A DNA stretch of 64,000 nucleotides from Thermoplasmata archaeon. GTDB taxonomy: Archaea > Thermoplasmatota > Thermoplasmata > Lutacidiplasmatales > UBA184. The notes below the pieces were generated by a model that saw only the letters and a program-made list of their open reading frames with translations, had not been told where the DNA came from and did no database searches. Of this stretch, positions 1 to 64,000 are shown piece by piece. The translations under genes were made by a program, and so were the position numbers. Position 1 is the stretch's first letter; every line of letters starts with the position of its first letter. The DNA is taken from assembly GCA_027365105.1 (NCBI GenBank), contig DAHXNZ010000001.1:1-64000 (forward strand), in the 5' to 3' direction.

Positions 1-2
1 TG

Positions 3-110
3 CGGTTTGGGGTGGGGAAAACCGTCCGGGAGTGGTCGACCCGACTGACCGAGGAACAGGAGGAGATCCTCTCCGCCCTCGGGGCAACACGCTATCTACC
101 TAGTCCGTAA
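3..110 (+). CDS. C-terminal fragment of an unidentified protein (starts before window)
   Basis: Open frame from window edge, translation RFGVGKTVREWSTRLTEEQEEILSALGATRYLPSP*, stop TAA at 108-110. Confidence 0.45.
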   Translation, partial: RFGVGKTVREWSTRLTEEQEEILSALGATRYLPSP

Positions 111-180
111 CTCGCATGGAAGACAGGCCCGAGTGGCGCCTCCCGAGGGCGGGTTCAAGGTTGAGAGGGGAGGAGTTCGT

Positions 181-1560
181 TCACGGCGGCGCGCGAAGCA
201 CCGCCATACTCCCGTTCAGCGGTGCGACGAACTCCCACCCGGCCTCGAGCAGCTTTGGCACGTCGTCCACCGCGACGGCCTTCTCGGTCCCCTTCTCCGG
301 GCCGATGGCCGCACCGACAGTCTTGATCAGGGCCACAATCTCCTCGTCGGACTTGCCGACCAGATCGAGTCCTTCGAGTTTGGAAGCGGGGACACCTCGA
401 GCCGTGAGCAGGAGGCGAAGCGCCCGAGTCACGGCTTCTTGTGAGTCCTCACCTTTTCCAGCCGTGGAGAGATAGGATTCCGCGCGCTTGTAGGCGGCTC
501 GAGCGTCCCGGAGCATGTCGTCACCCCAAGTCTTGCCGAGCGTGTACCGGCCGGAGTTACCGAGATCGTGACCGAGAATCGCCTCGCGGAGATCCCGGGT
601 GATCTTTCCCGCGCCCTCGGCCATCAGGAGTCTCGAGCTACAGTACGCTCGGAGCACGTACGGCCGCCACCTCACGCCCTCGGGCGCGGACGACTTGAGC
701 GCTTCGTGAATCTCGCCAACGACCGCTTTCGTCACGACAAACCCTGAAGCGAAGCGTGGGTCGCTCCGCCGACGGCTTGCGACTCCTCGCGTGGAACGTA
801 CGGCGATAACCGGCGAGGCCGGGGTGAGATACTCGCCGGCCTCGCCCCGCTCGGCGAGGTATGCGCGAAGCGCTGAGGCAAGCTGAGAGGACCCAAAGGT
901 CGTATACGAGGATCGAGTCTTCGAAAGGTGAGCCGGCACCCGGACTACGAACGGTTCCTCAGCAAAGGCGGGTCGCTTCCCCAACTTAAGATCGGGAAGA
1001 TCGGCAAGCGTGAGCCCTCCCTCGGCCTGGTAGGAGCCAAGGACTCCGGGTCGAAGCCCAGAGTGCGCCATGAAGAGAGCACACACTCGACTTCTAAGGG
1101 AGAGCCGGTCGAGGACACGGTTCAATTCTTCTGGCGTCGGGACCCTCTCTCGGACCAGGCTCGCGCCCTTGATGGGTGAGAGAGATGGGAAGCCCTCGAA
1201 TGGAACCCGGTGGAACCGGAAGTATGAACGGAGCCCCTCGTGGAACTTGGAGATGTACGAGTCGAGCCGTCCCGCGCGCTTCAGCTTCGCCGCATCACGA
1301 ACGAGCAAGTCGCGGAGACGGTCGGGGTCGCTCCTCGCGAGCGAGACTACGCGGGTCGGGTCGAGCTCCAGCCGCTCGAGCAAGAATCCGAATTGACGCA
1401 AGTACTGGTCGGCGGAGAGACGGGAACGGAGCGAACGGGCCTCCCACCATGACCGAACCTTCGGGTCTGAAAGTAAGCCCCTGTGCCTCCCCAAAATCGG
1501 ACCGAGCGGCAACGGTTGACCGGGCGCGACGTTGGGCTTTCCGGTGGTGATGCGCGGCAC
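181..1560 (-). CDS. Tyrosine recombinase/integrase-like protein
   Basis: 459 aa; C-terminal R...HxxR/Y-like elements (RPYVLRAYCSSRLL ... LGHDLGNSGRYTLG), SAM-like N-terminal domain; lies 44 bp from a tRNA gene. Confidence 0.75.
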   Translation of the reverse strand: MPRITTGKPNVAPGQPLPLGPILGRHRGLLSDPKVRSWWEARSLRSRLSADQYLRQFGFLLERLELDPTRVVSLARSDPDRLRDLLVRDAAKLKRAGRLDSYISKFHEGLRSYFRFHRVPFEGFPSLSPIKGASLVRERVPTPEELNRVLDRLSLRSRVCALFMAHSGLRPGVLGSYQAEGGLTLADLPDLKLGKRPAFAEEPFVVRVPAHLSKTRSSYTTFGSSQLASALRAYLAERGEAGEYLTPASPVIAVRSTRGVASRRRSDPRFASGFVVTKAVVGEIHEALKSSAPEGVRWRPYVLRAYCSSRLLMAEGAGKITRDLREAILGHDLGNSGRYTLGKTWGDDMLRDARAAYKRAESYLSTAGKGEDSQEAVTRALRLLLTARGVPASKLEGLDLVGKSDEEIVALIKTVGAAIGPEKGTEKAVAVDDVPKLLEAGWEFVAPLNGSMAVLRAPP

Positions 1561-1604
1561 GGTCCGAGTTATGGAAAAACGAGTATATGAACTCTCGGGG
1601 AGAG

Positions 1605-1707
1605 TAGCGGGGCATGGATTTGAACCATGGATCTACGGGTTATGAGCCCGTCGGGATTTCAGGACGGCTGCCATCGGCGGCCGTTTTCCTGACTACCCTA
1701 CCCCGCT
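1605..1707 (-). tRNA. Initiator tRNA-Met(CAT) with a predicted ~28-nt D-loop intron
   Basis: Minus strand AGCGGGGTAGGGTAGTCAGG...AAATCCCGACGGGCTCATAACCCGTAGATCCATGGTTCAAATCCATGCCCCGCTA; acceptor AGCGGGG/CCCCGCT, anticodon loop CTCATAA, T arm intact; insert interrupts D loop. Confidence 0.88.
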
Positions 1708-1831
1708 ACGGGCGGGCCGAGCATGAAACCCTATATGAGCTTCCACCGCCCCCATCGGGATTCCGCGCTCCGAGGGGAAGGGAGGCGGCGGCCGGGCGTC
1801 CTCTCAAATTCGCCGGCCGCTTGGGCGCCGC

Positions 1832-3637
1832 ATGTCGGACCACGCGCCCGGGCTGGGACTACCGGTTCCGGCCACCCTCCACGACTACGGAGCGATCGGA
1901 AACCTCCACAGCGTGGCGCTCGTCTCGCGCCACGGTTCGATCGACTGGCTCTGCTGGCCCCGGTTCGCCTCGCCGAGCCTGCTCGCTCGGATCCTGGACG
2001 CCGAGATGGGAGGTCATCTCGCGGTCCGACCGGAGGAGGCCTCCCGCAGCCGTCAGCGCTACCTCCCGTCGACCAACGTGCTCGAGACCGTTTTCGAGCT
2101 CCCCGATGGGCGGAGCCTGACCGTGACCGACTTCATGCCGGTCGAAGTGGGCGTTGCGGAGCCCTCCAGCCCCCGGTTGCTCCGGGCGCTGGAAGCGACC
2201 CGGGGAAAGGTGACGGTCGGGGCCGAGCTCCGGCCCCGGTTCAACTACGGACAGGAGGGTCCCGACTGGGACGGGAACGACGACCGCTGGATCGGACGAT
2301 CGTCCGGCGGCTCGGTTTGGGTCGCGGCCCCGGGTCCCCTGGAGCCGGTCGGCGAGGGGCTCGGGGGACGGTGGACCGTTCGCCCTGGAACCCGTCAATT
2401 CCTGCAGTTCGGCTGGGATCGCCCTCCGGCGGAGCTCGAGCCCCCGGAGCGGCTCCTGAACCGGACCATCGGCTACTGGAGGAGCTGGGTCGGCGCCGGG
2501 CGGACGCGCAGCTCCCGCCAACGGAGCTCCGAACCTCCGCTGATCGAGCGCTCGGAACTCGTGCTGAAGCTTCTCTCCCACGCGACCTCGGGAGCTTTCG
2601 TGGCGGCCCCGACAACCTCGCTCCCGGAGTGGCCGGGGGGAACCCGCAACTGGGATTACCGCTACGTGTGGATACGGGACGCCGCGTTCTCGGCCCAGAC
2701 GCTCCTGTCCCTCGGTCATATCGAGGAGGCTCATGCCTACCTTCGATGGATCACCGCGCGCTTGCGGGAGAGCGGGCCCCGGCCGCTCCGGGTCCTCTAC
2801 GCCGCCCACGGAGATCCCGACCTCTCGGAGCGCACGCTCCCCCACCTCCGGGGGTTCCTAGATTCGCGCCCGGTCCGGGTCGGGAACGGGGCCGCCGACC
2901 AGTTCCAACTCGACATCTTCGGCGAGCTCCTGGATGCGGCCGCTCTGCTCGCCCAGGTCGATCCCGATGCCCGGGGAGAGGTCTGGCCCGAACTCGCCCC
3001 GGCGGCCGAGATCATCGCCGCGCAGTGGGCCGCCCCGGATCGGAGCATCTGGGAGATCCGGGGCCCTCCCGATCACTATGTCCACTCCAAGGTCATGGCG
3101 TGGGTTGGACTCGATCGGGCCGCCCGTCTCTGCCGCCTGAACCATGATCCGGCCGGGGCCGAACGGTGGCTGCGCGCGGCGGAGGAGATCCGGCGCGAAG
3201 TGCTCTCCCGCGGGGTCGATCCCGAGAGCGGGGTCCTCCGGCAGGCGTTCGGCAACGCGAGGATTGATGCGGCCAACCTCCGGATCCCGATGGTGGGCTT
3301 CCTCCCGTTCGACGATCCCCGCATCCGGGCGACGATCGAACGGGTCGAGCGTGACCTTTCCGAGGGCCCCTTCGTGTACCGATATCGAGGCGCGGACGGC
3401 CTCGATGGGCCGGAAGGATCGTTCCTGCCCTGCGGGTTCTGGCTGGTCCTCTGTCTCGCCCGGATCGGCGAGAAGGCGCGGGCGCACGAGCGCCTGGCGG
3501 GGCTCGCCGAAGCGGCCGGCCCGCTCGGACTGTGGCCGGAGGAATTTGACCCGAAGGGGCGGATCCCCCTGGGTAACTTTCCTCAGGCGTTCTCCCATGT
3601 GGCGTACCTCAGGGCTCTTGAAGCGCTGCGCGACTGA
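1832..3637 (+). CDS. Glycoside hydrolase family 15 protein (glucoamylase/trehalase-like)
   Basis: 601 aa; N-term LHDYGAIGNLHSVALVSRHGSIDWLCWPRFASPSLLARILD, GGTRNWDYRYVWIRDAAFS, typical of GH15. Confidence 0.9.
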   Translation: MSDHAPGLGLPVPATLHDYGAIGNLHSVALVSRHGSIDWLCWPRFASPSLLARILDAEMGGHLAVRPEEASRSRQRYLPSTNVLETVFELPDGRSLTVTDFMPVEVGVAEPSSPRLLRALEATRGKVTVGAELRPRFNYGQEGPDWDGNDDRWIGRSSGGSVWVAAPGPLEPVGEGLGGRWTVRPGTRQFLQFGWDRPPAELEPPERLLNRTIGYWRSWVGAGRTRSSRQRSSEPPLIERSELVLKLLSHATSGAFVAAPTTSLPEWPGGTRNWDYRYVWIRDAAFSAQTLLSLGHIEEAHAYLRWITARLRESGPRPLRVLYAAHGDPDLSERTLPHLRGFLDSRPVRVGNGAADQFQLDIFGELLDAAALLAQVDPDARGEVWPELAPAAEIIAAQWAAPDRSIWEIRGPPDHYVHSKVMAWVGLDRAARLCRLNHDPAGAERWLRAAEEIRREVLSRGVDPESGVLRQAFGNARIDAANLRIPMVGFLPFDDPRIRATIERVERDLSEGPFVYRYRGADGLDGPEGSFLPCGFWLVLCLARIGEKARAHERLAGLAEAAGPLGLWPEEFDPKGRIPLGNFPQAFSHVAYLRALEALRD

Positions 3638-3955
3638 CCGTACTCGGCTCTCGGGGCAGGGCGAACAGGCCGGGACCGGTCGGGGCCTCGGTCGGTCGGG
3701 ACCTCTGCCGCCACCTCGCGGTGCAGCGGCATGACCGGTCCGGCCATCGCAGGGCCCCGGTACCCTGGTCCGGGGTCCAATTTTGCGAGCGCCCACCCCG
3801 CCGTGACGGATCTCAACCGGCTCGACCTACCGCGCCGGCCCCCGAAACACGGAAATGCCCGGAGGGTTAAGGACCCCCGGATCCGGGACGCTGGCGGCTC
3901 GCCGACGTACCCGATCCACCGTTCTGAGCCGACGGCTCAATCGGGACGAACGACC

Positions 3956-5332
3956 ATGATCCGACTGTGCATCAACACCCAGACTCCCCCGGTGCGTCGA
4001 CTCCCGTCGGCGCGTCCGCGCGGGTCGAAGCCCTGGCGGCTCGGCCAGGAGTACACGGAGCAGGTGGGTGGCGTCGTCCCGATGATGCGGGCCCTGCTCC
4101 GCGCGGGAACCGGCCGGTGGATCGCCCCGGAACCGCGCTGGGTGGCCCTCGGCACGGACGAACTCCCGGCCGAACTCCGGACCGACGAAGGGTACCGGCT
4201 CGAACTGGTCCATCTGACCGCCGAACAGCGGCGGCTCTACGGACGATTCAAGGAGGCGGTCTGGGCCTCCTTCCACGGGCCCGGGTTCCCCGAATTCGTC
4301 CCGGCCGAGTACCGGGCGTTTGTCGAGTACTCCTCGCAGACGGCCCTGCAACTGCTGAACCACCTCGGGGAGTACGACCTTTTCTACATCAATGATTTCC
4401 AGCAACTCCTGGTGGGCTCCCTGATCGGGTCGAGCGCGCCCACCCTTCTGCGCTGGCACATCCCCCTCGAGTTCCGGGGCTACCCCGAGCCGGTGCGCCG
4501 GTTTTTCCTCCGGTCCATGGAGGGGTTCGATGCGATCGTCGTGAGCACCCGGGCCGCCCTGGAGGAACTGATCCGGGCCGGATTCCAAGGTCGGGCGTTC
4601 CAGCTCTACCCGTATGTGGATCCGGCCGAACACCGGCCGGCGCCGCCCGGAGCGGCCGACCGGTTCCGGGAGCGGTTCGGCCTGGGGGACGGGCCGCTGG
4701 TGGTCAACGTGGCCCGCCTCGACCCGGTCAAGCGCCAGGATCTATTGGTGGACGCGTTCGTCCCGGTCGCCCGCCGCGACCCCTCCGCCCGGCTGGTGCT
4801 GGTCGGTGGGGGGAGCTTCTCCACCCGGCAACTGGCCGGGCCTTCAGAACGCTCGAAGGCGGTCGAATGGGAAGAGCTTCTCCGCCGCCAGATCCGGGCC
4901 CGACGCCTCGACCGACAGGTGGTCATCACCGGATCGGTCCCCTCCGAGCTGCGCGACGCGGCCTACGATGCGGCGAGTGTCTTTGTCCATCCCACCCCAT
5001 GGGAGGGATTTGGCCTGGTCGCGATCGAGGCGTGGCTCCACCACCGACCGGTGGTGGTGAGCCGGGGAGCGGGAGTGGCCGAGCTGGTCGACGATGGGCT
5101 CAATGGGTTCACGACGCCCCCGGCCTCGATCCCCCGGATCTCCCAGGCAATCGACTATCTTCTCCGCCACCCGGCCGAGGCCGAGGCGATGGGGAATGCG
5201 GGAGCCCTTTCCGCCCGGCGGGTCTTCGTCCGGCGGGCGGCGAGCCGTCTGCGCGACCTCTTCGCGGAGGCCATCCACCTGTACGAACGCGATCGTCTGA
5301 CTCCCGCCACGAGGTGGAGGCGATCCGGGTGA
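3956..5332 (+). CDS. GT-B fold glycosyltransferase (GT4-like; N-domain resembling trehalose-phosphate synthase/TreT)
   Basis: C-domain VVNVARLDPVKRQDLLVDAF...PTPWEGFGLVAIEAWLHHRPVVVSRGAGVAELV; N-domain YGRFKEAVWASFHG...LGEYDLFYINDFQQLLVGSLI; start reassigned to ATG 3956. Confidence 0.85.
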   Translation: MIRLCINTQTPPVRRLPSARPRGSKPWRLGQEYTEQVGGVVPMMRALLRAGTGRWIAPEPRWVALGTDELPAELRTDEGYRLELVHLTAEQRRLYGRFKEAVWASFHGPGFPEFVPAEYRAFVEYSSQTALQLLNHLGEYDLFYINDFQQLLVGSLIGSSAPTLLRWHIPLEFRGYPEPVRRFFLRSMEGFDAIVVSTRAALEELIRAGFQGRAFQLYPYVDPAEHRPAPPGAADRFRERFGLGDGPLVVNVARLDPVKRQDLLVDAFVPVARRDPSARLVLVGGGSFSTRQLAGPSERSKAVEWEELLRRQIRARRLDRQVVITGSVPSELRDAAYDAASVFVHPTPWEGFGLVAIEAWLHHRPVVVSRGAGVAELVDDGLNGFTTPPASIPRISQAIDYLLRHPAEAEAMGNAGALSARRVFVRRAASRLRDLFAEAIHLYERDRLTPATRWRRSG

Positions 5333-6093
5333 ACCGGAGCACCTCCCGCGGGGGTCTCGGAAGGTTCGGGGCGACGGTCGACTTCTGGCACACCCTGGCG
5401 ATCCCGAGCCCTGAGGCGACCGACCAGATCGAGGCGGACCGGCGGGCGGCGTGGAACCGGGCACTGACCCGGACCGGAGCCGTCCGCCTCCCGTCGGAGC
5501 GGCAGTTCGCCCGATTCGAGCAGTGGTGCGCCCGCGAGGAACGGCGGGGACGGGCGCCCCACATCGAGCGCCAAGCCGAGTGGATGGAACAGCTCACCGG
5601 GCACCGGGTCCGGGTGGCCCCTCTCCTCCGCGACCTGGATCGGGGCATTCTGCGCGCACCCATCGGACTGGCCCCGGGGGCCCGACCGGTGCTCGCCCGG
5701 CTTCGGCGAGGCGGCTTCAGGCTCGCGCTGCTGTCGAATCTCATCTTCGAATCGCCGCGGGCGATCCGGCGGCTATTACGACGATGGGATATCCTCACCT
5801 ATTTTGATGCCGTCGTGACATCCCCCGAAGCTCCATGGTCCAAGCCGGATCCCCGTTTCTACCGTCGGGCGCTCCTCCAGTTGAAGGTGCCGCCGGCTCG
5901 GGCCGTTCACCTGGGCGACCTCCCCTTGGACGTGGAAGGAGCCCGGGCGGCCCGTATGGCCGCGGCGTGGATCCATCCCCTCCCCGGCACCGGGGTCGGG
6001 GACCTCGGTCCCCGGGCGGTCCGCTACGGTTCGTGGGCGGAGGTCACGGTCGAGGATCTTCGCCGGACCATTCTCGCGCCGGAGGAGCCCTGA
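5329..6093 (+). CDS. HAD-superfamily hydrolase
   Basis: VDFWHTLAIP motif I variant, LALLSNL, SKPDPRFYRRAL, HLGDLPLDVEGARAA; GTG start overlapping the upstream stop. Confidence 0.8.
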   Translation: MNRSTSRGGLGRFGATVDFWHTLAIPSPEATDQIEADRRAAWNRALTRTGAVRLPSERQFARFEQWCAREERRGRAPHIERQAEWMEQLTGHRVRVAPLLRDLDRGILRAPIGLAPGARPVLARLRRGGFRLALLSNLIFESPRAIRRLLRRWDILTYFDAVVTSPEAPWSKPDPRFYRRALLQLKVPPARAVHLGDLPLDVEGARAARMAAAWIHPLPGTGVGDLGPRAVRYGSWAEVTVEDLRRTILAPEEP

Positions 6094-6097
6094 AACA

Positions 6098-7960
6098 GTG
6101 AAGGACCACGAGCCGTCCTGGCCGGGGGATCTCCGGCGGGTCACCGGATGGTTCCGTCGCCCGACGCTCGGCGGAGCGCGGAGCCTCTACCGATGGGCTC
6201 TGATCGGCGTTAGCGTCGGGATCATCTCGGGCGTCGTGGCCATCGCGTTCTTCGAGGCGCTGACCTTGGTCAGCAACAGCCTGCTCGGGGGCCTGCTGGG
6301 CATCAACCTTCCGGTCAACGGGGTGCCGCCCGGCGCGGCGTTTTCCTGGAGCACCAACCCGTCCCGATTCTTCCTGCTCATCGGAATCCTGGTTCTCGGG
6401 GGCCTGGGCACCGGCGTCTTGATCCGATATGTGGCGCCGGAAACTGAGGGGCACGGGACCGATCAGACGATCCGGGCGTTCCATCGGGGGCGAGGGGTCG
6501 TGCGGTACCGGGTGCCGGCAGTCAAATTCCTGGTCTCGACCCTCACCCTCGGGACCGGAGGAAGCGGGGGCCGGGAAGGTCCGACCGCCCAGATCGGATC
6601 CGGCTTCGCGACGTTTCTCGCCCGCCCCCTCAGGCTGACCACCCAGGAGCGGCGGGTCGCGATGATGGCCGGGGTCGGCGCCGGAATCGGAGCGATCTTC
6701 AAGGCGCCGTTCGGGGCGGCCCTGCTGTCGAGCGAGGTTCTCTACCTCTCCGATTTTGAGCCGGAGGTGATCATGCCGTCGATCATCGCCTCGGTCATCT
6801 CCTACTCGATCTTCGGATCGGTCGACGGCTTCGGACCGGAGTTTGTCATTCCCGCGGGCATCGGTTGGACGCCGGAGCAGCTCCCGGTCTACGCCCTCCT
6901 GGGCCTGGTGGCCGGGCTCTTCGGAATCCTCTACGTCGTCAGCTTTTACCGGTCCCGCGCCTTCTTCCAGTCGATCCAGGTCCCCCGCGTCGCCGTCCCG
7001 GCGGTCGGGGTCGCCCTCTTGGGAACCGTCCTGGCGGGGCTCTACTACCTGGTGCCCCAGGATCAGCACTTCCTGGCCGTCGGGGCGATCGGCATCGGCT
7101 ACGGCATGGTCCAGTGGATGCTCTACCAGGGCCATCTGCCGCTTCTCTTCCTTCTCCTCGCGGTCGGCCTCATCTTTCTCAAGATCCTGGCCACCTCGCT
7201 GACCGTCGGATCGGGCGGAAGCGCCGGGCTCTTCGGACCGGGGATCGTCATCGGCGCGACGATCGGCTTCTCGGTGATCAGCCTCGTGGACCTCGCCCTC
7301 CCGAGCCTGGCCGCCCCCCAGGATGTGACGGCCTTCGCGATCATCGGGATGATGGCGTTCTTCGGCAGCGTCTCCAAGGCTCCGATCGCAGTGATCCTGA
7401 TGGTCGTCGAAATGACCGGATCGGAAGCCCTGCTCGTTCCCGCGATGGTGGCCATCTTCATCGGCTACTACATCACGGGCCACTACCATCTCTACGAGGA
7501 GCAGGTCGAAAACCGGCTCGCGTCGCCCTCCCACACCACCGAGTACTTTGCCGAGTTTTTGCGCCACATGCCGGTCTCCCGCGCCCTCGATCCCCAGGTG
7601 GAGACGATTTCTACGACCGCCACGGTCGAAGCCGCGGGCTTTGCCATTTCCCACTCCTCGATCCCGGTCCTCGCGGTCCTTCGTAACGGGCGTCTGGTGG
7701 GCGAGGTTCGCCTCGTCGACATCCTCGGGGTTCCTCCGCGCCTCCGGCCGACCCAACCGGTCGAATCCATCGTGCGGGAGACGTTCCCGACCGTGACCCT
7801 CGACTCCAACCTGCTGGAGGCCGTCGGGCTGATGGACGCCGAAGGCGTCGAGGCCGTGCTGGTGGTCACGCCGACCCTGCCCGCGCAACTCGCCGGGGCC
7901 GTCACCCGGGAGAGGGTGGTCAACTTCCAGCGGTCGCCCGTGACGACCAACGGCGGATAG
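6098..7960 (+). CDS. CLC-family chloride channel/antiporter with C-terminal CBS domains
   Basis: GTGGSGGREGPTAQIGSG, GAGIGAIFKAPFGAALLSSEVLY, multiple TM segments, CBS pair at C-terminus. Confidence 0.93.
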   Translation: MKDHEPSWPGDLRRVTGWFRRPTLGGARSLYRWALIGVSVGIISGVVAIAFFEALTLVSNSLLGGLLGINLPVNGVPPGAAFSWSTNPSRFFLLIGILVLGGLGTGVLIRYVAPETEGHGTDQTIRAFHRGRGVVRYRVPAVKFLVSTLTLGTGGSGGREGPTAQIGSGFATFLARPLRLTTQERRVAMMAGVGAGIGAIFKAPFGAALLSSEVLYLSDFEPEVIMPSIIASVISYSIFGSVDGFGPEFVIPAGIGWTPEQLPVYALLGLVAGLFGILYVVSFYRSRAFFQSIQVPRVAVPAVGVALLGTVLAGLYYLVPQDQHFLAVGAIGIGYGMVQWMLYQGHLPLLFLLLAVGLIFLKILATSLTVGSGGSAGLFGPGIVIGATIGFSVISLVDLALPSLAAPQDVTAFAIIGMMAFFGSVSKAPIAVILMVVEMTGSEALLVPAMVAIFIGYYITGHYHLYEEQVENRLASPSHTTEYFAEFLRHMPVSRALDPQVETISTTATVEAAGFAISHSSIPVLAVLRNGRLVGEVRLVDILGVPPRLRPTQPVESIVRETFPTVTLDSNLLEAVGLMDAEGVEAVLVVTPTLPAQLAGAVTRERVVNFQRSPVTTNGG

Positions 7961-8607
7961 GCCCGTCGGCCCGAGAACCGGTCCGCGGGTCATCCGAAAC
8001 TCTCCCCCCGGCGGGGATCCGCAGGGAGGAGCGGAGGGCGGGCTCGAGCCACAAGCTCCGCCCCGGGGTGCGGCTCCAAGTCCCCCGCCTCGGTGCGACC
8101 CTCGACCCCGGCGCTGGCACGTTCGCCGAAACCGCAGGGGAGCCCCTTCCTCCAGGGTCGAGCCGGCGGGGGATGGGGCGGGGACCCGGTGCTCGTCACC
8201 GTCGTCGTGGGTCGGCCGGGTGGCGGCCGGTCGTTTGGTCCTTCACGTCCGCCCTCCGCGAACTGTCGGGGCCAGGTTCAGTTCGGAGTCGCTCCGAGTC
8301 CCGACCGGCCGGCGACCGCAGCGACGGCCCTACGCGGGTGAGATTCAGAGGACGGATCCCGCGCGCAGGCAGACCGGGTCGGAGGGAGTGGGTCTGCGGC
8401 GCCGGTGCGGGAGAAGCGCGAGCGGATCCTCGGGAATGCGATCGAGGTCAGCCCGTGGTGCGGCCCCGAGGGGAACGCCACTCAGTTGGAGGGCGGTGCT
8501 CCTCGGACGCCTTCCGAGCCCCCGCGGAAAAACCCCCGGTCCAGACTCCCACGGACTCGGCGAGGCGTATCCCTCGAAGCCGGAGCCCGCCGAACGAGGC
8601 GGGGTCG

Positions 8608-10644
8608 CTACCAGATATCGACCCGATCCTCGGGGGCCGTCCAGAGGGGGTCCCCCGGACGGACCTCAAACGCCCGATGGAACTCCTCGAGGTTCGAGAG
8701 CGGGCCGATGGCCCGGAACCGCACCGGGGAGTGGGGGTCGATGGTCAGTCGCAACCGGAGCGCGGGCTCGCGGTAGGCGCCCCGCCAGAGTTGGGCATAC
8801 GAGAGGAAGAACCGTTGCTTCGGGGTGAACCCATCGATCGGAGGGTCCGCATCGACGGAGTTGCCCCGTCGTCTCTGGAACGCTTCCAGCGCGATCGAAA
8901 CCCCGCCCAGGTCGGCGATGTTCTCTCCGAGGGTGAGCTCCCCGTTGACATGAGCCCCCGGCAGGGCCTCGAACCGTCCGTACTGGCGGACCGAACGCTG
9001 GGCCCGGGCGTCGAACTCCGCCTGGTCGGCCGGCTGCCACCAGTCCTTGAGGTTCCCCTCGGCATCGTACTTCCGCCCCTGATCGTCGTAACCGTGGGTG
9101 ATCTCGTGCCCAATCACGGCGCCGATGGCCCCATAATTCACGGCGTCGTCCCGGTCCACATCGAAGAACGGGGGCTGGAGGATGCCGGCCGGAAAGACGA
9201 TCTCGTTCAGGGAGGGATGGAAATAGGCATTGACCTGCGGGGGGGTCATCTCCCATTCGGTCCGGTCCACGGCCTGCCCCATTCTGCCCCAGCGGCGGGC
9301 GACCTCGAAGGCCCGGGCCCGGGCCACGTTGCCCCAGAGGTCGGTCGGGTCGATCCGGATCGACGCGTAGTCCCGGAACCGCTCCGGATGTCCGATCTTC
9401 ACCCGGAACCGGTCGAACTTCGCCAGGGCCTTCTCGCGGGTCCCGGGGCTCATCCAGGGCACCCGGGACAGACGGTCGCGGAAGACGGCCCGCAGGTCGG
9501 CCACCAGCGCCTCCATCCGGCGGCGGGCCTCGGGGGGAAAGTGCCGTTCAACGTAGAGCTGCCCGAGAGCCTCGCCGAGGCAGCTATCGATCAGTTCAGT
9601 GGCGCGCTTCCAGCGGGGCTCGGGTTCAGGTTGACCTTGGAGGATCCGGTGGTAGAAGTCGAAGTTCTCGGCCCCGAAAGCGGCCGACAGCCATGGGGCG
9701 GCGGCCCGAAGCAGGTGCCAACGCAGGTAGACCATCCAGGTCTCCGGAGCCACGTCCCGTACGAGGTGGTCCAACCGTTCGTAGAATTCGGGTTGCCCCA
9801 GCACCACGTAGTCGGGGGTCCCGCTCCCGCGAGCGCTGAGATACTCCCGCCAGCGGAGCGCAGGATAGTCCCGCTCCAGCTCCTCCAGGCTTCGTCGGTG
9901 GTAGTTCTTGAGCTCATCCCGCAGCGCCGTCCGGGATCGGCTGGCCCGGGCGAGCTCGGTTTCAAGGTCGAGAACCGCCGGGCTCACGGATCGGGCCTGG
10001 TCCGGGTCGACGCCCAGGAGCACCAGATTTCGCTCGAGATGGCGGAGGAACGAACGCCGGATCTCAGCGAACCCCTCGGCGAGGTAGTACTCTCGGTCCG
10101 GCAGCGATAGCCCTCCCTGTTCCAGGTACGGGGCGTATCGGGAGCTGTCCTGTCGGTCGATGTCGACGTAGGCCGAGAAGGCCGCCCCGATCCCGAGGTT
10201 GTGCCAGTGCCCGAGGAGTTGGGGAAGCCGGGCCGGCCATTCGCCCGGAGCCAGGCGGGCGAGCTCCCCTCGGAGGGGCTCGAGGCCCCGCATCTCCACG
10301 GTCGCCTGGTCCATGATCGAGGTGAAAAACTCGCCGACCTGCCGGACCGGTTCTCGAACCGCCGAGGGGTCGGCCCGAGCGGCGGCGGCTTCCACCAGGA
10401 GGGCATGGAGCCGACGCAGGTTCGCCTCCGCGAGCGCCTGAAACGATGACCAGGAAGACCGATCGGGCGGGACCGGATTCCGGGCGATCCATCCCCCGGC
10501 CGCAAAGGTGTAGAAGTCGTCCTGAGGCCGAACCGACCGGTCCAGGTGGGCGACGGAAAACCGGAGCGACTCGTCCGCTTCGGCACCTTTGCCGCCGGTC
10601 GAAGAGGGAGCGTCGGACATCGGGTGCTGCGGAGATCCGGTCAT
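8608..10644 (-). CDS. pepO: M13 family (neprilysin-like) metallopeptidase
   Basis: HExxH in VIGHEITHGYDDQGRKYDAEGNLKDWW, NAYFHPSLNEIVFPAGILQPPFFD, GENIADLGGV. Confidence 0.95.
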   Translation of the reverse strand: MTGSPQHPMSDAPSSTGGKGAEADESLRFSVAHLDRSVRPQDDFYTFAAGGWIARNPVPPDRSSWSSFQALAEANLRRLHALLVEAAAARADPSAVREPVRQVGEFFTSIMDQATVEMRGLEPLRGELARLAPGEWPARLPQLLGHWHNLGIGAAFSAYVDIDRQDSSRYAPYLEQGGLSLPDREYYLAEGFAEIRRSFLRHLERNLVLLGVDPDQARSVSPAVLDLETELARASRSRTALRDELKNYHRRSLEELERDYPALRWREYLSARGSGTPDYVVLGQPEFYERLDHLVRDVAPETWMVYLRWHLLRAAAPWLSAAFGAENFDFYHRILQGQPEPEPRWKRATELIDSCLGEALGQLYVERHFPPEARRRMEALVADLRAVFRDRLSRVPWMSPGTREKALAKFDRFRVKIGHPERFRDYASIRIDPTDLWGNVARARAFEVARRWGRMGQAVDRTEWEMTPPQVNAYFHPSLNEIVFPAGILQPPFFDVDRDDAVNYGAIGAVIGHEITHGYDDQGRKYDAEGNLKDWWQPADQAEFDARAQRSVRQYGRFEALPGAHVNGELTLGENIADLGGVSIALEAFQRRRGNSVDADPPIDGFTPKQRFFLSYAQLWRGAYREPALRLRLTIDPHSPVRFRAIGPLSNLEEFHRAFEVRPGDPLWTAPEDRVDIW

Positions 10645-10716
10645 CCCGAGGCGCAGGCTCGCGGAACTATCAAGGCTTCCGGACGGGTCGGGGGGTGGAT
10701 TCGCCCCGTCTCGGGG

Positions 10717-11349
10717 CTACCGGTTCGGGGGTCGGAGCGTCGCCCGGCCCTTGGCCTCCCGCCCCAGAGGTGTCGCCATCCGACCGGCCCCCACCCGGCG
10801 GAGGGCGCGGAGCGAAGGCGCCCACTCCTGGGATTCGATCTCCCGATCCCTCTCGTACAGGTCCAAGAGGCCGTTCGGGAGCGGGATCCGGGATCGGGTC
10901 AGATAGATGTGGGCAAGGTCGGACTCGTCGAGCGGGCCCGCCCACGCGGCTCCGTCCGCCGTGTCCGCGCGATACTGATAGTATTCGGGCGAGGGCAGGA
11001 GCCAGAGCAGGGAGTCCGCGGTCGCCCGACCCGGCCGGCCCTCGCCGCTCCGGACTTGGACTCCCAAGTGGCCCAGGACCGAGGTCGGGAGGCTGAAGAT
11101 GAACTTCTCCCCGAACTGCGCGGACCCCAGGAGGCGGCCCCGGATCGACTCCAGGGCGATCGCCTCCCGGACCGGATAGGTCGCCACGACCCGGGCCACG
11201 CCATCTCCGCGGCCCAGGAAGCTGATGGACCGGCTATCGGTCCGGCCCATCGTGACCCCGACCGGAAACCCCATCAGTTCGGCCACTTCGCGGGGGAGCT
11301 GGGTGATCAGGCGGCTCGGATGGACGGCCCGCAGGATGACGTACTCCAC
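10717..11349 (-). CDS. Conserved hypothetical protein
   Basis: GTG start at 11349 (MEYVILRAVHPSRL...) with TATA-like TACATATAG about 28 bp upstream; ORF-track N-terminal extension rejected. Confidence 0.55.
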   Translation of the reverse strand: MEYVILRAVHPSRLITQLPREVAELMGFPVGVTMGRTDSRSISFLGRGDGVARVVATYPVREAIALESIRGRLLGSAQFGEKFIFSLPTSVLGHLGVQVRSGEGRPGRATADSLLWLLPSPEYYQYRADTADGAAWAGPLDESDLAHIYLTRSRIPLPNGLLDLYERDREIESQEWAPSLRALRRVGAGRMATPLGREAKGRATLRPPNR

Positions 11350-12052
11350 GTTCGTTCCGGACGGCGGGCGCGCTATATGTACCTGGTGCGGCGGAAGACC
11401 ATCGTTCAGACCGGGGCCGAAGCCCGCGGACGATCGGCAGGATCGCCGCCCAATCGTCCGCGTCCACCACCGCGTCGGCCGCGGCGCGAACCTCCCCTCG
11501 CCGGCTGTTGAAGGCGACGCCCCCTCCGACCCGGGGGAACAGGGCGGCGTCGGCGGCACCGTCGCCGACGTGGAGCACCCGGTCGGCCGGGATCTGGAGG
11601 AGTTCAAGGAGTCGTCGGAGACCCCCGGGCTTGTCGGCCCGGACCCCCACCGGCTCGGGAAGAACGCCCGTGGACCCATAGCTGCCGGGCATCACGGCGA
11701 AGCCATCAAACCCGAACTGTTCGGCGTACCAGCGCCCGATGTAGGGCGGGTTGTGGGACAGGATGGCCACCCGGATCCCCCAGGCATGGAGCTCATCGTT
11801 GGCTTCCCGGATCCCCTGGATGCGCGGTGTGGAGGCCACCAGCGCGAGGACCTCCTCGACAGTATGACCGGAAACCAGCGACAGCATCCGCTCGAGATGA
11901 CGGTCCTCGGAGACATCGCCCCGCTGAAACGCCTCCATAAGAGCATCGTACTCGCGGCGGCGGCCGACCCCCTCGGCAATGAACTGCCACCCGTGACCCT
12001 GGGTGAGCGTTCCGTCAATGTCGACGGTCAACAGTTTCCAGGGAAGGTTCAT
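11234..12052 (-). CDS. HAD-superfamily phosphatase (phosphoserine phosphatase-like)
   Basis: LLTVDIDGTLTQGHG, VAILSHNP, VLHVGDGAADAALF; ATG at 12052. Confidence 0.8.
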   Translation of the reverse strand: MNLPWKLLTVDIDGTLTQGHGWQFIAEGVGRRREYDALMEAFQRGDVSEDRHLERMLSLVSGHTVEEVLALVASTPRIQGIREANDELHAWGIRVAILSHNPPYIGRWYAEQFGFDGFAVMPGSYGSTGVLPEPVGVRADKPGGLRRLLELLQIPADRVLHVGDGAADAALFPRVGGGVAFNSRRGEVRAAADAVVDADDWAAILPIVRGLRPRSERWSSAAPGTYSAPAVRNERGVRHPAGRPSEPPDHPAPPRSGRTDGVSGRGHDGPDR

Positions 12053-12059
12053 GGGACGG

Positions 12060-12293
12060 TCATCGGGACCCGGCGCGCCCGCCCAGAAGGACGCCGCCGA
12101 CCCAAAGGGCCAGCATGCCGGCGCCTCCGATCGGCAGGAGGGCCAGGAGAGCGGCCGGGTTGGTGGGGAATAGGATGGCGAGAAGGAAAATGCCCAGGAG
12201 GCTGAGGAGCAGGCCCAGCCCGAGCCGCTGCTGACGTCGGCGCTCACGGGCCGTCCGCTCGGGCGGCCGGGGGACCCCGGGGTCGGAAGCCAT
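12060..12293 (-). CDS. Small two-TM membrane protein
   Basis: 77 aa with hydrophobic segments LGLGLLLSLLGIFLLAILF and AALLALLPIGGAGMLALWVGGVLL. Confidence 0.6.
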   Translation of the reverse strand: MASDPGVPRPPERTARERRRQQRLGLGLLLSLLGIFLLAILFPTNPAALLALLPIGGAGMLALWVGGVLLGGRAGSR

Positions 12294-12385
12294 CGCCCCT
12301 CACCCGGCCCGCCCCAGATAACCGTGATGCCCGTCGGACCGGTCCAATCCCAGATCCAAAATAGGGGGGAGGCGATGACCCGCCC

Positions 12386-12871
12386 ATGCGTCTTGATGGC
12401 GGCGGCCGGGGCGTCCCGCGGATTCGGGACGCGCTTTCGACCTCGGAGGCTCGGGCCGAGCGCCGGAGCCGTTCAATCGAAGAGCCCCTGGCAGTTACGC
12501 TCCTCGTGCGGGACCCCTACCCGGCCTTGGAGGTGCGCAACCCTCTTCACCGCACGACGTATCGGGTCTACTTCCCGGAGGGGTCGGCCGTCGGAATCGG
12601 ACTCTGTACCTGCCCCGACTTCGGGCGGCGCGATCTCGGGACCTGCAAGCACATCGAAGCCGCGGCCCGTCATCTCCGAATGCACCCCCAGGGCCGTCCG
12701 GTCGGCCCCGAAGACTCCCCTGACCCCGCTGGCCTGTGGGCGGCGTTGGAGGCGGATCCGGAGCGCCGGGGAGGTCTCGGCGCTCTCCACCGCATGGGCC
12801 GCCCGCTCCATCGCTGGCCGATCCGCCCCGTGCCGGGAGGACCCTCCGCGGCCGTGCCGGGACCCTCGTAG
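12386..12871 (+). CDS. SWIM zinc-finger domain protein
   Basis: CTCPDFGRRDLGTCKHIEA (CxCxnCxH) motif. Confidence 0.75.
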   Translation: MRLDGGGRGVPRIRDALSTSEARAERRSRSIEEPLAVTLLVRDPYPALEVRNPLHRTTYRVYFPEGSAVGIGLCTCPDFGRRDLGTCKHIEAAARHLRMHPQGRPVGPEDSPDPAGLWAALEADPERRGGLGALHRMGRPLHRWPIRPVPGGPSAAVPGPS

Positions 12872-13198
12872 CGACGGGGCGTCTGCCCGGGACGCCTCCT
12901 GCGGGGCTCGGGTCCGACCAGTTCCTGGGAGCCCGCCAACACGGCGCGCCGGTGACGGTGGTTATCCGTCAGAGGCTTCGGGAATGGCCCCACGATCGGT
13001 GACGGCCGAAGATCGAGGCGAAGCGGGGTCCTGGACGCAAGCAGCCCAGCGGCTTCGGACCAGCCAGAGCGCCAAGGGGCCGGACGAGCCGGGGCTGACG
13101 GGCGATGGCGCGACCTTCCCCCGCCATTCAGACCGAGGCACACCCGGCGGCTGAAGGATGGATACGTTTCTATATCCCGGGCTGGATGGAGGGAGGCG

Positions 13199-14554
13199 AT
13201 GTGGGCGCGGTCCGTTCTCCGGGTGGCGGTTGCGTTGGGCGTTGTCACGCTGCTCTTCTGGTCGATTGGAGGGCAAGGTATCCCCGCGCCGGCCGGGGCG
13301 CAGGCTACCGCCTCCTCCTCCCCGCCGTCCGCGAGCGGCCCGACGCTGCTTCCCCCGGGGGAGATCAATTCGTCGGTCGCGGGCGCCTACCAGATGCTGA
13401 TTCAGAACCTCTCGGGCAACCCGAACAATTATCCCAGCGAGGCCAGCGTCGATAGCAGCATCCTTGGGATGTTTCTCGAGCTCAACGCCACCGATGCATT
13501 CAACAGCCTGGTCTCGACCTGGGGTGTGGACAATTTCACCTTCACGCTGAACTACCTAGTCCAGAGCGGAATCTCGAACGCCACCTTCGGAGAGCAATGG
13601 GTGGCGTCGGGCCAGGACGGCGGGCTGGCCTACCAGGAGTACTGGGTCGGGACGGTCTCCACCGGCACGCTGACCGGCCCCTTCGAGACCACCCCCACGA
13701 ACGCCACCTACAATGGGGGATACGCCTACTCCACCAACTGGGCGGGCTTGGCGTACTCGACCCCGTCCTCGTCGTCCAGCATCACCAATGCTTGGGCCTA
13801 TACGACCGTCGCATCGCTCTTCAACCCTCCCCAGTCTCCGGCCAATGTCCCCTACTATGCCCAAGTCGATGCCTTTGGATCGGTCTGGGTGGGGGTCTCG
13901 CCAACCCTAGGGGGAAGCAACGGGCTTCTCCAGGCCGGCTACGAGTACGACGTCCAAGGAAATTTCCACCAAAACTACCAGGCCTGGTATGAGTACTACA
14001 CCCCGGGAGGACAGAATGCCATTTCATATCCGGGGGCGGCCATCCCGAAACCCGGAGACGCCTACGGGATCGACCTCCTCTACTCGGGTTGGAACGTGAT
14101 CATCTGCAACCAGAATTGGTGGGGCGCTTGGTCGTGCTCCGGGCCGTTCCAGGTCTGGAACACCTACGTCTGCGACTACACCCAGGGAGCGTGTTCCTCC
14201 TCGACGGAGAACGTACCCATCAACTTCGCACCGATCTACAAGACCGAGATTGTGGAGGCGGTTACTACGGGCGGATCGTATTTGATCTTCTTCTCGTGGA
14301 GTCACATTATGCAAATCCCCGAGTTCGGAAACATCCACATGTGGGGGGGTAACTTCATCGCGGGCGGCGTGACCTACTCGGATGCCTCCGAGGTCCAGAA
14401 CAACGACTTCACTCAGATCACCATGACCCAGTCGTCCGGGTCCGTCAGCACATCGGAAGCGTTCACGCTCGCGAACGCTCCGAGCCCGATGTCCGGGTTC
14501 GGGTACCTGACCGTGGCCTGGCAGAACTCCAACTACGACTGGAACTACGTATAG
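13199..14554 (+). CDS. Secreted G1 (eqolisin-like) glutamic peptidase candidate
   Basis: Signal-like N-terminus; NWAGLAY, VWVGVSP, LLQAGYEYD, WYEYYTPG, KTEIVEA; retains Gln (LQAG) and Glu (EIVEA) positions expected of G1 peptidases. Confidence 0.75.
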   Translation: MWARSVLRVAVALGVVTLLFWSIGGQGIPAPAGAQATASSSPPSASGPTLLPPGEINSSVAGAYQMLIQNLSGNPNNYPSEASVDSSILGMFLELNATDAFNSLVSTWGVDNFTFTLNYLVQSGISNATFGEQWVASGQDGGLAYQEYWVGTVSTGTLTGPFETTPTNATYNGGYAYSTNWAGLAYSTPSSSSSITNAWAYTTVASLFNPPQSPANVPYYAQVDAFGSVWVGVSPTLGGSNGLLQAGYEYDVQGNFHQNYQAWYEYYTPGGQNAISYPGAAIPKPGDAYGIDLLYSGWNVIICNQNWWGAWSCSGPFQVWNTYVCDYTQGACSSSTENVPINFAPIYKTEIVEAVTTGGSYLIFFSWSHIMQIPEFGNIHMWGGNFIAGGVTYSDASEVQNNDFTQITMTQSSGSVSTSEAFTLANAPSPMSGFGYLTVAWQNSNYDWNYV

Positions 14555-14884
14555 CCGGGACTCGAGCCGGGCGTTGATCCCCTGGGACGGGTTCGAGTCT
14601 TGGGGGGTCGCCCGCGGTCGACGAGCGGGCCGCCGCGGGTGCGAATCTCCGCTTCCGCAGCGTTCCCGGCGGGTGCCGTCCGAGCATCAGGTCCAGAGGT
14701 CCAGCTCCAACCCTTGAGCCGCCGGATCGCGCATTCCTCTTGATTTTCACCTCCGCCAAGGGAACGAAGCATAGAGCCGGGGGGGGCGTGGGTCCGCCGT
14801 CCGGCTCTTCCACCCGGTCCGAGAATCCCGGGCGCTCATCGGACCCCGGTCTGCCAAACCACAATGAGCATCCGCTCACCGGGT

Positions 14885-15196
14885 TCAGTCGGCCCGGAGT
14901 GAATGTCGCGCTCTACGGAGACCGACGAGGGCGATCACGATGGCCGCCACCCCCAGCGCGAATACGACATAGACCCCGAGAAGTTGACCGATCGAAAGGG
15001 CCGGCGAGCAACCATACTGGGGCCCGACTGCGTGCTCCATCATGGGGGGTCCGCAGGCGGTCCGCTCCAATCGGGTAAACTGGGTGACGACCCACAGCGT
15101 CACCACAACGGCAATGCCGCCCCCGAGGAGAGGGTACCACTTCCATCCGCAGGGGGGTCGCACAGCCCCGTCACAATAGCTAGGCACTATTACCAC
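14885..15196 (-). CDS. Small membrane protein
   Basis: 103 aa, two hydrophobic helices (YPLLGGGIAVVVTLWVVTQF, LLGVYVVFALGVAAIVIALVGL). Confidence 0.5.
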   Translation of the reverse strand: MVIVPSYCDGAVRPPCGWKWYPLLGGGIAVVVTLWVVTQFTRLERTACGPPMMEHAVGPQYGCSPALSIGQLLGVYVVFALGVAAIVIALVGLRRARHSLRAD

Positions 15197-16206
15197 TTTA
15201 CGTTCCGCGCTGGAGCCTTCCGGCGTCAGAGTGGTGCGTTCCCCCCTGCAGTCGGAGGGCTCTCCGGGCCCCGATTCACCTGGTGGTGGCCGGGCCGATC
15301 ACCTCCTCGGTCGGTTCGCCGCCGAGTCCCGTGAAGTGGGCAGGGGGGATGCGGAGATCATGCGGGCCTCCCGGGCATCGCCGCCCTCCGGATGAGCTGG
15401 TCGAGCAGCCCGGCTCGTGAGGGGAGCATTGTGCGCCTCTTCGCTCGCCGGGCCAGCCGTGTGCGCTTACGCTCGTCGAGCGCCGCCCTCCCCTCCTCTA
15501 CTTCCGTCCCGTCTTCCAAAGCCCGTCGGCCGTGAACGCGATACGCCACCGTCGTCCCGACGGCCGGCAGCTCACGCCGACCCGGAGCTTTCGGACCCCG
15601 GGCCGTCTCGACACCCTCGTGATGCGGCCGGGGCCGGCGAGGTCGGTGCGGACCGTCTCCGTACCGGCCAAGCCCCTCACCGGGCCCCCAGGTACGAGAC
15701 GCACCTGCCGCGGCGGACACCCACCCGACGGGACGGCGTGTCTCGATCGCCTTTGGCTCCCCTGGTCACGTTCATCCCTCGCCGCCAACCCTCTCTGCCG
15801 TGGGCGGGAGCCGTGGGAGAGGTGGAGCAAGAGCGTTCCGCGCTCGTCTCCAGCCCTTTCCGAGAGCTCGCCATCGGGCGGCCCGAATCCGTGCCCGTGG
15901 GCGGCGCCCGGTCTTTGGGACAGGCTCCCGCAAGAGGTCCGGAGGATCTAGTCCGGGCCCGTGGAAGCGGGGCCACCTCCCGGCCGAAGGGCGGGCGAAG
16001 GACGGGAAACTCCCACGAGGTCTTCGATCACGAATGGAGCAGGACAGCGGGATGGGCCAGGGATCTGGGTGGGTACGGGGGATCGCGTCCCGGAGGGGTG
16101 GATCGGGCCCTCGGCGTCAGGCTGGGAGGTCCGTGGCGAGGCCGAATCCCCCTCATCCATGGGCAGCCATCCGCGACGTGCTGCGCGAACCCGTTCGGCC
16201 GAACAG

Positions 16207-16233
16207 GACCGTCTGCCCTTGGGGCAGACGGTC
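16207..16233. terminator. Strong hairpin GACCGTCTGCC-CTTGG-GGCAGACGGTC downstream of tes-like gene
   Basis: Perfect 11-bp inverted repeat with 5-nt loop. Confidence 0.5.
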
Positions 16234-16269
16234 GGAAGGAGTTTGGTTCGTCCCTGGGGAACTCCGGGC

Positions 16270-17982
16270 TCAGGTTGACGACATGCCCGGGGCGCCCTTG
16301 AGCGCCCGGATCTTGTAGTACTCGGGGTCGACGATAACCTCGCCGTTGACCCCCATCGTCTCGATGGTCTTGAGGGGGACCCCCGCGGTGCTCTTCGCGC
16401 GTTGCCAGTCCGGGATCGGGATCGAGAACTTCTTCTCGACCTCCGTCCGGTAGATCGGGCCCGAGTTGTACGAACAGAACGGGATGACCCGTCCGTCCGG
16501 GACCGCGTAGTGGATATCGCAGCGCATCAGGCGCTGGATATCGTAGTCGTACGCGTCCTGGAAGTGCATGTTCCCGATGTAGAGCGTCCGCCAGGCGAAC
16601 TTGGCGACGGCCTCCTTGTTCCCCTCGGTAAAGATCGAGGCGATGACCCGGACGCTGTTCTTCTCATTGAGCCCCTCCGGGGCCTTCGTGAAGTCGAAGA
16701 ACTTGGCGACATCGTGGAGCAGCCGGGCGCCCGCGGCCATGGTGCGGACCCGGGCGAACCGGGCGTCGCGGTACTTCTCGATCATCGACTCGACGTTCTC
16801 GAAGAACCCGTCGACATCCATGAACCGGGGCAGCGGCGTGATCTTCTGGCCGTCCTTCGAGATGAAGGCGAAGGTCGCGCACCCGCAGCCCGGGTGGGTG
16901 GTCAGGGTCATCTTCTCCTCGCCATGGATGATGCTGACCAGTTCCGAGATCGGGGCGACCGACGGGACCGGGAAGAAGTCCGACTTCTCGAACGGTCCGT
17001 CCGTGCAGAGAATCCGCACCAGGTCCGACTGGGTGAACCGCATCTGGAAGCGGTCCTTATCGGGAATTCGCGCGGTCAGGGCGACGGGCTGGAAGTTGAC
17101 GCCCCGGACGACATCGATGTTGTCGATGGCGAACTTGACCGTGGGCCAGATCTCCTTCTCGTTGAAGCCGCCGACCAGCGTCGGGACCAGCACGACGCTC
17201 AGGGGTTTGTCGGGCTTGCCCTGAGCCAGCTCGGCCGGCGAGGAGTGAGTCTCGCGCGCGGCCTGGATCGCCTTCTGCTTGACCTTGAGCAGTGGCACGC
17301 CCCGGACCTTCCGGTAGATCTCGTCGTCCAGCCCATCAAACTGGAGGTAGAGGGTGTGGAGCCCCGAATCCCTGGACGCCTGGGCGAATCCGGGTTCATT
17401 GGCCATCCGGATCCCGTTCGTCGCGACCTGGATCTGCTTGAACCCGAGATCGCGGGCCATCGAGACCGCATCCAGGAAGAGCGGGCTCAGGGTCGGCTCG
17501 CCACCCGAGAACTGGACCGCGACCGCGCCCACGGGCTTCTGTTCCCGCAGGGTCTTCAGCATGAAGTGAATCTGCTCGCGGGTGGGTTCGTAGACGTACC
17601 CGGCGGCGTTGGCGTTGGCAAAGCAGACCGGGCACTTGAGGTTGCAGCGGTTGGTGAGGTCGATCAAGGCGAGCCCGGTGTGCGACTTGTGGTGACTGCA
17701 CATCCCGCAGGTGGTCGGGCAGCCCCGGAACTTGTCGTAGTACGGGTTTTCGTAGCCGACCCCGTCGTGAGCGTAGACCTCCATCCGGAGGTACAGGTCC
17801 ACATCGTTGGAGATGATGTCCCAGAAGTACCCGTGCGTCCGGCAGGTCTTCTCCATGATCACGCGGTTGTCCTTCTCGCGGACGACCGCCGGAATCACCT
17901 TGATACACTCCGGGCAGACCGAAGCCGTCTTTCGGGGGAGGCCCCGCGGGGCCTGGAACTCCTGCATTACTCGCGCCGGCAT
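16270..17982 (-). CDS. tes: Radical SAM tetraether lipid synthase-like protein
   Basis: GCPTTCGMCSHHKSHTGLALIDLTNRCNLKCPVCFANANAAGYVYEPTREQI, VQFSGGEPTLSPLF; MJ0619/Tes-type architecture with extra Cys motifs. Confidence 0.88.
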   Translation of the reverse strand: MPARVMQEFQAPRGLPRKTASVCPECIKVIPAVVREKDNRVIMEKTCRTHGYFWDIISNDVDLYLRMEVYAHDGVGYENPYYDKFRGCPTTCGMCSHHKSHTGLALIDLTNRCNLKCPVCFANANAAGYVYEPTREQIHFMLKTLREQKPVGAVAVQFSGGEPTLSPLFLDAVSMARDLGFKQIQVATNGIRMANEPGFAQASRDSGLHTLYLQFDGLDDEIYRKVRGVPLLKVKQKAIQAARETHSSPAELAQGKPDKPLSVVLVPTLVGGFNEKEIWPTVKFAIDNIDVVRGVNFQPVALTARIPDKDRFQMRFTQSDLVRILCTDGPFEKSDFFPVPSVAPISELVSIIHGEEKMTLTTHPGCGCATFAFISKDGQKITPLPRFMDVDGFFENVESMIEKYRDARFARVRTMAAGARLLHDVAKFFDFTKAPEGLNEKNSVRVIASIFTEGNKEAVAKFAWRTLYIGNMHFQDAYDYDIQRLMRCDIHYAVPDGRVIPFCSYNSGPIYRTEVEKKFSIPIPDWQRAKSTAGVPLKTIETMGVNGEVIVDPEYYKIRALKGAPGMSST

Positions 17983-18203
17983 TCTCGTTTCCTCTCTTTC
18001 GCCCGCGTCGTGCGACCCGAGCTTGGCCAACGGAGCAACCCTAGCCTACATAATCCATCTGTCGTCAGGGTAGCTACACTTTCCGCCGTCCATGAGGGTG
18101 GTTCTCACGGTTCGTTTCGCTACAACGCCTCCCCGGTCTCGGCGTTGCGGGATGTCGGGGTGCCTCTGACCCGGGGCCGGATCGCTCGGCCCCATATCTT
18201 ATC

Positions 18204-18758
18204 ATGCCCCGGGGGGTGACCGGGCGGTTTGGTATGGCCGCCCGAAAACAGACCCGAAAGTCGCTGCGACGACCGGCCCCCCGATCGGTTCCGAAACCCC
18301 GCCTTGCCGCGAGTTCACGGCGGTTTGTCGGCCGGGATCCCTCTCCGGTCCTGGACCGGTATCCTCCCAAGGCCCTGCCTCCCAGCGTGACCTCCACCGC
18401 CCCCGCCCGGAACCCGCCCGCACCCGGCGCGAAGGCCGCCCCCGGGGCACCCACCCCGCTCCTTTCACTGGAACGGCCCTTCGACATCGACGAGTTCAGC
18501 CGGCTGCTCGGGGAGACGGCGATCCGGGTCACGGTCCCCCGCGAGAACCTGGCCGAACTGCTGCGTCGGGTTTCCGAATTCATGGGATTCGGCATCTACG
18601 TCTACGCCATCTCAGTCCGCCCCGCCGATTCGGACCTCCTCAAAGGATTCCTCGTCGAGCTCCGACGGGTCGATTTCTCCCGGGAGCAGGGCCAGTGGGT
18701 GCCGTTCGTCGAGCAGGGCGCGAGCGACAACCCATTCGGTCCCGGGGCCCCCCACTGA
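18204..18758 (+). CDS. Hypothetical protein
   Basis: 184 aa; C-terminal structured half LERPFDIDEFSRLLGETAIRVTVPRENLAELLRRVSEFMGFGIYVYAISVRP. Confidence 0.5.
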   Translation: MPRGVTGRFGMAARKQTRKSLRRPAPRSVPKPRLAASSRRFVGRDPSPVLDRYPPKALPPSVTSTAPARNPPAPGAKAAPGAPTPLLSLERPFDIDEFSRLLGETAIRVTVPRENLAELLRRVSEFMGFGIYVYAISVRPADSDLLKGFLVELRRVDFSREQGQWVPFVEQGASDNPFGPGAPH

Positions 18759-18816
18759 CTCCCCCGGCGGCTCCCGAGGGCGGGAGTTCATAACCCGGCG
18801 AGGACATCGCGGGCCG

Positions 18817-19044
18817 ATGCCGCTCTCTCCCCCCTCGCCTCCGGAGCGCTGGCTTGCGGAGGTCCAACAGCTCCGCCAGGAGCTGGCCGAACTCCGGGCC
18901 GAGCAGAAACAGATGGCGCAGTCGATCGGCGAGCTCGTCACGACATTCCGGGCGCTGGCCCTTCAGCTCGGGATTGCGAGCGAACCCTACCGGAGCCGTA
19001 CGTCGGATCGACGGTCCTCCTCGGAACCGCCGGGATTTGCCTGA
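18817..19044 (+). CDS. Small coiled-coil protein
   Basis: WLAEVQQLRQELAELRAEQKQMAQSIGELVTTFRALALQLG heptad-like. Confidence 0.5.
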   Translation: MPLSPPSPPERWLAEVQQLRQELAELRAEQKQMAQSIGELVTTFRALALQLGIASEPYRSRTSDRRSSSEPPGFA

Positions 19045-20087
19045 GGCTGATCCGAGGCCCGGGGGCTCGGACCCGGCCCCGCCACGGCCTTCAGACCGTA
19101 CCTCCACTGTCCGTCCATCGGGTAGAGGCGACGGAGCACGGTCCCGATCCGATCGCCGATGCGGATCGTTCCCGGGGGAGCGTCGGCCACGGGTAGTGTC
19201 GCGCGAACGCCGGGCGCGAGTTCTACAAGCACGACGTCGTAGCTGCCTCCCGCCTCCACGAGCGCGTCGAATTCGGTCGGCTGCCCCCCGTTTCCGATCG
19301 TCGTGACCGCCTCCACCCGGCCCCCGGTGCGGGGCAGCTCAATCCGCTCCAGGCCGTCGGCGGTCCCGCAGCCGCGGCATCCGCCACGGAGAGGGAAGGT
19401 GATCGTCCCGCACGTCGGACACCGGTCCGCTGCGAACCGCCAACGGCTGGCCACCGATTCCCGGTAGCGGGGCTCCGGAACGTAGGCCCCCTCGCTGACG
19501 GCACGCCGGGCCCGGTCCTCCAGGAGGCGGCCCCCTTCGGGATCGGCGGTCCCCCGGGTCGTCGGGACACGGCCCCATCCGGACAGCTCCGCCCTCAGCC
19601 GGCTTCCCGGGATCTGTCGGAGGGCGTCGACGATCGAGGGGGCGGAGTCGAACGTGGCCTCGGTGCCGCAAACGTGGTCCGCGAGCCGGATCGGCGTTGC
19701 GGATCGATCCTCCAGATCGAGCGCGAAGGCCGCCGCCCCGAAGTTCGGGAGCGGAGCCGGAGGGTCGAGCAGGTGACCCGGACCATCGACTCCGAAGACG
19801 ACCGACGCCCCGGGCGCGGCCGCCTCCTTCAGTGCGGCCCTCCAGCCGTCCGGGCCCGGCGGATGTTCGCAGAGCCCGACCGGCCGGCCGAGGGCCGCGG
19901 AAAGCCCCCAGCGGAACACCTCGGGCAGCCGCCCGACCCCGTGGAGAGTCGGGGCCGACCGGTCCCCCAGTCGCTCCAGCGCCGCCACCGCCAGGGTGAA
20001 CTCGTCCTCGTCCGGTGCCGTGAGCCGGTGCCCTCGAGGGTCGGCCAGCCGCCCCCAGACCCGAACGGCCCGGATCGATTCGGCCAT
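18987..20087 (-). CDS. DUF35/OB-fold Zn-ribbon acyl-CoA-associated protein with N-terminal HMG-CoA synthase-like remnant
   Basis: CPTCGTITFPLRGGCRGCG Zn ribbon; GSYDVVLVELAPGVRATLPVADAPPGTIRIGDRI; immediately downstream of thiolase. Confidence 0.8.
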   Translation of the reverse strand: MAESIRAVRVWGRLADPRGHRLTAPDEDEFTLAVAALERLGDRSAPTLHGVGRLPEVFRWGLSAALGRPVGLCEHPPGPDGWRAALKEAAAPGASVVFGVDGPGHLLDPPAPLPNFGAAAFALDLEDRSATPIRLADHVCGTEATFDSAPSIVDALRQIPGSRLRAELSGWGRVPTTRGTADPEGGRLLEDRARRAVSEGAYVPEPRYRESVASRWRFAADRCPTCGTITFPLRGGCRGCGTADGLERIELPRTGGRVEAVTTIGNGGQPTEFDALVEAGGSYDVVLVELAPGVRATLPVADAPPGTIRIGDRIGTVLRRLYPMDGQWRYGLKAVAGPGPSPRASDQPQANPGGSEEDRRSDVRLR

Positions 20088-20091
20088 CGGC

Positions 20092-21261
20092 TCACCCCCT
20101 CGCGAGGAGGGTCACGGTGGCACTGGCGCCGGATCCCCCCACATTGTGGAGCAGGGCTCGTTCGGCGCTGGGGACCTGCCGTTCTCCGGCCTGGGCCCGC
20201 AACTGTACGAACGCCTCGTAGGCCTGGCTCACGCCGGTCGCTCCGATCGGATGCCCTTTCGCCTTGAGCCCCCCGTCGACGTTCACCGGCCAACGCCCGG
20301 TCCGGGCGGTCGACCCTTCGAGCGTGAGCGCTACCGCCCCGCCGGGGTCGGCGAACCCGAGGTCCTCCAGGGCCAGGAGCTCGGCGATCGTGAAGCAGTC
20401 ATGGACCTCGATGAGCGAAATTGACCGACGGTCGAAGGATGCGTGTCGGAACGCGGCGTCGGCCGCCCGACGCGTCGCGGCGAAATGGGTGGGGTCCGGC
20501 CGGTCCTGGACGGCCAAGTAGTCCGATCCGGCCCCGGTCCCGACGATCCCGACGGGAGTGTCGGTGTACCGGCGCGCCTCTTCGGTCGGGGCGATGAGCA
20601 GGGCGGCCGCCCCGTCGCTCACGGGGCAGCAGTCCAGCAGGCCCAAGGGGTCGGCGACCTTGGGAGCGGCGAGGACCGCATCGCGGGTGAGGGGTTTGCG
20701 GAACTGGGCGTTCGGGTTGGCGAGCCCATGGCGGTGGTTCTTCACCGCGACCTCGGCCAGCGCCTCCCGCGCCTCCCGATGGTCGGCGATGTACCGCGAC
20801 GCCAGCAGGCCGTAGACTCCGGCGAAGGTGAGGCCGCTGAGCCGTTCCCACTCGGTATCCCCCGAGACGCCGAGCCAGTAGCGCCGGCGGGCGTTGGGGA
20901 CGTCGGTCATCTTCTCGAGACCCGTGACCAGGGCCAGATGGGATCGGCCCGACTCGACCGCGTCGGCGGCCGCCCGGAGGGCGTAGCCGCCGGACGCGCA
21001 GGCGTTCTCGACCCGGGTCACCGGAACCCCGACCGTGCGGGCTTCCTCGGCCAGGACGGCCGAGGCATTGCCGATCTGCCATCCGCCGAACCCCAGGGTC
21101 GCGAGAACGACGGAGTCGATCGTTCCCTCGGACAGCCCCCGGTCCACGCTCTCCCGGGCCCGCTGGACCGCCGAGCGCAGGAGGGCCCTCGGGCTCTCGG
21201 CCAAGGCCCCGAAGCGGGTGTGCCCGGCCCCGACGATCGCGGCCCTGACGCGGTCGGCCAT
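20092..21261 (-). CDS. Thiolase family protein (acetyl-CoA C-acyltransferase)
   Basis: VENACASGGYALRAAADAVESG, NVDGGLKAKGHPIGATGVSQAYEAFVQLR, LLHNVGGSGASATVTLL. Confidence 0.92.
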   Translation of the reverse strand: MADRVRAAIVGAGHTRFGALAESPRALLRSAVQRARESVDRGLSEGTIDSVVLATLGFGGWQIGNASAVLAEEARTVGVPVTRVENACASGGYALRAAADAVESGRSHLALVTGLEKMTDVPNARRRYWLGVSGDTEWERLSGLTFAGVYGLLASRYIADHREAREALAEVAVKNHRHGLANPNAQFRKPLTRDAVLAAPKVADPLGLLDCCPVSDGAAALLIAPTEEARRYTDTPVGIVGTGAGSDYLAVQDRPDPTHFAATRRAADAAFRHASFDRRSISLIEVHDCFTIAELLALEDLGFADPGGAVALTLEGSTARTGRWPVNVDGGLKAKGHPIGATGVSQAYEAFVQLRAQAGERQVPSAERALLHNVGGSGASATVTLLARG

Positions 21262-21314
21262 CCGACTCCGAACCCTCTTATCGACCCAGTCGCTCCAGAG
21301 CTTAACAGGAAGGT

Positions 21315-21899
21315 ATGGATTCGCCCGTCTCTGACGCCCCGGTCGTCGTCGGCCTCACGGGCGCGAGCGGGAGCGCGGTCGCCGTCCACCTCCTCGAAGC
21401 CCTCGCGGTCGATCGGATACCGGTCGCCCTGATCGCGACCCCGGCGGGACGGGCCGTACTCCGGGAGGAGTGCGGCTGCTCGCTGGACCGGTTCCGGCGC
21501 CCCGGCCTCGTCGAGCATTCGGACTCCGACCTCGCCGCGACGATCGCGAGCGGGTCTCGACCCACCCGGGGCATGGCGGTGGTTCCTTGTTCGGCCAACA
21601 CGGTCGCGAAGATCGCCACCGGCCTCGCCGACACCCTGCTCACCCGGGCCGCCCATGTCCACCTCAAGGAACGGCGGCGGCTGGTGCTGATGCCGAGGGA
21701 GACCCCGCTCTCTCCGATCCTGCTCCGGAACCTGACCCGCCTGGCCGAACTGGGCGTCGCGATCGTCGATCCGGCCCCGGCCTTCTACCTGAAGCCGCGG
21801 AGCGTGGACGACATTACCCGATACCTGGCGGGCAAGGTGCTCGAACAGCTGGGCCTGCCCCAGCGGCTCTACCACGGCTGGAAGGAGGACCGGCCATGA
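21315..21899 (+). CDS. ubiX: UbiX-type flavin prenyltransferase
   Basis: VVVGLTGASGSAVAVHLLEAL, PCSANTVAKIATGLADTLLTRAAHVHLKERRRLVLMPRETPLSPI. Confidence 0.93.
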   Translation: MDSPVSDAPVVVGLTGASGSAVAVHLLEALAVDRIPVALIATPAGRAVLREECGCSLDRFRRPGLVEHSDSDLAATIASGSRPTRGMAVVPCSANTVAKIATGLADTLLTRAAHVHLKERRRLVLMPRETPLSPILLRNLTRLAELGVAIVDPAPAFYLKPRSVDDITRYLAGKVLEQLGLPQRLYHGWKEDRP

Positions 21900-22429
21900 A
21901 TCCTCCTCGGGTCGCCTGGGGCCGGTACTTCCCCATGCCGTGGGTCGGCATTGCCGTCCTGCTCCTCGCGCTGATCGTCCTCACCCCGGTCCTCTACTCG
22001 AGCGGCCCGCCGGCGGCCGGAACGATCTTCACCCAGGCCGAACTGGTGGTCGACACCAACGGGACCGTGACCCACCTCTACCTCTGGGGGGTGAGTGACG
22101 TCCGCTACCAGTCCCTCTCGATGGGCATCGCGACCGGTTTTGCGTGGGGCCATCGACCCTCCCGAATCCCGTTCCAGTGGACCAACGGGACGGAGATCCT
22201 GGCCCTGGTGGGATCCAGCGATCAGGGGGTCTTTGCGGTGAACGTCACGGCCGTCTACGTCTCCCAGGGTCAGGCCTGCTACGGCGGCCTCGTGGCCTTC
22301 AACCTGAGCGCGACGGGGCTCGCGACCCAGAGCTTCACCCCGGGACTTTCGACCCCCTCGTTGATCGGCCTGGGCGCCCTGCCGCTGTCGATCGCCCTGC
22401 CCAACCAGGGTTCGGGGTGTTCTTCGTGA
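21896..22429 (+). CDS. Membrane-anchored hypothetical protein
   Basis: ATG overlaps ubiX stop; N-terminal TM WVGIAVLLLALIVLTPVLYSS then extracellular-type domain. Confidence 0.6.
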   Translation: MNPPRVAWGRYFPMPWVGIAVLLLALIVLTPVLYSSGPPAAGTIFTQAELVVDTNGTVTHLYLWGVSDVRYQSLSMGIATGFAWGHRPSRIPFQWTNGTEILALVGSSDQGVFAVNVTAVYVSQGQACYGGLVAFNLSATGLATQSFTPGLSTPSLIGLGALPLSIALPNQGSGCSS

Positions 22430-22776
22430 AGACCCCGCGGGCCCTCACCGCCATCTGGATCGGAGTCGTCGGGGTCCTCCTCATCATCGAGATCGCCCAG
22501 ATCACCCACTTCTTCACCCTCCCGATCCAGTCGGCGCTCGCCAACCCGCTCGTCTTCATTTCCGCGTTGGTCTTCACCACGGTCCTCGCGCTGGTCGGCG
22601 CGATCTTCATTGGGATCTACATCTCGCACCGCATCCTCTCCGCCGGAGGATTCACTCCCTTCGAAGAGGAGATGCTGAAAATGCGCTCGGAGGTCCGGGA
22701 GTTGGCGCGGACGGTCCGGTCGCTGTCGGATCGCACCGACGACGGGACCGACGCCCGCCGGGAGGAGCGCCCGTGA
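22426..22776 (+). CDS. Small two-TM membrane protein with coiled-coil C-terminus
   Basis: GTG start; LTAIWIGVVGVLLIIEIAQI, LVFISALVFTTVLALVGAIFIGIYI; EEEMLKMRSEVRELARTVRSLSD. Confidence 0.6.
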   Translation: MKTPRALTAIWIGVVGVLLIIEIAQITHFFTLPIQSALANPLVFISALVFTTVLALVGAIFIGIYISHRILSAGGFTPFEEEMLKMRSEVRELARTVRSLSDRTDDGTDARREERP

Positions 22777-23342
22777 AGATCGTCGTCGTCGACAACGGCG
22801 GTCAGTGGACCCACCGCGAATGGCGGGTCCTTCGCGATCTGGGAGCCGACGTCCGGATCCTTCCCAACACCGCCGCCCCGTCCGAGCTCGACGCCGACGG
22901 CTACGTCCTTTCGGGGGGGGCCCTCAGTCTCGGGGGGGCCGAGACCCTCGGACGGGTCGCGGAGTGGATCGATACGACACCGGCGCCGGTCCTCGGCATC
23001 TGCGCCGGCCATCATTTTCTCGCCCGCCATTTCGGCGGCGCGGTCGCTCGGGGGGCTCCCGAGTTCGGTCGGGTCGACCTGACCCTCGACGCCCCGGATC
23101 ACCCGCTCCTGAGAGGGTTCCCGAACCCCTGGCCGGTCTGGGCCAGCCACAACGACCAGGTGATCCGGCCCCCGGCGGGATGGACGGTGCTCGCGCACTC
23201 GGCGAGCTGCGCCGTCGAGGCGATGGCCCACCCCGACCGTCAGCTCTATGGAGTCCAGTTCCATCCCGAGGTCGAGCCGACCGTCCGGGGCACAGAGCTC
23301 TTCGAGAGGTTTCTTGGGCTCTGTGCAGCCCACCGGAAATAA
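22773..23342 (+). CDS. guaAA: GMP synthase glutaminase subunit
   Basis: IVVVDNGGQWTHREWRVLRDLG, VLGICAGHHFLARHFGG, VQFHPEV. Confidence 0.92.
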   Translation: MKIVVVDNGGQWTHREWRVLRDLGADVRILPNTAAPSELDADGYVLSGGALSLGGAETLGRVAEWIDTTPAPVLGICAGHHFLARHFGGAVARGAPEFGRVDLTLDAPDHPLLRGFPNPWPVWASHNDQVIRPPAGWTVLAHSASCAVEAMAHPDRQLYGVQFHPEVEPTVRGTELFERFLGLCAAHRK

Positions 23343-23369
23343 GAAGACCGACGCCCTAGGAGGTTCCCG

Positions 23370-24923
23370 ATGAAGCTGCACCATGCCTCCGGAGTCCGCG
23401 AGCACGACCTCATCGATCGGGCCGAACGGCTCCGGGAGTCGGTCGACGGCCTCCTCCCCCGGCTGACCGAGGACGCCGACCGGGACCGTTTCGACAAGCT
23501 CCGGGCCGAACTCGAGGCGGTCCGGGAGCACCGGGAGGACCTGAAGCGGCTCGACCGGGACCGCCGCTGGGGCGACCCGATCGCCCGCGCCTACGCGGGT
23601 CTCCTCCACTACTACCTGGAACGGGAGCTGCCGGAGGTCATCTCCTTCGCCGTCCCCGGGGGCGAGGTCCAGTTCGCCCCGCTCAGCAAGGCCCCCCGGG
23701 AGGTCGAGGCCGCGGTCCAGCAGTTTGACGATCCGCGTCGGCTCCTCCTGGGCTACCTGGATTGGGCCCGTCGGGGGTACCGCTTCTTCGCGATCGGCAA
23801 GGAGCTCTGGTCGTCCGGTCGATCGCCGTCGCCCCCGCCGTCGGCGGTACCGGCGAAACTGGCGACCCTGCCCTACCGGCTCCAGGAGGGGCCGGAGGGC
23901 GGGCGATGGGCGTGCCTCCACCTGCACCAGCAGGAGCCCCGTCCCTATCTGGAGGTCCGTTGGGTCGGGGCCGGTGTCGCGTTCCGGGTGTGCCGGAAAT
24001 GCGCGAAGGGGGAGCGACAGCTGCTCGCCAGCCTGACCGAAGGGACCGCCGGCCCCGATCCCACCGAAGAGTTCCCGGTCTCGGCGGCCCTGAACGTCCG
24101 GTGCCGGGGCGGCGATGGCTGCGTCCATGCCGCCCTGCCTCCGATCTCGAAGTCGCTTCGGCGCGCCTACGAGCACGGGCGGATCTCGGACGCCCAGCTC
24201 ATGGACGGCTACCTGGCCGAGATCCGACCCCGGCTCACGGATTCGGACCGGCCCGCCTTCGTGGCCGGCGGCGTCTGCTACGGCTCGGATGCGGGCCAGT
24301 TCCTGGACGCGCTCGCCCCTTCCCCTCTCGAGCGGAAGGCGCTCGAGGGGGTCCTCGCCCACCGACCCGGGCTCTTCGAGATCGACGAGCCGTCCGCGAG
24401 CCGGGCGCTCGAGCGGCTCTGGCCGGAGGCGGCCGACGAGATCGTCGGGACGATCGTCGCGGACCCCGCCGAGGCCCAGCGGTGGATCCGGGACGCCCGG
24501 GCGAATCCGGGCCGGGTCGCCGAACTCCTCAAGCGGGCCCAGCGGAAGAGCGACGAACGGGAGCTTCTCGGGGCGCTGCCCCGGTACGCCGCCTTGACGC
24601 CCGAGGCCCGGTACGTCGATGCGGTGGCCCGCTCGTTCCGGACCCAAGGACCGGGCGGCGCCGAACGGACCGCCCTGGAGCAGCTGCCGAAGGAGGGGCG
24701 GGAGCGGGGCCTCGCGTACGCCTTCCTCCGGGCGCTCGACCGGGCCCGGACCCACGACTGGCGGTTCTCCCCGACCGAGCGGGAGTTCGGAAGCTCCCTG
24801 ACCGACGGGGCGCGGGAGCTCTTGGGCGCCCCACCGGAGCGCTACCATGATGCCCTCGACCGGTTTCTGCGCAGCGCCGGCGTCGCCGATTGGGGATCCC
24901 GGCAGCCCGGCGGCGCCCGTTAG
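23370..24923 (+). CDS. Conserved hypothetical protein with Cys pairs
   Basis: 517 aa; CRKC ... CRGGDGC; consistent coding signal directly downstream of guaAA. Confidence 0.6.
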   Translation: MKLHHASGVREHDLIDRAERLRESVDGLLPRLTEDADRDRFDKLRAELEAVREHREDLKRLDRDRRWGDPIARAYAGLLHYYLERELPEVISFAVPGGEVQFAPLSKAPREVEAAVQQFDDPRRLLLGYLDWARRGYRFFAIGKELWSSGRSPSPPPSAVPAKLATLPYRLQEGPEGGRWACLHLHQQEPRPYLEVRWVGAGVAFRVCRKCAKGERQLLASLTEGTAGPDPTEEFPVSAALNVRCRGGDGCVHAALPPISKSLRRAYEHGRISDAQLMDGYLAEIRPRLTDSDRPAFVAGGVCYGSDAGQFLDALAPSPLERKALEGVLAHRPGLFEIDEPSASRALERLWPEAADEIVGTIVADPAEAQRWIRDARANPGRVAELLKRAQRKSDERELLGALPRYAALTPEARYVDAVARSFRTQGPGGAERTALEQLPKEGRERGLAYAFLRALDRARTHDWRFSPTEREFGSSLTDGARELLGAPPERYHDALDRFLRSAGVADWGSRQPGGAR

Positions 24924-25690
24924 GTCTTCCGGAAGCGGGCCACGGCCGCCGCCTCCACCTCGTGGAGCGGAGCGGCCGGGACCACCAGCGCGTGCAACGG
25001 GGGGCCGAAGTCGATCCGGGCGAGGACCTCGGGGCGTCCGATCGCGGCGTCCGCCTCGTCGGTGCCGATCCGGGCGACCACGGCGAGTTCGGCCCCCGGG
25101 GGGAGGACAGGCGGAGGCCCGTCCCGTTCCTGGAGGATCCGGATCGCCTCCCCGGCGGTCAGGAACGCGCCCTCGGACGGGCGCAGATCGAGCAGGACCA
25201 GCGTATGCAGCCCCCGCTGGCGGTTCTCCCGGATTCCGTCCAGGAACGAGGTCGGAGCGAAGCCCGGGGCCGGGAACGGGATCGAGACCGTGCGGCCGAA
25301 CCGGTAGTGCATGAGGCCCAGGAACGAGGCGGCCGCCGTGAGGATGCTCGCGTTCGGGATGTAATGCCAGCGGTGGCCGGCCCGCTCGGCCGCGATCCGG
25401 AGGGCCGTATGGGTCGTGGCGGCGAACGGATCGCCGACCACGAGGAGGGCGACCCGGGGGTGGTGGGCCAGCGCCTCCAGTACCGGGCGCTCCGATTCGA
25501 GCGCCTCCCGGCCCAGCCGTTGGATGGGCCGGCCGAGCCGGCCCGCGAGCCGGTCGATCGACCCCGGTGCGAGGAGGCTCGTGTACTCCTCGGCGAAGAT
25601 CGCCGGGCTGCGGCCGAGCAGCTCTTGGGCCCGCCCGGAGAGATCCCGTTCGCTCCCGAGGCCGACGCCGACAAACCAGAGTTCGGCCAC
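24920..25690 (-). CDS. dphB: Diphthine synthase
   Basis: LWFVGVGLGSERDLSGRA, VALLVVGDPFAATTHTALRIAA, IPNASILTAAASFLGLMHYRFGRTVSIPFP. Confidence 0.93.
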   Translation of the reverse strand: MAELWFVGVGLGSERDLSGRAQELLGRSPAIFAEEYTSLLAPGSIDRLAGRLGRPIQRLGREALESERPVLEALAHHPRVALLVVGDPFAATTHTALRIAAERAGHRWHYIPNASILTAAASFLGLMHYRFGRTVSIPFPAPGFAPTSFLDGIRENRQRGLHTLVLLDLRPSEGAFLTAGEAIRILQERDGPPPVLPPGAELAVVARIGTDEADAAIGRPEVLARIDFGPPLHALVVPAAPLHEVEAAAVARFRKT

Positions 25691-25697
25691 CGGCCCC

Positions 25698-26501
25698 TCA
25701 GCTCCGGACCGCGATGACCGGGCACGGCGCGGCCCGGAAGAGGTCCTCGAGGAACCGGCGGGTCAGGAGCGGAACCGCCCCGGTGCGCGCATCCTCGCCG
25801 ATGAGGAGGAGTCCGTAGCGCTCGCGGGCGGCCATCCCGAGCAGAAACTCCGGCAGGCGGCGGCGCCGGATGAACGGCGTCGCCCCGCCCACGTACTTGT
25901 GGCGGAGGGGCAATCCCCTCGGACTGGTCCCGTCCGGGTCCGGCGGCGTCGGCCCCGCGCCCTCCGGCGCCAAGGAAAGGACGGTCAGCGTGACGCCGGG
26001 CATCTTGAGGCCGAGCTCTTCGGCGATCTGGAGGGCCCGGGGGGTGGGCATCTCCCCGAAGGCCGGGAGCAGGATGCGGGGGACGCGGCCGCTCGCCAGC
26101 GCGAGCCGGTTCACGATCACCACGTCGCACCGGGCGTGATGCAGGACCGCGCTCGCCGTGTGACCGACAAACGGGTTGCGGCTGCGCCGGTCGCCGGCCA
26201 GGGTCATCAGGATCGCATCGACCTCGTGGGACTCGGCGCTCTCGAGGATCTCGCCCGGCACATCGACGTTCGCCCGGACCTCAGGCTCGACCCGGATATC
26301 GAGCGCGGCCCCGGTCTCGTGCGCGGGCACGACGATGTTCACCGAGGCCCGCCACTCCCGCGTGACCTGGGGCATCCGGGTGGTCGGAATGATGTGGAGG
26401 ATCCGGATCTCACCGTCCGGCTCGAGGAGCCGGGCCCCGATCTCGATGGTCGGCTCGACCTCCGAGGCCTCCTTGACCGGGATCAGGAGCTGACGGTACA
26501 T
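25698..26501 (-). CDS. Tandem universal stress protein (UspA) domain protein
   Basis: MYRQLLIPVKEASE...ILMTLAGDRRSRNPFVGHTASAVLHHARCDVVIV; second domain ending FRAAPCPVIAV. Confidence 0.82.
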   Translation of the reverse strand: MYRQLLIPVKEASEVEPTIEIGARLLEPDGEIRILHIIPTTRMPQVTREWRASVNIVVPAHETGAALDIRVEPEVRANVDVPGEILESAESHEVDAILMTLAGDRRSRNPFVGHTASAVLHHARCDVVIVNRLALASGRVPRILLPAFGEMPTPRALQIAEELGLKMPGVTLTVLSLAPEGAGPTPPDPDGTSPRGLPLRHKYVGGATPFIRRRRLPEFLLGMAARERYGLLLIGEDARTGAVPLLTRRFLEDLFRAAPCPVIAVRS

Positions 26502-27178
26502 CAGGGTCCTCCCAGGGCCGGGAGGAGCGCCGGGTAGGCGGAGAGCAGGGCGAGATCGAGGCTCAGGACATCGACATAGGCCACGCCGAGCCCGTCCAGG
26601 ATCGGGGCGACGATCTCACGGTTCACGAGCGCCGTCAGGGTGGCGATCGAAACGTTCTGGCCGGTCACGTTCGAGGCAAAGGCACTGACCCGAGGAATCT
26701 GGACCAGCGCGGCCTCGGGCACGAGGTCCGGGTCGACGCCCGACCCCGAGACGCTGATGAGGGAGAGCGGAAGCGTGGCGTTCACGGTCTGGTTCCCATA
26801 GCGTTCCATGTAGGAAATGGTTTCGTTGACGAGCGCCCTCAGCGCCGCGGTCGTCGGGCCGGGCGCGGCGTCGTACCCCAGCGTCAAGTTGTAGTCGTTG
26901 AGCGACGGCCGGGCCCAGAAGAGGAACGGGGCCGAGATGTTCTGGGCGATCAGGGACGAGCCCACGATCGTGCCGTCCACGATCAGGAGCGACCCGTGGG
27001 CGGTTCCGGGGGTGACCTCCTGGGCGATCGCCGTCACGACGGCCGGATACGCCACCCCCGCGACCAGGACCGAGACGGCGACCAGGACCACCGCGGCCCG
27101 CAGGTGCCCGGCGATCGCGCGGGGCGAGGGTCGACGCGACCGGGCCCGCGGCGCCTCGGCACGGTCCCCGGGGATCAT
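26501..27178 (-). CDS. kdpC: K+-transporting ATPase subunit C
   Basis: AAVVLVAVSVLVAGVAYPAVVTAIAQ, VGSSLIAQNISAPFLFWARPS, SGSGVDPDLVPEAALVQIPRV; adjacent to kdpB. Confidence 0.9.
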   Translation of the reverse strand: MIPGDRAEAPRARSRRPSPRAIAGHLRAAVVLVAVSVLVAGVAYPAVVTAIAQEVTPGTAHGSLLIVDGTIVGSSLIAQNISAPFLFWARPSLNDYNLTLGYDAAPGPTTAALRALVNETISYMERYGNQTVNATLPLSLISVSGSGVDPDLVPEAALVQIPRVSAFASNVTGQNVSIATLTALVNREIVAPILDGLGVAYVDVLSLDLALLSAYPALLPALGGP

Positions 27179-29358
27179 AGCCCTCCGATCGGGAGGAAGT
27201 GCGCCACCCCGGCCGCCGCCGCCTGGGCGACCGGGGAGCTGCTCAGGTAGGCCAGCAGGAGGTAGAGGAGTTTGATGCCCACGAACGCGCTCACGAGTCC
27301 CCCGACGCCGTAGACCACGAGGTTCCGGCGCAAAAGGTCGATGGCCGTCCGGGGCCGGAACCGGACCCCCGTGAGCGCCAGCGGGATCAGGAGGGGGATC
27401 ACGAGGGCGTTGAAGAGGAGGGTCGCGAGGACCGCCAGGTTGGGATTGGAGAGTCCCAGCACGTTGAACGACTGGATCCCGGCGAGCACGACGCCGGCGC
27501 TCGTCACGAAGATCGCCGGCAGGATGGCGAAGTACTTCGCGACGTCGTTCGTGATGCTGAAGGTCGTGAGGGCGCCGCGGGTGATCAGGAGCTGCTTGCC
27601 GATCGAGACGATCTCGATGAGCTTGGTGGGGTCGCTGTCGAGGTCGACCATGTTGCCCGCCTCCTTGGCGGCCCCGGTGCCGGAGTTCATCGCCAGCCCC
27701 ACGTCGGCGCGGGCGAGCGCCGGGGCATCATTCGTGCCGTCCCCGCTCATCGCGACGAGCCGCCCCTTCGCCTTCTCCCGCTGGATCACCTCGAGCTTGG
27801 TCTCGGGCTTGGCCTCCGCGATGAACTCGTCGACCCCGGCCTCGTTGGCGACCGCGCGGGCCGTGAGCCGGTTGTCCCCCGTGCACATGATCGTCCGGAT
27901 CCCCATCGTCTTGAGCTCCCGGATCCGGTCCTTGATCCCGGGCTTCACGACATCCTTGAGCAGGACGACTCCGAGCGCCCGGCGGTTCATGGCGATGACC
28001 AGCGGGGTCATGCCCTGGCGGGACGCCTCGACCGTGGCGGTCCGCAGCTCCGGGGGGAGGGCCGCGCCGTACGCCTCGATCGCGGCGACCGAGCCCTTGA
28101 ACGCCTCGATCCCGTTCTTGAGGCGGATCCCGCTCATCCGGCGTTCCGAGGAGAACGGCAGCAGGTCGTAGCTCCCCGGTTCGAGCCGCTGCGCCGGGGC
28201 CCCCCGACGGGCGGCCAGCCGGATGATCGACTTCCCTTCGGGTGTGTCGTCGAGGGAAGAGGTCAGCATCGCGGCCGAGAGTAGCTCGGCCAGCGGGACC
28301 TCGGGGGCCGGAAGGAACTGGACGGCGAGTCGGTTCCCGATCGTGATCGTCCCGGTCTTGTCGAGGATCAGGACATCCAGGTCACCGGCCGCTTCCACCG
28401 CCTTGCCCGACTTGGCCACCACGTTGGCCTTGGAGACCCGGTTGATCCCCGAGATGCCGATCGCCGGGAGCAGCGCGCCGATGGTCGTCGGGATCAGGCA
28501 GACGAAGAGCGCGACCAGGGTCGCGATGTTGACGCGGACGACCCCGGTGAAATCCGCGAGGTAGACGAAGGTACCGATGACCGTGATGAGGGCGATGGTG
28601 AGCGACGCCAGGAGCACCGACAGCGCCAGTTCGTTGGGGGTCGGCTCCCGGCCGGAGTTCTCGATGAGCTGGATCAGCCGATCGAGGAACGAATGGCCCT
28701 GGGTCGCGGAGATCCGCACCCGGATCGTGCCCTGGATCACCTGGGTGCCGCCGAGGACGCTCGTCTTGTCCCCGCCGCTCTCCCGGACGGCCGGCTGGGA
28801 CTCCCCGGTCATCATCGACTCGTCGACCAGGGCCGCGCCCTGGGTGACGTCCCCGTCGATCGGGACCGGCTCGCCCGCGTGGATCTCGACGATGTCGCCG
28901 AGCTTCAGCTCCTGCGACGGCGTCCAGACCGCGGCCCCGTCGCCCTGGATCCGACGCGCCCGAAGGCCCCCCCGGATCTGGCGGAGGCTGTCGGCCTGGG
29001 CCCGGCCCTGGGCCTCGGCGATGGCCGATCCCAGGTGGCTGAACCAGAGCGTGAGGAAGAGGATGAGCGAAATCGCGAGGTAGTAGGCCGGATTGTAGCT
29101 GGCCGCGATGTCGGGAAAGGCCCGGGGAAAGAGGGTCAGGACCAGGATGAAGAGGAAGAGGACCCAGACGGTGAACATCACCGGCTGACGGATCTCGTGG
29201 CGGGGGTCGAACATCCGCAACGAATCGCCCAGGACCCCGCGCAGGCTCGTGTGAGCCGCCCGTCGACCGATCACCGGCCGGGACGCGGCGGTCGCCGCAT
29301 CGACCTCGGCCGGCTCCGTGAGGGCCGGGGGGCTCAGGGGGGTGGAGGCCGCGGGCAT
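27175..29358 (-). CDS. kdpB: K+-transporting ATPase subunit B (P-type ATPase)
   Basis: DKTGTITIGNR, MTGESQPAVRESGGD, MSGDGTNDAPALARADVGLAMNSGTGAAKEAGNMVDLDSDPTKLIEIV. Confidence 0.97.
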   Translation of the reverse strand: MPAASTPLSPPALTEPAEVDAATAASRPVIGRRAAHTSLRGVLGDSLRMFDPRHEIRQPVMFTVWVLFLFILVLTLFPRAFPDIAASYNPAYYLAISLILFLTLWFSHLGSAIAEAQGRAQADSLRQIRGGLRARRIQGDGAAVWTPSQELKLGDIVEIHAGEPVPIDGDVTQGAALVDESMMTGESQPAVRESGGDKTSVLGGTQVIQGTIRVRISATQGHSFLDRLIQLIENSGREPTPNELALSVLLASLTIALITVIGTFVYLADFTGVVRVNIATLVALFVCLIPTTIGALLPAIGISGINRVSKANVVAKSGKAVEAAGDLDVLILDKTGTITIGNRLAVQFLPAPEVPLAELLSAAMLTSSLDDTPEGKSIIRLAARRGAPAQRLEPGSYDLLPFSSERRMSGIRLKNGIEAFKGSVAAIEAYGAALPPELRTATVEASRQGMTPLVIAMNRRALGVVLLKDVVKPGIKDRIRELKTMGIRTIMCTGDNRLTARAVANEAGVDEFIAEAKPETKLEVIQREKAKGRLVAMSGDGTNDAPALARADVGLAMNSGTGAAKEAGNMVDLDSDPTKLIEIVSIGKQLLITRGALTTFSITNDVAKYFAILPAIFVTSAGVVLAGIQSFNVLGLSNPNLAVLATLLFNALVIPLLIPLALTGVRFRPRTAIDLLRRNLVVYGVGGLVSAFVGIKLLYLLLAYLSSSPVAQAAAAGVAHFLPIGGL

Positions 29359-31055
29359 CAGAACCCCAGCTGGGCGAACGGCCCCAGCGCCAGGACGGGC
29401 AGGAAGAGGAGCGCCGAGATGATGATGAGGAGGAGCGTGAGGTAGATCGTGAACGTGGCGCTCCGGGTCCGGAGCGTGCCGGGCCCGGGAGGGAGCACCT
29501 CCTGCTCGGCGAAGATCGAGCCGATCGCCAGCATGCCGATCATCGGGTAAAACCGCCCGATCAGCATCACGACCCCGCCGACGAGGTTGAAGAAGAGCGT
29601 GTTGTCGGCGAGGGATCCCAACGAACTCCCATTGTTCGCCGACTCGCTGGTGAACTCATAGAGGACCGAGGTGAAGAGGTAGGCGTGGCTCGCGATGCCG
29701 CCGGAAAAGACGACGAACCCGCCCAGGATGGCGATCGCGAGGGGGACCAGGACGAGGGCCGGATGGAGGAGGAGCAGCCCCGCCGACCAGCGCATCTGCT
29801 CCTTGCCCACCTTCTTCCCGAGGTACTCCGGGGTCCGTCCCACCATGAGCCCGCCGACGAAGACCGCGATCACGGCGAAGACCAGCAGCATGCCGAAGCC
29901 GGTGCCGACGCCCCCGGGGGTGCTCTGGGTGAACATCCCGAAGAGGAGGACGCCCTGGGCCAGCGGGTTGAGGCTCCCGATGGCGAGGTTGTTCGCCCCC
30001 GTATTCGTGTAGATGCTGACCACCTGGAAGGCCGACGACTCGGAGAGGCTCAGGCGGCTCTCCATGCCGAACGTGGGGAATCCCAGCGAGTTCTGCGTGA
30101 GGCCGTGGAGGCCCGCCAGGGAGGGATTCGGACCGCCCTGGAAGAGGAGGAAGAGGCCGATCGCGACCAGGAGGACCGCCAGGATCGTCCCGACGAACGG
30201 CAGGCCCTCCCCGGGGCGCCGGACGATCTCGGCGAAGGCGAACGGGGTGGACAGCGGAATCAGGAGCATGAGCCCGGTCTCCACCAGGTTCGAGGCCGCC
30301 GAGGGGTTCGCATACGGCATCGCCGCGTTGGCGGCGTACCAGCCGCCACCGTTCGTGCCGAGGAGATCGATCGCCTGCCAGGAAGCGACCGGCCCGAGGT
30401 AGAGGGTTTGGGCCCCACCGCCCAGGGTGTGGGCGGTCACGTAGGTCGTGAAGGTCTGAGGAAGACCGAGCAGGACCAGGAGGACCGACGCGAGGAGCGA
30501 CAGGGGCAGGAGGACCCGGGTCATCGTCCGGACGAGATCGACGTAGAAGTTCCCGAGGGTCCCGTCCTTGCGGGTGAACCCCCGGATGAACGCCGCCACG
30601 ACGGAGAGTCCGCAGCCGGCCGAGAGGAACAGCGCGACCTGGAGGCTGAGGAGCGCCCCCCAGAGGCTGAGGGAACTCTGGGGGTTGTAGTGCTGGAAGT
30701 TGGTGTTGGTCAGGAACGAGGCGGTCGTGTGGAACGCGAGATCCCAGGACATGTTCGGGATGCCCAGGACGTTCCCCGGCAGCCCGCTCTGGAGGGTCAG
30801 GATGAGGTACATCCAGACGAAGAGGACTCCGCTCGTCAGCAGGAGGGCAAAGGCGTACTCCTTGAAGCGCATCGTCTGACGGGGGGAGGTCCCGAGCAGC
30901 CGGTAGATCCAGGATTCGATCGGGGTGAGGAGGCTGTCCCCGAACGCCGGACGGTTGAGATAGACCCGACCCAGGTAGGCGCCGAACCAGGGCGCGATCG
31001 CGAGCACCAGGGCGATGAGCAGCGCGACATCGACCAAGCTCGCCAGCGGGAACAC
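29358..31055 (-). CDS. kdpA: K+-transporting ATPase subunit A
   Basis: GVGTGFGMLLVFAVIAVFVGGLMVGRTPEYLGKKV, TNTNFQHYNPQSSLS, LGTNGGGWYAANAAMPY. Confidence 0.96.
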   Translation of the reverse strand: MFPLASLVDVALLIALVLAIAPWFGAYLGRVYLNRPAFGDSLLTPIESWIYRLLGTSPRQTMRFKEYAFALLLTSGVLFVWMYLILTLQSGLPGNVLGIPNMSWDLAFHTTASFLTNTNFQHYNPQSSLSLWGALLSLQVALFLSAGCGLSVVAAFIRGFTRKDGTLGNFYVDLVRTMTRVLLPLSLLASVLLVLLGLPQTFTTYVTAHTLGGGAQTLYLGPVASWQAIDLLGTNGGGWYAANAAMPYANPSAASNLVETGLMLLIPLSTPFAFAEIVRRPGEGLPFVGTILAVLLVAIGLFLLFQGGPNPSLAGLHGLTQNSLGFPTFGMESRLSLSESSAFQVVSIYTNTGANNLAIGSLNPLAQGVLLFGMFTQSTPGGVGTGFGMLLVFAVIAVFVGGLMVGRTPEYLGKKVGKEQMRWSAGLLLLHPALVLVPLAIAILGGFVVFSGGIASHAYLFTSVLYEFTSESANNGSSLGSLADNTLFFNLVGGVVMLIGRFYPMIGMLAIGSIFAEQEVLPPGPGTLRTRSATFTIYLTLLLIIISALLFLPVLALGPFAQLGF

Positions 31056-31064
31056 GTCGGCTCC

Positions 31065-31178
31065 TTAGAAGCGCTCAGGGCGGAGCATGGCGTAGACCAG
31101 ATAGAACATCAGCCCCAGCAGGAGCCCCGTGAAGACGGCCAGCCCGAGATTCTGATCGATGGCAGACAGATCCGACAC
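31065..31178 (-). CDS. kdpF: KdpF-like small subunit (37 aa; absent from the ORF track)
   Basis: GTG-start ORF translated by hand: MSDLSAIDQNLGLAVFTGLLLGLMFYLVYAMLRPERF*; single TM, directly upstream of kdpA. Confidence 0.78.
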   Translation of the reverse strand: MSDLSAIDQNLGLAVFTGLLLGLMFYLVYAMLRPERF

Positions 31179-31257
31179 AGCGACCGGAGGGGCGAGCCGG
31201 GCGGCCCGATTTAAGGTCGGCGGCCGAGTCGCGCCGGACCGGCGGGGAGCGTCAGAG

Positions 31258-32991
31258 TTATGAGGGGGAGACCTCGCGCGGGGAGGGCGTACGGCGCTTC
31301 GGCGGCCTCGGGCCCAGGGAGGTTTCGGCCGCGGGATGGCGTGCCCGCGAAAGCCGGCGCACGATCCGACGCATCGACTGCTCCCTCCGGGCCTCGGCCC
31401 GCTGGTGGCCGACGTCCCGGGTGTCCTCGGTCAACAGGATCGTCACCCGTCCGACCGACGAGCGTCCGGTCCGGCCGCGGCGCTGGATCGCCCGGATCTC
31501 GCTCGCCACCGACTCGAAGAAGATGACCAGATCGACATCGGGGACATCGAGCCCTTCCTCGGCGACGCTGCTCGCGACGAGGATGGGAAAGGCGCCCTGG
31601 CGGAATCCCTGCAGCACTTGGGCCTGCTCGGACTGCGGCATCCCCCGATCCCGGGACCCCCGGCTGGCCTGCCCCACGAAACGGCCCACGGACCATCCGT
31701 GCTCCTGCAGGGCGCCGCGGATCGTCTCGATCGTATCCCGGTACTGGGCAAAGACCAGGATCCGGGGGGGCCGGTCTCGGGCCGATTCCATCTCCTCGCG
31801 GACCACCTCGACCAGGGTGTCGAGCTTGGGATGGGAGGCGGCTCCCCCGCCGGCCGCCAGCGCCTCCTCGGCCACCCGGCGCGCCGCCGCCACCTCCGGA
31901 TGATTCAGCACGGCCCGGTCGCCCCGGGTCGGTTTGGGCTTGTCCGAGAGCCGACGCAGATAGGCGAGGAACGGCTCGAGCCCCTGGGTCTCCACCCGCT
32001 CCTCGAGCTGGTGGAGGTGGAGGAGCACCAACTGGTGGAAGAGCGGGCCGAACTTCCGGACCATCGGTCCGGGGCGGGCAAAGATCTCGGCCCGAAGCTG
32101 GATGAGATCCTTCACGCCCAGCGAGGCGATCGGTTTGGTCCTCAGATACCCCATCTGCTGGAGCTTGCGTGCGGTCGCCCGGGCGGCGAGCCGGAGATGG
32201 TCGCGGACCGCCCGGGTGGCCGCCGGCAGCTCGACCCATCGGTACTCCACATCGATCGGCTGGATGAACTCCCGGACCCCTTCGTCCTCCCGGCTGCGCG
32301 CCTCGACCTGGGGCTGGCCGAGATGCTCGACCACCTCCTCGATGTGCGCGTCCCGGCCCCCGGGGGACGCCGTCAGGCCGAGGATCCGCCGGTCGGCCGG
32401 GCCTTCCTGAAGGTACCGCTCGGCGATCGGAACGTAGGCGTACTTTCCGATCGCGTGGTGGCACTCATCGAAGACGAGGAGGGCGATCTCCTTGAGATCA
32501 TACCGCCCGTTCGCGAGATCGTTGCGGACAATCTCGGGCGTGGCGAACAGGATGTCGCACCGCTCCCATGAACCCTCCCGGGTCGGACGGGAGACGGTGC
32601 CCGTGAACCGGGCCGTCTTGAGCGGAATCAGCCAGTCGGCGAAGGAGGCGGAATGCTGCTGGACCAGCGGCCGCGTCGGGGCGAGGATGAGCACCCGGCG
32701 ATCCGACTGTCGGAGACGTTCGGCGGCGATGAGCGCCGCGATCACCGTCTTGCCGAGACCGGTGGGGAGGACCACCAGCAGGCTCCCGTCGAGCCCCCGG
32801 CGCGCGAGGTCGAGCTGGAACGGCAGCGCCCGAAGCCGGCGGGGCCGAAGGAGCGGGTGGACCACGTAGCCGTCCTCGACCTCCCAGATGTTCGGGAGGG
32901 CGGGAGGGTGCGGGCGGGACGGCGCTGCCGGGATCTCCCCGAAAGGCTGTCCGGCGCCCTGAAACTCCTCCAGCGACCGCTGCCTCGTCAC
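31258..32991 (-). CDS. Hef/FANCM-like SF2 helicase, no C-terminal nuclease domain seen
   Basis: LVVLPTGLGKTVIAALIAAERL, LILAPTRPLVQQH, VFDECHHAIGKYAYV, GLTASPGG, EEGLDVPDVDLVIFFE, QRRGRTGRSSVGRV. Confidence 0.88.
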   Translation of the reverse strand: MTRQRSLEEFQGAGQPFGEIPAAPSRPHPPALPNIWEVEDGYVVHPLLRPRRLRALPFQLDLARRGLDGSLLVVLPTGLGKTVIAALIAAERLRQSDRRVLILAPTRPLVQQHSASFADWLIPLKTARFTGTVSRPTREGSWERCDILFATPEIVRNDLANGRYDLKEIALLVFDECHHAIGKYAYVPIAERYLQEGPADRRILGLTASPGGRDAHIEEVVEHLGQPQVEARSREDEGVREFIQPIDVEYRWVELPAATRAVRDHLRLAARATARKLQQMGYLRTKPIASLGVKDLIQLRAEIFARPGPMVRKFGPLFHQLVLLHLHQLEERVETQGLEPFLAYLRRLSDKPKPTRGDRAVLNHPEVAAARRVAEEALAAGGGAASHPKLDTLVEVVREEMESARDRPPRILVFAQYRDTIETIRGALQEHGWSVGRFVGQASRGSRDRGMPQSEQAQVLQGFRQGAFPILVASSVAEEGLDVPDVDLVIFFESVASEIRAIQRRGRTGRSSVGRVTILLTEDTRDVGHQRAEARREQSMRRIVRRLSRARHPAAETSLGPRPPKRRTPSPREVSPS

Positions 32992-33040
32992 GAGCCCCCG
33001 CCCGCGGGAGGGGCTCGGGGGCCAAAGCGGCTTCGCCGAC

Positions 33041-34558
33041 CTAGAGGAAGTGGATGTCCCGGGGCAGGGGCATGGCCCGCTCCCGGAACGCCGGGGGCCA
33101 GCCGTCCGGGTCGAGCCCCTTCTGGGCGAGGAACGCGGTCAGCCAGCGCTCGAGGCCGATGCCGGAGCAGCCGCTCCAGAGCTCCCCCTTCTGTGCCTTG
33201 ATCGAGAACGCCTTCGTGTACTTGTCCCCCACGATGGAGAGGTTCTGGAATTCGAGCCATTCCGAGTCGGTCCGGCTTCCGCGGTAGGGCAGGTAGGCCT
33301 CGAAGTCGATGGTCCCCTTGACCCGGTCGACCGCATCGTCGACCCCGACCTTGCCGCTCTGCTGCATATAGAACGGCGTCACCCAAGCGGTCCGCCATTC
33401 GAGCTCGAGGATCCGGTCGAAGACCCGGGAGTACCGCTCGAGGAGCTGCGTCCTCAGCTCGGTCAACTGCTCGGGGGTCCCGAGGTAGACCGGCTCGATG
33501 CGGTGGAACTCGTCGACCCGCTCGAGGCCGTGCCGGCCTCCGCTCTCGTAGCGGTTGGAGACCGCCGCCCGGTCGAAGATCTTCACCGGAAGGCTGTCGG
33601 TCGCCAGGGTCCGCCCCCCGAGCCACCAGTAGGTTGTCGGGCACTGGGCGTAGCACGAGATCGCGGTGGGGCCGGTGACCATCCGGCGCAGCTCCTCCTC
33701 CGGGACCTGGCGGGTGATCTTGACCAGGTCGGTGAACCGCTCCCACGCGGCCGGATCCCGCGTCTTCGGTTCGGCCACGTAGTAGAACTCCCCGGGCAGT
33801 CCCTCGAGATGGCCGGTCTTGAGGAGGATGTCGAAGGAGTCGTGGTGCGGCTGGACGACCTCCTGGAACCCGAGGGGCAGGAGGACCTCCTCCCGGGCGA
33901 TCCGCTCCATCGTCCTCAGGAGGTGGGCGGCGGTCGGGCCGAGGTACCACTTCCCCTTCGTCGGGCCGGAGCGGACCCACCCGCGGGCGAGCATCTCCTC
34001 CGTGGGATCCTTCTCGAACCGGATCTCTCGGGGGCCGCTCTCCGAGAGGAGCGCCCAGTACTGCTCCTTGCCCTCGTAGTGCTGGCGCCGCACCTTCTCC
34101 TGCACCAGGGCTGCGGCGCGATCCATGTAGTTGTCCCGAAGCGCCTCCTCCGAGAGGTCGAGTAGTTCGAGAACCGCCCGGGACTCCTCCCATCTCAACT
34201 CGTGGGGGATCGGGAGGCTCACTGGGGCCTTGGGCGGAGCGTCCAGGGCCAGGGTGATCCGGTAGCGGGGCGAGCGGAAGCCTCGGATCCCGATCTTCTG
34301 GCTTCGGCCGAGCTCCTCGGCCAGCCGGCGGACCAGCGAGAGGAGCACCTGGTGGGGTCGACCCCCGTCGCTTTCGAGGACCAACCGGAGAATCGGTCCG
34401 TCGACCGCGACCCCGGTCAGTTCGCCCCGCCCGCGGGTGCCCAGCGTCTTGGCGAACGCCTCCTCGGCGACCCGGCGGATGAGCGCCTCGGTGGCCGCGA
34501 GGTCCGGGGGCGGGTCGGAGAGCTGGATCTCGACTTCGAGCCGGTGCTCCATGATCAT
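33041..34558 (-). CDS. serS: Type-2 (methanogen-type) seryl-tRNA synthetase
   Basis: QHYEGKEQYWALL...DPTEEMLARGWVRSGPTKGKWYLGP, PLGFQEVVQP, YESGGRHGLERVDEFHRIEPVYLGTPEQ, GCSGIGLERWLTAFLAQKG. Confidence 0.82.
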   Translation of the reverse strand: MIMEHRLEVEIQLSDPPPDLAATEALIRRVAEEAFAKTLGTRGRGELTGVAVDGPILRLVLESDGGRPHQVLLSLVRRLAEELGRSQKIGIRGFRSPRYRITLALDAPPKAPVSLPIPHELRWEESRAVLELLDLSEEALRDNYMDRAAALVQEKVRRQHYEGKEQYWALLSESGPREIRFEKDPTEEMLARGWVRSGPTKGKWYLGPTAAHLLRTMERIAREEVLLPLGFQEVVQPHHDSFDILLKTGHLEGLPGEFYYVAEPKTRDPAAWERFTDLVKITRQVPEEELRRMVTGPTAISCYAQCPTTYWWLGGRTLATDSLPVKIFDRAAVSNRYESGGRHGLERVDEFHRIEPVYLGTPEQLTELRTQLLERYSRVFDRILELEWRTAWVTPFYMQQSGKVGVDDAVDRVKGTIDFEAYLPYRGSRTDSEWLEFQNLSIVGDKYTKAFSIKAQKGELWSGCSGIGLERWLTAFLAQKGLDPDGWPPAFRERAMPLPRDIHFL

Positions 34559-34668
34559 CGCGGGAGCCGCCGGCGCGCATAAAACGGCGCGGTCCGGGGT
34601 CGCCCGGCGCGCCCCCCCCCCCCAGAGTTTTAGGGCCCCGCCGCGTGCCGGTCGCGGTGGGATTGAAT

Positions 34669-36156
34669 ATGGTCGCGACGGTCGAAGAGTTTGGCCTGTG
34701 GATTGACGGACACTGGGAGTCGCCGGCCGGAGCCCAGCAGTTCATGACCATCAACCCCGCGACCCGGGAGCCGATCGCCTCGTTCGTGAGCGCCACCCCG
34801 AAGGACGTCGAGCGGGCGGTGACCGCCGCCCAGAAGGCCTTTCCGGCCTGGCGGGATACCCCGGCGCCCAAACGCGGGGAGATCCTGCGGCAGGCGGCCC
34901 AGCGGCTCGCGCAGAGGAAGGAGGAGGTCGGACGGTGGGTGACCCGGGAGATGGGCAAGGTCATCGCCGAAGGGAAAGGGGATGTCCAGGAGGCGATCGA
35001 TTTCATCGAGTACATGGCCGGGGAGGGGCGCCGGCTCTTCGGTGAGACGGTCCCCTCGGAGCTTCGCTCCAAGTTCTGCCTGACCGTCCGGCAGCCCAAG
35101 GGGGTCGTCGCCTGCATCACCCCCTGGAACTTCCCGACCGCGATCCCGAACTGGAAGATCGCGGCGGCGCTCATCACCGGCAACACGGTCGTCTTCAAGC
35201 CGGCCTCGACCACGGCCCGATGCGCGATCGAGGTCGTCCGGATCTACGAGGAGGCCGGTCTCCCGCCCGGCGTGCTCAACCTGGTCACGGGCCCGGGCGA
35301 CGTGGTCGGCCACGCGATGATCGACGACCCTCGGGTCCGGACCGTCTCCTTCACGGGCGGGGTCGACACCGGTCGGGAAGTCTACCTTCGGGGCGCGAAG
35401 TCGCTCAAGATGGTCCACCTCGAGCTGGGGGGGAAAAACCCGGTGATCCTGCTCGAGGACGCGGCGATCCCGCTCGCGGTGGACGGGGTTCTCTTCGGGG
35501 CGTTCGGAACTTCGGGCCAGCGGTGCACGGCGACCAGCCGGCTCATCGTCCATGAGAAGATCTACGACCAGGTCCTGGAGGAACTGGACCGGCGCCTCGA
35601 CCACTTCCCGGTCGGCGACCCGCTCGACCCGGCGACCGGCATGGGTCCGGTCGCCAGCGCGAGCCAGGAGCGCCGGATCTTGGACTACATCGAGATTGGC
35701 CGGACGGAAGCCCGGCTCCGGCGCGGGGGCCGAAAGCTCACCGGCGGCCTCTACGACCGGGGGTTCTTCATCGAGCCGACCATCTTCGAGACGGCCCACG
35801 GGACCCGCATTTCCAAGGAGGAGATCTTCGGGCCGGTGCTCTCGGTCCTCAAGGTGGGGAGCTACGAGGAGGCGGTCCGGATCGCCAACGACGTCGACTA
35901 CGGGCTCTCCTCCGCCCTCTATACACGCGACGTGAACCGGGCGTTCCGGGCGATCCAGGATCTCGAGGCCGGCATCACCTACATCAACGCTCCTACCATC
36001 GGGGCCGAAGTCCAGTTGCCGTTCGGGGGAATCAAGCAGACCGGCAACGGCGGCCGGGAGGCCGGGTCCGCGGCCATCGAGGAGTTCACCGAGATCAAGA
36101 CGGTCTTCGTTGACTTCTCCGAGCGGCTCCAGAAGGCCCAGATCGACGTGGAGTAG
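34669..36156 (+). CDS. NAD(P)-dependent aldehyde dehydrogenase
   Basis: PWNFPTAIPNWKIAAALITGNTVVFKPAS, LELGGKNPVILLEDA, GQRCTATSRLIV, KEEIFGPVLSVLK. Confidence 0.95.
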   Translation: MVATVEEFGLWIDGHWESPAGAQQFMTINPATREPIASFVSATPKDVERAVTAAQKAFPAWRDTPAPKRGEILRQAAQRLAQRKEEVGRWVTREMGKVIAEGKGDVQEAIDFIEYMAGEGRRLFGETVPSELRSKFCLTVRQPKGVVACITPWNFPTAIPNWKIAAALITGNTVVFKPASTTARCAIEVVRIYEEAGLPPGVLNLVTGPGDVVGHAMIDDPRVRTVSFTGGVDTGREVYLRGAKSLKMVHLELGGKNPVILLEDAAIPLAVDGVLFGAFGTSGQRCTATSRLIVHEKIYDQVLEELDRRLDHFPVGDPLDPATGMGPVASASQERRILDYIEIGRTEARLRRGGRKLTGGLYDRGFFIEPTIFETAHGTRISKEEIFGPVLSVLKVGSYEEAVRIANDVDYGLSSALYTRDVNRAFRAIQDLEAGITYINAPTIGAEVQLPFGGIKQTGNGGREAGSAAIEEFTEIKTVFVDFSERLQKAQIDVE

Positions 36157-36159
36157 CCG

Positions 36160-36375
36160 ATGGGGGGGGGCTACCGGGCCTCCGACGAGGCGCTCGAACG
36201 CGAGATCGCGACACTCGAGGGCCTCGCCCGCCTCCGGCTGCGACGGTACAACCGGGAGTTCCGCGACCTCGACCGGGACCTCCGGGAGCTCCGCCGGGAG
36301 CGGGCCCGACGCAAGGCCGAGGGCCGGGTCCCCGCGACCGGCTCGAGCGCATCGACCGAAGAGTCGTCGGCCTAA
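36160..36375 (+). CDS. Small basic coiled-coil hypothetical protein
   Basis: 71 aa directly after ALDH stop; charged helix LRRYNREFRDLDRDLRELRRERARRKAE. Confidence 0.45.
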   Translation: MGGGYRASDEALEREIATLEGLARLRLRRYNREFRDLDRDLRELRRERARRKAEGRVPATGSSASTEESSA

Positions 36376-36776
36376 CCCGCCACCTGCCCCGGAGGCATGG
36401 GCGGTGGCCTTCCCGCCCCCCGTGTGATCACCGAAGGGAGAGGCGGCGGGGGCGTCTCGACCGAGATCGGGCGTTGGAGTTCCCGTCGCGGCCGACGTCG
36501 CCTTCCCGGTGCCCCCGGGTCCCCCGCCGAGCGCGCGGACGGGCTCCCGTCGCGGCGACCGCCGCGCATCCCCGCGCGCCGTGGGCCCCCCGTACTCCGC
36601 ATCGGCCGAAGGGTACCCCTTCGGATTCGGGCATCGACGGAGAAGGAGGTGAGCGGGCGATCGATCTTCTCCGATCGCGCCCGGCGCATGCTCTCAGCCC
36701 GGACCGGTCCCCCTGCCCCCGGCCGGTGGGTCGCCAATCCCTCCGGGAATGGGAAGGGCCGCGCGCGCCGACATCG

Positions 36777-38195
36777 TTACTGGAGCGAACGGGCCGGGTT
36801 GTCGAAGTTGGTGAGGAGCGTCTGGTTGCGCATTCGCGGACGGGCGATCGGCCGGAGGAAGGGGTCGTCCTCGAGCGCGGGCAGCGTCTCGTGCAGCGGC
36901 ACGTCGAGCAGGATCTCCCGGCTCCGGCCGCCTCGGCCCTTGGAGACGATCGTCGCCCGGACGAGGCCCAGCGACTCCAGTTCGGAGATGTGGTTGCTGA
37001 TGCTGCGGGCGTGGAGGGGCTGAAGCCCCAGCCGGACGATCAGCTTGGAGTAGCTCTCGTAGACCTCGCCCGTGAGCACGCTGGTCCTCCGCTTCTCGTA
37101 GGCGAGGAGGATCGCATAGAGGAGGACCTTGCAGTGCTGCGGCAGGGTCCGGCAGCATTCGAGGATCAGGTCCTGTTCGAGCCGGTTCTTCGCCTTGATG
37201 ACGTGGTCCTGCGTGATCCGCTTCGCCCGGTCCCGCTCGGCCATCTCGGCCGACAGGCGGAGGAGCGCCAGCGCCCGGCGGGCGTCGCCGTTCTCGAGCG
37301 CGGCGTAGGCGGCGCACCGTTCCACGACCCCCGCGTCGAGCACGTTCTCCCGGAACGCCATCTGGGCCCGGTCCCGCAGGATATCCTGCAGCTGGAGGGC
37401 GTTGTACGGAGGGAAGAGGATCTTCTCCTCGTTGAGTCGGCTGCGGACCCGCGCGTCGAGGCCGTTGGTGAACTTGAGGTCGTTCGAGATGCCGACGAGG
37501 GCGATCCGGGCCCGTTCGAGCTCGGTATTGAGCTGGCTCAGGGAGTAGAGCACCCCGTCCCCGCTGCGGGCCACGAGCCGGTCGACCTCGTCCAAAACGA
37601 GGACCACCGTGCCGCCCCGGACATCCATGAGCCGCCGCATCGCGAGCTCGACGCGGTCGAGCGCCCAGCCGGTCGGGATCCGGTCCGCCTCGGCGGCGGC
37701 GAACGAGTTGCCGATCGTCTGGAGGAGGCTGTAGGGGGTGTCGATCGTGCCGCAGTTGACGGTCACGAAGGTGATCTGGGCGGCCAGTTCGCCCCGCCGC
37801 TGGATCTCCTGGCGGACCTGGGCGACCACCGCCGTCTTTCCGGTGCCGATCTTCCCGTAGATGAGGAGGTTCGACGGGAGGTCGCCGTGGAGGGCCGGGG
37901 CGAGGATCTCGGCCACGAGCCGGGTCTGCTCCTCCCGATGAGGGAGACGGGCCGGAACGAACGACTCGCGCAGCACCTCGCGGCTTCCCCGGAACAGTTC
38001 GCTCTTCGAGGCCAGGTACGCATCGACGAACTCGGTGGCAGTTCCCGAGGCCGGGGGCGGAGGTGTCGGGGCGGAAGCGTTCGAGGCCGGAGGGCCCCCG
38101 CGCTCGACCGGAGGGGGGAGCCCGTCCGTGGCGCCCCGGCTGGTCTCCCGCTCATCGGCGGGCCGGCCCGCGGAGGCGTCGGGCATGGAGGACAC
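36777..38195 (-). CDS. Orc1/Cdc6 family replication initiation protein
   Basis: NLLIYGKIGTGKTAVVAQVRQE, VVLVLDEVDRLV, VGISNDLKFTNGLDARVRSRLNEEKILFPPYNALQLQDIL, C-terminal winged helix. Confidence 0.95.
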   Translation of the reverse strand: MSSMPDASAGRPADERETSRGATDGLPPPVERGGPPASNASAPTPPPPASGTATEFVDAYLASKSELFRGSREVLRESFVPARLPHREEQTRLVAEILAPALHGDLPSNLLIYGKIGTGKTAVVAQVRQEIQRRGELAAQITFVTVNCGTIDTPYSLLQTIGNSFAAAEADRIPTGWALDRVELAMRRLMDVRGGTVVLVLDEVDRLVARSGDGVLYSLSQLNTELERARIALVGISNDLKFTNGLDARVRSRLNEEKILFPPYNALQLQDILRDRAQMAFRENVLDAGVVERCAAYAALENGDARRALALLRLSAEMAERDRAKRITQDHVIKAKNRLEQDLILECCRTLPQHCKVLLYAILLAYEKRRTSVLTGEVYESYSKLIVRLGLQPLHARSISNHISELESLGLVRATIVSKGRGGRSREILLDVPLHETLPALEDDPFLRPIARPRMRNQTLLTNFDNPARSLQ

Positions 38196-38331
38196 TGCAA
38201 CAACCTGCCCGGGTCGCGGGCCCCTGTCGCAGGGGGGGTGGCCATATGTAGCTTTTCACTGCGCGACGGCCATAATCGGGCCGTCCGACCGAACCGAAGC
38301 CATTTGAAGGGGCGACGCGCTCCCGGGGAGA

Positions 38332-38568
38332 ATGTCCGGCTACGGAAGCCCGGCCCGGGCCCATGGAGCCCACCCCAAGACCCCCCTCTCGGTGCTGTGG
38401 ATCGTCACCGCGGCCGTCCTGATCGGGATCGGCCTGACGGTGATGTCGTACTTCCTGACCTACATCACCACCACCGCCGACTGGACGCTGATCCCGGGCG
38501 CGGCTCTCCTCGCCGTCGGCTTTTTGATGCTGATGGACCGGCGGGCCGGCCTCGACTCCGGGAGCTAG
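38332..38568 (+). CDS. Small two-TM membrane protein
   Basis: LSVLWIVTAAVLIGIGLTVMSYFLTYI, WTLIPGAALLAVGFLMLM; immediately before IPK. Confidence 0.65.
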   Translation: MSGYGSPARAHGAHPKTPLSVLWIVTAAVLIGIGLTVMSYFLTYITTTADWTLIPGAALLAVGFLMLMDRRAGLDSGS

Positions 38569-38576
38569 GCCTCCGG

Positions 38577-39398
38577 ATGAGCCGACACGCCCCCCTCAAC
38601 GGGCCGGGGATCCGGCCGTGGGCGGTCGTCAAACTCGGCGGAAGCGTCCTCACCCGAAAACGGGGGATCGAAGCGCTCCGCCCCAAGATCCTGGCCCGGC
38701 TGGCCGCCGAAATCGCCCGAGCGAGCGGCCGACCTTTGATCGTGCTCCATGGAGCCGGCTCGTTCGGCCACCCCGGGGCTCGCCGGTTCGGCCTTGCGGG
38801 CCCCCCGGACCCGCGGACCGACCGGCTCCGGGGCGCGGCGATCGTCGGGACCGAAGTCCGTCGGCTTCACCTCGCGGTCCTGCGCGCGCTGGTGGCGGCG
38901 GGCGCGAATCCGGTCTCGGTTCCGATGGCGACCCATACGCTCCAGCGGGAGGGACGCCCGGTCGAAATGGATCTGAAACCGTTCACGACCGCCCTGGACC
39001 GGGGGGCGATCCCGGTCGGATTCGGCGACGTCGTCCCCGACGAGGCCTGGGGGTTCTCCATCCTCTCGGCCGACACGCTCGCCGTGGCGCTCGCGACCGA
39101 ACTGCGTCCGGAGCGGGTCCTCTTCGTGAGCGACGTCCCGGGACTGATTGCGCCGGCCCGCTCGGGCCCGCCGCGGATCTATCCCGAGTTGTCCGACGCG
39201 ACCCTCCTCCATCTCCGCCCCGGGGCGAGCGGGATTGACGTCACCGGGGGGATCGCGGGCAAGATTACGGCGATGCAGGCGATTGCACGGGCCGGGATCG
39301 ACGCAGGTCTTATTAGCGGGCTCTCGGATGGCCGGCTCGCCCGGGCGCTGGCGGGAGAACGAGTCTATGGGAGCTGGTGGAGCGCCGGATCCCGCTGA
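38577..39398 (+). CDS. Isopentenyl phosphate kinase
   Basis: AVVKLGGSVLTRKRG, LIVLHGAGSFGHPGARRFG, GFGDVV...FSILSADTLAVALA, FVSDVPGL, DVTGGIAGKI. Confidence 0.93.
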   Translation: MSRHAPLNGPGIRPWAVVKLGGSVLTRKRGIEALRPKILARLAAEIARASGRPLIVLHGAGSFGHPGARRFGLAGPPDPRTDRLRGAAIVGTEVRRLHLAVLRALVAAGANPVSVPMATHTLQREGRPVEMDLKPFTTALDRGAIPVGFGDVVPDEAWGFSILSADTLAVALATELRPERVLFVSDVPGLIAPARSGPPRIYPELSDATLLHLRPGASGIDVTGGIAGKITAMQAIARAGIDAGLISGLSDGRLARALAGERVYGSWWSAGSR

Positions 39399-40473
39399 CC
39401 CCCCGAACGGGGCCGGGATCGACCTGAGCCACCGGAAGGCCGAGCATGTGAAGCTCGTGCTGGATCGCCCGGTCGAGACCCGCTACCGATACTGGAACGA
39501 CGTGGAGCTGATCCATCACGCCCTGCCCGGCTTCGATTTCGAGGAGGTCGACCCGCGGGTCACCCTCCTGGGCCGGGACCTGGAGGCCCCCCTGGTGATC
39601 ACCGGCATGACCGGCGGCTACCCGGGCGCCACCGAGATCAACTCCAACCTGGCTCGGGCCGCGGCCGAACTCGGGATCGCGATGGGGGTGGGCAGCGAGC
39701 GGGCCGCCATCCAGAAGGGGCAGTTCCCTTCGAGCTTCAGTTGTGTCGCAAAGTTCCCGGTGCCCCTCAAGCTCGCCAACGTCGGCGCGCCCCAGCTCGT
39801 CCCCCAGTCGGGTGGAGAGGCGGCCCTCGGACTCCCCGAGGCCCGGTCGGCGATGGACCTCATCGGGGCCCATGCGCTCGCGGTCCACCTCAACTACCTC
39901 CAAGAGATGGTGCAGCCGGAGGGGGACCGGCGGGCCCGCGGCGCGCTCGAGCGGATCGGTGCGCTGGCGGCGGAACTTCCCGTGCTGGTCAAGGAGACCG
40001 GGGCCGGCCTGTCCGCGCGGGTCGCAGAGCCGCTGCGGGACCGGGGGGTCCGGGCCTTCGACGTGAGCGGCACGGGCGGGACCAGCTTCGCCGCCGTCGA
40101 GCACTACCGGGCGCTCGACCGGGGCGCGGCCCGCGAGGCGCGGGTGGGGTTGACGTTCTGGAACTGGGGAATCCCGTCCCCCGTTTCGGTCCTGGAGGTC
40201 GCCCCGCTCGGCCGCCCCGTCATCGCGAGCGGCGGGATCCGTTCCGGCCTCGATATCGCCCGGGCGATCGCCCTCGGCGCGACGGCCGCCGGCATCGCCG
40301 GCGGCGTCCTCCGTGCCGCGGCCACCTCGTTCGAAGCCACCCGGACCGAGATCGCCCAGTGGATTCACGAACTCAAGGTGGCGATGTTCCTCTGCGGCGC
40401 CCGGACCATCCCCGAGCTCCAGCGATCCCGCTACGTTCTTCTCGGGGAGACCCGATCATGGGTCCAGCGCTGA
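39367..40473 (+). CDS. fni: Type 2 isopentenyl-diphosphate delta-isomerase
   Basis: RKAEHVKLVLDRPVE, LGRDLEAPLVITGMTGGYPGATEINSNLARAAAELGIAMGVGSERAAI, DVSGTGGTSFAAVEHYR, IASGGIRSGLDIARAIALGA. Confidence 0.95.
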   Translation: MGAGGAPDPADPPNGAGIDLSHRKAEHVKLVLDRPVETRYRYWNDVELIHHALPGFDFEEVDPRVTLLGRDLEAPLVITGMTGGYPGATEINSNLARAAAELGIAMGVGSERAAIQKGQFPSSFSCVAKFPVPLKLANVGAPQLVPQSGGEAALGLPEARSAMDLIGAHALAVHLNYLQEMVQPEGDRRARGALERIGALAAELPVLVKETGAGLSARVAEPLRDRGVRAFDVSGTGGTSFAAVEHYRALDRGAAREARVGLTFWNWGIPSPVSVLEVAPLGRPVIASGGIRSGLDIARAIALGATAAGIAGGVLRAAATSFEATRTEIAQWIHELKVAMFLCGARTIPELQRSRYVLLGETRSWVQR

Positions 40474-42032
40474 GCCCGGAGACGGGCCGTCGGAGTCCTG
40501 CCGGGGACTCCCTGCACCGGGCCAAGCTGGCCTGGGCGAAGGCGCACGGCGGCGCGGCGCTCCCCTCGAACGTTGAGTTCCTCAACACCCTGCCCGACGC
40601 GGAGCGGGCCCGGTTCTCGGGCGGGGTCTACCGCAAGCCCAGCCGGACCCTTTCCGGACTCGCGGTGGTGGCGGTGATGACCGCGCCCGCCCCGTGCCCG
40701 CACGGACAGTGCAGCTACTGCCCCGGCGGGGTGGCGCTGGGGTCGCCGCAGAGCTACACCGGCGAGGAGCCGTCCGCCCTGCGAGGAGCCGAGTTCCACT
40801 GGGATTCGGAGGCGATCACACGGCACCGGCTCGAGTCGCTCGAGGCGATCGGCCACGCGACGAGCAAGGTCGAGGCGATCGTCATGGGCGGCACCTTTCC
40901 GGCCCGGCCGGTACCCTACATCCGGTCGACCATCCGCGGCATCTACGACGGGCTGAACGGAGTGAAATCCTCGACCCTGTCGGAGGCCCAGGAGCGCAAC
41001 GAGACCGCGGCCCGCCGTCTCGTGGGACTCACCGTCGAGACCCGGCCCGACTGGTGTGACGAACGGATTCTGCCGACGCTGCTGGACGCCGGGGTCACGC
41101 GGGTGGAGATCGGAGTGGAGTGCCTGCGTCCCGAGGTCCTGGAACGGACCGGCCGGGCGCACGGCGTCGGCGACGTCGCCCGGGCCACCCGGGCGGCCCG
41201 ATCGCAGGGGCTGAAGGTCGCCTACCATCTGATGCTCGGCCTGCCCGGCGCGACCCCGGCCACCGATCTCGAGGACTTCGTTCGGATCACCCGGGATCCG
41301 GCGTTCGTGCCGGACATGCTCAAGATCTACCCCACGCTGGTCGTCCCGATGACCCGCCTCCATGCCGAATGGGCCCGGGGCGAGTACACGCCGTACGATA
41401 CCGAAACCGCCGTGGCGCTGCTCGCGGAGATGAAGCGTCGGATCCCGCCTTGGATCCGGATCCAGCGGATCCAGCGCGACATCCCCTCCCGCAACCTCGC
41501 CGCCGGGGTCCGCGCGAGCAATCTGCGCGAACGGGTCCGCGACCGGCTCCGCGAGACCGGCGAATACTGCCGCTGCCTGAGGTGCCGGGAGGTCGGCCGG
41601 CGGGCGACCCCCCCGATCTCGGAGTTCGTGATGGTGCGGCAGGGCTACCGCTCGTCCGGCGGCGTCGAACTCCTCCTTTCGTGGGAGGCCCCCCGGGAGG
41701 ATGCGGTCGCCGGGTTCCTCCGCCTGCGGATCCCCGACGACGGGGCCGAGAACCCGCTCCCCGCACCGATCATCCGGGAGCTCAAGGTCCTCGGTGCGGA
41801 GGTCCCGGTGGGCCGGGCCGGTGACGGCCCCGGTGACTACCAGCACCACGGCCTGGGCCGACAGCTCGTGGCGGCCGCGGAGGCGGAGGCCCGGGACCGG
41901 GGATTCGACCGGCTCTTCGTGCTGAGCGCCGTGGGCACCCGCCGGTACTACGAGCGACTGGGCTTCGTCCGGGCCGACCCCCACATGGTGAAAGCCCTTT
42001 TCGCGGGACGTAACCCTACCCCGCGCGCGTAG
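40458..42032 (+). CDS. elp3: Elp3-family tRNA uridine-34 modification protein (radical SAM + GNAT)
   Basis: MTAPAPCPHGQCSYCPGG, VMGGTFPARP, LTVETRPDWCDE, QHHGLGRQLVAAAEAEARDRGFDRLFVLSAVGTRRYYERLGF. Confidence 0.95.
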   Translation: MGPALSPETGRRSPAGDSLHRAKLAWAKAHGGAALPSNVEFLNTLPDAERARFSGGVYRKPSRTLSGLAVVAVMTAPAPCPHGQCSYCPGGVALGSPQSYTGEEPSALRGAEFHWDSEAITRHRLESLEAIGHATSKVEAIVMGGTFPARPVPYIRSTIRGIYDGLNGVKSSTLSEAQERNETAARRLVGLTVETRPDWCDERILPTLLDAGVTRVEIGVECLRPEVLERTGRAHGVGDVARATRAARSQGLKVAYHLMLGLPGATPATDLEDFVRITRDPAFVPDMLKIYPTLVVPMTRLHAEWARGEYTPYDTETAVALLAEMKRRIPPWIRIQRIQRDIPSRNLAAGVRASNLRERVRDRLRETGEYCRCLRCREVGRRATPPISEFVMVRQGYRSSGGVELLLSWEAPREDAVAGFLRLRIPDDGAENPLPAPIIRELKVLGAEVPVGRAGDGPGDYQHHGLGRQLVAAAEAEARDRGFDRLFVLSAVGTRRYYERLGFVRADPHMVKALFAGRNPTPRA

Positions 42033-42082
42033 TTTCAGCAAGTTTTATGCCCCCTTCCGACTCGGGCGACTCCGAGTGCACC

Positions 42083-43279
42083 ATGGCCCGGAACCTGAAG
42101 GTTGAACCGCTCCGAACGGTCCATATCGAGAAGCAGGACGTCGAACTCGTCGAACGCAAGGGACTGGGCCACCCCGACTCCATTGCCGACGGCGTCTCCG
42201 AGTCGGTGAGCCGGGCGCTCTGCCGGATGTACCTTGACGAGTTCGGAAAGATCCTGCACCACAACACCGACGAGACTCAGGTCGTGGGCGGCGCGTCGGT
42301 GCCGAAGTTCGGCGGGGGGCGCGTCACCCAGCCGATCTACGTGCTCCTGGTCGGCCGGGCGACAACCGAGGTCAACGGGGAGAAACTGCCGTTCCGCTCG
42401 GTGGCCATCGAGGCGGCCCAAAAGTACATCGGATCGGTCTGCGCCCACCTGGACGTGGCGAAGCAGGTCGAGTTCGACTGCAAGATCGGCAGCGGGTCGA
42501 TCGATCTCCGGGGCGTCTTCGACCAGTCGGCGGTCCTGGCCAACGACACCTCCTTCGGGGTCGGGTTCGCGCCCTTCTCCGAGACCGAACGGCTGGTCCT
42601 TGAGACCGAGCGGTTCCTCACCTTGAAACTCAAGAAGCGGCTCCCGGCCCTCGGCGAGGACGTCAAGGTCATGGGCTACCGGTCCGGCAACGAGATCCGG
42701 CTCACCGTCGCCGCCGCGCTCGTCGACTCCGAGATCAAGGATGGCGACGAGTACCAGTCGGTCTGTGAGGAGATCCACGACCGGATCGCCGACCTTGCTC
42801 CGAAGATCACCCCCCGGAAGGTCTCGATCGATGTGAACACCGCCGACGACCCGGAGCTGGGCCGTTACTACCTCACGGTCACCGGCCTCTCGATGGAGGC
42901 GGGCGACGACGGATCGGTCGGCCGCGGAAACCGGGCGAACGGTCTCATCACTCCCTGCCGCCCGATGAGCCTGGAGGCCTCGGCCGGAAAGAACCCGATC
43001 AACCACGTCGGGAAGATCTACAACATCCTCGGCAACCTGATCGCCAACGACATCGTGAAGGAGACCGGGGGCAATGTGAAGGAGGTCCATGTCCGGATCC
43101 TCTCCCAGATTGGAAAACCGGTCGACGAGCCCCAGGTGGCGAGCCTGCAGATCCTGCCGGCCGATGGCGTGAAGCTCGCTCAGGTCCGGGCCGACGCGGA
43201 AGCGGTCGCCAACGGCTGGTTCGAGAAGATCGACACGATCCCCCAGAAGCTCCTGACCGACAAGATCACGGTCTTCTGA
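42083..43279 (+). CDS. mat: Archaeal-type S-adenosylmethionine synthetase
   Basis: [68 protein letters not shown]. Confidence 0.96.
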
Positions 43280-43289
43280 ACCGGGTCGG

Positions 43290-44624
43290 CTACTCGGGCC
43301 GGGGCGTCGGGAGCTCCGGCGCCCCGAGGAAGGCGTCGAGGGTGCGCTGGTGTCTCAGCCGGTGCAGGAACTCGCTCGCCCCCAGCCACCGGGCGAGCGG
43401 GATCTCGAAGCCGGTCCGGACGATCTCGAGGAACTCGGCGATGCTGGCCGCGACGACGGGCCGCTGGCCCAGGGCCGCCCGGACATGCTCCCGGACGTTC
43501 CAGACCCCGAGGGGAAGGATCTCTCCGGGATGGACCTCCCGCAGGACCAGGACCCCGGCTTTCCGACCCATCCGGAGCAGGGCCTCGGAAGCCGCCAGCC
43601 GGGCCGCGTAGTAGCAACCGCCCATCCCGGCGTAGGTGCTCCGGCCCCGATCCCCCTCAAAGTCTCCGAGCAGGAGCACATCCCGGGGGTTCGGGTTCCA
43701 GAGTGTGGCCGGATACCACGCCTCGATCGATTCGTACCGGAACGCCCCGGGCCAGAGGGAGATGATCCAACGGTTGTCGAGCGCGGTCAATCGGTAGACC
43801 TGGATCTCGTTGATCTCGGGGAGGTCGCGGACCCGTTCCAGATTCGCCTTGGAGAGCAGATCGTCCACGGCCGTGATGCTCCATCGGGTCGGAACGAGCC
43901 GGCGATGGCGGCGCCGGCCCAGGGCCCCGACACTGAAGGCGCGCTGGATTCGGCTCACCCGCACGCCGGCACGATACAGCTCGCCGACCGCGACCCGGGC
44001 CCCGGCATGGATGTCCGAGGCGAGGCGATCCAGTCGGGCGTCCACCCGTCGGACGTCCCACCGTGCCCGGTCGATCGGGGCCGACGGGCCGTAGGGCGGG
44101 GTGGTGTCGGAGAGCGCGATCGTCCCCCGCGGAGGTCGTCGGAAGGTCACGGACGACTCGACCGACTCGCTGGCCAGCGTCAGGAGCTGGAGCTCCTCCA
44201 GGGTGCGGGACGGCTGGGCGGCCTCGGCGACCTTGAGACGGGTGGTCCCGCGGACCAGTCCGGCCCGAAACCCCACGACCTCCCCCACCGAGCGTCCGAC
44301 CCACTCCTCCGGGGTATCGTAGAGCATCGTGTCGCCGTGGGTCGGGCTCAGCAGCGGCCCGATGGAGACCGAGGGATATCCGAACCGCCCGACGAACACG
44401 CCCGGAGGCGTGGTTCCCTCGAAATCGCGGTCGGCCGCCCGGACGAGCGTCGAGCGGACCGCTTCGTAGCGCAACAGGAGGGGGCAGACCGGCTTCCCGC
44501 AGAGCCTCTGGGCCGATCGGCACCGAAGGCACATCATCGGATCCTCCTTGAGCCCCGGAATCGACCAAGCCAGGGCCGGGTGGGACGGGGCCACGTCCGC
44601 CATCGGGGAGTCGAACCGGTCCAT
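43290..44624 (-). CDS. nre: Nre-family DNA repair protein
   Basis: MCLRCRSAQRLCGKPVCPLLLRY, GVFVGRFGYPSVSIGPLLS, GMGGCYYAARLAASEAL; C-terminal PIP-like QRTLDAFL. Confidence 0.85.
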   Translation of the reverse strand: MDRFDSPMADVAPSHPALAWSIPGLKEDPMMCLRCRSAQRLCGKPVCPLLLRYEAVRSTLVRAADRDFEGTTPPGVFVGRFGYPSVSIGPLLSPTHGDTMLYDTPEEWVGRSVGEVVGFRAGLVRGTTRLKVAEAAQPSRTLEELQLLTLASESVESSVTFRRPPRGTIALSDTTPPYGPSAPIDRARWDVRRVDARLDRLASDIHAGARVAVGELYRAGVRVSRIQRAFSVGALGRRRHRRLVPTRWSITAVDDLLSKANLERVRDLPEINEIQVYRLTALDNRWIISLWPGAFRYESIEAWYPATLWNPNPRDVLLLGDFEGDRGRSTYAGMGGCYYAARLAASEALLRMGRKAGVLVLREVHPGEILPLGVWNVREHVRAALGQRPVVAASIAEFLEIVRTGFEIPLARWLGASEFLHRLRHQRTLDAFLGAPELPTPRPE

Positions 44625-44745
44625 CGATCCTCGGCCGGCCGAGCGGCGCGGGAGACTTTAATCGACCGGGGAGGTCGTGGAACACCCCCGGCGGTCCCGC
44701 ACGCTCAAATATCGCATCACCGTCCCGCGCCCAGCACACCGCGGT

Positions 44746-44820
44746 GGGACTGTGGGGTAGCTTGGTCCATCCTTCGGGGTTCGGGACTCCGAGACGCCAG
44801 TTCAAATCTGGCCAGTCCCA
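44746..44820 (+). tRNA. tRNA-Pro(CGG)
   Basis: GGGACTG...CAGTCCCA acceptor, anticodon arm CGGGG-TTCGGGA-CTCCG, T arm GCCAGTTCAAATCTGGC. Confidence 0.92.
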
Positions 44821-45162
44821 TCGTCCGCCGCCTTCTCTCGGTCCGTTCGCGGGCCTCACCTGGGACTAACGGCGCGGGGCGGGGTCGGGGACCAACACAC
44901 CTCTCAGAACGCGCTTCCATTCATTGGTATTCAAACCGACGAAACCGCTCGGGACTTCAACTACGCATGATCACCGGGGAGGATTCCCGCGCTCAGGTCG
45001 CCCCCATGATGCAAGTGTCACGGAATGCAGGTGAAGGGGCGACGGGAATCGAGACCGGAAAGTTGTTGCAGTCGACAGGAACCAGCCGGAGGCTGCCCAA
45101 AGTCCTGAACGACTGCCGCAAACTTTTTACTTCAGTCCAACCATGCCTTCAACCGGCGGCCC

Positions 45163-46128
45163 ATGGCAGAGCGTGGCGTGACTGGGACCAATACGGGGGG
45201 GGTAGAAACAAGAGTTGTAGACCGGGTCCCGACCAAACTACGCTGGCGTCGGGGCAGGGCGGTCCGAGTTTCTCGGGTCCGGTGGGCGGGAGTACTTGGT
45301 GTTTTGGCTATTGGTGGGATGATGATTATAGCCACGCTCCTGCCGACGGCCTTGGCAACACCGGCCCCTGGAGGGCCAGGCCCGTTTTACCCCCCCATAT
45401 CGATTCCCTCGGGAGGGTTGTTTCAGGTGCAGTATACCGGGACCCCGATTATTTCGGGAAGCGTCCAGTACACGACCATCTGGGTGTCCTCGGCCGGTTC
45501 CACTGCGGCGTCGACCCCGGTGGAGTTGTTCATGAATGCCTCGGCTGCGGGAGTTTCAGGCACCGGCAATAGCATCAATGAGACCATGTGGGGAGGATAC
45601 ACATCGCCACAAAATTTTACTCTCAATGCATCTAGCCAGTACGTAGTGAATGTAGCATGGGAGTTGAACGGATCCTGGGGCGACTCGCTGAGCTGCCCCG
45701 GCAGCTCAATGTCAACTGGAATAAGTAGCTACAGCATCAAGATCTTTGCCAATGTCGCGTTGTCTTCTACGATTATCCCTGCAAGCAATTCAACTAGAAT
45801 ACCCGTTCGGGGTTCGCTGGTCTCCAACCCGGTTCCTCTCTTCACCACAGGAGGCAGTCTCTCCACCTGCAACACGTTCGTCACGGGCTCTGTCGGCGGA
45901 AAGGTCTTCTCCAACCCCTATTTTTTCAATATTACCACGACGGGCGTTTACTATCTCGAAGCGTATTGGAGCGCCGACCTGACCTCCTATGAGTCTTTCA
46001 TGCTACCCGCCCCAACCAACACAGTTTGTATCAACCTTCAAGGAAGTTCAACGTTGTCGACCACCTATTGCCCAGCATTTACCAGTCCCCGACCAGGAGC
46101 CACGATTAGTCGGGTTCAGGTCCTGTGA
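45163..46128 (+). CDS. Secreted/surface protein, N-glycosylation-sequon rich
   Basis: N-terminal TM VLGVLAIGGMMIIATLLPTALA; many NxS/T sequons; lower-GC composition. Confidence 0.6.
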   Translation: MAERGVTGTNTGGVETRVVDRVPTKLRWRRGRAVRVSRVRWAGVLGVLAIGGMMIIATLLPTALATPAPGGPGPFYPPISIPSGGLFQVQYTGTPIISGSVQYTTIWVSSAGSTAASTPVELFMNASAAGVSGTGNSINETMWGGYTSPQNFTLNASSQYVVNVAWELNGSWGDSLSCPGSSMSTGISSYSIKIFANVALSSTIIPASNSTRIPVRGSLVSNPVPLFTTGGSLSTCNTFVTGSVGGKVFSNPYFFNITTTGVYYLEAYWSADLTSYESFMLPAPTNTVCINLQGSSTLSTTYCPAFTSPRPGATISRVQVL

Positions 46129-46135
46129 GGTGGGC

Positions 46136-48484
46136 ATGCCTTCGGGGAGGGCGCCAGTTGCTTTCGGGCGGTGCCAAGTAGTTCTCATCTCGGCATTGGT
46201 TGCCGTCGCCTTGCTTTCTGGGGCGGGAATCTTTGGAGGGACCTCCCACCTCCCAGTAGGGGTCGTTGCCCACGGGTCTCTCCGGACTTCCAATGAGAGC
46301 GGGAGTGCGTTACCCCAACCGTCTGGCACCAACCCGATTCAATCGTATGGATGGCAAAACCTCACCACACCCCTTCCCAACAACACGATCTGGGCCAGTG
46401 CCTATGATCCGGCCCTCGGGGGCGTAGTGGCACTGAGTGACGGGACTGTGGCGCAGAACGACGGAAGTCCTACGCTCAACTTTAGCTGCACATTTCATAG
46501 CACCAATTCTACGTGGGTCTATGCCGCAGGCAAGTGGACCCGCCTCCCTGTAGCTGGCCCCACCCCCGGGCTCTATCGAAGCTTGGCATTCGATTCGAGC
46601 TCCGACACGCTCCTTGCCTTCCAAGGGACCGGGCCGCCCTTGTCAAATGTATCATCTTACTGGTCTTGGCCTGTGTGTGACCTCAATGAATACGTTCACA
46701 TGGGGGAAGTCCCACCGTCGTCAGTCTATTTTGAAGGGCTCGTTCCTTCGCAACACCCTGAGACTTGGGAGTTCACGGGCGGAAGTTGGAGTCTCATATC
46801 CACCGGCGAGCCGCTCAATGCCATCACCAACATCGTGTACGACCCGGCCTTGTCGCGAGTTGTGATGTTCACGACGATCAACAATGTCTCGAACGCTCTG
46901 GACCTGTGGGAGTTCGCGAATGGAACGTGGATCAATGGAGGCCAGGAAACCCTCCCTTCGAGCATCTCCCCATCACAGCTCAACTTCTCGAATACCGAGG
47001 TTCCACCAAACGTCTCTCTCCTCAATTCGAACTATACTGGCCCTCTTTACATGGGACTTGGGTGGGTGCTAGAAAACTCGCAACTAGTCTATGATCCAAA
47101 TTCCCGCCAGTTGCTTTGGGAGGTTATGAATACCAGCTTCGGGATACCCTTTGTGTTAGGGTTCAACGGGAGTTGGCATGTTGTATCGGACCGTGAATCT
47201 CAAGGGACTTTCGCCACGGCCTTGACGTACGACGGGGCCACATCCAGCCTTATCGGGGCGGCGAATCTATGGAACGGACATCCGTACACCCGTGCCTACA
47301 CTCAAACTAAGATTTTGTATCCGAACTGGAACGCTACCGGCATCTTTTCGAATGGCAGCTATAGCTACCTTAATGTGTCGCCCCAGCCCGCCCTCATTAT
47401 TCCCGGGTATGTGCAAGACCTGTGGCCGGAATCTATCACCATGGTATATGATCCCAGTGACGGGTATCTGATCATGTTCGGTATGGCGGAGTATACCGGG
47501 CCCCCCGATTCTCTCGAACTCGGCTCGAACGCCACTTATTTTTCCCCGAGCACCATGTGGATCTTCGGTCCGCCAAGTGAATTACGTCTGAGTGTCTCCG
47601 TCACTCCGAGCACCATCTGCAGCCTGGAATCTGTCGCGTGCAATTCGGCGGAGACCACCGCCGAAGTGACGGCATCGGTAAGCATGTTCCTCATGAACGC
47701 TTCGGCGTCGTTGCCAGCGCCCCGGGCAAATGTGGTGGAGTATGGCCCGACCTTCTGGGATGTCGGACCCGAGTTGCAATTCGTCCCGGCCCCCGACATC
47801 GAAATGGACTGGTCGGCAGGCTTTGCCGCGAGTTGTTCCTCCCTTTCGGGACCGGTAACCCCGTGTGCGAGTGTTCCGAGTGTCGATCGCACCGGCACCG
47901 GTCCCCCGGAGTATCTCTGGTCTTGGGGCAATATGAGTTCGGCCCTCGAAGCCGGAGGGGTATGGTCGGTCACGTTTGGAATCGAATCGAACTTGGCTGG
48001 AAACGCCACGATTCCGGTCGATCGATGCGCTTCGTGGCTCTGCGGAGGAGCGGCGACGGGGGACTTCTCCTCGCTGATCTCGAGAGCCCCGAACGGAACG
48101 GGGAGTTCTCCGTATTCGTGGCCGATAGCCAAGGTGTCGGTATTGGATCCGACAGCCCCGGCGGTTCCGCCCAGCCCCCCCCCCACTCCCACCCCCGCCC
48201 CTCCTCCTCCCGTCCCCCCGGCGATCCCGCCCGTTCCCACACCCATCTCTCTCCCGGTAGGCCCCACCCCCATCCTGATCGGATCCCTGGGAAGCGCGGT
48301 ATCGTTCGTCGCGATCGCCGCGGGTGCCGTGGCTGCAGGGCTGACTCGGGCTCGGCTCAGCCGGCCGATAGCCCAGCGGGCGATGGCCCTGGCGGTCCGA
48401 TCGCGAGGGTCCCCGTCGGGCTCTCGGCGGCCCGTCTCGGATTGGGACAAGCGTCCATACCTGCGTTCCACGCCGATTACGTAA
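46136..48484 (+). CDS. Surface protein with kelch-like repeats, Pro-rich linker and C-terminal TM
   Basis: Repeated YDPALGGVVAL / WEFTGGSWSLIS / YDPALSRVVMFTT...LWEFANGTW motifs; PPSPPPTPTPAPPPPVPP linker; TM IGSLGSAVSFVAIAAGAVAAGL. Confidence 0.75.
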   Translation: MPSGRAPVAFGRCQVVLISALVAVALLSGAGIFGGTSHLPVGVVAHGSLRTSNESGSALPQPSGTNPIQSYGWQNLTTPLPNNTIWASAYDPALGGVVALSDGTVAQNDGSPTLNFSCTFHSTNSTWVYAAGKWTRLPVAGPTPGLYRSLAFDSSSDTLLAFQGTGPPLSNVSSYWSWPVCDLNEYVHMGEVPPSSVYFEGLVPSQHPETWEFTGGSWSLISTGEPLNAITNIVYDPALSRVVMFTTINNVSNALDLWEFANGTWINGGQETLPSSISPSQLNFSNTEVPPNVSLLNSNYTGPLYMGLGWVLENSQLVYDPNSRQLLWEVMNTSFGIPFVLGFNGSWHVVSDRESQGTFATALTYDGATSSLIGAANLWNGHPYTRAYTQTKILYPNWNATGIFSNGSYSYLNVSPQPALIIPGYVQDLWPESITMVYDPSDGYLIMFGMAEYTGPPDSLELGSNATYFSPSTMWIFGPPSELRLSVSVTPSTICSLESVACNSAETTAEVTASVSMFLMNASASLPAPRANVVEYGPTFWDVGPELQFVPAPDIEMDWSAGFAASCSSLSGPVTPCASVPSVDRTGTGPPEYLWSWGNMSSALEAGGVWSVTFGIESNLAGNATIPVDRCASWLCGGAATGDFSSLISRAPNGTGSSPYSWPIAKVSVLDPTAPAVPPSPPPTPTPAPPPPVPPAIPPVPTPISLPVGPTPILIGSLGSAVSFVAIAAGAVAAGLTRARLSRPIAQRAMALAVRSRGSPSGSRRPVSDWDKRPYLRSTPIT

Positions 48485-50108
48485 CTGGTAGCAGGCGGGT
48501 CACGCCGAGAGCACGGTAGAGCGTCTCTTGGTCACCGTTGAGCTGGGTCGTCCAGTCCCGAATCCTTTTCCCGGAGGTAAACCGCACCCAGGAGATTCCA
48601 TCGAGGAGACGCAGAGCCTCCCACAGCGTCAGGGACGGGTATTTCTTCCGGAACTTCTGCGGCATGCGCGGTAGCGCCTCCGCCAGCCGCCTCTCGCCCC
48701 ACGTCCACAACAGCAGGGCCAGGTAGACCACCGTGGCATACGCCTCCAGACGGTCCTCGCGACGAACACGGATCGGTCCCAGGTCCAGCTCGCCCTTGGC
48801 CGTCTGGAAGCATTTCTCGACCACATCCCTCTCGAAGTACATCCGGAACATCTCCGGGGCGTCCAACGAAAGGTCCGTACTGAACATCAAGAACCTCCCG
48901 TCCCGAGCCTCCTCCTCTCCCACCGCCTTCCGGTCCACCTCGAACCCCCACCGACCCCGCGCCTTCCTCACCACCGGCTTGAGCAGCTGGCGGAGGTAGG
49001 GCCTCCGCTCGTCCGGCACACTTCCCCCCTCCAGTTCCCAGAGGAGCAGGTCCCGGGCGCTCTTCTCCTCGGCCCGCCAATCCGGGGCCTCGACCACCGC
49101 CAGTCGCAGTGGCCGCGCGTAGAGCGGCGCCGTGAAGGCGCGCGCATAGAGCCCCTCCCCGGTGGGACGCTTCACCAGCCACCGCGATCGCGCCAACTCC
49201 TTCCCGGGCCACCGAGCCAGATACTCCCACGCCCCCTTCGGCTTCTCCCGGTCGATGGCCCGCACGATCCCCACCTGGTGGTAGCCCGCCCCTACCACGT
49301 CGTTCACGTTCTCCTCCGACACCATCCCCCGGTCCATGATCATGGTCAACCCCCGGAAGTCCATGGCCTCCAGTTCCTTCACCGTCTCTCGCACGGTGAT
49401 GACATCGTTCCTTCCCCCCGGCAAGGGTCGGCAGAACAAGGGGTGGTGGTGCTCTCGGGAGACCACCAGGCCGAACCCCACCACGGTGGAGAGCCCCCGC
49501 TCGCTGTCGTGCCCCATCTGAGCAAGGGAGCAGTGGGTCCCGTAGTACCGTTGCTTGGTGATGTCGTAGTAGGCTGCGGCCGGCTCCCGGGAGCTCCCCC
49601 GCCAGGCCCGGTTCCACGCGTCTTGGAGAACGGGGCCGCGGTTGTCCATGTGCCGGGAGATCCGGTCGTGATGACAGACGGCGGAGAGAACCCCATCGTA
49701 GGTCGTGGGAGTGAGGGTGTCCGAGGGGATGGAGAGCCAGACCGGCAGCGGACTGGCTCGGACCCACGAGGCCAACCGTCGGCGCGCGAGGCGCTCGATC
49801 ATCTGGTTGAGGGCGAGGCAGAGGAGGTGGCGGACCACGAGTCCGTCCAAGCCCAACTCCTCGGCGCGCTCCACGATGCGGAGCTCCTGGGCGATGGCCG
49901 TGAAGAGGGCGAGGCGGCCCATGGGGAAGGCGGACTGGACATGGTCGACACGAGGTCGAGGCTCGGCGAGGAGGTTTCCCTTCTTGTCGCAGGGTCCGAG
50001 GTAACGGACCACGCGCTGCTTGCGGGAACGGGACGTCGCATCCCGATAGGACTCCTTCTCGTAGAGGTAGTGCCGTTCGCGAATGTGGGTGATGCTACGG
50101 AACGTCAC
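48477..50108 (-). CDS. DDE transposase (IS4 superfamily, IS1634-like)
   Basis: 543 aa; YYDITKQRYYGTHCSLAQMGHDSERG...LVVSREHHHPLFCRPLPGGRNDV, TMIMDRGMVSEENV, FERDVVEKCFQTAKGELDLGPIRVRREDRLEAYATVVYLALL. Confidence 0.85.
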   Translation of the reverse strand: MTFRSITHIRERHYLYEKESYRDATSRSRKQRVVRYLGPCDKKGNLLAEPRPRVDHVQSAFPMGRLALFTAIAQELRIVERAEELGLDGLVVRHLLCLALNQMIERLARRRLASWVRASPLPVWLSIPSDTLTPTTYDGVLSAVCHHDRISRHMDNRGPVLQDAWNRAWRGSSREPAAAYYDITKQRYYGTHCSLAQMGHDSERGLSTVVGFGLVVSREHHHPLFCRPLPGGRNDVITVRETVKELEAMDFRGLTMIMDRGMVSEENVNDVVGAGYHQVGIVRAIDREKPKGAWEYLARWPGKELARSRWLVKRPTGEGLYARAFTAPLYARPLRLAVVEAPDWRAEEKSARDLLLWELEGGSVPDERRPYLRQLLKPVVRKARGRWGFEVDRKAVGEEEARDGRFLMFSTDLSLDAPEMFRMYFERDVVEKCFQTAKGELDLGPIRVRREDRLEAYATVVYLALLLWTWGERRLAEALPRMPQKFRKKYPSLTLWEALRLLDGISWVRFTSGKRIRDWTTQLNGDQETLYRALGVTRLLPVT

Positions 50109-50213
50109 GTCAATCGATTACGTAATTACGTAAGTCAGTAGATGAGCTTTCCTCTCGACCGGACAAACCGCCTCTGACGGGGAAAGGGCGATCAGCGAGC
50201 AGAAGTTACGTAA
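48477..50213 (-). mobile_element. Complete insertion sequence (IS4/IS1634-like), bounded by TTACGTAA
   Basis: Single DDE transposase ORF; TTACGTAA at 48477-48484 and 50206-50213, plus tandem copies at 50118-50133. Confidence 0.75.
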
Positions 50214-50590
50214 CAGGCCCGAAACTCAGGGTCCATAGTGAGCTTGAACTTCTCCCCGTCGGTTCCTCCAATCGATAGGAACATCGCCTTGCCTTCGACG
50301 TTCACCTTGTCGAAGATCCGCTATAGGATCGCTCGGAGGCTGTTCCCGTTGGTCGGCGCGTCCAAGCCGAGCTCCTCCGCCAGATGGAGCGCAGGAAGCC
50401 CGACGTCACGAGCGCTCAACTGCTTCAGTGACGGCTGTGCGGCGCTCCACCGCTCGAACAGCTTCTTCAGCTGCTCCACGCCGACCTTCGTTCGTGTCGA
50501 TCGCGTTCGGCGTGCATTCCCGACTTCCAGGAACGGCAGTCCCGGAACGGTGGGTCGCTTCCCAGTCGCTTGGGGCGCTACTTTGGTCAT
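50206..50590 (-). pseudogene. Hypothetical protein interrupted by an in-frame TAG and then by the IS
   Basis: MTKVAPQATGK...NSLRAIL*(TAG)RIFDKVNVEGKAMFLSIGGTDGEKFKLTMDPEFRACYV; frame stays open after TAG to the IS boundary. Confidence 0.55.
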
Positions 50591-50616
50591 GTTTTCCTCC
50601 GTTTTTTCGTAAGGAC

Positions 50617-51110
50617 TCAGCTCGCTGGCCCGGCTGACGGAGGACCTGCCGCGGTCTGAGGAAGCGCGCCGAGACGGTCTGCCACCACTCCCCAGAACGG
50701 CTGCTTTCGCTTGCCGAACGTCCGCCCTACGGTCAATAACCGCTCGAGGACCTGCGCCCCCCGCGCCGTCCTTCGACCCCCGCTGATCTTCCGGTGAACG
50801 ACCGCGACTCGTACCTCGCGCTCCACCTCGTTCGAGTTCCACGACACCCCGGGTCGTCGGACAAAGGTGAACAGCGTCGCGAGCCGCTGATCCAGCTCGT
50901 CCGCGATCCGCGCCGCATCCACATCTCGCCACCTCTTCGCCAGGAACCGTCCCATCGATCGCGACGCCCGAGCATACCGACGCTCCCGGGCCACGGACGA
51001 GGCCTTCGGATACCGCTCGACCCACCGAACCTCGGCTCGCAGCCGGGACCGCACCCCCGCCGCGAACCGCAGGAACTCTGTCGAGGGGTGCCCCGCCCGC
51101 TCGTGGGTCG
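50617..51110 (-). pseudogene. IS66-family transposase C-terminal remnant
   Basis: SWNSNEVEREVRVAVVHRKISGGRRTARGAQVLERLLTVGRTF resembles the IS66 C-terminus; no in-frame N-terminal transposase domain recognised. Confidence 0.65.
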
Positions 51111-51694
51111 GCCTCCGTCCCCCCAAGGGTGGACCGTTTCGGGGACCCCTCAGTGACGAGCTGCACGAGAACCCTCGCGGCGCTCGGGTCCCGGTCCATC
51201 GCCCCGCCGCTGCCTCCGCAGTACGGATCCGCTCGGCCAGCGCGAGCATCTCCGGAACCCGCCCCGGCTCCGGGCGGGCCGGGATCGTTCCGATGCTTCG
51301 GGGCGTGACGACCCGTCGCGAGCCATTCCCGGTGGCCTTCGCTTCTGGCTTCTGTCGAACTCTGACGCATCGGCAGGCGGAGGGGCGGGCGAGACGCCGG
51401 TCCCGTACCGGGTTTTCGCCCGTCTGCCGTGGCCGGGGGAAGGGAGTCAGGGCGGCGGCCGAGCACCCGATTATTGAGGCGGACGAGGGAGCGGTCGCCG
51501 CGCGGTCGATTTTTCGCCCCGCGGGGCTTTCGACTGCGTGGACGGCCCCGATGCTGCAGGCGACGCCGGGCCGAAGCCCGCGTCGTGGAAAGGACAAGGC
51601 ATATCAGCCTGCGCGCCGATGGCCGAGACCGAGCCGTGAGGCCGACCGCCGTCGCCGATTCCCCCGGTCCGGCCGCGCTCACCTTGGAGTCCTC

Positions 51695-52525
51695 ATGAGC
51701 CCAACACCGAACGCCGTCCCCGAGGGAGGCCCCCGAACGGGGGGGCCGGAGTCGGCCGACCCTCGGCCCTCCGAGGGACCCGCCACGGCTCGCCAGCCCC
51801 GGCGACGGGCGGTAACCGCCACGGCCAACGTGCCGTTGACGCCCACGATCCACGTACTGACGTTTTCTCTCCCGCCGAACGACTCAATGGAGTTCGTCCC
51901 CGGCCAGTATGTGACCTTCTTCTTTCGTCGGGACGGGAAGTCAGTGACGCGTTCGTATTCGATCTACTCTTCGGCCAACCTCCATGACCGGTTCTCGCTC
52001 CTCATCAAGCGGGTTCCTCAGGGATTTGCGTCCAATCGACTCTGTGACCTCACACCATCTCCGGCCGCCACGGAAACCATTCTCGGTCCGCTGGGGAAGT
52101 TCCTGTATCGCCCTCCCGGGGATCGGCACGTGGTGATGGTGGCCACCGGGGTGGGGCTCGCGCCCTTCATCCCCATGCTCGAACGTCTCCAAGCGGAGAG
52201 CCCGGCAACTCCGACGTGGCTCGTGTGGGGAAACCGGTTTATGGAGGATCTGGTCGGGCGCAGCGATCTCGAACGGAAAGAACGATCCTGGCCGAACTTT
52301 CATTTCGTCCCGGTGCTCTCGCGCCCCCCTCCGGATGGAAGCTGGTCGGGGGCGGTAGGTCATGTTCAAGCCCAGGTCAGGGCCCGGTTCCCGGACCTCA
52401 GTCATGCGGATGTCTACCTGTGCGGCGCTACCCCGATGGTGAACGAGATGCAGGATCTGTCGCTCGAACTCGGCTGCCCCAGGGACCAAATCTATGTGGA
52501 CCGCTGGGGGGAACACTCGGGCTGA
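51695..52525 (+). CDS. Ferredoxin-NADP reductase-like FAD/NAD oxidoreductase
   Basis: PGQYVTFFFRRDGKSVTRSYSIYSS, VVMVATGVGLAPFIPMLERL, DVYLCGATPMVNEMQ. Confidence 0.88.
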   Translation: MSPTPNAVPEGGPRTGGPESADPRPSEGPATARQPRRRAVTATANVPLTPTIHVLTFSLPPNDSMEFVPGQYVTFFFRRDGKSVTRSYSIYSSANLHDRFSLLIKRVPQGFASNRLCDLTPSPAATETILGPLGKFLYRPPGDRHVVMVATGVGLAPFIPMLERLQAESPATPTWLVWGNRFMEDLVGRSDLERKERSWPNFHFVPVLSRPPPDGSWSGAVGHVQAQVRARFPDLSHADVYLCGATPMVNEMQDLSLELGCPRDQIYVDRWGEHSG

Positions 52526-52920
52526 AGCGGCACCATCCGTCTCGGGCCGGCGGGCGGCACCGCCCTGACGGGGCCATACGCCCAGGCCGAGCCCCCGGGA
52601 TTGCGCGGGCCTCCCTCCGAGGGCTCAGGGAGTTTCACCTGGGCCGGGAAGACCCGGCCGGTCGAATGATGGGGATGGAAGGGACCCTGGGGGGCTCGCG
52701 GGGGGTCGAGGGTCGAGCCTCCCGGGGGAACCGGGGGCTGGGCGCGACGGGGACCGCCGCGGCGGGGTCCGGCCGGGGACCGCGCCCCGAGAGGGCCGGC
52801 GGGGGTGGACCGCGAACGCACAGCGGGCGATCCCGAAGCCGCGCACGACCACCTGACCGAGCAGTTCCGGCCAGTGCCGGACCCCTTCAGCCTTAAATCA
52901 TCCGGAGCAACGTTCCCGGT

Positions 52921-55900
52921 ATGCGATCCCCGAAGACGTCCCGGACTGCACGCCCGCGCTGGAGTACGACCGGGTGGCTGGTCGTGGCTGTGGCGTTCTT
53001 GATGCTCCTCCCGTCCGCCTCGGTCTTCGCTTCCGCTCCTGCGGCGCGGTCGCCGACCGGGGCTCCGGGCGCCGTGGCCGCCGCCGTGAGTGGCCCCCGG
53101 ATCTCGGTCCCGACCCTCGCCGACGGCGCCGCACCGCGCTCGGGGGGGACCCCGTTCCGAGGGAATCTCTCGGTCTTTGTCAGCTTCCGACTCCAGAATC
53201 AGAGCGCCCTCGACCGGCTCCTCTCCGGGCTCAACAATCCGCGCAGCCCTGACTACCGACATTACCTCACGGCCGGCGAATTTACCCGGTGGTTCTCCCC
53301 GTCGACCGAGACCTACAATCAGGCCCAGCAGTATTTTTCCGGGCTGCCGGGACTTTCCCTCTCGACCTATTCGGACCGGGTGGGCCTCATGGTCCACGGG
53401 CCGGCCGCCTCGATCGGGCGCGCCTTCGGGGTCAGCCTCGATCGTTATGCTTCCCGAACCTCGGCGCCGTTTGTCGCGCCGATCGGGAGCGCCACCCTGC
53501 CGGAGTCGTTCGGCCTCCAGGTCCTGCAGGTGACCGGGCTCGACAGCCGGCCGACCGCCCAGTCGGACCTCCAGATCGGGGAACATGCGGTCGTTTCCGG
53601 GGCCGTCGCCGGGATCCGCACGGCCGGCTATCCGGCCCCCTCGACCTGCTACTCCGGCGGCCAGTGCCTTTGGGGCAGCGATCTCCAGGTGGCCTACGAT
53701 GAGCTCGCCCTGTTCAACGTGACGTACCCCACCCACGAGGTGGTGGCCACGATCCTCTGGTCCGGAAGCAACAGTTCCGGGCAGTCGGTCGGTCCGTTCG
53801 TGCCGTCGGACATCTCGGCCTACTTCAACCAGACGATTCCGGCGGGGGAGCCCCATCCCCACTTCTACGGGGTCCCGGTCAACGGCGCCCCGAAACCCGG
53901 GATCTCGGCCAGCTACGACCAGAGCGGCGCGAACATCGAGAACACCCTCGACCTCGAGATGGTCGGATCGACGGCCCCGGGAGCCTCCATCTACAATGTC
54001 TACGGGCCGTCGGCCACCTACGCCAACCTCGACAACGCCTTCGCCTACATCCTGAACCCGAACGCCTCCGTCCCGGGGCTCAAGAATGTGAGCGTCATCA
54101 CCAACTCCTGGGGCGGAAGCGACCAGAACGACTCGTCGTGGTACCAGTACCTCCAGGAGGCCCAGACTCGGGGGATCACGGTACTCGCCTCCTCCGGCGA
54201 CTCCGGCGACAACCCCAACAGCAGCAAGTGGACCGGCACCGGCCCCGAGTTTCCTTCGACGATGGCCTACGATGACTTCGGCGTCACCGCAGTCGGCGGA
54301 ACCACGCTGGTCGTCCATGACCACCCGAACACCGACCCCGCCCAGTACCTCCATATCCAGAGCCAGATCGCCTGGAACGTCTCGGCGACCGATACTTCGG
54401 ACAACGGCCCGGCCGGGAGTTCGGGGGGGATCAGCACCGTCTTTTCCGAGCCGTCCTGGCAGAACTCGACCGAAGCCAACTCGGTGATCCAAGGGAAGGG
54501 GCGGGGAGTCCCGGACATCGCCGCAACGGCCAACAATACCTGGATGTACGCGAGCTCCGCCGGGAGTCTCCTCCAGTACGAGGTCGCCGGCACCTCGATC
54601 GCCTCTCCCCTGGTGGCCGGCCTCGTGGCGGAGGTGGATGCCCTCCTCGCCCACACGGGCCAAGGCGCCCTCGGATTCGCCGATCCGGCGATCTACACGT
54701 GGGCCAACCAGATGATTGCCCCGATGAACAGCACAGCGACCACCGGATTCCTGCCCACCGGATCGTACAACTCGACCCTCCCGACCCTGCCCTTCTACGA
54801 TGTGACCCAGGGGCAGAACTTTGTGGACCATGCCCTGTACGGCTACGACCTGGTCACCGGTTGGGGAAGCCTGGACGCCTACAACTTCACGATGTATGTC
54901 CTCCACCAAAACTACTCGGGCGCCGCGTTCTCCCTCCAAGGCATCCGCGACCGGCTCGATCTGGCCGCGCTCAATGTCACCTCCTACCTTTCCGGGGGCA
55001 GCGTCAATACCGCCTACAACGCCTCCATCCAGCAGAACTTCTTCCTGGGCAACAGTCTGGGCGCCCCGGTGTATTGGGTCCAGAACGTCGTCTACATCAA
55101 CGGGAGCCAGGCGACGGGGTGGACCCTCAACTACACCGGATGGGTCGTCTTCCCGTTCTACGGACTCTATCCGACCCAGTCGGTCTACGAATACAACTTC
55201 CCGGCCGGCACCGTCCTCCAGATGCCGCAGACGTTCACCATGACCAGTTGGATCTCCAACAACTCGACCGGGGCGGCAACGATGAATTTTGAGGTCGACA
55301 GCCAGCACCTGACCCTGCCCGTCCCGGGCGCCGAGTACATCATCGGCGGGCTCAACAACAGCTTCTTCTGGCAAGGCACCCAGTACACCAACGGGCCCTA
55401 CCCTCCGGGCCGCCCCGGTGGCCTCGCCCCCCAGTTCGGACTGGTCGGCGGCCCCTCGGGGGGTCAGGGGCAGTTCGGAGCCCCGACCCAAGGTTCACTG
55501 ACCATTTCCATCGAACCGACCGGGAGTTCAGTCTACACGACACCGTTGGGGGCCGAAACGATCGCGGCCGGCACCTCCCAGACCGGGGAGACCGCCCGGA
55601 ACCTTGCCTGGCAGGGCTCCGGGGCGAACTGGACCCTGGGAATCCAGTCCGGCTCCACCGAGCAGGGCGTGCTGGCCTTCGCCGTCTTCCAGGGGGGCAA
55701 CCCCGCCGCCGGCCCGAGCTTCCCGGTCAACTTCCAGGAGACCGGGCTTCCGCCCGGCCAGACCTGGTCGGTCCTGCTCGCCGGGGGCCTCGGGACCTCC
55801 AACTCCTCGACCATCCAGTTCCTGGAGGGGAACGGGAACTATTCGTTCGTCGTCCGGCCGTTGCCGGGGTACCGCGTTTCGCCTTCGTCGGGGACCGTCA

Positions 55901-57000
55901 CCGTCAACGGGAACTCCGTCACCGTGTCGATCGTCTGGACCGCCGTGACCTATCCGGTCGCGTTCCAGGAGACCGGACTCCCCACGGGAGCCGCGTGGAA
56001 CGTTTCGGTCTCCAGTGGGGGTTCGGCGGAAGGGAGCGGCGCGATCCTGACAGTGGCGGTTCCGAACGGGACCTTCAACTATACCTTCACCCCTCTCCTG
56101 AACGGGTACGCGACCGGACACGGGGTCCTGGTCGTGAACGGGAGCGGCGTCAACCGGACCGTCGTCTTTGTTCCGGTCCGGTATGTGATCACCTTCCGGG
56201 CCCTCAACCTCACCCCGGGGGTCGAATGGTCGGTGACCCTGGGCGGCACTCCCGAGTCGACGACCAACGTGAGCCTGCGCTTCTCCGAGCCGAACGGGAG
56301 CTACCCCTATGTGATCGGCGAGGTCCCCGGATGGGCGACGACCGCCTATTCGGGTCAGCTCCGGGTGCTGGGAAGCTCCGTCGAGGTCAGTCGGACCTGG
56401 AGTCGGTTCGTCTATGAGGCCACCTTCACCGAGACCGGCCTCCCGGTCGGAGCCTCCTGGTGGGTGGTCGTGAACGGGACCCGGTCCAACGCCTCCGGCG
56501 ACCAGGCGGTCCTGCCCCTGGCCAACGGGACGTACCGATACTCGGTCGGGGTCGAGGACTCACGGTATGCCGCGGCGGGAGGACTCCTCCCGGTCCAAGG
56601 GTCGGCTCCGGTCGTAGAGGTTCCCTTTCGGCTGGTGACCTACCTCGTGACGGTGGTCACCGCCGGGGGACCCGCGGGCGCCGCCTGGTCGGTGACGATC
56701 AATGGGACCACCCAGCGGTCGACCGGCACGACCGCGGCCCTCGCCGAAGCGAACGGGAGCCACCCCTATCGGATCACGCCCCCGTCGGGCTACGACGCCC
56801 GACCCTCGTCCGGGACCCTCATCGTGAACGGGACCCCCACCGATCTCCCGGTCGAGTTCTCGAGCGGTTCGTCCGCCGGGGGCCTCTTCGCGGGAAGTGG
56901 AGCGGTCATCCTGATCTCCGGATTCGTTGCGGCGGCGGTCATCCTGGTCGCCTTCGGGATCTCGTACGGGCTCCGCCGCCGAGGTTCGGGCCGACCCTGA
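52921..57000 (+). CDS. S53 (sedolisin) peptidase with tandem C-terminal repeats and C-terminal TM
   Basis: ENTLDLEMVGSTAPGASIYNVYG (E/D), ITVLASSGDSGDN, YEVAGTSIASPLVAG (Ser); signal at N-term; TM GAVILISGFVAAAVILVAFGISYG + RRR tail. Confidence 0.92.
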   Translation: MRSPKTSRTARPRWSTTGWLVVAVAFLMLLPSASVFASAPAARSPTGAPGAVAAAVSGPRISVPTLADGAAPRSGGTPFRGNLSVFVSFRLQNQSALDRLLSGLNNPRSPDYRHYLTAGEFTRWFSPSTETYNQAQQYFSGLPGLSLSTYSDRVGLMVHGPAASIGRAFGVSLDRYASRTSAPFVAPIGSATLPESFGLQVLQVTGLDSRPTAQSDLQIGEHAVVSGAVAGIRTAGYPAPSTCYSGGQCLWGSDLQVAYDELALFNVTYPTHEVVATILWSGSNSSGQSVGPFVPSDISAYFNQTIPAGEPHPHFYGVPVNGAPKPGISASYDQSGANIENTLDLEMVGSTAPGASIYNVYGPSATYANLDNAFAYILNPNASVPGLKNVSVITNSWGGSDQNDSSWYQYLQEAQTRGITVLASSGDSGDNPNSSKWTGTGPEFPSTMAYDDFGVTAVGGTTLVVHDHPNTDPAQYLHIQSQIAWNVSATDTSDNGPAGSSGGISTVFSEPSWQNSTEANSVIQGKGRGVPDIAATANNTWMYASSAGSLLQYEVAGTSIASPLVAGLVAEVDALLAHTGQGALGFADPAIYTWANQMIAPMNSTATTGFLPTGSYNSTLPTLPFYDVTQGQNFVDHALYGYDLVTGWGSLDAYNFTMYVLHQNYSGAAFSLQGIRDRLDLAALNVTSYLSGGSVNTAYNASIQQNFFLGNSLGAPVYWVQNVVYINGSQATGWTLNYTGWVVFPFYGLYPTQSVYEYNFPAGTVLQMPQTFTMTSWISNNSTGAATMNFEVDSQHLTLPVPGAEYIIGGLNNSFFWQGTQYTNGPYPPGRPGGLAPQFGLVGGPSGGQGQFGAPTQGSLTISIEPTGSSVYTTPLGAETIAAGTSQTGETARNLAWQGSGANWTLGIQSGSTEQGVLAFAVFQGGNPAAGPSFPVNFQETGLPPGQTWSVLLAGGLGTSNSSTIQFLEGNGNYSFVVRPLPGYRVSPSSGTVTVNGNSVTVSIVWTAVTYPVAFQETGLPTGAAWNVSVSSGGSAEGSGAILTVAVPNGTFNYTFTPLLNGYATGHGVLVVNGSGVNRTVVFVPVRYVITFRALNLTPGVEWSVTLGGTPESTTNVSLRFSEPNGSYPYVIGEVPGWATTAYSGQLRVLGSSVEVSRTWSRFVYEATFTETGLPVGASWWVVVNGTRSNASGDQAVLPLANGTYRYSVGVEDSRYAAAGGLLPVQGSAPVVEVPFRLVTYLVTVVTAGGPAGAAWSVTINGTTQRSTGTTAALAEANGSHPYRITPPSGYDARPSSGTLIVNGTPTDLPVEFSSGSSAGGLFAGSGAVILISGFVAAAVILVAFGISYGLRRRGSGRP
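55719..56868 (+). repeat. Five tandem ~77-aa Ig-like repeats within the S53 protein
   Basis: VNFQETGLPPGQTWSV / VAFQETGLPTGAAWNV / ITFRALNLTPGVEWSV / ATFTETGLPVGASWWV / VTVVTAGGPAGAAWSV. Confidence 0.85.
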
Positions 57001-57016
57001 CGAGCCGCTTCGGCGG

Positions 57017-57033
57017 CCGACGGAACTCGTCGG
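57017..57033. terminator. Hairpin CCGACG-GAACT-CGTCGG between convergent S53 genes
   Basis: Perfect 6-bp stem in the 34-bp intergenic gap; possible shared terminator. Confidence 0.45.
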
Positions 57034-57034
57034 T

Positions 57035-59549
57035 TCAGTTCGAGGGCGGTGCGGGAGGGGAATCCGACTCGGGCGGCTCTGCCGGCGCCTCCGGCGGGGC
57101 GGACGTCGAGACCGGACCGGCCTCGGGAGGGGGCGCCGCGGCTTGGGCGGCCTCCCGCTCCAGCCGCTCGACCTCGGCCCGGGCCCGTCGCACCCGGGAC
57201 CGTTCGACAAGGCTGCTCACGGCCGAAGCGACGATGATCCCGGCGATCAGCAGGAGGACGTAGGGCGTGTACGGAGCGAGATACCCGTTGAGGAAATCGT
57301 AGCCCCGGTGCAGGAGGTCGATCACCTGCTGGACGAGCCCCTTCGAGGGCGCGGCAGTGAAGTTGACCGGGACCGGGGGAGGCGATGCCGAGGCGACCGT
57401 GAAGTTCCCTCGCCCCGGCGAGCCGGTGTAACCGGAGGGGGCCAGGGCCACGTAGGCGTAGAGGCCGCTCGACAGGTTGACCGTCAGGTTCCCTTGGGTG
57501 GTCGTGAAGCTCTGGCCGATGATCACAACCCCCCAACGGGCGCCGCCGGGGAGGCCATGGGAGACGAACGTGACCGCGTAGACCGGGCCGGTCACCGTCA
57601 GGGCATAGATGATCGGGGCCCCCCAGCCGGTGACCAGATCGTAGCCCGGGAGGGCCGAATAGACGAGGTTGCGGCCGGAGGTGATGTCGTAGAAGGAGGG
57701 AGTCGGCGAGAGTCCGCTGAACTGGGAGTTGCCCCGCTGATAGAGGAGGGGATTCAGGAATCCCTCCCACGGATGGCCCAAGGCCGAGTTGTACGCATCC
57801 ATCTCCGCCACGAACCCCCCGAGCACCGGAGCCGCGATCGAGGTGCCCCAGACCTCGTAGAAGGGGGCCCCGGCCACGGAGGCGTTGGTGGCCAAGTAGA
57901 GCCGCCCGTCGACGGTGATCGTGATGAGGGTGTTGTTCGCCACCAGGGCGAGGTCCGGGACTCCCCGCCCCTTGCCCTGGATGACCGCATTGGCTTCGGT
58001 CGTCCGCTGCCAGATCGGGGTCGGGAACGAGCTGCTGATCCCGCCGGTGGTGCCCGCCGGCCCGCCGTTTCCCGTCCCGGTCGAGATGTTCCAGACGACC
58101 TCGCTGGTCCGTTCGAGGTAGGCCGGGCTCGCCGGGTCGGACGCGACGGTCAGGGTCGTGCCGCCGACGGCCGTGTCTCCGAAGCCATCGTAGGCCATGG
58201 TGGCGGGAAACTCGACGCCGGAGTCGATCCACTTGCTGCTGGCCGGGTTGTTGCCGGAGTCGCCGGAGGAGGCAAGCACGGTGATCCCGCGGGCCTGGGC
58301 CTCCATGAGGTCGGCGTACCAGACCGAGTTGTTGCCGTCGCTGGCGCCCCAGGAGTTGGAGATCACGCTCACATTGGCGAGGGCCGGGTCGCTGAGGATC
58401 GTGGTGAACGCCTCGTCCAGGTACGTGACCGCGCTCGAAGGCCCGTAGACGTTGTAGATGGAGGCCCCCGGGGCGGTCGATCCGATCATTTCCAGGTCGA
58501 TGGTGTTCTCGGTCGACGCGCCGGTGACGTCGTAGCTCGCCGAGGCCCCGGGCGGTGGTGCCCCTCCGATCGGGATCCCGAAAACCTGGGACGCCGGCTC
58601 ACCGGCGGGCAACGTTTCGTTGAGGTAGCTCTCGATGTCCGACGGGACGAAGGGGCCCACCGGAGTCCCGGACTCGTTGCTCCCCGACCAGAGGATGGTC
58701 GCGACCACCGCATGGACCGGGAGCACCTGATCCAGGAGCGGAAGCTCGTCGTACGCCACCTGGAACTCGGGGGCGTAGAGCATCTGGTTCTGACCAATCT
58801 GAACCGGGGGCAGGATTGTCCCGACCGGCGCTCCCGCCGCGCCGACAGTGCCTCCCGAGGGAGCCGCTCGAGCGGCGGCGCCGCCCAGCAGGTGCCCCTC
58901 CGCATAGTCGTTCAACCCGACCACCCCCGCGATTGCGCCGGCCAGGGAGCCGGGCAGGGTGGGAACTCCCGATACGGAGTAGTACGTCCCGCGGACGGGG
59001 TCGGTGCGTTCCTCGAACGTGGTGGCGAAGGCGGCGCCGACCTGCGAGGAGCTACCGGTCAGGGCGAGGGCGGTGCGCCCCGAAAAGGTCGTCACGTGGA
59101 GGCCGAACGACCGGAAGTAGCCGATTGCCGCCTGGTAGGTGGCCGCCGAAGGGCCGTAGAGCGCGTTGAACTGGGCACGGGTCAAGTAGCGATGGTACTG
59201 CGAGCTCGAGGGGTTTTGAAGGTCGGCCAGCAGCGCCGAGAGGCCGGCCGCATGGGCGAACTGAAGCTGGACCATCGCGGTGACCGTACCCCGGTAGGGT
59301 CCCAGGACCGGATCGGACGCCGGGCCGGGATTCGCGATGGGCAGAGCCACTCGGCCGGTAGGGACAAGGATCGCGGCGACGGCTCCCCCGGTGCTCCGGG
59401 GTCCCGCCGAGGCGAGGGCGGGGCTCGTGACAATCACCACGGTGACGAGGAGGACGGGCAGGATCGAGGCGATGCGCCACCGTCGCGTCGAGGAATCTTC
59501 GGGGTTCGCCGAACCGGCGCCGCGGCGGGTCTCCTTCGGGCTACCCACG
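57035..59549 (-). CDS. S53 (sedolisin) peptidase, second paralogue, C-terminal TM
   Basis: ENTIDLEMIGSTAPGASIYNVYG, ITVLASSGDSGNN, YEVWGTSIAAPVLGG; GTG start near 59549 chosen before signal sequence ASILPVLLVTVVIVTSPALA; ORF-track extension to 60151 rejected. Confidence 0.88.
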
Positions 59550-60240
59550 GTAGGTCTGTGAGCGTGCCCGCATGATAAGGGTGTCGTGTCCCGGAGCCCT
59601 CGCCTCGACGCCTCGGGAAACCGACCGGAGCCACGGATCGCCGGAGCGCCGCGGTCGGGTCTGTCGCCTCCGGTAAAGCCCGTTCGGAAATCGGCGGGAA
59701 GCTGGGCGGCCCGACGGACGCTCACGATCGCGGCCGGGGAGTCGATCATGGACCTCATTGGGATCGGTCCGGCCACGGCCTCCCGGGTAGAGAAGGGGCC
59801 CCTCGCGGAGTGCCGCCGGCCCTCGCGGACCGATATCGCTTCGCAGAGCGCTGCAGGGGGTCCTCCGGTAGGGCGAATCCCCGTGCCCGGGAGCGGACCC
59901 GGCCCAGGACGCGTAGCTCCCGGACCGACTTCAACCCCGAGGACCCCCCGGCCCCGAGGGATCGGGCGGGATGAGGGGAGTCGGGCCCTCATGGCCAAGG
60001 TGGGCGGATCCCTCGCCTTCGTCATCGCCCGCCGGAGTTCTCGGTCAACCCGATGACGCCAAGACCGGTCCAGGCGAGGGCCGGCGCGCAGTCGTTCACC
60101 CCGATCGACGTGCGGCATGCCAGGTTCGGGGCGCCGCTTCGACCCCGTCAACGCGGGGATGCGGCCCGCCCCATCCCCAGCCTGGGACCGTATGGCCAGC
60201 CCTTCACCCCCCGTGGGCCAAGCTCCCGAAGCGGAGCCGC

Positions 60241-61248
60241 TTACCCGGGAGCCGGGGCGGCCTCGGGGGATCGGATTCGACCGTAGCCCCGGATTGAAGC
60301 GTCCACCTCCGGAGGCGGCAGCCCGCCGAAGTCCAGGATGCCGAGAATCTCATCGACCCCCAAGGCTTCGTACTCGTCGAGGCGTCGCCGGACCTCCTCG
60401 GATGAACCGAGGAGGGCGAGGCCGGTCTCCTCGATCTGGCGGGCCGATGCCGCCGTCGGATCGGCGTTCACCTTCTGCCGATAGAACGTGCTGTAGGTCG
60501 CGAGCCGTCCGTCAAGGTACCGCTGGAGGGCCGTGCGGGCCAGGGCCGGTCGATCCCCCACATAGATGTGGACGGCCACCGCCACCTCCCCGTGAGGGGC
60601 GGGTCCCGAACGGCGGTACTCCCGGATCGCCTCCCCCAGCTCCCCGAGCGACCCGACCGTGGCGTAGGGGATCAAGGCGGCCGACGCGCCGGCCCGGGCC
60701 ACGTACGGGATGGCCGCCTTCCGCTGGACGGCAATCCAGATCGGTGGGTGCGGCCGCTGGACGGGTTGCACGTTCAGTCGGACGGCGGACGCGCCGGGCA
60801 CCGGCGACCGGACCTCCTCCCCCCGCCACGCGGCCAGGATGGTGGCGAGGCCGGCATCGAACCGTTCGCGCTTCGACTTCGGGTCGACCCCGAACCCTTC
60901 GAGCTCGGTCGGGATGTAGCCGCTCCCGACGCCGAAGTTGAGCCGCCCCCCGAGAAGCTGGTCGACGACCGCGTACTGCTCGGCGATGGCGACCGGGTCA
61001 TGCAGGGGCAGGACCGAGACCATCGACCCAAGCCGGAGCTTCCGGGTGACCTCCCCACAGGCGGCCAGCAGCGCCGGCGGGTGGGGGCAGAGCCCGCTCG
61101 GCTGGAAGTGATGCTCGGCCGTCCATAACCCGTGGAGGCCGGCGCGCTCGGCGGCCCGGGCGAGGTCCACCACCTCCCGCAGCCGGGAGCGGGCCGGGTC
61201 GGTCCCCGGGGGAAAGCCGTCTACGATGGTGAACGCGCTGAGCTTCAC
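60241..61248 (-). CDS. LLM-class (luciferase-like, F420/FMN) oxidoreductase
   Basis: LWTAEHHFQPSGLCPHPPALLAACGEVTRKLRLGSMVSVLPLHDPVAIAEQYAVVDQLLGGRLNFGVGSGY. Confidence 0.9.
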   Translation of the reverse strand: MKLSAFTIVDGFPPGTDPARSRLREVVDLARAAERAGLHGLWTAEHHFQPSGLCPHPPALLAACGEVTRKLRLGSMVSVLPLHDPVAIAEQYAVVDQLLGGRLNFGVGSGYIPTELEGFGVDPKSKRERFDAGLATILAAWRGEEVRSPVPGASAVRLNVQPVQRPHPPIWIAVQRKAAIPYVARAGASAALIPYATVGSLGELGEAIREYRRSGPAPHGEVAVAVHIYVGDRPALARTALQRYLDGRLATYSTFYRQKVNADPTAASARQIEETGLALLGSSEEVRRRLDEYEALGVDEILGILDFGGLPPPEVDASIRGYGRIRSPEAAPAPG

Positions 61249-61386
61249 GGCCTCGGGAGCCGGGGAACCCCTAAATCGGCTCCGACTCCCAGCGGCCCGG
61301 TCCGGCTGCGGGCGGGGTCGCCCCGGCCGAGACCCGGGTCGACGGGGTCCCAAAGTATAAGGCCCGAGAGACTCCGGCCGGTCGGC

Positions 61387-61459
61387 GGGCTGGTAGATCA
61401 GTTGGAAGATCGCCGGTTTTGCAAACCGGAGGCCTCGGGTTCAAATCCCGACCAGTCCA
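61387..61459 (+). tRNA. tRNA-Ala(TGC)
   Basis: GGGCTGG...CCAGTCCA with G3-U70, anticodon arm CCGGT-TTTGCAA-ACCGG, T arm TCGGGTTCAAATCCCGA. Confidence 0.95.
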
Positions 61460-61714
61460 TCGACCCCGATGGGCGGATGCCCCGAGCGGCCGGCGGACTC
61501 TGAAGGGGCTGGATCGCATGAACCCCCGAGGACGAGCCGACTCAGGGCCCCACCGAAGCCGCTCCCCGAACAGTGGACCCCGGTCCATCGCCCAAGCCCC
61601 CGAGGCATCCCGACCCCGCGGCTCGCAGGCGGGCCCTCGGTGCACCCGGCCCTCGGAACGGGCGGAGTTCCAACCCCCGGTAAAGCCTTTAGCCCGAACC
61701 GCTGCGGGAGGACC

Positions 61715-62170
61715 GTGGACGAGCCCCTCGATCCGATCCTCATCCAGGTGACGGTCCCCCTGCCGATCCCGATGATTTTCGCCGCCTTCATCGATCCGGA
61801 GAAGGTCCAGGGCTGGCTCGCCGACCGGGCCGAGATCGTCCCCGAGGTCGGGGGCCGCTACCTGCTCGAATGGACCGGGGAGACCGGGTTCGTGAGCCGG
61901 GGATTGATCCGGGCGCTGACCGCGGATCTCGACCTCGACTTCACCTGGGAGGCCCCGCCCCCCTTTGCCGACCTCCTACGCTCGGCCCCCTCACCGAGCC
62001 ATGTCTACGTCCGCCTCCAGGAATCCCCGGAAGGTATCGACGTGACGCTGGAGCACGATGGCTGGGGCGCGGGGGAGGACTGGGAGGAGGCCCGTTCGTG
62101 GCACTTCCACTTCTGGGATGAGCGGCTCCACCGGCTGAAGGTGTACCTGATCCGGGCCGCCTACGGCTGA
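61715..62170 (+). CDS. SRPBCC/AHSA1-like domain protein
   Basis: VTVPLPIPMIFAAFIDPEKVQGWLADRAEIVPEVGGRYLLEWTG; GTG start. Confidence 0.75.
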   Translation: MDEPLDPILIQVTVPLPIPMIFAAFIDPEKVQGWLADRAEIVPEVGGRYLLEWTGETGFVSRGLIRALTADLDLDFTWEAPPPFADLLRSAPSPSHVYVRLQESPEGIDVTLEHDGWGAGEDWEEARSWHFHFWDERLHRLKVYLIRAAYG

Positions 62171-62429
62171 CCGGGCCCGGGAGCATACCGCGCGCAGGCG
62201 GCGGGGCCGCACAGGGCGCAAGGGCCGGTCGGGTCGAGCCGAAAACCCCCCGTGGGGCGGAGGGGGGCCACGACCATGTGGTGGGTGGGCAGATGGCCGC
62301 ACCGGCAACGGACGGAGCGGTTCTCGATGGAGGGGGGAGGCGCGGACCGGACCGCCATGTCCGGGTCGTACGACCCGTCGGCCAAAAGGGTATCTGCGCG
62401 AGCCCCGTGCGACCGGTACGGGGGCCCCC

Positions 62430-63149
62430 ATGGAGGTCGAAGACTGCCCGCTGCCGGAGGACCGCTGGTACGATCGGAACTTGGAGCTCTGGCTCCGACC
62501 CGAGCCCGATGGAACGGCCCGGATCGGGATGACCGCCTCCTGGTCGGCGTTCCTGGGGCGGATCCTGCGGGTTGAATTCCGGACCCCGCGCGGGGTCCAG
62601 AGCCGGGGGTGGAGCCTCGCCACGGTGGAGTCGGCGCGGACCGCCGTTCCGTTCCGGCTGCCCCTGGATGCCGAGATCATCGCCCCGAACCCGGTCCTGG
62701 CGGAGCGCCCCCGACGCATCAACGAGGATCCGTACGGCGACGGGTGGATCGGCCACCTCCGTCTGCCTCGCCCGGTCGAGCCGGAGATCGGCCTCGCGAC
62801 CGCCGCGGAAATCCGGGAACCCCTCATCGACCAGATCCGCCGGCGGCACATCCAGTGCTGGCCGCTGCCCCCCGAGCAGGAGATGGTCGAGATCGGCCTC
62901 GAGTGCTCGGCGATCTTCGCCAAGCTCGACGAGGCGTTGGCCCGAATCGCCCCGGGCGAGGCGATCGTGCTCGTCACCGACGATCCGACCAGCCCGATCG
63001 AGATCGCCCGTTGGACCGACCGGACCGGTCACCGGGTCCGGGCCGCCCGGCGCGGTCAGGGGCTCTTCAAGTTCCTGGTCGAGAGGGTCGAGCGGCCGGC
63101 GCCGCGGCGCCGATCGGCCTCGGGCGAACTCGAGCCCGACCCGGGATAG
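62430..63149 (+). CDS. Fusion of GcvH-like (lipoyl-lysine position Arg) and TusA-like domains
   Basis: N-domain DGTARIGMTASWSAFLGRI...ATVESARTAVPF...INEDPYGDGWIGHLRL; C-domain EIGLECSAIFAKLDEALARIAPGEAIVLVTDDPTSPIEIARWTDRTGHRV. Confidence 0.75.
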   Translation: MEVEDCPLPEDRWYDRNLELWLRPEPDGTARIGMTASWSAFLGRILRVEFRTPRGVQSRGWSLATVESARTAVPFRLPLDAEIIAPNPVLAERPRRINEDPYGDGWIGHLRLPRPVEPEIGLATAAEIREPLIDQIRRRHIQCWPLPPEQEMVEIGLECSAIFAKLDEALARIAPGEAIVLVTDDPTSPIEIARWTDRTGHRVRAARRGQGLFKFLVERVERPAPRRRSASGELEPDPG

Positions 63150-63163
63150 TCGCCGATCGCCGC

Positions 63164-63994
63164 CTACGGCTTTTCGATCGGACTTCTCACCTGGTTGCCC
63201 CACTCGGTCCAGGAGCCGTCGTAGTTCCGAACGTCGGGGTAGCCGAGGAGGTACTTGAGCACGAACCAGGTGTGGCTGGAACGCTCCCCGATCCGGCAGT
63301 AGGTGATCACCGGCCGTTCCGGCACGATCCCCCGGGACCGATACAGCTCCTCCAGCTCGGCCCGCGGCTTGAAGGTCCCGTCGTCGCGGACCGCTTGAGC
63401 CCATGGGATGTTCCGGGCGCCGGGGATGTGACCCGCCCGCTGGGCGTGCTCGGTCGGGTACTCCGGCGGGGTGGATATCTCCCCGGAGAACTCCTTCGGG
63501 CCGCGGACATCCACGAGCCCGATCCGGCCGCTCCGAACCTCCTCGAGCGCCCGCCGGACATCGTCGTAGTAGGCCCGCAACCGGGGATCCGGTGCCGAGG
63601 CGGTGAACCGCCCGGCTCCGACCGGCGGGATCTCCTGGCTGACCGGCCGGTCCTCGGCGATCCACTTTTTCCGGCCCCCGTTCATCAGTGCCAGGTGCTC
63701 GGCCCCGTAGTAGCGGAACGCCCAGAAGGCGAACGCCGCGAACCAGTTGTTGAAGTCACCGTAGAGCACGACCCGGGTATCCGGGTCGATCCCGCAGCGT
63801 CGGAACAGCGCCGTGAGCGCTTCGGGGCTCAGGATGTCCCGACTGACCGGCGCGTTGACGTCCCGCTTCCAGTCGACCAGGTACGCCCCCGGGAGGTGGC
63901 TCAACTCGTAGTTGGCCGCCGGGTCATAGTCGACCTCGAGAATCCGGACCTTGGGATCCGTCAGATGCTCGGCGACCCACGCTGTCTCGACCAC
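63164..63994 (-). CDS. Thiosulfate sulfurtransferase (tandem rhodanese)
   Basis: HLPGAYLVDWKRDVN, NGGRKKWIAEDRPVS, VITYCRIGERSSHTWFVLKYLLGYPDVRNYDGSWTEWGN (active Cys in CRIGERSS). Confidence 0.93.
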   Translation of the reverse strand: MVETAWVAEHLTDPKVRILEVDYDPAANYELSHLPGAYLVDWKRDVNAPVSRDILSPEALTALFRRCGIDPDTRVVLYGDFNNWFAAFAFWAFRYYGAEHLALMNGGRKKWIAEDRPVSQEIPPVGAGRFTASAPDPRLRAYYDDVRRALEEVRSGRIGLVDVRGPKEFSGEISTPPEYPTEHAQRAGHIPGARNIPWAQAVRDDGTFKPRAELEELYRSRGIVPERPVITYCRIGERSSHTWFVLKYLLGYPDVRNYDGSWTEWGNQVRSPIEKP

Positions 63995-64000
63995 GGCCTC

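Follow-up and report, generated by a model that had tools for sequence, protein, structure and literature searches.

Evidence for a relaxed D-loop intron in the initiator tRNA gene of a Thermoplasmata archaeon with a single, fused-chain splicing endonuclease

The initiator tRNA gene and its surroundings

The window, i.e. the whole stretch of 64,000 nucleotides analyzed here, belongs to the draft genome of an uncultured soil-type archaeon (G000; 97.5% complete, 201 contigs). Close to its first base lies an interrupted gene for initiator tRNA-Met (iMet) between an integrase-like gene and a trehalase-like gene. The following features were assigned:

1605–1707 (−): initiator tRNA-Met (CAT) gene, precursor including A73; A1-U72, anticodon CAT, T arm and acceptor stem intact
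1686–1707 (−): exon 1, tRNA positions 1–20a, AGCGGGGTAGGGTAGTCAGGAA; from the sequence and a check of the product
1658–1685 (−): 28-nt intron AACGGCCGCCGATGGCAGCCGTCCTGAA between positions 20a and 21; position conserved in relatives, absent from related genera
1605–1657 (−): exon 2, positions 21–73; from the sequence and a check of the product
1732–1736 (−): TATA-like element ATATA, 25–29 nt upstream of the tRNA, recognized by eye
181–1560 (−): integrase-like gene, 459 aa, downstream of iMet on the same strand, 44 nt past its 3′ end
1832–3637 (+): GH15 trehalase-like gene on the other side of iMet

The minus strand of 1605–1707 reads AGCGGGG TA GGGTAGTCAGG-AAA-ACGGC...GCCGT-CCTG-AAA-TCCC G ACGGG CTCATAA CCCGT AGATC CATGG TTCAAAT CCATG CCCCGCT A. 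Initiator marks are the A1-U72 pair, a CGGG/CCCG anticodon stem with three G-C pairs, the loop CTCATAA and the discriminator A73. The precursor has a length of 102 nt plus A73, the insert of 28 nt and the spliced product of 74 nt plus A73. Predicted cuts behind the second A in both AAA triplets would yield this 74-nt body with the D loop AGTCAGGAAA; at the sequence level, removal of the insert from an otherwise complete tRNA gene leaves a normal tRNA. A canonical intron at 37/38, one base 3′ of the anticodon, was also considered and rejected, the loop CTCATAA being uninterrupted. Neither ARAGORN nor the Rfam tRNA model RF00005 at gathering threshold detected the iMet gene, which is the expected effect of the D-loop insert. 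In relatives, A/T-rich pentamers resembling ATATA were seen by eye at equal distance upstream of iMet.

The identification as initiator tRNA-Met by the first-pass annotation is upheld by A1-U72, the anticodon stem, the CAT anticodon and the single copy. A second intact iMet gene, which would have spoken against that annotation, was looked for, and G000 was found to contain one iMet gene only. Since G000, at 97.5% completeness, has no other iMet, the interrupted gene has to be functional.

The integrase-like protein matched PHROG 1 (4e-7) and by eye carries the tyrosine-integrase motif R...YxxR...Y (motif from PMC8371274); a Pfam search of the protein gave no domain. Homologous integrase DNA was found beside iMet at three further loci (L040, L042, L120) and a fragment of it at a fourth (L083). 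In the relative G013 the integrase region is absent; its DNA resembles the window only from 1602 onward, where the tRNA ends. Judged from this sequence context, the 3′ end of iMet likely harbors an integrated pNOB8-type element, which is truncated by the start of the contig. No further copy of the tRNA 3′ end, as would mark an att site, was found in G000; the far edge of the element is probably missing, as the contig begins only at window base 1. The D-loop intron would be no bar to insertion of the element, as expected if the att site lies in the 3′ part of the gene.

Intron fold, covariation and distribution

The insert and its exon borders contain a core of the bulge-helix-bulge (BHB) type, consisting of a 3-nt bulge, a 4-bp exon-intron helix CAGG/CCTG and a second cut site. 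Its elements are located as follows, with frequencies referring to distinct introns:

1688–1691 (−): exon strand CAGG of the central helix (positions 17, 17a, 18, 19), pairing with CCTG in 65 of 75
1660–1663 (−): intron strand CCTG of the central helix, supported by covariation and a cross-family compensatory change
1685–1687 (−): 5′ bulge AAA (72 of 75), with the predicted cut after the second A
1657–1659 (−): AAA at the second, 3′ splice site (71 of 75), an internal loop and not a true bulge; U16·U22 mismatch
1664–1684 (−): intron hairpin in a 9-bp register, with one mismatch in the host copy; supported by covariation, seven pairs with two-sided changes

The strict hBHBh′ motif is absent, as the exon-side neighbor is U16·U22, followed by a 4 × 4 internal loop before the D stem. 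Because the exon-side helix is broken in this way, the 3′ site lies within an internal loop while the hBH side is intact, making the precursor a relaxed bulge-helix-loop (BHL) substrate. Folding of the precursor gave z = −5.3 against shuffled sequences, none of 200 shuffles being as good, and a pair probability of at least 0.999 for the central helix. The first intron pair was split thermodynamically between A24-U44 (0.41) and A21-U44 (0.57), the shifted pair being slightly preferred in the unconstrained fold.

An alignment of 43 distinct intron sequences of equal length was used for comparison. Under the proposed structure 95.5% of the cells are paired, whereas slid registers pair in just 26–50% of them; two-sided changes occur in 7 of 13 pairs, and none of 500 shuffles attained any of the five measures. 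Column 15 has A or G opposite U, and G opposite C. Thereby, the comparative data settle for the A24-U44 register and not for the thermodynamic alternative. The four central pairs are invariant in the 43-sequence set and hence uninformative there; across families the central helix shows a compensatory swap between CAGG/CCTG and TAGG/CCTA.

At all 24 genus loci read, the intron occupies the identical site. Among 250 Thermoplasmata genomes sampled, the D-loop interruption of iMet was found in 49 and an uninterrupted gene in 98, the remainder fitting neither search pattern. In the GTDB contig collection, 83 stretches carry the interruption, most of them under the title Thermoplasmata and one under Candidatus Lutacidiplasma silvani, which makes membership of the host in the Lutacidiplasmatales group most likely. 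Within the host family (f1) the intron is present in genera g1, g25 and g29 and absent from g24, g26, g27 and g28, and similar introns have a patchy occurrence in five other Thermoplasmata families (f13, f17, f18, f20, f23). In family f13, two genomes carry the intron and two lack it, and their exon letters are identical, so that the intronless gene equals the spliced product: both intronless genomes (G079, G094) encode GTAGCCAGGAAATCCCATCGGG, an exact match to the product expected from the intron-bearing G071. At the exon junction, the intronless genera of f1 mostly have CAGG-TCA-TCCC compared to CAGG-AA/A-TCCC in the intron-bearing ones; judged from these sequences, the bulge requirement may hold the exon bases beside the cut as A.

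The first-pass annotation had also proposed a D-loop intron of about 28 nt in a BHB register, with both cuts placed behind the second A of AAA. The insert measures 28 nt and sits at a conserved site, covariation over the 43 introns supports the register despite the split first pair, and the product of the predicted cuts equals the intronless f13 gene. The label "relaxed" given to the motif likewise fits the U16·U22 mismatch, which leaves the 3′ site in an internal loop.

Some further interruptions were observed. Two loci of the thermoplasmatotal family f23 (L080, L085) have an iMet with an apparent D-loop intron plus a T-loop insertion (TTCAAAGGACCGG...), and the T loop of the iMet at L114 is apparently interrupted too. 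Outside Thermoplasmatota, D-loop iMet insertions of different sequence occur at or near the same place in Lokiarchaeota (L070, L093) and DPANN (L084, L112, L118). Archaeal-type iMet genes on contigs titled Acidobacteriaceae, Proteobacteria or bacterium (L071, L128, L137) are probable binning contamination.

Splicing enzymes and other tRNA introns of the host

The host genome contains one gene for the splicing endonuclease EndA (G000:C66, 354 aa) and one for the ligase RtcB. The EndA chain has two PF01974 and two PF02778 stretches, its best structure matches are the enzymes of M. kandleri, A. fulgidus and M. jannaschii, and the catalytic Tyr, His and Lys are retained in the second repeat. Two fused repeats in one chain, Y/H/K in the second and the lack of a second EndA gene are the marks of the α′2 type, and on this sequence basis we infer that the host enzyme acts as an α′2 homodimer. 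An ε2 or (αβ)2 endonuclease was rejected, as the sole EndA gene encodes the fused two-repeat chain. All 27 high-quality genomes in the set of relatives, which includes the host, encode EndA.

The loop tied to broad specificity (CSL/ASL), an insertion of 11–18 residues with a conserved Lys in the catalytic unit, was not found in 28 EndA homologues compared with three reference enzymes. The spacing between YGS and LELS is short in the host enzyme and equal to that of M. jannaschii, A. fulgidus and M. kandleri, with 28 relatives agreeing. This region lies close to the start of the aligned part of the A. pernix chain (residue 47), just past the loop residue K44; the presumed position of the CSL was taken from PMC6379350, PMC12397907 and these alignments.

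At least five other host tRNAs have T-loop insertions of roughly 25–35 nt:

G000 C123:8465–8540 (L179): tRNA-Gly(TCC), GGG-TTCG-AAA...CGAA-TTT-CCC, by eye a strict BHB
G000 C168:59502–59600 (L178): tRNA-Glu(CTC), looks relaxed
G000 C157:24327–24420 (L181): tRNA-Arg(TCT), looks relaxed
G000 C110:28163–28281 (L183): tRNA-Ser(CGA), looks relaxed
G000 C121:1290–1409 (L182): tRNA-Asn(GTT), looks relaxed

These five insertions suggest that insert removal is routine in the host. Visual inspection also pointed to canonical 37/38 introns in three tRNAs, namely a CAT tRNA, Tyr(GTA) and Leu(TAA). In an Arg-GCG tRNA (G000 C146:24485–24600, L180), GCCCGTG stands about 40 nt upstream of the D arm, and an intron near positions 8–12 is possible.

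Non-canonical BHB introns of the 20/21 region are mainly described from Thermoproteales/Crenarchaeota and Thaumarchaeota (PMC4090602, PMC8450103), and a search of the open-access literature found no tRNA introns described for Lutacidiplasmatales. The rarity outside Thermoproteota assumed at first agrees with the older literature; on the other hand, such introns are common in the host genome, and several Thermoplasmata families have them as well.

Interpretation and alternatives

Taken together, the insert is very probably a genuine non-canonical archaeal tRNA intron, spliced by an α′2 EndA and RtcB; we infer cleavage, the exact bonds as placed by the motif, the dimeric state and ligation. Transcription of the iMet gene would yield a precursor of 102 nt plus A73, in which CCTG of the intron would pair with the exon CAGG, leaving the 5′ site in a 3-nt bulge and the 3′ site in an internal loop. 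The sole EndA, as an α′2 homodimer, would cut each AAA behind its second A, and RtcB would join the exon ends 20a and 21 to the normal D loop AGUCAGGAAA.

A functional tRNA that keeps the insert for good, as part of a larger D loop, would be compatible with a sequence-only record, and the insert is indeed stable and hairpin-shaped. However, G18 and G19 are needed free for the contact between D loop and T loop, and an unremoved CCTG would block them. Also, conservation of the AAA bulge letters, covariation of the intron helix and the exact spliced form encoded in related genomes speak for removal, and we regard retention as very improbable. Still less credit is given to a pseudogene accompanied by another, functional iMet gene. 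Such a gene could be absent from an assembly of 201 contigs, but the search of G000 gave no second copy, members of the genus have an intron-bearing and no intronless copy, and the acceptor, anticodon and T arms are perfectly conserved.

The intron might also be carried or maintained by the adjoining integrative element instead of being an inherited host intron. Intron gain through attP is a published model for Caldiarchaeum tRNA-Thr (PMC3293823), likewise an intron-bearing tRNA beside a pNOB8-like integrase, and the integrase, with its R...YxxR...Y motif and its place shortly behind the 3′ end of the co-oriented tRNA gene, has the pNOB8-type layout. Unlike in that proposal, the host-type intron is common to genomes without the element: most members of the genus have the intron without an adjoining integrase, e.g. 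G013 (L037, L077). The intron thus does not track the element, and its maintenance by the element is largely refuted; we consider an element-borne intron improbable, though less remote than the two readings above.

An inherited, spliced intron resembles the known 20/21-region BHB introns in being a short D-loop intron with a bulge, a 4-bp exon/intron helix and a normal tRNA product. It differs from them in its occurrence in Thermoplasmatota, the fused α′2 EndA without CSL and the open 3′ site. The host EndA shares the fused two-repeat chain with Y/H/K in the second repeat with the α′2 enzymes of Archaeoglobus fulgidus, Thermoplasma and Ferroplasma (PMC6379350, PMC8707768), but has 354 aa compared to 288–305 aa in these; those of A. 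fulgidus and T. acidophilum are listed as narrow (PMC6379350). Korarchaeum was named in 2014 as the only archaeon with an α2 EndA and non-canonical introns (PMC4033280). K. cryptofilum thus also combines a homodimeric-type enzyme with non-canonical tRNA introns, but its EndA has the specific loop of (αβ)2 enzymes, whereas the host EndA has no insertion between YGS and LELS.

According to PMC6379350, relaxed motifs are removed efficiently by (αβ)2 and ε2 enzymes only, and under that account the open 3′ site without a flanking exon helix and the loopless EndA would count against efficient cutting. On the other hand, the A. fulgidus α′2 enzyme does excise 37/38 introns of the bulge-helix-loop kind when these are part of full-length tRNA (PMC6379350), and homodimers can cut BHL-like motifs (PMC8707768). 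An iMet intron together with an α′2 EndA is therefore unexpected under one account in the literature and acceptable under another. The first-pass annotation expected a broad-specificity enzyme to be required for a relaxed BHB; in its simple form this did not hold, the sole endonuclease being a loopless α′2 type. It is possible, rather than probable, that either EndA of this lineage holds relaxed sites in another way or the accepted rule of enzyme-intron co-evolution is too strict.

The iMet intron belongs to a known class of archaeal introns, now in a new lineage, and its interest lies in the combination of a relaxed D-loop intron, a loopless α′2 enzyme and Thermoplasmatota. The D-loop intron accounts for iMet genes missed by gene finders in such genomes, and its precise presence or absence inside f13 and f1 provides a clean system for studying how an intron is gained or lost at a single site. 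In whole genera the initiator tRNA, an essential molecule, would be usable only after an endonuclease of a type classed as narrow has acted on a relaxed intron, and the rule relating endonuclease architecture to intron position thereby becomes directly testable.
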